Shown here: one piece after another, positions 1 through 30,152 of the stretch
Position numbering within the stretch: position 1 is the first letter of the stretch
Layout: every line of letters begins with the position of its first letter
IMG/VR virus record: IMGVR_UViG_3300017986_000091
Span: 1 to 30,152 of that record
Origin: a virus
Strand: one strand, 5' to 3'
Length of the DNA stretch: 30,152 bases
Notes under the pieces: generated by a model
Database searches by the model: none
Seen by the model: the letters and a program-made list of their open reading frames with translations, nothing else
What the model was told of the DNA's origin: nothing
Made by a program: the position numbers and the translations under genes

Positions 1-2
1 AA

Positions 3-773
3 AACGCCATAGACGCTGGACTTACCAATGGCACTACATACCGATACTGGATACGCACAAAGGATTTCAGTGGCAACAAAAGCGATTGGCGACCAGACAA
101 CAATAATGGCGTTACGGCCGCGCCTGCAGCGGAAAACCTTAGCGATTACAATAATGATAGCTCGTTTGTAGATGCCACTGGCGCGGCGACTGCAGCACCT
201 ATACAATCAGTGCAGCTTAATGGCACTACAATTACTGCAGATAGCAATGGTGCCGTAGATGTTGAAGCACTTGTTGGGGTAAGCATTAACGGCACGGCGG
301 TTACAGCCTCAACAGGCTCGGTTGATTTATCCGTTATTGAAACTGTGAAAATTAACGGAACAGAAGTAAGCGCAACGGAAGATGGCGAAGTTGACCTAAG
401 CGTTCTTACAGGCATCGAATTTAATGGTACTGCGCTGACAGTTTCCAACGGCTCTACATCGCTTTCAGCACTTACGGGCGTTACATTTGGTACTGGCGGC
501 AGTTCGGCCACTGTTGCAAGTGATGGCAGCATAACGATTGGTAAGTTTGCTGAAATAGACCAGATAAACGCGACCAACGCAGCCACGTTTATAGCTGATA
601 CTGTTATTACCAACGATATGCTGGCGGGTTCAATTACAGCGGGCAAAATTCAAACGACAACTCTAAGCGCGATTGCATCGAATGTGGGCACGGTAACGGC
701 CGGTACGCTGCAATCTACCGATGGCAACTTTGTTATCGACCTTACCAACAAAACTATCACGATAACGGTGTAA
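3..773 (+). CDS. Tail tip / host-specificity protein (gpJ-like), C-terminal part
   Basis: The frame is open from the first base, so the N-terminus lies outside the window. The first visible residues (YRYWIRTKDFSGNKSDW, about residues 13-29 of the fragment) look like the last strands of a fibronectin type III domain, as in lambda gpJ-type tail tip proteins. Four 22-23-residue repeats follow, then a C-terminal stretch (GTLQSTDGNFVIDLTNKTI) typical of the end of gpJ-like central tail fibre proteins. Such proteins sit at the tail tip and contact the host receptor. The stop is 1 nt before the ATG of the NlpC/P60 gene. The family call comes from the fn3-like and terminal motifs only. Confidence 0.7.
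   Translation, partial: NAIDAGLTNGTTYRYWIRTKDFSGNKSDWRPDNNNGVTAAPAAENLSDYNNDSSFVDATGAATAAPIQSVQLNGTTITADSNGAVDVEALVGVSINGTAVTASTGSVDLSVIETVKINGTEVSATEDGEVDLSVLTGIEFNGTALTVSNGSTSLSALTGVTFGTGGSSATVASDGSITIGKFAEIDQINATNAATFIADTVITNDMLAGSITAGKIQTTTLSAIASNVGTVTAGTLQSTDGNFVIDLTNKTITITV
213..482 (+). repeat. Four tandem 22-23 aa beta-type repeats in the tail tip protein
   Basis: Four consecutive units share the pattern (I/F/L)NGT-x-(I/V/L)-(T/S)-(A/V)-x(3-5)-G-x-(V/T)-(D/S)-(L/V)-x2-(L/I). Starts are near 213, 282, 348 and 417. The alternating hydrophobic pattern and NGT turns suggest stacked beta structure. The repeats are diverged at DNA level, so this is an old duplication. Confidence 0.75.
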
Positions 774-774
774 T

Positions 775-1437
775 ATGATCGAACAAGAAATCGCAGAATT
801 GCATCCTTTCATGCAGCTTAGCCAAAAATACATAAGCGGCGAAATAGCGGCAGATGCTACCGATATTTGGATTGCCAACGAGCGTGGCAGGCCAGTTTTG
901 TCTACTACCCAGCCTGTAACAACGTTTTGCAAGGTTATACGCAGCACTGAACTGGGGTTAGCTGAAGAACCAACCGAGCCTACCGCGGTTATTTCATGGC
1001 CGCGTGGGGCCGTTAGGCTGTACCTGCCAGATAGCTATGGGGTGGAAATGCCCTACGAAAGCCGCCAGTGGGTGCGTGGACAATACGATTGCTTTAGCCT
1101 GTGCGCTGATTACCTACACCGCGAAACAGACTACGACATACGCGATTTGGCGCGGTTAGCGTTACGCATTGCAGACCCGCAAACCATGGATAGCCTGTTT
1201 ATTGACCACCCAGAATACGCGAACTGGGAGCGTGTAACGGTGCCAGATATTGGTGATGGCATTTACTTTAACGTACAGGGGCTACACCAGCGCGGCAACA
1301 TACCAAACCATTGCGGCATCTACATGGGCAACGGCATGTTTATGCACCACTTTAGCGGCCGTTTAAGCTGCATAGAAGCGCTAGACGATCAGTGGCTAAA
1401 ATACGTAACCGCATACGTGAGGCGGCGCGATGGCTAA
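775..1437 (+). CDS. NlpC/P60-type tail assembly peptidase (lambda gpK-like)
   Basis: A 220-aa protein whose second half carries an NlpC/P60-like papain fold signature. The nucleophile Cys106 lies in RGQYDCFSLC and the catalytic His179 in NHCGIYM, followed by HH at 191-192. In lambda-like phages gpK acts in tail tip assembly or in local cell wall cleavage during DNA entry. Its place directly after the tail tip gene supports a tail role rather than lysis; the true endolysin is further down (M15 peptidase). In lambda the K gene precedes J, whereas here it follows. The next gene overlaps it by 8 nt. Confidence 0.75.
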   Translation: MIEQEIAELHPFMQLSQKYISGEIAADATDIWIANERGRPVLSTTQPVTTFCKVIRSTELGLAEEPTEPTAVISWPRGAVRLYLPDSYGVEMPYESRQWVRGQYDCFSLCADYLHRETDYDIRDLARLALRIADPQTMDSLFIDHPEYANWERVTVPDIGDGIYFNVQGLHQRGNIPNHCGIYMGNGMFMHHFSGRLSCIEALDDQWLKYVTAYVRRRDG

Positions 1438-2482
1438 AACACTTTTTGCACGCGGCTCTGACGGAAAGGTTGCCATTTTTGATGGCGGGGCAAGTATTAA
1501 CCCTACGTGGAATGATTTAAAGTCGCCGTGGTATACCGCAAGCGGCACATCACAAACAGGTGCGCTTTTAAATACGCATGTGTTTATAGAATACGGAAGC
1601 GATATACAGATAGGCCAACCAGCGCCAACCGATACAAACACAGCGCAGCGTATACACATAAGGTATTACGGCAATAACAATACCACCTATGACCGTTATT
1701 TGCCCCTACCCGCCGCCGCCAGTGGGTCAGACGCTATAATTAAGGCATTGCCTCTGCAGCCGGGCCAAACGTTTCAAACCAACCCAATTATGGTGTCGTA
1801 TGCTACAGATTACGGCCCATTTTACGACCCTGTAGATAACCTAGACGACCTGTATTTTCACAGTGATCTTGGCTATTTTGGGAATAGTGCCGTGCTAACA
1901 GGTACAGCCACCCACCCAGCCCGCACCCGATCATCAAGCACAAGTAAAGGCTTGTTTGGTAGTAGCACGTATTACAACCCCGTACAGGGCAGCCAAGATT
2001 ACGCTATAGCTACCCATAGCTTCGGCACAGCTAATGTGCCGTTTATCTGCAAGATTGGCGACATACAGGCACCGGCTGGTACGCTTATACAAACAACAGG
2101 GCAAAGTATTCGTGCGGTATTCCCATATATAACAAGTACGCATGTAAGGGTAAAAGAGCAGTATGTAACGTTTGATGACAGCCTTGCTGAGTACCAGCAA
2201 AGTTACACGTTTTATTTATTTTCGGAACTTAACACTGCCAGCGGCAGCACCAGTATAAGTGTTGGCCCATCAAGCTTTTCGGCAGGCTTCGGTAAACTCG
2301 ACACCACCTACCAGTATATCAAAAGTACCAGCACAAGCCCAGATTTTTATTTGGCAGTGGGGGCTACGGCTGATGTAAATAGCGGGGCTTTAAAGGTTGT
2401 TGCCCCAGATGGGACAACCACAACGGATGGCGGGTATAACGGCACGTTTACGGGCACATCTGGGCGGGGGGTAAAAATATGA
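1430..2482 (+). CDS. Predicted virion (tail) protein, unknown function
   Basis: A 350-aa protein rich in Ser, Thr, Gly and Tyr with no transmembrane segment. It starts within the end of the peptidase gene and ends in an ATGA overlap with the next gene, so the three are translationally linked. The composition (alternating polar and aromatic, GTATH, SSSTS) resembles structural tail or appendage proteins. No catalytic motif was recognised. Its position between tail tip and lysis genes implies a tail or surface component. Confidence 0.65.
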   Translation: MAKTLFARGSDGKVAIFDGGASINPTWNDLKSPWYTASGTSQTGALLNTHVFIEYGSDIQIGQPAPTDTNTAQRIHIRYYGNNNTTYDRYLPLPAAASGSDAIIKALPLQPGQTFQTNPIMVSYATDYGPFYDPVDNLDDLYFHSDLGYFGNSAVLTGTATHPARTRSSSTSKGLFGSSTYYNPVQGSQDYAIATHSFGTANVPFICKIGDIQAPAGTLIQTTGQSIRAVFPYITSTHVRVKEQYVTFDDSLAEYQQSYTFYLFSELNTASGSTSISVGPSSFSAGFGKLDTTYQYIKSTSTSPDFYLAVGATADVNSGALKVVAPDGTTTTDGGYNGTFTGTSGRGVKI

Positions 2483-3312
2483 GTTTTTATGCAAGCGGTG
2501 ACCGCATACGGGTAACAAACAGTAGTAACGAGGAGATATTCGATACCGACAAACCAATGCCACATATTTTGCAGACACTTACGCAAAATGTTACACACAC
2601 ATTTCCAGATACAAGCAGGACGGTCTCTGAAACGAGCTACTTCTTTATAAATAGTTTTGCCTGTTCGTACTTTTACTATGATAGCTGTGCGACCACTTAT
2701 ACTTACTACGATAGCTGTGCTTACTCATATGATAGCTACGATAGCTGCGCTTACAGCACCTACAATTTCTACTATGGTCAAACCCAGTGTTATGGTGGCT
2801 TCGTTACTAATTGCTTTGGCGGGTTTGTGGATCAGTGCAACGGTGGCTGGGTGACCGAATACGATGACGAATATTTTTCGGATTGTACTTCTTACCATAG
2901 TGCTTCTGACAGTAGCAGCACATACGATATAGGCACTTTAACAAGTGGGGTAACGCCCGACTTCCTTATTGTTGTTGCTAACGGTAGCCGCACGTCTGGT
3001 GGTTCTGACTACCAGTTTGGCAGCTTCATTACTGCTATACCCACAAGCGCTAATTTCCCCGCCTCTGGTAGCACAATTTTGGAAAGCTCTTTCCAAGGTG
3101 GCGGTGCAAGCTGGCTGCGCCGCATTTGTAGCGTTTATGTGGATGGCAGCACTGTAAAGGTTGAGTTTAAACACAGCAACGCAAGCCGTGTTTCTGGGTT
3201 TTATACAGATAGTAGCTGCTTTATATTCCCCGGCTGCTCCTCAACCGGCGCCAGCATAAGCAGCGCATTTGACATAGATTTCACCGTGTACGCGGGCAAG
3301 TTCACGCAATGA
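2479..3312 (+). CDS. Tyr/Cys-repeat virion surface protein
   Basis: A 277-aa protein that shares ATGA with the upstream gene. Residues 61-90 hold three 10-residue units ending in YDSC (Cys70, Cys80, Cys90). They are followed by 8-residue spaced cysteines in CYGGFV, CFGGFV and CNGGW contexts (Cys104, 112, 120). The rest is Ser/Gly-rich. Regular Tyr and Cys spacing suggests a disulfide- or metal-stabilised stalk or adhesin. Its place among tail genes makes an exposed virion protein likely. I do not recognise a named family. Confidence 0.65.
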   Translation: MSFYASGDRIRVTNSSNEEIFDTDKPMPHILQTLTQNVTHTFPDTSRTVSETSYFFINSFACSYFYYDSCATTYTYYDSCAYSYDSYDSCAYSTYNFYYGQTQCYGGFVTNCFGGFVDQCNGGWVTEYDDEYFSDCTSYHSASDSSSTYDIGTLTSGVTPDFLIVVANGSRTSGGSDYQFGSFITAIPTSANFPASGSTILESSFQGGGASWLRRICSVYVDGSTVKVEFKHSNASRVSGFYTDSSCFIFPGCSSTGASISSAFDIDFTVYAGKFTQ

Positions 3313-3320
3313 GGTAAGCC

Positions 3321-3629
3321 ATGAAAACTTTCGGCGGCGCAGAGGTGCCAGACAACACAGAAATAGAATGCAAAACCTACAAGGAAACGCAAAACCTTGC
3401 AGAAGGGCGCCGCGTTGTTTCGATAACCTACGTGGCGATATTAACCAGCGGCGATACAACCGTGCGGGTTGAGCATGTGCGGCCACTTGCGGAAAGCGAA
3501 TACTTTGACGCAAGCCTAGAAAGCACGCAGATGGCGCAGCAAATAATGATAAACGAAGAAATTTACGGCGGGTTTGGGGCTACGTGTGCGGCCGCACTGA
3601 ATGCAGCACTGGAGGCAGCAAATGCCTAG
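3321..3629 (+). CDS. Hypothetical protein, 102 aa
   Basis: ATG preceded by GAGG (3311-3314) at suitable spacing, 8 nt after the upstream stop. No signal peptide, membrane segment or recognised domain. The C-terminus is alanine-rich and probably helical (AAALNAALEAANA). It overlaps the next small gene by 8 nt, consistent with one late operon. Function unknown. Confidence 0.6.
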   Translation: MKTFGGAEVPDNTEIECKTYKETQNLAEGRRVVSITYVAILTSGDTTVRVEHVRPLAESEYFDASLESTQMAQQIMINEEIYGGFGATCAAALNAALEAANA

Positions 3630-3840
3630 CACGTACACGGAATGCAAAGTTATTACGACTAGCCATACGCTCTTGGGCGATGTGGCAGATGTAAAGGCAG
3701 AAATACTGGAAACGCTACCCACGTATAAGCGGGTGGTGGATGTAGTTTGGTTGGAAATAGAAAATTACAGCCAGATAAAAGCTACAGAAGATGGCGTCGA
3801 AAACCACATTCTGCAGGTTTACAACGCAGCGCAGGTATAG
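3622..3840 (+). CDS. Hypothetical protein, 72 aa
   Basis: The ATG at 3622 is chosen over an upstream in-frame ATG at 3601 because GGAGG lies 6 nt before it (3611-3615). Acidic, soluble, no recognised domain. Followed 2 nt later by the nuclease-like gene. Function unknown. Confidence 0.55.
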   Translation: MPSTYTECKVITTSHTLLGDVADVKAEILETLPTYKRVVDVVWLEIENYSQIKATEDGVENHILQVYNAAQV

Positions 3841-3842
3841 GC

Positions 3843-4229
3843 ATGGAGTTCAACCCACGGCATATGAAAGGCGGGTGGGGCGAAGCAATGGTGACAGCCT
3901 TTATGCTGCAGCGTGGTTGGATGGTTTTTAATAACGTTATGTCATCGGGGCCAATAGATTTAATAGCCGTACACCCTACCCATGGTGTCGCTATGCTTGA
4001 TGTCAAAATAGATACCAAGCGCCCAAAATATTACGAAAACGGAAATAGGAGCAAAAAAGGGTACCGCATCTACAGGCCACTAAAACCACTACAGAAATGG
4101 CTACGGGTGCATACAGCGTATGTCGGTGAGGAGGGCGATATACAAATGGTGCCACCAGTTGAGGGCATAGATCGTGAACACATGACCTTACCAAAATGCA
4201 GTAAAAAGGAGCGTGCAAATGGCGTTTAA
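3843..4229 (+). CDS. PD-(D/E)XK nuclease-like protein
   Basis: A 128-aa protein starting at ATG 3843; a longer in-frame extension from 3747 is only antisense-like readthrough in the upstream gene. It has the order expected of small restriction/resolvase-like nucleases: GGWGEAMV (Glu14), SGPIDLIAV (Asp35), then MLDVKID (DxK near 48-50). These are the usual metal-binding D and (D/E)xK positions. Such stand-alone nucleases occur in phage genomes as Holliday-junction-resolvase-like or debranching enzymes. It sits inside the lysis cassette, directly before the endolysin, and overlaps it by 11 nt. The substrate cannot be told from sequence. Confidence 0.6.
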   Translation: MEFNPRHMKGGWGEAMVTAFMLQRGWMVFNNVMSSGPIDLIAVHPTHGVAMLDVKIDTKRPKYYENGNRSKKGYRIYRPLKPLQKWLRVHTAYVGEEGDIQMVPPVEGIDREHMTLPKCSKKERANGV

Positions 4230-4701
4230 ATTTAGCAAAAGAAGCTTGGCTAAGCTGGAGGGTGTACACCCGGATATGGTTAAGCTGTGCCACGAAGCTA
4301 TAAAACTGAGTGTTTACGATTTCGGGATTACGTGCGGCATGCGCACGCTTGAAGAACAGATAAAGCTTAAAGAACAAGGGCGTTCACAAACGCTTAAGTC
4401 TAAGCACCTAGAAGGGCTGGCAGTAGACGTTTTGGTCTACATAGATGGCGAACACACATGGGATGGCGCCGTTTATGATGAAGTGGCCGATGCGTTTGCA
4501 CAAGCAAGCCGTAACTTCTCTATCCCTGTGCGTTGGGGCGGCGCGTGGCACATTAACAGCATTGCCCAGTACAACGGCACAATGGAAGATGCCACTATGG
4601 CTTACACCAAGCTACGCAGCGATCAAGGGCGCCGTGCGTTTTTTGATGGCCCACACTTTGAATTATCCGCGGCTAATGTGGTTGCGCCGGAGTACGAGTG
4701 A
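4219..4701 (+). CDS. Endolysin, M15-family peptidase
   Basis: A 160-aa peptidase of the VanY / L-Ala-D-Glu (M15) type that cleaves peptidoglycan stem peptides. The zinc ligands fit the family: His63 and Asp70 in SKHLEGLAVD, and His146 in DGPHFEL, with the upstream helix GMRTLEEQ also typical. The start is ATG 4219, with AAGGAG 6 nt upstream; a GTG six bases earlier lacks a ribosome site. It has no signal peptide, so it needs a holin, and two candidate holin-like genes follow immediately. The stop overlaps the next start in GTGATG. Confidence 0.85.
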   Translation: MAFKFSKRSLAKLEGVHPDMVKLCHEAIKLSVYDFGITCGMRTLEEQIKLKEQGRSQTLKSKHLEGLAVDVLVYIDGEHTWDGAVYDEVADAFAQASRNFSIPVRWGGAWHINSIAQYNGTMEDATMAYTKLRSDQGRRAFFDGPHFELSAANVVAPEYE

Positions 4702-5024
4702 TGCCAGCGGCAAAGAAATTCCAAGCAGATAGTGCGTATGCGCAGTACGACCTAAACCATGATGGCGTTGTTAGCGATGAAGAACTGGCACGCAGCAAGG
4801 AAATGCTTGAGCTGGAACTGCGCGAAGAAAAGGCCGAAGCGCAAAAGCGAATGGCATGGGTGGCTATCGGCAGCATGGTTGTTTACATGCTGTTGCCCCT
4901 AATGCCGTTTGTGCCCGCCGACAGGCTGGAAACACTGGCAAGCCTTAGTGATATGCTATTCCTTAGCCAAGCATCCATTGTCGGGCTTTATTTTGGCGCG
5001 CAGGCGTACATGAACCGTAAATAG
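4701..5024 (+). CDS. EF-hand membrane protein in lysis cassette (holin-like)
   Basis: About 107 aa (start ATG 4701 or GTG 4698). Residues 17-28 form a textbook 12-residue EF-hand calcium loop, DLNHDGVVSDEE, with D1, N3, D5, G6 and E12 all present. A charged helix (ARSKEMLELELREEKAEAQK) follows, then two transmembrane segments, about residues 51-68 and 85-100. Its place between endolysin and a 3-TM holin suggests a membrane role in lysis, perhaps a holin or antiholin. Calcium control is an inference from the loop alone. Confidence 0.65.
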   Translation: MPAAKKFQADSAYAQYDLNHDGVVSDEELARSKEMLELELREEKAEAQKRMAWVAIGSMVVYMLLPLMPFVPADRLETLASLSDMLFLSQASIVGLYFGAQAYMNRK

Positions 5025-5033
5025 GAGGCCAAC

Positions 5034-5417
5034 ATGATACAGGCATTGATAGGGCCAATCGCAGATTTGGCAGGCACATGGCTACAAGGCAAGGTGGAAA
5101 CCAAAGCGGCAGAAACTAAGGCTAAGGTTGCTAAGGCAGAAGCGGAAGCACAGATAATGCTCAGCCGCGCTACAAGCGAAGCCGATTGGGAAAAGATTAT
5201 GGCCCAAGGCACGCAGGCAAGCTGGAAAGACGAATGGCTGGTTTTGCTGTTCAGTATTCCGCTTATTCTTTCGTTTTGTGGCGAGTGGGGGCGTACTGTA
5301 ACCCAAGAAGGATTTGCGGCTTTGGAGCAGATGCCAGAGTGGTACCAATACACCTTGGGCGTAATTGTAGCTAGTAGCTTCGCCGTTAGGTCAGCAACTA
5401 AGTTCTTTAGTAAGTGA
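5034..5417 (+). CDS. Holin of the 3-TM (GTA holin) type
   Basis: A 127-aa protein with AGGAGG 6 nt before its ATG. An N-terminal amphipathic segment is followed by a Lys/Ala/Glu-rich helix (residues 20-45). Then come SWKDEWLVLLFSIPLI, EQMPEWYQYTLG and a last hydrophobic segment ending near KFFSK. The DEWLxLL and PEWYQ elements are characteristic of the three-TM holin family known from gene transfer agents and many alphaproteobacterial and marine phages. The protein would form the membrane lesion that lets the M15 endolysin out. The next small gene begins inside its stop (GTGA). Confidence 0.75.
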   Translation: MIQALIGPIADLAGTWLQGKVETKAAETKAKVAKAEAEAQIMLSRATSEADWEKIMAQGTQASWKDEWLVLLFSIPLILSFCGEWGRTVTQEGFAALEQMPEWYQYTLGVIVASSFAVRSATKFFSK

Positions 5418-5581
5418 TATGGGTTTTGCTTTGGGTAGCGCACGCGCATGTCTGGATAGACGGTACAAATACCTTCACCAAGGTATGCGTGTATCGCCCG
5501 CTAGATGGCCCGCGTTGGCGCAAGCGCAGCTTTTATATCCACCCAGACACGGCATGCCCATACAAAATAAAGCTGCAATAA
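5414..5581 (+). CDS. Small exported Trp/Cys protein, 55 aa (GTG start)
   Basis: GTG at 5414 shares GTGA with the holin stop. The product begins MIWVLLWVAHAHVWIDG, a short hydrophobic segment like a signal sequence. A polar region with two Cys follows (VCVYRPL near residue 25 and TACPY near 48). I prefer this frame to the 72-aa ATG frame starting at 5419 because of the overlap start and the signal-like N-terminus. Two other small proteins in this window (5703-5864 and 26747-26944) have the same plan. Function unknown; a periplasmic role at the end of the lysis cassette is possible. Confidence 0.5.
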   Translation: MIWVLLWVAHAHVWIDGTNTFTKVCVYRPLDGPRWRKRSFYIHPDTACPYKIKLQ

Positions 5582-5611
5582 AAAAGGAGCAGTACCTTGC
5601 GATACTGCCCC
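5577..5611 (-). terminator. Intrinsic terminator of the sRNA and of the small-gene cluster
   Basis: Minus-strand stem GGGGCAGTA / TACTGCTCC (9 positions, one mismatch) with an 8-nt loop, followed by TTTTTTATT. It ends the sRNA and would also end readthrough from the 5703-6752 cluster. On the plus strand the stem is followed only by CTTTGCC, so it is a weak terminator for the lysis operon. Confidence 0.75.
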
Positions 5612-5654
5612 TTTGCCATTTAACCCAACTGCAGTAAAGTGGCGCTTCACTACA
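5577..5654 (-). ncRNA. Predicted trans-acting small RNA, about 77 nt
   Basis: A sigma70-like promoter (5661-5689) points left with no reading frame of note behind it. From the predicted start near 5653/5654 the RNA reads as a 9-bp hairpin (5653-5645 with 5639-5631, loop CGCCA, two G-U pairs). A single-stranded stretch AGTTGGGTTAAATGGC (5630-5615) follows, then an intrinsic terminator hairpin (5611-5603 with 5594-5586) and T6ATT. That is the layout of a bacterial regulatory sRNA. The single-stranded part is complementary to the AACCCAAC motif found before the ribosome sites of many phage genes here. No transcript evidence is available; this is inferred from sequence. Confidence 0.65.
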
Positions 5655-5660
5655 AGGTTC

Positions 5661-5689
5661 ATTGTAGAGCCAATGGCGCTAAACTGCAA
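5661..5689 (-). promoter_or_regulatory. Operator-containing promoter of the sRNA
   Basis: Minus strand: -35 TTGCAG (5689-5684), 17-nt spacer, -10 TACAAT (5666-5661). The spacer carries the near-palindrome TAGCGCCATTGGCTCTA (5681-5665), a variant of the TAGTGCCAATGGCACTA operator shared by other minus-strand promoters in this window. Confidence 0.7.
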
Positions 5690-5702
5690 TAGATAACTAC
5701 AT

Positions 5703-5864
5703 CTAGTTACTAGGATACTCAGTGCATACATAATTTAGTGCCGTTGGATCGGTATCCACTATTTGTACCCCCTGCACCTCACAAGAAACCAAGCTGCGCG
5801 TAGTGGTTACGTGTATGGTATCTATGCCCGTGGCCGTCATTACCACGATTAGTAGCGCGTACAC
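5703..5864 (-). CDS. Small exported protein, 53 aa (GTG start)
   Basis: GTG at 5864 directly abuts the TAA of the upstream gene (TAAGTG). The product begins MYALLIVVMTATGID, a short hydrophobic signal-like segment, and has two Cys (VSCEV near residue 29 and YVCTEYP near 47) that could pair in the periplasm. It is the last gene of the five-gene minus-strand cluster; the sRNA promoter begins 14 nt downstream. It has the same plan as the 55-aa and 65-aa exported proteins elsewhere in the window. Function unknown. Confidence 0.5.
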   Translation of the reverse strand: MYALLIVVMTATGIDTIHVTTTRSLVSCEVQGVQIVDTDPTALNYVCTEYPSN

Positions 5865-6011
5865 TTAGTACGTCACCAGAGTTTCGTTAGGAAATAGCTG
5901 TGCGGTGGCTATGCGGTGCTTTTCAGCGTATGCCTGTGCTTCTACCAGCGTTAAGTATTTGTGGCCACCAAAACTGTACGTCTTGGTGCTTGGGTGAAAT
6001 TTTATTTCCAT
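5865..6011 (-). CDS. Hypothetical protein, 48 aa
   Basis: Starts at ATG 6011, preceded by GGAG that overlaps the end of the Zn-ribbon gene. A small soluble protein (MEIKFHPSTKTYSFGGHKYL...), with a likely beta hairpin followed by an EAQAYAEKH helix. It sits tightly between two other genes of the cluster (3 nt before, 0 nt after), which supports translation. No family recognised. Confidence 0.5.
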   Translation of the reverse strand: MEIKFHPSTKTYSFGGHKYLTLVEAQAYAEKHRIATAQLFPNETLVTY

Positions 6012-6014
6012 GGT

Positions 6015-6206
6015 TTACTCCATTATGCCTGTAGGGTGGTCTACCACAATGCCTTTACACTGCGTGCATGCGCGGGTAAGCGGCTCTTGCTCCACAATAC
6101 GTAATTCAGCCATGCACCATGGGCAGCGGTTTTCATCCAGCCTGCGCTGTATATCGCCACGTTGATCTGGCCCCATTTCTTCAAAAGGAATTGGCACATC
6201 ATCCAT
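6015..6206 (-). CDS. Zinc-ribbon protein, 63 aa
   Basis: Two CxxC knuckles, CPWC (residues 28-31) and CTQC (47-50), form a typical zinc ribbon, with an acidic N-terminus (MDDVPIPFEEMGPDQR). Such small ribbons are common in phage early clusters and often bind nucleic acid or proteins. Its ATG lies 2 nt after the stop of the 42-aa membrane protein gene. Exact function unknown. Confidence 0.6.
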   Translation of the reverse strand: MDDVPIPFEEMGPDQRGDIQRRLDENRCPWCMAELRIVEQEPLTRACTQCKGIVVDHPTGIME

Positions 6207-6208
6207 GG

Positions 6209-6337
6209 CTAACCCCTAAACGCATCTGCGAGTGTGCGGATGATGCTGTCAACAATAATGCCAAAAAACAGCATCCCAATAGTAATGCCCAGCCAGACCC
6301 AAATGTCTGAGGTGTAATACTGCAAAATCTCAAGCAT
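6209..6337 (-). CDS. Single-pass membrane peptide, 42 aa
   Basis: ATG at 6337 lies 8 nt inside the end of the upstream gene, with AGAGGAAAA before it, so translation is coupled. The product has one hydrophobic segment (IWVWLGITIGMLFFGIIV, residues 12-29) followed by a short basic tail. Such peptides in phage early or moron clusters may act at the inner membrane, for example in exclusion, but nothing here fixes the role. Confidence 0.55.
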   Translation of the reverse strand: MLEILQYYTSDIWVWLGITIGMLFFGIIVDSIIRTLADAFRG

Positions 6338-6752
6338 AGATTTTCCTCTTGTTGTGGTTTTTAAGAAATGCCCGAATTTCTATTTCGTGTGCTGGGCGCC
6401 AATAGCAATGTCCACCGTACCAGTGCCCAAACATAGGCAACTCGTCGTTGAAAGTGCTGTATTGCACATTGCGATATTCAACAGTGTATTCTGGCGCACC
6501 AATTTCTAGCTGGTGGGTTGTCCACTGCAGATATTCCAGCACATCGTTTAAATGGCCACTTGCAACGTTCATAACGCGCGCAGCGGTACCAAGATAAAAG
6601 GGGTTGTCGTGCTTAGCAGTAGGCCACCAGTAAACATAACCGCTAGTCATACCATTAACGCGGTTTAGCTCGACAGGGCAGATGTATAGGCTTTGTAGTA
6701 CAGATGAAGGCGTGCGGCCTGCATCCCAATCCACTTTATGTGCTTTGAACAT
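6330..6752 (-). CDS. Hypothetical protein, 140 aa
   Basis: First gene of the leftward small-gene cluster. The start is ATG 6752 (MFKAHKVDWDAG), with AAAGGAG 6 nt upstream; the longer open frame to 6905 crosses the promoter and is rejected. Rich in Trp, Tyr and His (GYVYWWPTAKHDNPFYLG, FGHWYGGHCYWRPAHE), soluble, no recognised family. It is expressed from the operator-bearing promoter at 6782-6810 with a leader of about 25 nt that carries the CCCAAC motif. Confidence 0.6.
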   Translation of the reverse strand: MFKAHKVDWDAGRTPSSVLQSLYICPVELNRVNGMTSGYVYWWPTAKHDNPFYLGTAARVMNVASGHLNDVLEYLQWTTHQLEIGAPEYTVEYRNVQYSTFNDELPMFGHWYGGHCYWRPAHEIEIRAFLKNHNKRKIYA

Positions 6753-6765
6753 AATATGCTCCTTT

Positions 6766-6774
6766 AGTTGGGTA
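6766..6774 (-). promoter_or_regulatory. Leader motif TACCCAACT before the 140-aa gene
   Basis: On the transcript it reads ACCCAACT, complementary to the first 8 nt of the sRNA seed, and lies 2 nt upstream of the AAAGGAG ribosome site. Shared with other leaders in the window. Confidence 0.5.
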
Positions 6775-6781
6775 TGTAATA

Positions 6782-6810
6782 ACTGTAGCGCCATTGGCAC
6801 TACGTGTAAA
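6782..6810 (-). promoter_or_regulatory. Operator-containing promoter of the five-gene cluster
   Basis: Minus strand: -35 TTTACA (6810-6805), 17-nt spacer, -10 TACAGT (6787-6782). The palindrome TAGTGCCAATGGCGCTA (6802-6786) fills the spacer and touches the -10, so bound protein would block RNA polymerase. Confidence 0.7.
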
Positions 6811-6906
6811 CCCATCAAAACCAAGCACAAACCGTAATAACACAAAAATATGGGAAACGCGGTTTTGCACCAAACAAAAGGCAAGCAAATTTCCCAAGAA
6901 AACAAG

Positions 6907-6959
6907 TGGTGCTGTAGGGGAGGATTGAACTCCCGACCTCTCCCTTACCAAGGGAGTGC
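6907..6959 (-). other. attP core: 3' half of a tRNA-Thr(GGT) gene
   Basis: Read on the minus strand this stretch gives an anticodon arm CTCCC-TTGGTAA-GGGAG with anticodon GGT, a variable loop, a T-arm GGGAG-TTCAATC-CTCCC, the acceptor strand CTACAGC, discriminator A and encoded CCA. No matching 5' acceptor strand lies at normal distance; a one-mismatch candidate (GCGGTAG, 7001-6995) would need an oversized D region. A 3' tRNA half near an integrase gene is what a phage attP carries when it integrates into, and restores, a host tRNA gene. This part of the 302-nt gene-free stretch 6753-7054 holds the att core; apart from the promoter at its left edge, the only other structure I see is the CACAAGCTTGTG palindrome at 7040-7051. 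Confidence 0.75.
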
Positions 6960-7039
6960 TATTACCTGCAATGCTATGCTTTGCTGCGCTATACCTACCG
7001 CGGCAATGCGCTGCCATGTGGTAACGTGCGGGGGTTTCA

Positions 7040-7051
7040 CACAAGCTTGTG
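7040..7051. repeat. Perfect 12-bp palindrome CACAAGCTTGTG
   Basis: Perfect palindrome between the att core and the end of the 244-aa gene. It could be an arm-type site or a transcription end, but it has no T-tract. Role not determined. Confidence 0.4.
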
Positions 7052-7054
7052 GTA

Positions 7055-7789
7055 TTAAATTTCGTAATCTTTCCACTCCTTCTTAATTTTGGAGGCATAG
7101 ATCATGTACAACCGCTGCATAAGCTTGGATGGAATTGGCTTGGTTGATGCGGCCATGGTTTGCAGGGCAGAGGCTATATAGCGCTCTGTCGGTGTAGCTG
7201 GGCCAACACTCATGCGAAACTTTTCGTTGGTTAGTGGCACTAGATGCACCATGGGCGTGCCAGCTTTCAGCTTGTGCCCATTTTCTGTGGTGTTCCACAA
7301 ACCTTGAAAGTTAATCTGGAAATCTTGCCGCGGCGTATACAAACCGGGCAACGTGTACCACAGCGTATTATCTGGGTAAGGAATAGGGCCAAGGTAAAAC
7401 CGTAGCTCTGGTGGGCATATACAATGCCAGCCGGCGGCCACCTTAAGCACAAACGGCATAGCACTGCGTTCATCCAAATAATCCTTAGCGGGATGCACAA
7501 CCTGTTCTGTAATTTGGTAAAACTTTGGGCTGGCGTTTTTTGCTTCTAGGCGCCCGTGCTTGTTGTTTACGTAAATATCGCGGTCAAGCGGCACAAAATA
7601 ACCAGTAGTGTTTATATCTATAATGGCGGGGCACTTAGAAGCGGCTGGCACGTATTCTACGCTTGCCTTTGATCGCCTTACTTCTTCAGCCATTGTTTTG
7701 TACCACTCAAAACGGTGCTTGCGTGCCTCAACTACTGGGTAAGCTTCTGCCATTCCATCAGTTACGTGGAAAAATCTTATGGTGCGCAT
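7055..7789 (-). CDS. Conserved-looking phage protein, 244 aa, unknown function
   Basis: ATG 7789 overlaps the upstream stop (TAATG) and has GGGAGG before it. Soluble protein with a CPAIIDINTTGYFVPLDRDI core near residue 53, a WHCICPPELR segment near 121, a Pro/Gly-rich middle and a basic C-terminus. The layout recalls proteins found in T4-like and marine phages that share a CPA..D..N...P pattern, but I cannot name the family with confidence. It is the last gene of the integrase operon. Confidence 0.65.
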   Translation of the reverse strand: MRTIRFFHVTDGMAEAYPVVEARKHRFEWYKTMAEEVRRSKASVEYVPAASKCPAIIDINTTGYFVPLDRDIYVNNKHGRLEAKNASPKFYQITEQVVHPAKDYLDERSAMPFVLKVAAGWHCICPPELRFYLGPIPYPDNTLWYTLPGLYTPRQDFQINFQGLWNTTENGHKLKAGTPMVHLVPLTNEKFRMSVGPATPTERYIASALQTMAASTKPIPSKLMQRLYMIYASKIKKEWKDYEI

Positions 7790-8034
7790 TATGCCTCCCT
7801 CATTTTACGAGCAATAAACTCGCTAAGCTTTTCTAGCATTCTTGCGGCCGTTAACTCTGTTAATGTCAGCGTCATAGGCTTTTGCCCGCTTTTTGGTACG
7901 ACAATCATTTCTAAGCTGTTCTCGTCTTCCATGTTGTCGCGCAAGTAAATTAGGTGCGGTAACAACGCTTCATTCGAGGCGTAGCTGTACTGCAGATGCA
8001 GCTCGCTCTCCTCGTCCAAGTGTGTAGTGTCCAT
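7789..8034 (-). CDS. Hypothetical protein, 81 aa
   Basis: The start at ATG 8034 is uncertain; it overlaps the integrase 3' end by 65 nt and has only a weak ribosome site. Acidic N-terminus, then a helical C-terminal half (LTELTAARMLEKLSEFIARKMREA). The stop overlaps the next start in TAATG. No family recognised. Confidence 0.5.
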   Translation of the reverse strand: MDTTHLDEESELHLQYSYASNEALLPHLIYLRDNMEDENSLEMIVVPKSGQKPMTLTLTELTAARMLEKLSEFIARKMREA

Positions 8035-9019
8035 AGGTTTCCGAAATGGTTTTTTGGCTAGTTTGCGTAAAGTCAGCCACGTCTGCGATAGGTACGCCAT
8101 CTTCTAACATCCAAGTTATTGCTGTGTGTTTTAACATGTGCGGAGTAACGCGCTGTATTTCGGCGCGTTTACTAGCTTGCTGTAGGCCCGTCACAGCGCT
8201 TTTTATGGGCCTACCCGCATACTCAACTACAAAATCTGTAAGGGCTTGCTGTCTCTGCTTGACAAGCGCCCCAGCAAGCACGCTATTGCCAAGCAACGGC
8301 ACTACACCACGGCGCTTACGGTTCCGTGGCGCATCAAACCTACGTAAGTCGATACGGCCGTTTGCATTACTTTTCGGGAAAACAACATCATCCCACGTTA
8401 AAGTAAGGATTGCGGCGTTACGTGCGCCGGTGCCCAGTGCAAGAAGTATATACAACCGTATATGGCTGGCGGCGTGTAGCAATAACCGCCGTGCTTCGCT
8501 TTTGGTTATAAATTTTTCACGCGGCTTACCTTCTAACGGCAGCCACATAAGTGGGGGGTGCTGTAGCCTGCCGCTTTTATGTGCGTAATTAAGGGCAGAG
8601 CGCAAATCAACCAGTTCGCGGCGTATGGTGTTGTCTTTGACAATCTTAGCTGTTTTCCAGCCATCGCGTAAAAACGGCTCTGCTTTTCGCTTGCCATAAT
8701 ATTCACGACATATTGCAGGGTTTATAGCGCTAGCAGGCAAGCTTCCCAAATGGCGCAGTAGGTGCGCAAATAGCTTTTTACCATATTTGTCCACAACGCC
8801 TTTTTCTTCTTTGTACAAATTTATGCAGGCTTCTATATCAAGTTCAGCCGCCCGAGGGGCGGCCTGCTCTGCTTTAATAAAATCTGCTAGGGCATGAAGG
8901 GCAGCTTCATACTTGCTCTGGCGGGTGCTGACTTTTCGATCTCGCCCATTCCAGTTTCCGACAATGTAGTAATACTGTCCCTGCTTTTTGAGCCTTGGGT
9001 GCTTTCTTGGCCGTGGCAT
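7970..9019 (-). CDS. int: Tyrosine recombinase, phage integrase
   Basis: A 349-aa site-specific recombinase. The start ATG 9019 follows GGAGGAG. An N-terminal basic arm-binding part is followed by a core-binding helical part (about 60-165) and the catalytic domain. Catalytic residues visible: Arg200 in GTGARNAAIL, a beta-hairpin Lys near 235 (RNRKRRG), His294-x-x-Lys297-His298 in TPHMLKHTAITWM, and nucleophile Tyr329 in SETYGHY. Lys in place of the second Arg is common in PHxLKHT integrases of alphaproteobacteria. With the 3' tRNA-Thr half about 1 kb away, it most likely integrates the phage at a host tRNA-Thr gene. Confidence 0.92.
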   Translation of the reverse strand: MPRPRKHPRLKKQGQYYYIVGNWNGRDRKVSTRQSKYEAALHALADFIKAEQAAPRAAELDIEACINLYKEEKGVVDKYGKKLFAHLLRHLGSLPASAINPAICREYYGKRKAEPFLRDGWKTAKIVKDNTIRRELVDLRSALNYAHKSGRLQHPPLMWLPLEGKPREKFITKSEARRLLLHAASHIRLYILLALGTGARNAAILTLTWDDVVFPKSNANGRIDLRRFDAPRNRKRRGVVPLLGNSVLAGALVKQRQQALTDFVVEYAGRPIKSAVTGLQQASKRAEIQRVTPHMLKHTAITWMLEDGVPIADVADFTQTSQKTISETYGHYTLGRGERAASAVQLRLE

Positions 9020-9195
9020 TCGCTCCTCCGTAAAAATTCTTGCAACTGATCTTCACCCACGCGGCGTGCGCGCCCAAATAGGCGGCTTTCCAGCCGCCCA
9101 TCAGAAATAAGTGTGTAAACAGTTCGGGTGCCAATGCCCAAGCGCTCAGCTACTTCGCTGATTTTGTAGTGCGGATTAGAATGGGATTTCATCAT
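8887..9195 (-). CDS. Excisionase-like HTH protein (MerR/AlpA type)
   Basis: About 102 aa. Three consecutive in-frame ATGs (9198, 9195, 9192) follow a GGAGG; the middle one has the best spacing. Residues about 8-55 form a winged-helix helix-turn-helix of the excisionase/HTH_17 class (YKISEVAERLGIGTRTVYTL, then GRARRV and EDQLQEFL). It overlaps the end of ssb by about 20 nt and the start of integrase by 133 nt, the usual xis-int coupling. Likely role: directing excision and/or regulating int. Confidence 0.75.
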   Translation of the reverse strand: MMKSHSNPHYKISEVAERLGIGTRTVYTLISDGRLESRLFGRARRVGEDQLQEFLRRSECHGQESTQGSKSRDSITTLSETGMGEIEKSAPARASMKLPFMP

Positions 9196-9571
9196 CATCC
9201 ATACCTCCACCATTGTTAGGGTTAGAGTTGCCCGTGCTGTCGCTCATACCACCTTGTTCGCCGCCTTTACTCTTGCCATAAGAGAAGTCGCCAACACGCA
9301 ACTGCAGTGCGCGCCCTTCAGTTCCATCATCTTTTTGCCAAGTGCGTTCGGAAAGCTCGCCGTTAACAAAAATTTGCTGGCCTTTAACCAAGCTTTGCAC
9401 AACTTTTTCGGCTCGCTGCCCCCAGATAGTGCAATCAATCCAAAGTGTGCTTGCGTTGTCGCCGTAGCCTACGTTGCTGGCAATACGGAAGCTGGCCAGT
9501 TGTTGGCCGCTGTTTGTTGTGCGCAGTTGGGCATCTGCAACAATGCGCCCCTCACATGAGAATACATTCAT
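9176..9571 (-). CDS. ssb: Single-stranded DNA-binding protein
   Basis: A 131-aa SSB. The OB fold covers about residues 1-100 (MNVFSCEGRIVADAQLR..., TLWIDCTIWGQRAEKV, KGQQIFVNGELSERTW). A Gly/Asn/Ser-rich linker follows, then the acidic tip DDDEIPF that recruits partner proteins. It lies directly downstream of the annealing protein and exonuclease genes and completes a phage recombination module. Confidence 0.92.
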   Translation of the reverse strand: MNVFSCEGRIVADAQLRTTNSGQQLASFRIASNVGYGDNASTLWIDCTIWGQRAEKVVQSLVKGQQIFVNGELSERTWQKDDGTEGRALQLRVGDFSYGKSKGGEQGGMSDSTGNSNPNNGGGMDDDEIPF

Positions 9572-9583
9572 ACTTATTACTCC

Positions 9584-10414
9584 TTATAACGCCACTTCGG
9601 CGGGTTGTGTTGGTTTAAACTGGTCTACGGTGCAGCCAATGCGTTCACAGGCTGGCAGGTAGCAGGTGTCGTATACCTTTTGGGTTAGCTTAGGCACGCC
9701 AACGGTATCGGCATACTTGTGGCTCACGTTACGAATTTCTTTTAAAACTTCGTGTACATGCTCCGCTGTTTGGGCGCTGCCAAGCGCATCCTTACAGGTG
9801 GCAGCCCATTGGCCAAGGCTTTCTTTGTTCGGGCGTACCTGCGTGACTTTGGCGCCGGGAAACGTCTCCAAGATTGCTTTAACGGTTTTATCCGCTGCAA
9901 TCTTGGCCTCCACTTCACCCTCTAGGTCTGGCGCACCAGAAAAGGCTTCATCTAGCTTATTGCTGCCACCAGCCTTGGGCTGGTTTATGTTGGCCGCTGC
10001 CTTGGCACTTACGCCTGCAGGCTTAGCTTCTTTAAACTCGTCGGCTTCTTCTTCGCTGTACACATCGCCGTGCAAGCCAACTAGCTTAAGTATCACGCGG
10101 TCTTTGGCGCGCTTTTCTGCCATAGCAAACGGGTAGCTGTTTTTGTTGTTGTACGGCGCAGCTTCGCCAATACTCCACTCTGTCTTTTCACCAAGATGGC
10201 CAACAACCATAATAACGGCTTCTTTTTTGCTAACATCGTTTGCAATAATTTGCGGCGGGTCGAAGCGCACGTTTTTGTGCGCGGCAACCTTTTCCAACGC
10301 CTTGTGCAACAGCACAAACGTACCGTGGCAATCCCAGCCTGCATCGTTAGGCGTTAAGCCAATTTCACGCAAAACCTCGCCTACTTTTTCGGGCACATTG
10401 TGTTTCTTAGCCAT
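9584..10414 (-). CDS. Putative single-strand annealing (recombination) protein
   Basis: A 276-aa protein. Its conserved-looking core (about residues 77-127) is EWSIGEAAPYNNKNSYPFAM-type sequence followed by AEKRAKDRVILKLVGLHG and SEEEADEF. This pattern is seen in phage proteins encoded beside YqaJ exonucleases, some treated as Rad52/Sak- or Erf-like annealing proteins. An Ala/Pro/Lys linker (130-155) separates a second helical domain. It starts in TAATG overlap with the exonuclease stop, and ssb follows 12 nt after its end. Exonuclease, annealing protein and SSB together form a typical two-component recombination system. The specific family assignment is inferred mainly from context. Confidence 0.65.
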   Translation of the reverse strand: MAKKHNVPEKVGEVLREIGLTPNDAGWDCHGTFVLLHKALEKVAAHKNVRFDPPQIIANDVSKKEAVIMVVGHLGEKTEWSIGEAAPYNNKNSYPFAMAEKRAKDRVILKLVGLHGDVYSEEEADEFKEAKPAGVSAKAAANINQPKAGGSNKLDEAFSGAPDLEGEVEAKIAADKTVKAILETFPGAKVTQVRPNKESLGQWAATCKDALGSAQTAEHVHEVLKEIRNVSHKYADTVGVPKLTQKVYDTCYLPACERIGCTVDQFKPTQPAEVAL

Positions 10415-11403
10415 TATTTCATCTCCTTAACGGTAAGGGTTCTTTGGGTGCGCGCAGCCACAACATATTCAGCCACATCGCGGCTAGGCGCTTTAAGCAC
10501 AAAGCCGTTTGTGGTGGCGGCGCCAGCGTCACCAATCTTGTCCATAAGTTTGTTTTTTGTTGCGCGTATTTTGCTGGTTAAATCCTTTTCCTCTTTCTTG
10601 AGGCTAAGGTAATCGCTGCACAGTGTTGGCAGTTCGTTGTCGCCAGTTAAGTCAACTTCATCTACCTTAGCGCGCGGAAAGCGCGCTTTAATTGCCTTTT
10701 CTGTAGCGGTGCTGCCGTCTACGGGCGGCTCTTTGCCGTCTGCAATGTTTTGCCAGAACTTTTTGCTTGCTACGATAATGTTGGCAATGGTGGGGTCATG
10801 GCGGCGGTAGAAGTACACGTAAGGTTGGTTGCCACCCACCAAGGCGCCTAAAACGCCCCATGTGTACCCCATAACGGCCATGTAATGCTGTAGCTGAATA
10901 ATGTACTGCAGCGGCGGTTCATCGTCCGTCCACTTTTGGTTGTGGATCATGCCATCAACATTTTTTATTTCAAAAACGCCCGGCCCCTCAATATCGTCGC
11001 CAAGTGCTTCATGCACTGCATGGCTTGGATATTGTAAAACGGCATCTGGAGTGCTGCCTAAGCGTGCTTGGCCATCGCGATAGAAGTAAGTGCTTTCTGT
11101 ATACAGGCATTCGTTTTGGTCATAACCAAGGTCTTCGGCAATGCCATCGCGAATACTGTATTCCAAGCGGCGCCCCCACTGCATGCGGGTGCTATCAGTG
11201 AAGTCGGGCGGCGTTGCACCCGTCTTTTCCATGTACAAGCTGTACACGCTGCCCCACATGCTTGCGCCAAGTAGTGCAGCGGCTTCACTACCACCAGTGT
11301 ACCCGCGGCGTATTTCCAGCCATTCAGCGCGGCCGTTATAGACTTTGCATTCTGGACGGTAACCATCAATAGCGGCGGGAAAATCGTTTACTAAAAGTGC
11401 CAT
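10414..11403 (-). CDS. YqaJ-type 5'-3' exonuclease
   Basis: A 329-aa lambda-exonuclease-fold protein. Motifs in order: YTGGSEAAALLG (35-46), GRRLE (Glu81), GSTPDAVL (Asp120), FEIKN (Glu145-x-Lys147) and QLQHYMAVMG. These are the PD-(D/E)XK positions of the YqaJ viral recombinase family. The C-terminal third is a Lys/Glu-rich helical region with a final basic stretch. It is the first gene of the leftward recombination/integration operon and is read from the promoter at 11438-11466 through a leader with TTAACCCAACT. Confidence 0.88.
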   Translation of the reverse strand: MALLVNDFPAAIDGYRPECKVYNGRAEWLEIRRGYTGGSEAAALLGASMWGSVYSLYMEKTGATPPDFTDSTRMQWGRRLEYSIRDGIAEDLGYDQNECLYTESTYFYRDGQARLGSTPDAVLQYPSHAVHEALGDDIEGPGVFEIKNVDGMIHNQKWTDDEPPLQYIIQLQHYMAVMGYTWGVLGALVGGNQPYVYFYRRHDPTIANIIVASKKFWQNIADGKEPPVDGSTATEKAIKARFPRAKVDEVDLTGDNELPTLCSDYLSLKKEEKDLTSKIRATKNKLMDKIGDAGAATTNGFVLKAPSRDVAEYVVAARTQRTLTVKEMK

Positions 11404-11417
11404 AATTTACCTCGTAT

Positions 11418-11428
11418 AGTTGGGTTAA
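11418..11428 (-). promoter_or_regulatory. Leader motif TTAACCCAACT before the exonuclease gene
   Basis: An 11-nt perfect complement of the predicted sRNA seed, lying between the predicted start site and the GAGG ribosome site. It is also the inner arm of an inverted repeat with the -10 region (TATAGTTTGG / CCCAACTATA, 11415-11443). Confidence 0.6.
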
Positions 11429-11437
11429 GGTTTCCAA

Positions 11438-11466
11438 ACTATACAAGGCAAATATGACAAAAGCAA
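11438..11466 (-). promoter_or_regulatory. Promoter of the recombination/integration operon
   Basis: Minus strand: -35 TTGCTT (11466-11461), 17-nt spacer, -10 TATAGT (11443-11438). This spacer has no operator palindrome; a core TGCCAATGGCA lies 11 bp upstream of the -35 (11477-11487), in the repressor-proximal intergenic region. Confidence 0.65.
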
Positions 11467-11476
11467 CTAGAAACAT

Positions 11477-11487
11477 TGCCAATGGCA
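11477..11487. promoter_or_regulatory. Operator core TGCCAATGGCA upstream of the exonuclease promoter
   Basis: The 11-bp core of the shared operator, palindromic except for its central base (flanks CAT and TGC), in the short gap between the CI-like gene and the exonuclease promoter. It is outside the promoter, unlike the other sites, so an activator role or chance cannot be told apart. Confidence 0.4.
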
Positions 11488-11502
11488 TGCGTAGTTGTGC
11501 GG

Positions 11503-12114
11503 CTAGTTTATTGGGGGTGCCGCGTTAACGCTCAGATTGCGATGAACCCAAGCCACTGGACGGGCCATTCTAATGCGAACATTGGGCACAGGTGGCACGT
11601 TCCAACCAATAAGCGTCCAAAGCGTTGGGTCGTTAGTTGCGGCAATACGTCGATAGTATTGTCCACCCCCCTCCAATTCCACAACGCACTCAACATTGGT
11701 TTGCGCCAGTTCATGTAAGTTCCCCGCTGCGCGAGTAACGTACAGCACATCACCTTCGCGGTATTGTGGATACGCGGCCATATCTTTAACAACTATGGCC
11801 TCAAGTAATTGTTCTCCATCCGCAAATGGCGGCAAAGCAACATATTCTTCGCTTTCTGGTGGAAATATTTCACCATTTTTCATTATTGCTATAACCCTCA
11901 CTTTTCGGCCAGTGGCCGATCCAAAAGCGAGCCATTGCCTGTCTATTTGTAGTGCGCGGCAAAGCGACAAAACCTGTTCAAGGTTGGGTTCGTTTTTATC
12001 ACGTTCCCAATGTGCTACAGCGCTTTGACTGACTGATAGGCGGTTTGCTAAATCAGCCTGTGATAGGCGCGCTGACATTCTTGCCTCACGCAACCTTCCT
12101 CCTAAACTTGACAT
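11503..12114 (-). CDS. CI-like repressor with degenerate S24 domain
   Basis: A 203-aa protein. Residues 5-60 are an XRE helix-turn-helix (LSQADLANRLSVSQSAVAHWERDKNEP). The C-terminal half aligns with the LexA/CI S24 dimerisation domain (LLEAIVV...YPQYREGDVLYV). Both catalytic residues are missing: the GDSM serine position reads KDMAA (Ala113) and the lysine position reads YYRRI (Arg155). It should dimerise but not self-cleave, so induction must use another route. It is divergent from the Cro-like gene, with operator-like repeats in between. Likely the lysogeny repressor. Confidence 0.8.
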   Translation of the reverse strand: MSSLGGRLREARMSARLSQADLANRLSVSQSAVAHWERDKNEPNLEQVLSLCRALQIDRQWLAFGSATGRKVRVIAIMKNGEIFPPESEEYVALPPFADGEQLLEAIVVKDMAAYPQYREGDVLYVTRAAGNLHELAQTNVECVVELEGGGQYYRRIAATNDPTLWTLIGWNVPPVPNVRIRMARPVAWVHRNLSVNAAPPIN

Positions 12115-12184
12115 TTTATCATCCTTGTCAATCTCTTTTTGATATGAAGCTTCGATTTTATGAAAAATCGCTTAATGACATTTT
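12109..12184. promoter_or_regulatory. Candidate CI/Cro operator region
   Basis: Contains two direct copies of TGACATTTT (12109-12117 and 12176-12184), an inverted TGTCA (12126-12130) and the palindrome CGATTTTATGAAAAATCG (12153-12170). One TGACATTTT overlaps the CI start codon and the other overlaps the -35 of the rightward promoter. None resembles the TGCCAATGGCA operator, so the switch and the dispersed regulon appear to use different DNA-binding proteins. Confidence 0.5.
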
Positions 12185-12203
12185 GTAATTGCCTTGCTAG
12201 GAT
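12175..12203 (+). promoter_or_regulatory. Rightward early promoter (PR-like)
   Basis: -35 ATGACA (12175-12180), 17-nt spacer, extended -10 TGC-TAGGAT (12195-12203). It drives the Cro-like gene and the replication genes through a leader of about 80 nt that contains GCCCAAC (12228-12234). Confidence 0.55.
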
Positions 12204-12289
12204 GATGGCGGGCCTATGGACGGGTTAGCCCAACCAGCCACCCGCCGCCCAAATTTAGAACCCGTGTTCAAACTGAAGGATATTTTTGA

Positions 12290-12490
12290 ATGCAAATGCC
12301 AGTAGAAGCAATAATTGCAAAATTTAGCACCCAAAGACACTTGGCCAATCTTATTTCCGTTGACCAAAGCACTATTGCTCAGTGGAAAAAAAGAGGTTCC
12401 ATTCCAAGCAATCGCATTCAAGATATTATAAAAGCGGCAAAGCACGCTGATATCCCCCTTACGTATGCTGATTTTTTTGAAGCAGCATAG
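12290..12490 (+). CDS. Cro-like HTH regulator, 66 aa
   Basis: Starts at ATG 12290 with GAAGGA upstream; an alternative ATG lies at 12296. A single helix-turn-helix (STQRHLANLISVDQSTIAQWKKRG, about residues 13-36) covers most of the protein, as in Cro/YdaS-like antirepressors. It is divergent from the CI-like repressor and is the first gene of the rightward early operon. Probably commits the phage to lytic growth. Confidence 0.75.
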   Translation: MQMPVEAIIAKFSTQRHLANLISVDQSTIAQWKKRGSIPSNRIQDIIKAAKHADIPLTYADFFEAA

Positions 12491-12501
12491 TTGTAACTGT
12501 C

Positions 12502-13029
12502 ATGGGTTATGACGAATTGTCAAGTATAAGGTTTATAATACCCGCTGCGCCCGTTGCAAAAGCACGGCCACGCACAGTTACTATGCGTAATGGCAAAAAG
12601 CGGACGTACACCCCAGCCAAAACGAATGAATACGAGCAGCTAGGGCGATTTCATGCCCAGCAAGCAATGAAAAAGCACAAGATAATGCTGCAGGCCGTAA
12701 GAATGGTTTGCCGTTTAGAAGTGCCAATACCCAAGTCGTGGTCAAAGAAAAAGCGAAAGGAAGCTGCCAGTGGCAATTTGCGCCCAATAACCCGCCCGGA
12801 TGTTGATAACTACGTGAAAGCAATTTTAGATTGCTGTAATGGGGTTTGCTTCAAGGACGATAGCCAAGTTGTCGAATTGGTTGTGACCAAGGTTTATAGC
12901 CACGAGCCTAAAGCAACCATACAACTAATGGAGATACCCCATGCGAACCAAATTACCGACCCGCAGGATTGCGGAGAACTTTCGAGTGCAGACTGGGCAG
13001 CAGCGTTTCGTTTGCACAGCAGGCTATGA
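12502..13029 (+). CDS. rusA: RusA-family Holliday junction resolvase
   Basis: A 175-aa endonuclease. Visible family features are KARPRT near residue 20 and the acidic cluster RPDVDNYVKAILDCCNGVCFKDDSQV, with Asp100, Asp102 and Asp119/120 matching the metal-binding aspartates of RusA. It cuts four-way junctions formed by replication or recombination. The C-terminal tail overlaps the next gene by 89 nt. The ribosome site is weak, so the exact start is uncertain. Confidence 0.85.
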   Translation: MGYDELSSIRFIIPAAPVAKARPRTVTMRNGKKRTYTPAKTNEYEQLGRFHAQQAMKKHKIMLQAVRMVCRLEVPIPKSWSKKKRKEAASGNLRPITRPDVDNYVKAILDCCNGVCFKDDSQVVELVVTKVYSHEPKATIQLMEIPHANQITDPQDCGELSSADWAAAFRLHSRL

Positions 13030-13327
13030 GTATGAAACAGGAAACCTGCGCGAACTGTTCTTTAATGATCGTGGAAAAATTGGCAGTGGGTTGGATGATA
13101 TGCTGTACGATATTGGCGTATTGTGTTCGTTAGCCTTGCAATATGGCGCCGATGGCACGGACTTAATACGCAGTATGTGCAAGGATGCCGATGGAAATCT
13201 GGCTTCGCCAGTGGGGCAAGCTCTTGAAAAAGCTTTAATTTACGAAAAAGAACACAAAGAAGCTTTACAGAAGGTAATTTCTCCGCATAATTTGGGCAAT
13301 GACAAAACGTCATACCCAACGGAGTAA
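12941..13327 (+). CDS. TSCPD-like small protein, 128 aa
   Basis: ATG 12941 follows GGAG. Residues 50-95 (LDDMLYDIGVLCSLALQYGA, then ADGTDLIRSM, and DADGNLASPVGQAL) resemble the TSCPD domain found at the end of some ribonucleotide reductases and as a stand-alone phage protein. Function in phages is not established. It lies in the replication operon between rusA and the DUF1376 gene. Confidence 0.55.
   Translation: MRTKLPTRRIAENFRVQTGQQRFVCTAGYEYETGNLRELFFNDRGKIGSGLDDMLYDIGVLCSLALQYGADGTDLIRSMCKDADGNLASPVGQALEKALIYEKEHKEALQKVISPHNLGNDKTSYPTE
13313..13320 (+). promoter_or_regulatory. Leader motif TACCCAAC before the DUF1376 gene
   Basis: Immediately precedes GGAGTAAATTATG. Same ACCCAAC motif as in the minus-strand leaders, here on the plus strand and in sense with its gene. 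Confidence 0.4.
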
Positions 13328-13330
13328 ATT

Positions 13331-14002
13331 ATGGCAAATGACACTACAGCGTACATGCCGCTGTGGGTAGGTGACTACTTAGCGGATACGCAGCACCTTA
13401 CCACAACCGAGCATGGCATATACTTACTGCTCATTATGCACTACTGGCGTAATGGGCCAATCCCTACTGATAAACGCAAATGTATGCGCATTTCTGGTGT
13501 TACTAGATACAGTTCTTGCGCAACCATCTTGGAAGAGTTCTTTACAGAAACCAGTGGCAAATGGCACCACAAGCGTATCGATAAAGAACTGCAGAAAATT
13601 AAAGATTATCAATCACGTAGATCAGATGCAGGCAAGGCTGGGGCGGCCGCCAGATGGAATGGCAAACGCATAGCAAACGCATCCGATGGCCATAGCGCTC
13701 GCAATGGCACTCATACTCATACCCATAATAATAAATATATATTTGTGGGTGATGTGTTTCGGCTAACTACAAAAACGTTAGGCGACTTTACCAAGATGGG
13801 CGCCGCAGAAGCGGACATTTTGGCCGAAACTAAAAAAGCAGATGAATACTACCATGCCCGAATACAGGATGGGCACGAAAGCGAAGATTTCCGCTATAGC
13901 TCAACAGCGTTTTTCAAGCTTTCAAACTGGTTAGGAAATCATTTCAAAAAAGGCTCTGTGGCGCAGGGCAATAAAAAACCGCGGATAGTTTCCGCAATAT
14001 GA
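13331..14002 (+). CDS. DUF1376 (YdaU-like) replication protein
   Basis: A 223-aa protein. The N-terminal 90 residues (YMPLWVGDYLADTQHLTTTEHGIYLLL) are the DUF1376 winged-helix-like domain seen in phage replication initiation proteins. A low-complexity linker with a HTHTHNN tract follows, then a C-terminal domain ending near NWLGNHFKKG. It directly precedes the primase-helicase gene, consistent with an origin-binding or loading role. Confidence 0.75.
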   Translation: MANDTTAYMPLWVGDYLADTQHLTTTEHGIYLLLIMHYWRNGPIPTDKRKCMRISGVTRYSSCATILEEFFTETSGKWHHKRIDKELQKIKDYQSRRSDAGKAGAAARWNGKRIANASDGHSARNGTHTHTHNNKYIFVGDVFRLTTKTLGDFTKMGAAEADILAETKKADEYYHARIQDGHESEDFRYSSTAFFKLSNWLGNHFKKGSVAQGNKKPRIVSAI

Positions 14003-14009
14003 GGATAGC

Positions 14010-15857
14010 ATGGAACCCAACTTTTTTGACGCCTTGGAGCGCGAGGATGGCATTAAGCTGCCAAAATCAGCGCCCGGCACATACAAGATAAATTGCCCAA
14101 ACTGTAACGGTAAGGGAAGTAAAGGTTACGAGGGCAAAACCCTAAGCGTAACATTGGACGAAAAAGGTGCCGTTTGGTACTGCAATAGGCAAAACAACTG
14201 TGGCCACACTGGCAGTCGGATGTTTGAACGCCCAGAAGAAACGTGGCGCTTTCAGAAGCAAAAGAAGGTTTACAAGCGGCCGCCAGAGCCAGCAAAGCAA
14301 GATGCTGGGTTAGACCCGCGTGTTTACGCTTGGTTTGAAAGCCGTGGTATAAGCAAGGAAACGGTGGATGCTTGGGGTGTATATACCCAAGATAGGTTTA
14401 CGGATGGACAACAGCGAAGGTGGGTTGCCTTCCCCTTCCGCGATTTCGAGCAAAACTTGATTAACGTTAAATACCGCACGGTAAGCGATAAGCGGTTTAT
14501 GCAAGAAAAAGATGCGGAGCAAACCTTCTATGGCCTTAACATGTGCGAAGAAGGAAAGACACTGTACATTGTCGAGGGCGAAATGGATGCGCTTAGCATG
14601 TACGAAGCTGGTTATCGCAACGTTGTTAGTGTGCCTAGTGGTGGCATTAGCGCAAAATCCATAGGAAAGCTGGCAGAAGATAGCGACAAGTTTCTTTTTC
14701 TTAACCACGCTGGAGATTGGCTAGACCAGTTTGACCATTATGTTTTGGCCTGTGACTTTGACGAAGTAGGCAAGGCGCTTATGGAGGAAGTTAGCCGTAG
14801 GCTGGGCAGGGAAAAGTGTTGGCGTGTGCATTGGCCCAAGGGCACAGACGAGCAATACCTAAAGGATGCCAACGATGTTCTTATTGCCAGTGGAGTAGAT
14901 GGGCTGCGAGAAGCCGTTGAGGCGGCCGAGCCGTGGCCTATACAGGATATACACAGCGTGCAAGATTACGCTGCAGAAGTGTGGAAGCTGTACAGGGGCG
15001 AATTCGATAAGCCATTAAGCACAGGGTTTCCGAACCTAGACGAACATATGAAAATACGGCCGGGCGAAATATCCGTGGTTACTGGCATACCCAATAGCGG
15101 TAAGTCAGAAATGATGGACGCAATAATGCTTAACATGGTCGAAGCCCATAAATGGAAATTTGGCATATGTTCTTTTGAGAACGCGCCGCGCTTTCATATT
15201 GCCAAGCTTGCGGAAAAGGTAATTGGCGCTCCGTTTTTTGCGGACAACGCACCAGTTCGCAGGGCAAGCGAACGCGAGGTGCAAGATGCCATGGTGTACC
15301 TAAACGATAATATCCAGTTTATACGTGCGGACGACCCCGACAAAAGGCCACCAAACATTGATTGGATCATTGATAGGGCTAAGGCCATGGTGCGGCAGTT
15401 TGGCATGCGTGGGCTGGTTATTGACCCATACAACGAAATTGAAAGTACGCGCAGCCAAAACATGAGCGAAACAGAATTTATTTCGTATCTGATAAGTAAG
15501 ATTAAGCGCTTTGCCCAAACCTACGAGGTGCATGTGTGGGTTGTTGCGCACCCGCGCAAAATGAACAGCGTTGATGGTGAAACACCGATCCCCGGCCTGT
15601 ACGATATTTCTGGTAGTGCGCACTGGGCGAACAAGGCAGATTTAGGCTGGTGCGTAAGCCGTGATAGGCAAGACCAAACCAAGCCTACGGAACTGCATGT
15701 TTTAAAGGTTAGGTTTAAAGAATGTGGCAGCGCTGGCGGCATTGCCAAGTTTCGCTGGGATAGGTGGAGCGGGCGTTATACTGGCGTTACGGACGAGCCA
15801 GAAGCGGCGCCTTTACGCTACACTGGTGGCGCTAGTTATCAGCCGTATTCTGATTAA
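14010..15857 (+). CDS. Primase-helicase (T7 gp4-like)
   Basis: A 615-aa bifunctional replication protein. An N-terminal zinc-binding domain (Cys29, Cys32, Cys58, Cys64) is followed by a TOPRIM primase fold (LYIVEGEMDAL, Glu189/Glu191/Asp193; ACDFDE, Asp249/Asp251). The C-terminal RecA-type DnaB-family helicase has Walker A GIPNSGKS (359-366). It would unwind DNA and prime lagging-strand synthesis at the phage fork. The codons just after ATG read GAACCCAACT, matching the leader motif. The convergent HTH gene overlaps its last 26 nt. Confidence 0.9.
   Translation: MEPNFFDALEREDGIKLPKSAPGTYKINCPNCNGKGSKGYEGKTLSVTLDEKGAVWYCNRQNNCGHTGSRMFERPEETWRFQKQKKVYKRPPEPAKQDAGLDPRVYAWFESRGISKETVDAWGVYTQDRFTDGQQRRWVAFPFRDFEQNLINVKYRTVSDKRFMQEKDAEQTFYGLNMCEEGKTLYIVEGEMDALSMYEAGYRNVVSVPSGGISAKSIGKLAEDSDKFLFLNHAGDWLDQFDHYVLACDFDEVGKALMEEVSRRLGREKCWRVHWPKGTDEQYLKDANDVLIASGVDGLREAVEAAEPWPIQDIHSVQDYAAEVWKLYRGEFDKPLSTGFPNLDEHMKIRPGEISVVTGIPNSGKSEMMDAIMLNMVEAHKWKFGICSFENAPRFHIAKLAEKVIGAPFFADNAPVRRASEREVQDAMVYLNDNIQFIRADDPDKRPPNIDWIIDRAKAMVRQFGMRGLVIDPYNEIESTRSQNMSETEFISYLISKIKRFAQTYEVHVWVVAHPRKMNSVDGETPIPGLYDISGSAHWANKADLGWCVSRDRQDQTKPTELHVLKVRFKECGSAGGIAKFRWDRWSGRYTGVTDEPEAAPLRYTGGASYQPYSD
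14014..14022 (+). promoter_or_regulatory. AACCCAACT at the primase-helicase start codon
   Basis: Lies at codons 2-5, a region where sRNA pairing can block initiation. It is also coding, so it may be chance. Confidence 0.3.
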
Positions 15858-16110
15858 TAATTTCACCCATGGCACGCTCCACGTTTACATCGTGGGGCAA
15901 GCCCATACGCTGGCGCTCCCACATAAGGGCAAGTATTAGCGGCACTTCTGGTGGCAGCTTACGCGCGCCAGAAACCCAGCGCCTCACAGTAGTATCATCG
16001 CGGCCAATAAAACGGGCAAACTTCCGCTGCGCACCGCGGCCTAGTAGCTTTTCGATGGTAGCTTTGAAGTCTTCTGGTGTCACAGGTATCTCTAGCAAAT
16101 TTGTTTTCAT
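15832..16110 (-). CDS. HTH regulator, 92 aa, probably leaderless
   Basis: Residues about 12-60 form a helix-turn-helix of the phage Cro/plasmid-copy type (KLLGRGAQRKFARFIGRDDT, then VRRWVSGARKLPPEVPLIL). Its promoter at 16117-16145 carries the shared operator in the spacer. The -10 ends 7 nt before the ATG, so the transcript should begin at or next to the start codon, as lambda cI does from PRM. That marks it as a self-regulated DNA-binding protein and the best candidate for the protein that binds the dispersed operators. It converges on the primase-helicase gene with a 26-nt overlap and no visible terminator. Confidence 0.7.
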   Translation of the reverse strand: MKTNLLEIPVTPEDFKATIEKLLGRGAQRKFARFIGRDDTTVRRWVSGARKLPPEVPLILALMWERQRMGLPHDVNVERAMGEIINQNTADN

Positions 16111-16116
16111 GCCCCC

Positions 16117-16145
16117 TTTATATAGCCATTGGCACTACAGGTAAA
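16117..16145 (-). promoter_or_regulatory. Operator-containing promoter of the HTH gene
   Basis: Minus strand: -35 TTTACC (16145-16140), 17-nt spacer, -10 TATAAA (16122-16117). The operator half-sites TAGTGCCA and TGGCTA (16137-16123) fill the spacer. Predicted transcription start is at the ATG. Confidence 0.7.
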
Positions 16146-16157
16146 GCACAAACGACC

Positions 16158-16183
16158 AAAAAAAAGCCCCGCCGAAGCGGGGC
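16158..16183 (-). terminator. Intrinsic terminator after the DUF932 gene
   Basis: Minus-strand stem GCCCCGC-TTCG-GCGGGGC followed by TTTTTTT. It ends the DUF932 transcript before the HTH promoter. Confidence 0.9.
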
Positions 16184-16202
16184 CATTCCGTGAGTAGGTT
16201 TA

Positions 16203-17261
16203 TTAGGCAGCGTGCGCAAGCTCCCGCCACTGTCCGGGCTTTAGGTCAAGTATCTGGCCACCAATGCCCTCTAGTTCCGTAGCGCGCTCATAGCTGTCTA
16301 CGTCTTGGCTAAACCGTGTCACCGCATTTAGCAAGCCGTAAGCGCTTAGGTCGCCCCCTTCGATCAAGTGGGTAAGGATACCTTTTTGCTCTTGCTCTGG
16401 CATAATGAAGCGGCGCCCAAGTTCTTCCACAGTACCTACAGGGTCGGCAATGCGGCTACTGTTTGCGGCTTCGCGCATCTTATCAACAACCTCTTTAAAC
16501 TTAAGGTCGTTAGCTGCAGCACGCACCAGATCGCGTATCTTAAGCAACAGTGCTTGGTCGTCAGCTTGCATGGCCTCGTCGCTGTATAGCTCGTACACAT
16601 CTTCCTTGGTTTCAATATTGCGGCCAATGTGGTTTGTGCGGCTACCAGCTCCGGGCACTGTCATACCGTTCTTGCAAACCAAGCGATAAACAAACATGCC
16701 CACGGTAACGGCGCCATGGCCCACCTCTGAGTTGCGGATGCTAATGCCAGCTTGCACCACATCACCCACGTTTACCTCCGCTTGCACTTGCGGCAAGATT
16801 GCTTTGATAAACATGTTTTTGTCGGTAAGCGCTGTGCTTTCAATTCGCACCTCTGGCAACTCGCTAAGGGCTGGCAGGGCAGCGTGTGCAATAGCGTAGT
16901 TGTCGATACGGCGGTAGCGGTCTGATAGCCAAGCGCGTGCAGTGTTTGTGCCGTTGCTAAGGGCGCGAACCATACGCTTGCTAGGCTCATGCTGAAGCCA
17001 GTGGTTTACGTTGTCCATAAGCAGCGCAGGGGCGTCTGCACGCATGCGGTCATAATATTTCTTGGGCACGCCAAGGTTATTGCAGATTTGGCTGTGTGCA
17101 ATGTCGTTAATGCCAAACTGTTCATCGCCAATAATAAGTGAAGCGCCATCACTATCGGCCATGTATTCAAGGTTGCGGGTATCCAAAACGAAGTCACGCT
17201 TTTGGTTTTCCAATGTTTCCAAACGCTGCGCTAATTCGGTAAGTGTAAATTGCTGTTTCAT
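16203..17261 (-). CDS. DUF932 (phage/plasmid-like) protein
   Basis: A 352-aa protein. The start is ATG 17261 (MKQQFTLTELAQRLE); an upstream in-frame ATG at 17312 lies inside the promoter. Features are LGVPKKYYDRM near residue 65, MVRALSNGTNTARAWLSDRY near 97, and VGMFVYRLVCKNGM near 185, all typical of the DUF932 family common in phages and plasmids. Its function is unsettled; roles in DNA repair or anti-restriction have been proposed. It is a monocistronic unit with its own operator promoter, a double CCCAAC leader and its own terminator. Confidence 0.8.
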   Translation of the reverse strand: MKQQFTLTELAQRLETLENQKRDFVLDTRNLEYMADSDGASLIIGDEQFGINDIAHSQICNNLGVPKKYYDRMRADAPALLMDNVNHWLQHEPSKRMVRALSNGTNTARAWLSDRYRRIDNYAIAHAALPALSELPEVRIESTALTDKNMFIKAILPQVQAEVNVGDVVQAGISIRNSEVGHGAVTVGMFVYRLVCKNGMTVPGAGSRTNHIGRNIETKEDVYELYSDEAMQADDQALLLKIRDLVRAAANDLKFKEVVDKMREAANSSRIADPVGTVEELGRRFIMPEQEQKGILTHLIEGGDLSAYGLLNAVTRFSQDVDSYERATELEGIGGQILDLKPGQWRELAHAA

Positions 17262-17284
17262 AGTTGGGTTCTCCAGTTGGGTTA
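17262..17284 (-). promoter_or_regulatory. Double CCCAAC leader motif before the DUF932 gene
   Basis: Two copies flank the GGAG ribosome site: TAACCCAACTG (17284-17274) upstream and AACCCAACT (17270-17262) between GGAG and ATG. Both are complementary to the predicted sRNA seed; pairing would cover the ribosome site. Confidence 0.6.
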
Positions 17285-17299
17285 TTACTAAGTGAAATA

Positions 17300-17328
17300 A
17301 ATATATAGCCATTGGCTACGCTTTGCAA
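17300..17328 (-). promoter_or_regulatory. Operator-containing promoter of the DUF932 gene
   Basis: Minus strand: -35 TTGCAA (17328-17323), 17-nt spacer, -10 TATATT (17305-17300). The spacer holds TAGCCAATGGCTA (17318-17306), palindromic except for its central base and a shortened-arm variant of the operator. Confidence 0.75.
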
Positions 17329-17360
17329 CTCCTTTTGCACAAAATGGCATAATGGCGCAA

Positions 17361-17396
17361 AGAAAAAGAAACCCCCCAAGTTGCCAAGGGGGGTTT
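17361..17396 (-). terminator. Intrinsic terminator after the 103-aa gene
   Basis: Minus-strand stem AAACCCCCC / GGGGGGTTT with a 10-nt loop, followed by CTTTTTCT. It lies just downstream of the 103-aa gene and upstream of the DUF932 promoter. Confidence 0.85.
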
Positions 17397-17404
17397 GCAT
17401 GCGG

Positions 17405-17716
17405 TTACCCTGTGTACACTTCGTACCAAGTTTTACCGCTATCGTCAGTGTGCCGCTTTACGTGCGGGTCAAACGGAAAGCCGTAGCTGGCGCCTTGTAT
17501 GCCTTTTATGCAATCACGCAGTGCGTGGCATTCGGCGGCAAGCTCATCGGAGTAAGCATAACGGCAAAGGTTAAAACCAATGTACGCGCCGTTATTAAAA
17601 AAGTCCTTCTTGCGATAGGCTTCTAAACCTTCGGGAAACCGTTCCGCTATAAAGCGGTTAATATCCTCAAGGCCGTTAATAACGAACTTGCCGTCCTTAA
17701 GTTCAAAGTCACTCAT
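17405..17716 (-). CDS. Hypothetical protein, 103 aa
   Basis: ATG 17716 follows AAAGGAG. Soluble, with an aromatic middle part (KKDFFNNGAYIGFNLCRYAY) and no recognised family. A stand-alone unit: promoter 17784-17812, leader of about 60 nt with TTTAACCCAAC next to the ribosome site, and terminator 17361-17396. The layout is that of a moron-like accessory gene. Confidence 0.6.
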   Translation of the reverse strand: MSDFELKDGKFVINGLEDINRFIAERFPEGLEAYRKKDFFNNGAYIGFNLCRYAYSDELAAECHALRDCIKGIQGASYGFPFDPHVKRHTDDSGKTWYEVYTG

Positions 17717-17730
17717 AGAGCGCTCCTTTC

Positions 17731-17742
17731 GTTGGGTTAAAT
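17731..17742 (-). promoter_or_regulatory. Leader motif ATTTAACCCAAC before the 103-aa gene
   Basis: A 12-nt perfect complement of the predicted sRNA seed (GTTGGGTTAAAT), the longest match found, 3 nt upstream of AAGGAG. Confidence 0.65.
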
Positions 17743-17783
17743 TGTCAAAGAACGTGCTTTGGGGTCACCCCCGCCGCAAACGC

Positions 17784-17812
17784 ATTATAGCACCATTGGC
17801 ACTATTTTGCAA
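17784..17812 (-). promoter_or_regulatory. Operator-containing promoter of the 103-aa gene
   Basis: Minus strand: -35 TTGCAA (17812-17807), 17-nt spacer, consensus -10 TATAAT (17789-17784). The spacer and -10 edge contain TAGTGCCAATGGTGCTA (17804-17788). Confidence 0.8.
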
Positions 17813-17833
17813 CTCCGCGCATTTTGGTGCATA

Positions 17834-17862
17834 ATAAAAAACCCCCGCAAAAGCAGGGGTTT
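17834..17862 (-). terminator. Intrinsic terminator after the 66-aa membrane gene
   Basis: Minus-strand stem AAACCCCTGC / GCGGGGGTTT (one mismatch, loop TTTT) followed by a T-rich run. It ends the 66-aa gene transcript. Confidence 0.85.
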
Positions 17863-17891
17863 AAGGGGTGAAGCGCCTAATTTCGGTTGGG

Positions 17892-18092
17892 TTAGTCGAG
17901 CATTAGGAATTGCGCTGGTGTTATGCAGCTATTGCGTTCAGTCCAGTACGTTTCATCCCAAGTTTCACAGCCCAGCATGAAGTTAAAAAGGGCAAACATA
18001 AAGAAAAGTGCAACCACCGCCATTGCTAGTGTTGCGCCGATGGCTTGAAGTGCTTTCTGCCAAAATGTTGTTTTATACTGCTCAAGATGCAT
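17892..18092 (-). CDS. Small membrane protein, 66 aa
   Basis: The start is ATG 18092 (MHLEQYKTTFWQKALQ), 8 nt after AAAGGAG; the longer frame to 18134 runs into the promoter. One long hydrophobic segment (IGATLAMAVVALFFMFALFN, about residues 18-37) is followed by an acidic, Cys-containing tail (GCETWDETYWTERNSC). Two cysteines after a single membrane pass suggest an exported C-terminus. Own promoter and terminator, CCCAAC motif just before the ATG and another overlapping the stop codon. A phage exclusion or immunity function is possible but not shown. Confidence 0.6.
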   Translation of the reverse strand: MHLEQYKTTFWQKALQAIGATLAMAVVALFFMFALFNFMLGCETWDETYWTERNSCITPAQFLMLD

Positions 18093-18093
18093 T

Positions 18094-18100
18094 GTTGGGT
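18094..18100 (-). promoter_or_regulatory. Leader motif ACCCAAC before the 66-aa membrane gene
   Basis: Lies between the ribosome site (AAAGGAG) and the ATG. A second copy, TAACCCAACC (17894-17885), begins at the stop codon of the same gene. Confidence 0.4.
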
Positions 18101-18122
18101 CTCCTTTATTGCATGTACGTGC

Positions 18123-18150
18123 ATTATAGCGCATGGCTATGCAAGAGCAA
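18123..18150 (-). promoter_or_regulatory. Promoter of the 66-aa membrane gene, degenerate operator
   Basis: Minus strand: -35 TTGCTC (18150-18145), 16-nt spacer, -10 TATAAT (18128-18123). The spacer carries TAGCCATGCGCTA (18139-18127), a 13-bp relative of the operator with a changed centre. Confidence 0.55.
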
Positions 18151-18194
18151 CTCTTTTATTACGTATCGTCATAGACAAATTAAGGTTTTAATGA

Positions 18195-18205
18195 TACCAA
18201 TGGCA
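18195..18205 (+). promoter_or_regulatory. Operator-like site upstream of the late rightward genes
   Basis: TACCAATGGCA matches one operator half (ATGGCA) and most of the other. It lies in the 136-bp gap between the leftward membrane gene and the first rightward gene, where a promoter for the packaging genes is expected. I see no convincing -35/-10 pair for it on the plus strand. Confidence 0.3.
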
Positions 18206-18228
18206 TGAATATGGTGGAGGCAGCTAAA

Positions 18229-18456
18229 ATGCCCAAAAAAACAAAGGTACCGAAGAAGTACACTGAAGGCTTAAGTAGCAGCGCCGCAAGCAGGCGTAAG
18301 GCCGCCATTAGGGCGCGCGCGAAATCCCCCGTTTACGATTATTCACCATTGCCCGGCGATAAAACCGCCAGCGGCAAGCAGCGGAAAACAAAAGAGAGCC
18401 AGCACACGAAGGCTTACCGCAAAAAGTTTGGGGGTAAAGGTGCCACTAAAAAATAA
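18229..18456 (+). CDS. Basic hypothetical protein, 75 aa
   Basis: The start is ATG 18229, 8 nt after GGAGG; the upstream ATG at 18205 has no ribosome site. Very Lys/Arg-rich (MPKKTKVPKKYTEGLSS..., SRRKAAIRARAK, KAYRKKFGGKGATKK). Similar short basic proteins are common at the head of packaging operons in marine phages. No catalytic motif. DNA or RNA binding by charge is likely but unproven. Confidence 0.55.
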   Translation: MPKKTKVPKKYTEGLSSSAASRRKAAIRARAKSPVYDYSPLPGDKTASGKQRKTKESQHTKAYRKKFGGKGATKK

Positions 18457-18697
18457 AACGGCAGACAAGGCGCTTGCCACCAAGGCAAAGGCTACAGGCA
18501 TCCCCAAACGGTTGTTGGAACAAGTTTACCGCCGCGGCGCAGCGGCGTGGTCAGCGGGACACCGCCCCGGCGCTACACAGCAACAATGGGCACTGGCGCG
18601 CGTGAATTCTTTTGTAACTAAGGGCAAGGGCACATGGGGCGGCAACGATAAAGACATCGCCAAAAAAGTGCGTGAAGCCAAAAAACGAAAAAAATAG
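18440..18697 (+). CDS. Basic hypothetical protein, 85 aa (GTG start)
   Basis: GTG at 18440 follows GGGGGT; a TTG at 18428 is the alternative. The protein has the pattern GHRPGATQQQWALARVNSFV (residues 40-59), which I have seen in small uncharacterised phage proteins, and a Lys/Arg-rich tail (KKVREAKKRKK). It overlaps the end of the previous gene. Function unknown. Confidence 0.6.
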   Translation: MPLKNKTADKALATKAKATGIPKRLLEQVYRRGAAAWSAGHRPGATQQQWALARVNSFVTKGKGTWGGNDKDIAKKVREAKKRKK

Positions 18698-18706
18698 GGC
18701 AGATGT

Positions 18707-19264
18707 ATGGTGCGGGATCGCAGTGAAGACTTAACGGCCGATCTAATGCACTGGACACGTACCATGCTGAGCCGGCCCTACGAAAGCTTAAACGGCATGG
18801 CGTTGTGCCCATTTGCACATGATGCGTGGGCACGCAACCGTGTTCTGGTGCTAGATTGCAGCGGCGACATGTTCGCCAAGATGGCAGTTGCGAAAAATTC
18901 GTTTTGGTACCTGCAGGCGCTAATGCGTAAGGATATTATTATTCTTTGCGACTTAGAGTACGACAGGTACAGCCAAGACCAACTTTTCAGCTTCACTGAC
19001 CAGCTTTTGGCAGAAGATAACAACGGTATTTGGCTGATACCATTCCACCCAGATGCCACCGAATTTAGCCCAGTAGATGAATATAGCGTGGACGATTACG
19101 ACCCGTTGCTGGGTGAAGATTACGCTATGTGCTTTGTTCAGCCGACAAGCCATCTGAACAGAGCATCAAGGGCGTTAGAAGCCGCTGGTTACTACGCCCA
19201 GTGGGATGGCTTGGATTTCAACGAAGTAAAACTCAGAAGGAGATACGGCGATGGCGATGGGTAA
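18707..19264 (+). CDS. Hypothetical protein, 185 aa (CPFA / FHPDA motifs)
   Basis: Residues about 26-40 read LNGMALCPFAHDAW, and about 105-113 read IPFHPDATEF. The C-terminal part has NRASRALEAAGYY. The CPFA plus HPD combination recalls the DUF1415-type proteins, and related proteins occur in marine phages, but I am not certain. Highly acidic between residues 90 and 145. The 18-aa basic peptide gene starts inside its 3' end. Confidence 0.6.
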   Translation: MVRDRSEDLTADLMHWTRTMLSRPYESLNGMALCPFAHDAWARNRVLVLDCSGDMFAKMAVAKNSFWYLQALMRKDIIILCDLEYDRYSQDQLFSFTDQLLAEDNNGIWLIPFHPDATEFSPVDEYSVDDYDPLLGEDYAMCFVQPTSHLNRASRALEAAGYYAQWDGLDFNEVKLRRRYGDGDG

Positions 19265-19307
19265 GAAAAAAGGGCGCGGTAAAGGCCGCGGCGGCAAGAA
19301 GAAGTAA
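19251..19307 (+). CDS. 18-aa Lys/Gly/Arg-rich micropeptide
   Basis: The reading frame encodes MAMGKKKGRGKGRGGKKK. It is preceded by AGAAGGAG with 8-nt spacing, one of the strongest ribosome sites in the window, and its stop lies 2 nt before the next ATG. It overlaps the acidic 185-aa gene by 14 nt. Eleven of 18 residues are Lys or Arg and the rest are mostly Gly, like a mini-protamine. Tight spacing and the ribosome site argue that it is translated. Possible roles are DNA condensation or RNA binding; both are speculation from composition. Confidence 0.55.
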   Translation: MAMGKKKGRGKGRGGKKK

Positions 19308-19309
19308 GC

Positions 19310-19783
19310 ATGACATCGGCAGCCCAAGATACTCGCGCGTTCATTCAGCGTGAAACCGCGGAAACGCGGGCTGTCGAAGCTTTGTTCGCACAACGCTTGC
19401 AGCGTGCTTGGAAATGTGAGTTGCGGAAGCTGGGTAAAACCTACAGTCCAGATTTCTTAGCTACGCGAAACGGCAAGGGTGTAGCTTGGGTAGAACTGAA
19501 ATGCCGTTTTGGCCAAGATTGGGCGCAATATCCCACCTACATGGTCGCGGTAAAAAAATGGGAAAAGTGTTTGGCTTTGGCTGAAACCCCCAACATCAGT
19601 TTGCCTTGGTTACTAGCTGTGGCGGTCGATAACGGCGATTACTGGGTAAACGCACGCGACCTGCAAGGTGTTGATTTACAGGTATCCATGGGAGGGCGCA
19701 CAGACCGTAATTGGGCAGAGGACCAAGAACCGTGTGTGTTCATACCGAAGAAATATTTTAGGAAACTGCCAGATGGCATTTAA
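19310..19783 (+). CDS. PD-(D/E)XK nuclease-like protein, 157 aa
   Basis: The N-terminal helix with Glu (VEALFAQRLQR) is followed by YSPDFLATRNGKGVAWVELKCR, giving Asp48 and Glu62-x-Lys64, the standard PD-(D/E)XK order. The C-terminal part is a small mixed domain. It lies just before the ParB-methyltransferase, which starts 11 nt before its stop. A nuclease next to a DNA methyltransferase could form a restriction-like pair or act in packaging; neither can be shown here. Confidence 0.6.
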   Translation: MTSAAQDTRAFIQRETAETRAVEALFAQRLQRAWKCELRKLGKTYSPDFLATRNGKGVAWVELKCRFGQDWAQYPTYMVAVKKWEKCLALAETPNISLPWLLAVAVDNGDYWVNARDLQGVDLQVSMGGRTDRNWAEDQEPCVFIPKKYFRKLPDGI

Positions 19784-21083
19784 TGTAGAAATGCAGCCGA
19801 TTGATCGGCCAAAACCTTATGATAACAACCCGCGGCAGATCACGCCCGAAGCTGTAACCAAAACGGCAAGCAGCATTAAAGAATACGGGTGGCGGCAGCC
19901 GATTGTTGTGGATGAAGATAACGTTATTTTGGTTGGCCACACTAGGTTAATGGCCGCTAAATCGTTAAATATGACTGAGGTGCCCGTGCATATTGCAAAG
20001 GGCTTGACCGAAGAACAAAAGCGCGGCTACCGCATTGCAGATAACCGCACAGGAACAGAAAGCCGCTGGGAATTTCCCCTTCTTAAAGAAGAATTGCAGG
20101 CGTTAAACATTACAAATTTCGATTTGGCTTTAACGGCATTTGATCCGGGCGAGCTAAACGACTTGCTGAACTTTGAACTGGACGCATACGACAAGTACGA
20201 CGAGGGTGAAAAGGGCAGTATGACTGATAATTTCGGTGTACCGCCGTTTAGCGTGTTGGATACCCGACAGGGGTACTGGCAAGAACGCAAGACCATGTGG
20301 GACACCATAATTGGTGACCAAGGTGAAAGTAGGGAAAATACTCTTGCGGCTAAAGGAAGTGTCATGGAGGGCATTGGCAGCGTGTCGTTACTTGACGCTA
20401 CGCTTGCTGAAATTATGTGCAGATGGTTTGGCAAAGAAGATTACCATGCGTTTGACTGTTTTGCAGGCGATACTGTGTTTGGTTTCGTATGCGCTAGCCT
20501 TGGCATGGACTTTACAGGGATAGAGTTGCGCCCAGAGCAGGCAAAACTCAATAACGACAGGGTAAGCCAAGCAGAATTAAGCGCACGGTATATCTGCGAT
20601 GACGCACTTAATATGGATAAGCATATTAAGGACGAAAGCATGGATTTCTTCTTTAGCTGCCCCCCTTACGCAGACTTGGAGGTGTATAGCGATGATCCAA
20701 AAGATTTATCAAACATGGGCCACGATGAATTTTTCGAGGTTTATAAAAAGGCGCTTGTTAATACCTATGCGAAACTTAAAGAGAACCGTTTTGCGGTGGT
20801 TACAATCAGCGAAGTGCGCAACAAAAAAGGCACTTACATTGGGTTGGTTCCGAAAACCATAGATTTCATGGTGGACGCGGGCTACCACTTTTACAACGAA
20901 CTTATCCTAGTGAACAGCGCTGGCACGTTACCGCTGCGTGCAGGTAAGAGCATGAATAGCAGCCGCAAGGTTGGCCGCATGCACCAGAACGTTCTCGTCT
21001 TCTACAAAGGCAACCCCAAAAACATTAAGGCCGAGTATGGCGATGTTGTGGGTAGCTGGGGGCCAGAGGAGGCGCAAGCATGA
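19773..21083 (+). CDS. ParB-domain DNA methyltransferase
   Basis: A 436-aa protein. The start ATG 19773 lies inside the nuclease 3' end; an upstream ATG in frame (19668) is out of context. The N-terminal ParB/Srx-like domain (about 1-135) has the GHTR motif at 55-58. The C-terminal SAM-dependent methyltransferase has motif I in FDCFAGDTVFG (228-238) and catalytic motif SCPPYADLE (295-303). Such fusions are frequent in phages and methylate adenine N6 or cytosine N4, probably for protection against host restriction or to mark phage DNA. The speD gene overlaps its stop by 4 nt. Confidence 0.85.
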   Translation: MAFNVEMQPIDRPKPYDNNPRQITPEAVTKTASSIKEYGWRQPIVVDEDNVILVGHTRLMAAKSLNMTEVPVHIAKGLTEEQKRGYRIADNRTGTESRWEFPLLKEELQALNITNFDLALTAFDPGELNDLLNFELDAYDKYDEGEKGSMTDNFGVPPFSVLDTRQGYWQERKTMWDTIIGDQGESRENTLAAKGSVMEGIGSVSLLDATLAEIMCRWFGKEDYHAFDCFAGDTVFGFVCASLGMDFTGIELRPEQAKLNNDRVSQAELSARYICDDALNMDKHIKDESMDFFFSCPPYADLEVYSDDPKDLSNMGHDEFFEVYKKALVNTYAKLKENRFAVVTISEVRNKKGTYIGLVPKTIDFMVDAGYHFYNELILVNSAGTLPLRAGKSMNSSRKVGRMHQNVLVFYKGNPKNIKAEYGDVVGSWGPEEAQA

Positions 21084-21442
21084 GCCACAGCATACAGGGC
21101 AAATTGGTTACTGCAGACTTGTGGACAAAGTTCGACTTGAACGATTGGCCAACGTTACGGGAAATGTGCGAGGCAGCGCTGGATAAAAGCAATATGACGG
21201 TTGTTAAGGTTACGGCGCACAAGTTTGTGCCGCAAGGCGTGACAGCGGTTTGGATATTAGCTGAAAGCCATATGGCGGTGCATACATACCCAGAAGAAGG
21301 GTTTGTGGCCGTGGATGTGTTTACGTGCGGTAACGAAGGCGATCCCGGTGCAGTGGTGGTGGAGTTGTCGAAGCAGCTAGCAGTTACCCATTTTGTGGTG
21401 AATGAAGCAAAGCGTGGCGATAAGATGAAGGCGTATGGGTGA
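21080..21442 (+). CDS. speD: S-adenosylmethionine decarboxylase proenzyme
   Basis: A 120-aa class 1B SAM decarboxylase. It is made as a proenzyme that cleaves itself before Ser63 (AESHMAVHTYPE) to form the pyruvoyl cofactor. The other key residues, His68 and Cys83 (VDVFTCG), fall at exactly the numbering known for the Thermotoga maritima enzyme. It makes decarboxylated SAM, the aminopropyl donor for spermidine. All active-site residues are intact, so it should be functional. ATGA-coupled to the methyltransferase upstream; no aminopropyltransferase gene is seen in this window. Confidence 0.9.
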   Translation: MSHSIQGKLVTADLWTKFDLNDWPTLREMCEAALDKSNMTVVKVTAHKFVPQGVTAVWILAESHMAVHTYPEEGFVAVDVFTCGNEGDPGAVVVELSKQLAVTHFVVNEAKRGDKMKAYG

Positions 21443-21924
21443 TGGATTTAGAAGTACCCAAGTTAACAGCGGTTGTGCAGTTGCTAGCGGCATCTGCAGC
21501 GCTTGTGGGCGGCGGGTACACGGCCGTCACTAAGTTAGGGTGGTTAGATAAACCAATACTGGAATGGGCGCCCGAGCATTTCGAGGTAAGCAGCGGGCCA
21601 GCTACGGGCGAATACAAGGTAACTGTAGCGCGAGAAAAATTGCGCGACGATTGCACTGTTGAGGACTTTGTATTGGATGTGCGCGATAGCGAGTACATTA
21701 TACACAAAGGCATTCCCAGCATTACTAAGTTTATGGGGCCAGCCAATAACCGTGTCGATACGTTTGCATACACGTTTACCTTTGCCGAACCAAGCGCAGT
21801 GGCAACAGGTGAAGCAACGCTGGTTGCATACATAAACTATGGGTGCCCAGAGGGGCCAGTAGTGGTTACGTATCCAGACCATGAAAACCTGCGCTTTAAC
21901 GTTACGGAGCAAGGCAATGGCTAA
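21442..21924 (+). CDS. Membrane-anchored hypothetical protein, 160 aa
   Basis: Starts at ATG 21442, directly in the speD stop (GTGATG). N-terminal hydrophobic segment (TAVVQLLAASAALVGGGYTAV, cut at residues 9-28) is followed by a beta-rich domain (FEVSSGPATGEYKVTVAREK, ...ATLVAYINYGC). This looks like an inner-membrane anchor with a soluble domain. Function unknown. It overlaps the next gene by 8 nt. Confidence 0.6.
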   Translation: MDLEVPKLTAVVQLLAASAALVGGGYTAVTKLGWLDKPILEWAPEHFEVSSGPATGEYKVTVAREKLRDDCTVEDFVLDVRDSEYIIHKGIPSITKFMGPANNRVDTFAYTFTFAEPSAVATGEATLVAYINYGCPEGPVVVTYPDHENLRFNVTEQGNG

Positions 21925-22270
21925 AAAGTTAACAGCAAAGGAGAAGTGGGAGCGTTATAACAAACGGACCAATAAAAACATGGCAGCGCACAACGCTTCT
22001 GGGGGAAGTGTACGCAAACCCGTACGTCAAGTAAGCGGTGCAAGCGACAAGGATAAATATGATCGCGCCAAATTTATAAGCCGCAAGGCCACGCAAGTGC
22101 TAAGCCTACGGCAGCCGCTAAAGGATAAGGATGGCGACCCTACGCCAGCGGCAATGCAGTTTAAGCGTTGGGCAGCACCTACGCCCAAAACTTATGACGA
22201 TGTAAGGAAACTAAAAGCTTCGGCAACCAAGCAAAAAGAACGTTTGGCGAAGAAGCTAGGAAAAAAATAA
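21917..22270 (+). CDS. Lys-rich hypothetical protein, 117 aa
   Basis: The start is ATG 21917 (MAKKLTAKEKWERYNKRTNK), with GGAGCAAGG upstream; an ATG in frame at 21881 is internal to the previous gene. Strongly basic over its whole length, ending KERLAKKLGKK, and predicted helical or disordered. Third basic protein of this operon after the 75-aa and 85-aa products. Nucleic-acid binding by charge is plausible. The stop codon lies in the stem of a minus-strand terminator. Confidence 0.6.
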   Translation: MAKKLTAKEKWERYNKRTNKNMAAHNASGGSVRKPVRQVSGASDKDKYDRAKFISRKATQVLSLRQPLKDKDGDPTPAAMQFKRWAAPTPKTYDDVRKLKASATKQKERLAKKLGKK

Positions 22271-22285
22271 GGGCCGGTGGCCCTT
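22261..22285 (-). terminator. Intrinsic terminator of the leftward 75-aa gene
   Basis: Minus-strand stem TAAGGGCC-ACC-GGCCCTTA followed by a run of T (22266-22261). It overlaps the end of the rightward Lys-rich gene. Confidence 0.8.
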
Positions 22286-22293
22286 ACTGTAAT

Positions 22294-22521
22294 TTATGCA
22301 ACGTTGCCTATGTGGGCGTCACGTCCCTCAGCCGTAATAGCATAAATGCCCCAAGGCCGGTGGCGGGGGTTCGCACAAGCAAACTTTATAGCTTGTTCTT
22401 TGTCGGGAAACTGGTGGCGCTCGTATTTGCCACGCCCAGCAAATGTAACGGCTTTAAAGTACGCGGCGGTGTCGCGAATTTCTACTTCATGGGGCAGTGT
22501 GCAGTACTCAGTGTATTTCAT
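22294..22521 (-). CDS. Hypothetical protein, 75 aa, antisense insert in the late operon
   Basis: ATG 22521 follows AAGGAG. A small soluble protein (MKYTEYCTLPHEVEIRDTAA, then KEQAIKFACANPRHRPWGIY) with no recognised family. It is complete with an operator promoter (22554-22582), a TTAACCCAA leader and a terminator (22261-22285), and points against the surrounding rightward operon. This is the typical build of a moron. Confidence 0.65.
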   Translation of the reverse strand: MKYTEYCTLPHEVEIRDTAAYFKAVTFAGRGKYERHQFPDKEQAIKFACANPRHRPWGIYAITAEGRDAHIGNVA

Positions 22522-22531
22522 ATCAAGCTCC

Positions 22532-22545
22532 TTGGGTTAATTGGC
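22532..22545 (-). promoter_or_regulatory. Leader motif GCCAATTAACCCAA before the 75-aa gene
   Basis: Pairs with the sRNA seed over 13 of 14 positions (GCCA, one mismatch, then TTAACCCAA) and runs directly into the AAGGAG ribosome site. Confidence 0.6.
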
Positions 22546-22553
22546 TTATCCCT

Positions 22554-22582
22554 AATATAGTGCCAATGGCACTACTATGCAA
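22554..22582 (-). promoter_or_regulatory. Promoter with operator palindrome (75-aa gene)
   Basis: Minus strand: -35 TTGCAT (22582-22577), 17-nt spacer, -10 TATATT (22559-22554). TAGTGCCAATGGCACTA (22558-22574) is a full 8+1+8 palindrome and the best copy of the shared operator. Confidence 0.85.
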
Positions 22583-22603
22583 GGGAAAATGTGGGGTGAT
22601 GGT

Positions 22604-23077
22604 ATGATAGATCCAATTACGGCAGTTGGTCTGGCCACCAGCGCTTTTAACGCGCTTAAGCAAGGCATAGCAGTCGGCCGAGATTTGCAGGATATGACAG
22701 GGCAGTTGTCCCAATGGGGCAAGGCATTTAGTGATTTTAAGTACGCGGAGGATAAGGCGCAGAACCCCCCGTGGTACAAATTTGGAGGCAGCGATCAAGA
22801 AACCGCAATCGAAATTTTTGCGCAAAAGAAAAAAATGGAAAACATGCGCAAGGAAATAAAGGCGTTTATTTCGTGGCATTATGGGCCAAGCGCATGGGAG
22901 GAGGTGCTACACATAGAAGCACAAATGCGTAAGCAGCGTAAGGAAGAGCTTTACCGCAAGGAGGAAATTAAGCGCCAAATTATAGAATGGACTGTCGGTA
23001 TATTGGCTGCAGCAATAGGCGTAATGATTATGGGTTTCGTGTTGTGGTTAATTGGAAAGAACCAAGGCAGATGGTGA
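22604..23077 (+). CDS. Membrane-associated hypothetical protein, 157 aa
   Basis: The start is ATG 22604 (MIDPITAVGLATSAFNALKQ) after GGGGTGATGG; an ATG at 22577 lies in the leftward promoter. The N-terminal part is helical, the centre is rich in Lys/Glu (about 75-125), and the C-terminus has one strong transmembrane segment (VGILAAAIGVMIMGFVLWLI). The same plan is seen in phage proteins upstream of terminase genes in marine phages. Function unknown; an inner-membrane role is likely. Confidence 0.65.
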   Translation: MIDPITAVGLATSAFNALKQGIAVGRDLQDMTGQLSQWGKAFSDFKYAEDKAQNPPWYKFGGSDQETAIEIFAQKKKMENMRKEIKAFISWHYGPSAWEEVLHIEAQMRKQRKEELYRKEEIKRQIIEWTVGILAAAIGVMIMGFVLWLIGKNQGRW

Positions 23078-23242
23078 ATGAAGCTGGTGCAGGTAAGCCG
23101 CGCAAAATATGGCCTGTACGATAAAGGTGGGCGTTTAGTGCTGTTAACAAGTAATAGAAGGGTTGCTGAGAATTACCAAAAGAACCCTATTCCCATAAAG
23201 AAAACCGCCCCGAAGGGCGGTAGTCATATGAGGAGTAAATGA
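23078..23242 (+). CDS. Putative small basic protein, 54 aa
   Basis: ATG 23078 is immediately after the upstream stop (TGAATG context) and the frame ends in an ATGA shared with the next small frame. The product (MKLVQVSRAKYGLYDKGGRL..., basic, 54 aa) matches no family I know. The tight junctions on both sides support translation; the strong hairpin at 23204-23221 inside it argues some caution. Confidence 0.4.
   Translation: MKLVQVSRAKYGLYDKGGRLVLLTSNRRVAENYQKNPIPIKKTAPKGGSHMRSK
23204..23221. terminator. Strong hairpin ACCGCCC-CGAA-GGGCGGT
   Basis: A 7-bp GC-rich stem with a CGAA loop. On the minus strand it is followed by TTTTCTTT, which makes it a fair terminator leftward; on the plus strand no T-run follows. 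No leftward gene lies to its right in this window, so it may instead shape the mRNA before the next ribosome site or block antisense transcripts. Confidence 0.45.
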
Positions 23243-23382
23243 ACAAAATCCATCGTGACATAAGATCGTGGATCAACATTGAGGCGGTTTTTGGCAATAG
23301 TCAAGTACGAAAAGTACGTAAAAGAAGCAAAAGTATTGCCAATGGCTACAGGAGGGTGATATGTCTAAGGACAACAATGTAG
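23239..23382 (+). CDS. Putative small basic protein, 47 aa
   Basis: ATG 23239 shares ATGA with the upstream frame and has GAGG AG close before it (spacing 3-4 nt, short). Product basic (RKVRKRSKS near residue 23). Its end overlaps the strong ribosome site and start of the zinc-ribbon gene by 22 nt. Supported by overlap structure only. Confidence 0.35.
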   Translation: MNKIHRDIRSWINIEAVFGNSQVRKVRKRSKSIANGYRRVICLRTTM

Positions 23383-23561
23383 TTAAGTTTCCAGAACCAG
23401 AATACTTGCTGGAGTGTAACTGCGGAAGGACAGATTTCCGCTTAATACTAGGCGAAGAGCGGCCGCTAGCAGTGCAAAAAGTTGAATGCGGTTGTGGTGA
23501 GTGGGTTGCAAGCATCGAAGAAGTGCTGGCGGCCGTAGAGGCAAACAACAAGGGCGAATAA
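23361..23561 (+). CDS. Zinc-ribbon-like protein, 66 aa
   Basis: ATG 23361 follows AGGAGGGTGAT. Cysteines in LECNCGRTDF (19, 21) and VECGCGEW (43, 45) give two CxC knuckles, a compact zinc-binding arrangement. Lies directly before terminase small subunit. Possibly a nucleic-acid-binding accessory of packaging. Confidence 0.6.
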   Translation: MSKDNNVVKFPEPEYLLECNCGRTDFRLILGEERPLAVQKVECGCGEWVASIEEVLAAVEANNKGE

Positions 23562-23579
23562 ACACACGCTATAAAAGAC

Positions 23580-23963
23580 ATGGCAGATCAGAGCGAAACC
23601 AAAAAGGCACAGGAAGAACGCAAAAAACGGGGTCGGCCGAGCTATAAGGCCACCCAAAAAGATCGCGATCAAGTTGCCAAATTAAGTGGCCTTGGCATGA
23701 CCGCTGAGGGCATTTGCGACATTATGGGGTTCAGCCGTTCCACTTTGTTTAAGTATTTTGGCGATGAGCTAAAGGTGGGGGGCAGTTCCGCTGGGGCTAC
23801 GGTTATGTCTAAAGCTTTTTCCATGGCTACAAGCGGTAAGCACCCAGCTATGACTATGTTCTGGTTAAAGTGCCGTGAGGGTTGGCGCGAAACACAAACG
23901 GTCACGCACGAAGAAGTGCCCGCCGTTATTGTTACCACTTCTGATAAGGCGGCCGAGCAATGA
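23580..23963 (+). CDS. terS: Terminase small subunit
   Basis: A 127-aa protein. A basic N-terminus (KKRGRPSYK) is followed by a helix-turn-helix (ATQKDRDQVAKLSGLGMTAE, then GICDIMGFSRSTLFKYFGDEL, about residues 24-62) and a helical oligomerisation part ending in a Thr/Ala-rich tail. The protein would bind the packaging site and regulate the large subunit, whose gene starts in its ATGA overlap. Identification relies on the HTH and the position. Confidence 0.8.
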   Translation: MADQSETKKAQEERKKRGRPSYKATQKDRDQVAKLSGLGMTAEGICDIMGFSRSTLFKYFGDELKVGGSSAGATVMSKAFSMATSGKHPAMTMFWLKCREGWRETQTVTHEEVPAVIVTTSDKAAEQ

Positions 23964-25264
23964 ACAAATTTGCCGCACAAGCATTCCGCGATTATGTGGA
24001 GGGGCGCGAAGAAGTAGAGCGCGACCCAACGGTGCGGATAAATTTAACACCACCACAAAGCCGCGTATTTAGTTCTAATGCGCGGTTTGTTGTTAATGTG
24101 GCTGGGCGGCGTAGTGGCAAAACGCACCTAGCGCGTACAAAGTTATTTGTAGAAGCCAACAACCACCCTAACCGTAGGTGTTGGTACGTGGCGCCTACCT
24201 ACCGCATGGCCAAACAGATCATGTGGCAAGAAATGAAAGAGCTTGTGCTTAACAGCGGGCGGCAAAAAGGCATACCAAATGAAACGGACATGTCTATTAG
24301 CCTACTGAACGGCAGCACCATTGCGTTGCGTGGCGCAGATAACCCAGACAGCTTGCGCGGCGTGGGTATCGACTACCTTGTGCTTGACGAAGTGCAAGAC
24401 ATGAGCCAGCAAGTATGGGAGGCCGTGTTATCGCCTGCGTTGGCCGATAGGCAGGGTAGCGCCATGTTTAGCGGCACGCCTAAAGGTTACAACTGGTTTT
24501 ACGATTTGTGGCAGCAAGGCCATGAGGAAGATGACTGGGCGTGCTTCCGCAATACCACGCTTGAGGCAGGCATTGTACCAGAGGCCGAAATAGACAAGCA
24601 GCGCCGCACAATGGATGCGCGGTTGTTTAGGCAAGAGTTTGAGGCCAGCTTTGAAACGCTAGCAGGCCGTGTTTACCAGCCGTTTACACGCGAAGTGCAT
24701 GTAACAGACGAAGTGCAGGACTTTGGCGGTGAAATATTGGTTGGCATGGACTTTAACGTTAACCCCATGTGCGCGTGTTTGGGCATGCGGGTAGCAGACC
24801 AGCTACACATATTTGACGAAATTGTGCTGCCAGACGCCAATACGGAGCTTATGGCGCGGCGTTTGGATGGTGACTATGGCCAACGTGCTATAACCATTTA
24901 CCCCGACCCAGCGGGCAGACAGCGGCGCACAAGTGCAGCACTGGGTGAAACAGATTTAACGATTTTGGAGCGCTACGGGTTTACAGTTAACGCACCCCGC
25001 CGCGCGCCTATGGTTGTTGACCGCATAAACGAGGTTAACGCCATGTTGGAGAACAGCGAAGGTGAACACCGCCTGTTTATCCATCCAAGGTGCAAGCAGC
25101 TTGTGAAAAGCTTGGAGGGCTTGACCTACAAAGAGGGCACGAACCAGCCAGATAAGGCGGCAGGGCTAGACCACATGACGGATGCCTTGGGCTATCTGGT
25201 ACACGGTACGTTCCCAATTAACAGCGATGTTGTAGGCGCGGTGCGCGTGCGTGGATACTACTAG
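23960..25264 (+). CDS. terL: Terminase large subunit
   Basis: A 434-aa packaging motor. The ATPase domain has Walker A AGRRSGKT (48-55) and Walker B YLVLDEVQD (Asp143, Glu144). The coupling motif FSGTPKGYNWF follows near 172. The C-terminal RNase H-like nuclease begins with GMDFNVNPMC (near 260), with further acidic residues in IYPDPAG and GLDHMTDALGY. It cuts and translocates DNA into the prohead through the portal encoded next. Confidence 0.93.
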   Translation: MNKFAAQAFRDYVEGREEVERDPTVRINLTPPQSRVFSSNARFVVNVAGRRSGKTHLARTKLFVEANNHPNRRCWYVAPTYRMAKQIMWQEMKELVLNSGRQKGIPNETDMSISLLNGSTIALRGADNPDSLRGVGIDYLVLDEVQDMSQQVWEAVLSPALADRQGSAMFSGTPKGYNWFYDLWQQGHEEDDWACFRNTTLEAGIVPEAEIDKQRRTMDARLFRQEFEASFETLAGRVYQPFTREVHVTDEVQDFGGEILVGMDFNVNPMCACLGMRVADQLHIFDEIVLPDANTELMARRLDGDYGQRAITIYPDPAGRQRRTSAALGETDLTILERYGFTVNAPRRAPMVVDRINEVNAMLENSEGEHRLFIHPRCKQLVKSLEGLTYKEGTNQPDKAAGLDHMTDALGYLVHGTFPINSDVVGAVRVRGYY

Positions 25265-25275
25265 AGGGGGCAGCT

Positions 25276-26688
25276 ATGCCAATTACCGATAAGCACACAG
25301 AATATGAGGATTACCAAGCACAGTGGCGGCGCGTGCGCGATTGTATTGCTGGTGAGGATGCAGTGAAGGGCAGTACAACTATGCACTTGCCTAAACCAGA
25401 AAACATGTTGCCAGACCAGTACGAGGCGTACATTACGCGGGCAATGTTTTATGGTGCAACCGGCCGAACCCTAGCTGGCCTAAGTGGCGCGGTATTCCGT
25501 AAACGCCCCTTTGTGCAGGTGCCCGACCGGCTGCGGGAAGCATTATACAACATTACGCTTACAGGTGTCCCGTTTGATACGTTTTCGCAGCGGGCGGTAG
25601 AGGAAACGCTTGCGATGGGGCGCTATGGTGTCCTTGTTGACCGCCCGCCAGAGGAGGAAGGCCGTGCTTACTTACGCGGTTACCCAGCGGAAAGCATTAC
25701 CAACTGGCGTACAGTTGCTACAAACGGCAGCGAAAAGCTTGAGCAAATTATACTTAGCGAAAAAGCATTCCGCGTAAATGACGATGGCTTTGGCACCGAA
25801 AGTTACGAGCGTTACCGCGTGTTGGAGTTAGACGAAGAAGGTTACTACCGTGTGCGCGTGTTCGTGGAAGGACGCGATATTGACACCTATAACCTAGTAG
25901 AAGAATACACGCCCACAAAGCGTGGGGAGCGGTTGGATTACATACCGTTCCAATTTTTTGGCCCAACTGACCTTAGCCCATCAGTTGAAAAGTCGCCGCT
26001 TATCGACTTGGCCAATGTAAATATAAGCCACTACCGCACAAGTGCAGACTTGGAGCAAGGTAATTACCTAACCAGCCAACCAACGCCATACATCACTGGC
26101 ATGCGCGCAGACCAAATGGGTGACTTCCCTATTGGCAGCGGGGCCATGTGGTTGCTTCCAGAGGGCGCCCAAGCGGGCATGCTGGAATACAAGGGCGCTG
26201 GCCTAAGCTACCTAGAAAACAGCCTAAGCCGTAAACAAGGCATGATGGCACAGTTGGGGGCGCGTTTACTTGAAGATCAAAAACGTGCCGTCGAGGCCGC
26301 GGACACTGTGCGTTTGCGCAGTAGCGGTGAAAGCAGCGTTTTAGCTAACTTAGCTAATAGCTGTAGCATGGGTCTGGAGCAGTGCTTAGCGTGGATAGCG
26401 GATTGGGAAGGCGCAAACCCAGACTTGGTTGAAGTAAAGCTTAATACCGACTTCTTGGATACACGCATGGAGCCGGGCGAGCTACGGGAGCTAGTGGCTG
26501 CATGGCAGAGTGGTGCCATACCGACAGACGACCTTATCTACAACCTACAGCGGGGCGAAATACTACGCCCAGATTTCACTATCGAAGAAGTGAAGGACAT
26601 GTTGGCGGGTAGCGAGGCACCAACAGTCGGCAAGCCAATGGAGCTGGCCGATGACGAAGAACAGCAAGCAGACGAGCAAGACGCATGA
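25276..26688 (+). CDS. Portal protein, DUF4055 family
   Basis: A 470-aa protein directly after terL, with GAGGGGGCAGC before the ATG. Family features: the N-terminal W-R-R-V-R-D-C-I-A-G motif, then AGLSGAVFRKRP near 70, ALGRYGVLVD-like MGRYGVLVDRP near 112, and the long helical region SRKQGMMAQLGARLLED near 313. The acidic C-terminus (ADDEEQQADEQDA) is typical of portals. It forms the dodecameric portal at the head vertex. Confidence 0.88.
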   Translation: MPITDKHTEYEDYQAQWRRVRDCIAGEDAVKGSTTMHLPKPENMLPDQYEAYITRAMFYGATGRTLAGLSGAVFRKRPFVQVPDRLREALYNITLTGVPFDTFSQRAVEETLAMGRYGVLVDRPPEEEGRAYLRGYPAESITNWRTVATNGSEKLEQIILSEKAFRVNDDGFGTESYERYRVLELDEEGYYRVRVFVEGRDIDTYNLVEEYTPTKRGERLDYIPFQFFGPTDLSPSVEKSPLIDLANVNISHYRTSADLEQGNYLTSQPTPYITGMRADQMGDFPIGSGAMWLLPEGAQAGMLEYKGAGLSYLENSLSRKQGMMAQLGARLLEDQKRAVEAADTVRLRSSGESSVLANLANSCSMGLEQCLAWIADWEGANPDLVEVKLNTDFLDTRMEPGELRELVAAWQSGAIPTDDLIYNLQRGEILRPDFTIEEVKDMLAGSEAPTVGKPMELADDEEQQADEQDA

Positions 26689-26746
26689 TGATCCGCACGA
26701 TGATTGCACCCATTGGGTTGGGGCCATGAAATAAAGGAGAAAAACT

Positions 26747-26944
26747 ATGTGGGTAGGTATCTTAATTGTATGTTCGGCACCCGTATTAAGTACGTGCCAA
26801 TTAGTAACCAGCCCGCATGGCTTTGCAAATGAAGAACAGTGCCAAGCGGAACTTGGTGGCGTTATCCAAGAGGCGCGAAAGCGTGGAATAATTAACATGG
26901 GAGCTTGCAGTCTGATCAAAGACCCGAAAGGCAGCCCAACATAA
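26747..26944 (+). CDS. Small exported Cys protein, 65 aa
   Basis: ATG 26747 follows AAGGAG. The N-terminus MWVGILIVCSAPVLSTCQLV is a short hydrophobic signal-like segment. A soluble part with paired cysteines follows (EEQCQAEL and MGACSLI). Similar small proteins recur in phage late operons, and two relatives in plan are in this window. Probably periplasmic; function unknown. Confidence 0.6.
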   Translation: MWVGILIVCSAPVLSTCQLVTSPHGFANEEQCQAELGGVIQEARKRGIINMGACSLIKDPKGSPT

Positions 26945-26956
26945 GTAGGTTAAGCC

Positions 26957-29900
26957 ATGGCAACACCAAAACCAAACCCGATAGGGGCGCTTACAGGCGC
27001 CAACGATGGCCTAGCTGATGGCATTATCACGCATGCAGTAAACCTTGAGCGCTTAAAGGCTAGCGAGGTGCAGCAAATTAGCGCCATGTTACGCACCCTA
27101 CAGGGGCAGCTATTGGAGCAGCTAAACAGCCTAGACCCTACAGCGGTTGGCGGTAAAACCCGCGCTAACCGTTTATTGCGTTTGTTTAAGAACGTGCAGG
27201 CTACTATTCGTGCAAACTACAGCATTATCCAAAAGCACCACAGCAAAACGCTAACCAACGTTGCGGAGCTAGAGGGCAAGATGCTGCAAAACGCGGTTGG
27301 ACAAGGCGTTGCGGGCGCCCCAAAGGTTGGTGTAGCGCTTATGAACACCTTGCCCCCCACAACAACGTTGCGCGCGCTGGTAAACAACACCCTAATTATG
27401 GGCGCTACCCAAAAAGAACACTGGGCGCGGCAAGCGGGCGACCTGCAGCAACGGTTCCAAGACCAAATGCGCGAGGGCATTCTAGCTGGGGAAGGCGTGC
27501 AAGACCTTACGCGGCGTGTACGTGGTTCGCAGGCAAATAATTTCAAAGATGGGATTATGAACGTTAAGCGCTACCAAGCCGAAGCGCTCGTGCGGACCAG
27601 CGTGCAAAGTGTTAGCAACGCGGCCCGCGATGAAGTTATACAGGCCAATGACGACCTGTTCAATGGTGTTCAGTGGCTTTCTACGCTTGACAGCCGTACT
27701 AGCGATATTTGTAAGGCGCGCAGTGGTTTGCGTTGGGATAACGACAAAAAACCTATTGGCCACAACAAGAAATGGTCGCCGCCACCCGCCCACTGGAACT
27801 GCCGTTCTATTGTTACGCCTATTACCAAAAAGTGGTCGGAGCTTACAGGCAAGGTTGCCCAAGCCAAAACAGAGGAATTTACGGAAAACTTTAAGACTGC
27901 ATTAGCCAAGCAAGGTTTCGATGCAGCGGCTATTGCTGGCATTCGGCGCAAAATGCAGAGCAGCATGGATGGCTACGTGCCCGCTGAGTTTACCTACGAG
28001 GATTGGATCAAAAGCAAGCCTATAGATTTTCAGAAGCAAGTGCTTGGCGAACCGCGCTGGCGCTTATGGAACAGTGGCAAGATTGGCTTTGTGGATTTGG
28101 TAGACCAGCGCAGCAACCCGCTAAGCTTAGCTGAGCTACAAGAGCTTATTGATGCAGGTAAGACAAGCATAGCGCGCGCAGCAGCGGCCGCACGGCAGGC
28201 AGCCAAGGCAGAGGCAGCAGCAGCGGCCAAGGAAGCAGCAGAGCTTGCCAAAAAAGAAGTGGAAGCAGAAAAGCTATTGGCTACCTATGCAGCCGGCGGT
28301 AAAGGCTTTACGAACTATAAGATAAGTTATGATAAGCTGAAAAAGCAGGGCAAGCTGGATGGTAAAACCTTCCAAGAGCAGGCAGCACTTGTACAAGCGG
28401 CCAAAGAGCAAATCGACGTAGCGGCCAAGTTATCCACCATTAAAAAGAAATTTGGCGATGGCAAAAAGTTATCACCCTCAGAACTGGCAACGTACAAAGC
28501 CTTGGATGCAGAAACCAAGGCAGAAATTCGCGATGCGGCCGCCGCGAAAGGGCTAGTTAAAGAACTTGAGGAAACAGTAGAAGCCTACAAGGCCACCATA
28601 AGCAAAAGCCCACTTATTGTAACTGATTACAACCTGCCCACCCCATTAAGCGTTGCCAATTTTCAAGGCACAACTGCGCAAAAGCTATTGAACGCTAAGG
28701 TAGCGACCAAGCAGCTTGAAGATGCGGTGCAAGCAGAAATGGCTGCCATGCAAAAGCTGGATAAGCTTATTTATGACAATGCTGGCAAACAAACCCTGCA
28801 GGGCGAAGCTTACGAAAAGATAACTGGCAACGATGTGATAGCTGCCATGAACCCGTCTAGCTTAATACCGGGCGAAACCATGAAGGCTAAGCTGGCGGCG
28901 TTTAACGAGGTTGTTGATGAACTTGTTGAAAAGCAAATACAGCAAGCGGCAGCGGCCAAGGTTAAGCTGGACACATACGCCAATGCGCAAAAGGGCAGCG
29001 GGCTACTGACACAGAAAAAGGTTTATGCTGACCTTAAGAAGCAAAAGGATTTCCAAGCGCTAACCGCTACCGAGCAGCTTGCCAAGGTTGACGCAGTGGC
29101 AGCGGCCACCAAAGCCAAGGCTGACTTTGATGCGTTTAAATCCGTGGTTAGCACCAAGCTTGCGCAAAACAAACCGCTTACCAAGGGCGAACTGGCCAAG
29201 GTAAATGCGCTAACGGACGATGAAAACGATCTGCTAGCGGCAGCCATAGAAAAGAAACAGCAAAAACTGGGCATTGGCCCAACGGCAGCGGAACCCCCAG
29301 CCCCCAAACCAGACAATAGCCAGACGCTTGTGTTTGCCGACTTTAAGCAGGTTGGCGGCCAAGGCGGCAGTAACTTGGGCGGTAAGTACGTGCATAACCG
29401 CACAGGGCAAGAATATTACATTAAGGCGCCAGACAACGAGCTAGCGGCCAAGGTGGAAGTGCTTAGTGCCAAGCTGTACAAGATGGCAGGCGTGCGCACG
29501 GCCGATATTGATCTATTGCCTATTACTGGCGAAATTAACGGCGTAAATGCAGCGGGGCGCTTGGGTATTGCAAGCCGCATGGAAGCTGTGGACGATATTG
29601 GTACATCCAGCATGGGCGGGTTAAGCGGCACAGCGGATGGCTTTGCTGCCGATGCGTGGCTAGCCAACTGGGACGTTATTGGCAACGGCGGGCCAAAGCA
29701 GCTTAACCTTAAGCGCCTAGCGGATGGCAGCGCATTTCGTATTGATACAGGCGGCACGCTGTTTTTCCGCGCACAGGGCGGCCGTAAGGCGTTTGACGCC
29801 AATGATGTGCCCGAACTGGACAGCTTGCGCGACCCCCGCATGAACAGCAACGGTGCTGACGTGTTTGGTGGCATTAGCGATGAACAGATTGTCGCAGGCG

Positions 29901-30152
29901 TGGCGCGCATTGTTGCCATTAAGGACGATGACATACGGCGTATGGTTGCGGACATTATGGGCGATGATGCCGATGATCTGGCCGATGTGCTTATAGGGCG
30001 TAAGAACTTTCTTGCGGCTAAGTACGAAACGCAGCTTGCTAAGGTTAACAAGGTGGAAACACCGCGGGTGGAAAGCGGCATTACCCGCGTTGAGGAACGC
30101 AACATCAAGGATAGCGGTATTAACGGCTACAGTATTGCTACCGACAAAGACC
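26957..30152 (+). CDS. Giant MuF-type head protein with C-terminal kinase-like domain (partial)
   Basis: ATG 26957; the frame stays open to the window end (over 1,060 residues). Residues about 1-300 are a Mu F / SPP1 gp7 head morphogenesis domain, with RTSVQSVSNAARDEV (214-228), LDSRTSDIC (Cys near 252) and HWNCRS (279-284). A long Ala/Lys/Glu-rich helical region (about 380-780) holds two related modules. From about 795 a kinase-like fold appears: Gly-rich loop GGQGGSNLGGKY (800-811), Lys823 in YYIKAP, NWDVIGN (Asp906) and RIDTGGTLFF (Asp930). MuF proteins are injected or head-internal, and some carry toxin or effector domains, so the kinase is a candidate effector delivered with DNA. The C-terminus lies outside the window. 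Confidence 0.8.
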   Translation, partial: MATPKPNPIGALTGANDGLADGIITHAVNLERLKASEVQQISAMLRTLQGQLLEQLNSLDPTAVGGKTRANRLLRLFKNVQATIRANYSIIQKHHSKTLTNVAELEGKMLQNAVGQGVAGAPKVGVALMNTLPPTTTLRALVNNTLIMGATQKEHWARQAGDLQQRFQDQMREGILAGEGVQDLTRRVRGSQANNFKDGIMNVKRYQAEALVRTSVQSVSNAARDEVIQANDDLFNGVQWLSTLDSRTSDICKARSGLRWDNDKKPIGHNKKWSPPPAHWNCRSIVTPITKKWSELTGKVAQAKTEEFTENFKTALAKQGFDAAAIAGIRRKMQSSMDGYVPAEFTYEDWIKSKPIDFQKQVLGEPRWRLWNSGKIGFVDLVDQRSNPLSLAELQELIDAGKTSIARAAAAARQAAKAEAAAAAKEAAELAKKEVEAEKLLATYAAGGKGFTNYKISYDKLKKQGKLDGKTFQEQAALVQAAKEQIDVAAKLSTIKKKFGDGKKLSPSELATYKALDAETKAEIRDAAAAKGLVKELEETVEAYKATISKSPLIVTDYNLPTPLSVANFQGTTAQKLLNAKVATKQLEDAVQAEMAAMQKLDKLIYDNAGKQTLQGEAYEKITGNDVIAAMNPSSLIPGETMKAKLAAFNEVVDELVEKQIQQAAAAKVKLDTYANAQKGSGLLTQKKVYADLKKQKDFQALTATEQLAKVDAVAAATKAKADFDAFKSVVSTKLAQNKPLTKGELAKVNALTDDENDLLAAAIEKKQQKLGIGPTAAEPPAPKPDNSQTLVFADFKQVGGQGGSNLGGKYVHNRTGQEYYIKAPDNELAAKVEVLSAKLYKMAGVRTADIDLLPITGEINGVNAAGRLGIASRMEAVDDIGTSSMGGLSGTADGFAADAWLANWDVIGNGGPKQLNLKRLADGSAFRIDTGGTLFFRAQGGRKAFDANDVPELDSLRDPRMNSNGADVFGGISDEQIVAGVARIVAIKDDDIRRMVADIMGDDADDLADVLIGRKNFLAAKYETQLAKVNKVETPRVESGITRVEERNIKDSGINGYSIATDKD

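Follow-up and report, generated by a model that had tools for sequence, protein, structure and literature searches.

A predicted small RNA of an uncultured temperate phage complements a motif shared by the leaders of its early genes

Results

A compact, predicted sRNA cassette on the minus strand

The DNA analyzed here (hereafter the window; 30,152 bases) is an IMG/VR record of an uncultured virus, a temperate phage that encodes an integrase, SSB, a YqaJ exonuclease, a CI-like repressor, DUF1376, a primase-helicase, DUF932 and a terminase. Close to the integrase lies a partial tRNA gene, its 3' half (6903-6976, minus strand; Rfam tRNA 31.5 bits, no ARAGORN gene), which is probably the attP core of the integrase. 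Cultured phages gave no DNA match to the window, and a genome scan with DUF932 returned distant homologues only, mostly in Firmicutes, and no host.

Directly after the phrog_2524 gene, a promoter, a hairpin, an exposed stretch and a terminator form a compact unit on the minus strand (5689-5577), with the coordinates and parts that the original prediction had assigned to it, as judged from the sequence and RNAfold:

5034-5417, plus strand: phrog_2524 gene, conserved neighbour of the sRNA cassette (synteny)
5661-5689, minus strand: sRNA promoter TTGCAG-17-TACAAT (sequence), with operator TAGCGCCATTGGCTCTA in the spacer
5577-5654, minus strand: predicted sRNA transcript of about 77 nt (promoter position, fold, terminator)
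5631-5653, minus strand: 5' hairpin of 9 bp (RNAfold)
5615-5630, minus strand: exposed seed AGTTGGGTTAAATGGC (RNAfold unpaired probability mostly 0.65-0.99; leader matches)
5577-5614, minus strand: intrinsic terminator, a 14-bp stem (5614-5583) and a T run (sequence)

The -35 (TTGCAG, 5689-5684) and -10 (TACAAT, 5666-5661) are separated by a 17-nt spacer; the operator TAGCGCCATTGGCTCTA, a 17-bp palindrome at 5681-5665, scores 15/15 and is laid out as in the other operator promoters. The exposed stretch is 14-16 nt long; the 19 unpaired nucleotides originally claimed shrink to 14 in RNAfold. The unit is thus predicted, from sequence, to be a free-standing non-coding gene with its own promoter and intrinsic terminator. 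In a covariance-model search no Rfam family reached its gathering score at the locus, the match to BjrC68 (RF02353) over 5577-5640 being weak (21.2 bits, far under the gathering score of 39).

A motif complementary to the seed lies at seven gene starts

The complement of the seed, (T)TAACCCAAC, is found in the ribosome-binding regions of seven window genes:

6766-6773, minus strand: leader motif ACCCAACT of the 140-aa gene, with an operator promoter at 6786-6802
11418-11428, minus strand: leader motif TTAACCCAACT of the YqaJ exonuclease gene (seed match; upstream 8-mers)
13314-13320, plus strand: leader motif ACCCAAC of the DUF1376 gene (seed match; upstream 8-mers)
17262-17284, minus strand: two leader motifs flanking the DUF932 Shine-Dalgarno, TAACCCAACT GGAG AACCCAACT ATG
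17731-17742, minus strand: leader motif ATTTAACCCAAC of the 103-aa gene, with an operator promoter at 17788-17804
18094-18100, minus strand: leader motif ACCCAAC between the Shine-Dalgarno and ATG of the 66/80-aa gene
22532-22540, minus strand: leader motif TTAACCCAA of the 75-aa gene, with an operator promoter at 22558-22574

Contiguous complementarity to the seed spans 7-12 nt in these genes. We recovered the match lengths given by the original prediction for the 103-aa gene (12 nt), the exonuclease (11), the 140-aa gene (8) and DUF1376 (7). The 66/80-aa gene matches over 7 nt. The DUF932 leader, for which 11 and 9 nt had been claimed, has the 9-nt match and one of 10 contiguous nucleotides that becomes 11 only when the next base is counted, and the 13 of 14 claimed for the 75-aa gene correspond to 9 contiguous nucleotides. 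One of the two DUF932 copies has G instead of T before the core.

The distance from motif to start codon is 7-35 nt, with the Shine-Dalgarno sometimes before and sometimes after the motif, and starts inside operons have it too; the motifs track start codons rather than promoters, and most touch the Shine-Dalgarno or occupy the gap before the ATG. Such positions fit a block of translation initiation and not control of transcription. Accessibility fails to separate motif leaders from others, and within leaders the motif is no easier to reach than the rest. In the exonuclease and DUF1376 leaders, the predicted fold pairs both motif and Shine-Dalgarno.

The exonuclease leader (11403-11455, minus strand) contains a long hairpin hiding the Shine-Dalgarno, and the relative G1 keeps a hairpin of different sequence there (~11035-11085, minus strand). 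Because the promoter -10 lies in the 5' arm, the whole hairpin would exist only in read-through from the upstream repressor gene, and the proper exonuclease transcript probably lacks that arm.

The primase gene (14010-14022, plus strand) begins with ATGGAACCCAAC, the motif falling just inside the coding sequence; this is kept in G1 and L393, and the counterpart in G5 and G2 is AACCCAAA or AACCCAAT. The primase gene is a possible further target of the sRNA.

The complementarity exceeds chance

The 8-mer TAACCCAA, found without reference to the sRNA, is the commonest upstream of window starts, and GAACCCAA/AACCCAAC are the commonest upstream 8-mers in the relatives G1, G2 and G5. The original prediction had called for comparison of the sRNA with shuffled controls, and here the actual seed outperformed all 500 shuffled seeds: over the six best leaders the mean duplex energy was -19.6, against -14.9 (sd 1.3) for the shuffles. 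The observed six-leader mean was reached by 0/500 shuffled seeds in each of the window, G1 and G9. Match counts in the AT-rich G9, where few leaders have the motif, were not significant. Cofolding gave -14.0 for window motif leaders and -6.5 for other leaders, about a twofold difference in binding to the sRNA.

A scan of some 60,000 20-nt windows, covering both strands and the 42 genes of this genome, found 8-nt matches to at least 6 of 42 leaders in the sRNA and the antisense strands of two leaders only; leader counts rest on the calls of a simple gene caller. We also screened 253 loci for 8-mers that lie close to a terminator and complement three leaders or more. The screen returned the window site and its G1 homologue, and most other matches were Shine-Dalgarno complements or coding repeats. 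Other leader words from this screen (in L155, L168 and L273) look like repeated promoter or terminator elements and were rejected as sRNA targets. The marine phages L155 and L168 carry a repeated ATCACGGAAATTCCGAGAATG before genes (~3660-8772, minus strand) and a perfect ATCACGGAAATTCCGAGAATG palindrome beside a terminator; these elements are perhaps phage RNA-polymerase promoters.

The sRNA operator recurs at most proposed target genes

In the promoters of the sRNA and of the 140-aa, 103-aa, 75-aa and 92-aa helix-turn-helix genes, the stretch between -35 and -10 is taken up by the palindrome TAGTGCCAWTGGCACTA, which in relatives also lies ahead of many genes. Only the operator core stands before DUF932, the exonuclease core sits upstream of the -35, and no operator was found in the window at the DUF1376 and 66/80-aa genes. 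With genes called by a simple gene caller, the leader motif occurs in 4/5 operator genes and 3/37 other genes (P = 0.0015). The original claim that the sRNA shares its operator with its targets therefore stands for four of the five operator genes and falls for the exonuclease (core only), DUF1376 and the 66/80-aa gene (none).

15832-16137, minus strand: 92-aa helix-turn-helix gene, lacking the leader motif; its promoter carries the shared operator at 16121-16137

Its product, which has a weak YdaS-like match, is a candidate operator-binding protein and autoregulator of the operator regulon.

Seed and leaders change together among relatives

Three relatives carry the cassette directly after the phrog_2524 gene, as in the window but in reversed orientation relative to that gene: G1 (39.3 kb, syntenic with the window), L393 (89-91% identical to G1) and G9 (56 kb, AT-rich, DUF932 48% identical). 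All the clade contigs compared that cover the locus have it (4/4). The contigs of G2 and G5 end before the cassette position; G2- and G5-type phages are predicted to encode GTTGGGTTC. The hairpins and terminators of G1/L393 and of G9 differ in sequence from those of the window, and GTTGGGTT is kept. The terminator T run is present in the window and G9, and short (T4) in G1 and L393. RNAfold shows the seed clearly accessible in the window and partly buried in G1 and L393.

The base 5' of AACCCAA in the leaders is mainly T in the window, G in G1 and L393, and A in G9; the matching sRNA base is A in the window, C in G1, C in L393 and T in G9, so that pairing is kept. This base pairs with its own sRNA at 20/21 leader sites, and at no more than 14 when the sRNAs are swapped among the three lineages. 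In cofolding the cognate sRNA gave the best mean binding in all three genomes, non-cognate sRNAs being ~2-4 kcal/mol weaker. The co-conservation of seed and leaders that the original prediction named as a check is therefore borne out, in a comparison of four sRNA loci of which two are close relatives, both by the presence of the cassette and by the joint change of the variable base. The pattern named beforehand as telling against it, motifs kept while the seed is lost or changed without compensation, occurs in none of the four contigs covering the locus.

The G9 sRNA has a weak promoter without the operator. Its pairing with the leader of a 96-aa gene extends through the Shine-Dalgarno, and its 5' hairpin arm, AACGGAGT, duplicates the leader's own sequence. 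The mRNA could open the G9 hairpin by toehold strand displacement.

In the distant relatives L036, L040, L041 and L026, an operator promoter is followed by the AACCCAA leader motif (terminase 59-67% identical for L036, L040 and L041). The two-layer layout of operator and motif is wider than the four genomes in which the sRNA is seen. Homologues of the phrog_2524 gene in other phages have no cassette after them. An exact seed search of viral contigs returned 21 contigs, none with the shared architecture, and of 85 matches to the combined operator and seed pattern only G1 and L393 had it, the rest being coding families or chance.

Discussion

We consider it probable that the locus encodes a trans-acting phage sRNA that is co-induced with early genes and represses their translation. 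The computed support comprises architecture, motif enrichment, synteny, seed-leader covariation and operator sharing; transcription, repression, timing and chaperone use are what we infer. The short seed is complementary to several mRNAs encoded elsewhere, near their ribosome sites, and seed and target sites are co-conserved at the four loci. That RNA and motif have changed together between relatives suggests that the sRNA probably lowers translation of a set of viral genes.

The ~77-nt sRNA would be made from a promoter under the operator common to most of its target genes. Its GTTGGGTT core and flanking bases would pair with (N)AACCCAAC motifs that precede the start codon by no more than ~35 nt in early and accessory phage genes, namely those for the exonuclease, DUF932 and DUF1376 together with several small ones. 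A duplex covering or adjoining the Shine-Dalgarno would block 30S binding, a repressive effect suggested by the positions of the sites. Induction or infection would derepress the sRNA and its targets together, an incoherent feed-forward loop by which early protein would be made in a pulse or held below a ceiling.

Could the AACCCAAC motif instead enhance translation, or be the site of a protein (a translational repressor acting on RNA, or a regulator acting on DNA), with its complement at the sRNA locus arising by chance or as another DNA site? We think this unlikely. The motif is indeed strongly tied to gene starts across the clade, distant members with no sRNA seen included. However, an RNA-binding protein would not select the reverse complement of its site in an unrelated transcript, and four genomes retain this complement, set between hairpin and terminator, with a neighbouring base that covaries. 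A DNA operator would be expected at promoters, whereas AACCCAAC occurs inside operons and follows start codons, for which reason the DNA-operator reading was rejected. It is similarly improbable that host mRNAs are the main targets of the sRNA, or that its pairing with the leaders activates some of them. The folded exonuclease and DUF1376 leaders would suit activation, and the VpdS sRNA of phage VP882 affects RNAs of phage and host alike (PMC12197685). Yet pairing at most motifs should prevent initiation, the exonuclease hairpin arm is probably missing from the proper transcript because the promoter -10 lies within it, and conserved matches to the phage's own leaders require no host target.

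An sRNA made in lysogens might also silence the early genes of incoming related phages, the T, G and A variants being immunity types. The lineages do differ in specificity, and phages P1/P7 use the c4 RNA in this way (PMC12197685), but we hold this to be very unlikely: the sRNA promoter carries the early-gene operator and so would be off in a lysogen if that operator binds repressor, and non-cognate binding is just ~2-4 kcal/mol weaker. We find it likewise very unlikely that the RNA is non-functional, as an ordinary late-operon terminator with a chance seed match, or that the locus is a small coding gene. The G1 and G9 terminators point the same way as the late genes, and two open frames (72 and 76 aa) run across the locus in the window; against this, the window unit faces the late genes, seed and operator are conserved, and a chance match is ruled out by the shuffled seeds, the 253-locus scan and the scan of 20-nt stretches. 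The small-ORF reading was rejected, there being no protein similarity to G1 across the locus.

Taken as a trans-acting repressor of early genes, the sRNA belongs to a familiar class of regulator; what is unusual is the circuit. RegA of phage T4 is a protein that damps translation of many early genes at their starts; it resembles the proposed system in being one phage regulator for many early-gene starts, and differs in being a protein rather than an RNA. The original statement that few phage trans-acting sRNAs are known is broadly right, with VpdS and 24B_1 as precedents, and those described act mostly on single phage transcripts or host genes (PMC12197685). VpdS, an Hfq-bound RNA of ~50 nt, acts on phage RNAs, host RNAs and also host sRNAs (PMC12197685). 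It is likewise a phage-encoded trans-acting sRNA affecting phage RNAs, whereas the window set is defined by a motif at seven to nine phage gene starts and a shared operator, and the window sRNA is predicted from sequence. PreS (LPR1) and DicF act on host mRNAs, and 24B_1 is a 20-nt product promoting lysogeny (PMC12197685); all are small trans-acting RNAs of phage origin, but none has been described with a motif common to many phage leaders. The c4 RNA of P1/P7 acts on ant and controls immunity by antisense (PMC12197685). Like the RNA proposed here, c4 represses a phage gene through base pairing, and related phages differ in type specificity. Unlike c4, which is derived from the transcript it regulates, the window sRNA is a free-standing gene with its own promoter and terminator, and its proposed targets are spread over several distinct transcription units, at distances of up to 17 kb. 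In the open-licence literature we found no account of a regulon that lies within one phage, spans several genes and is marked out by a leader motif together with a common operator.

A broader proposition, to which we give an even chance, is that, for a large part of its early genes, the clade uses a second code based on RNA: a shared translational-operator motif read by one co-induced sRNA in an incoherent feed-forward loop, with seed and leaders drifting into distinct specificities and toehold strand displacement possible in G9.

If our reading is true, early gene expression in phages can be governed by one sRNA with many targets, here a phage-internal regulon of seven to nine genes answering to one seed. 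Such a regulon would be traceable by seed-leader covariation using metagenomic sequence alone, and would offer a search rule for uncultured phages: a terminator-proximal word complementary to many leaders.
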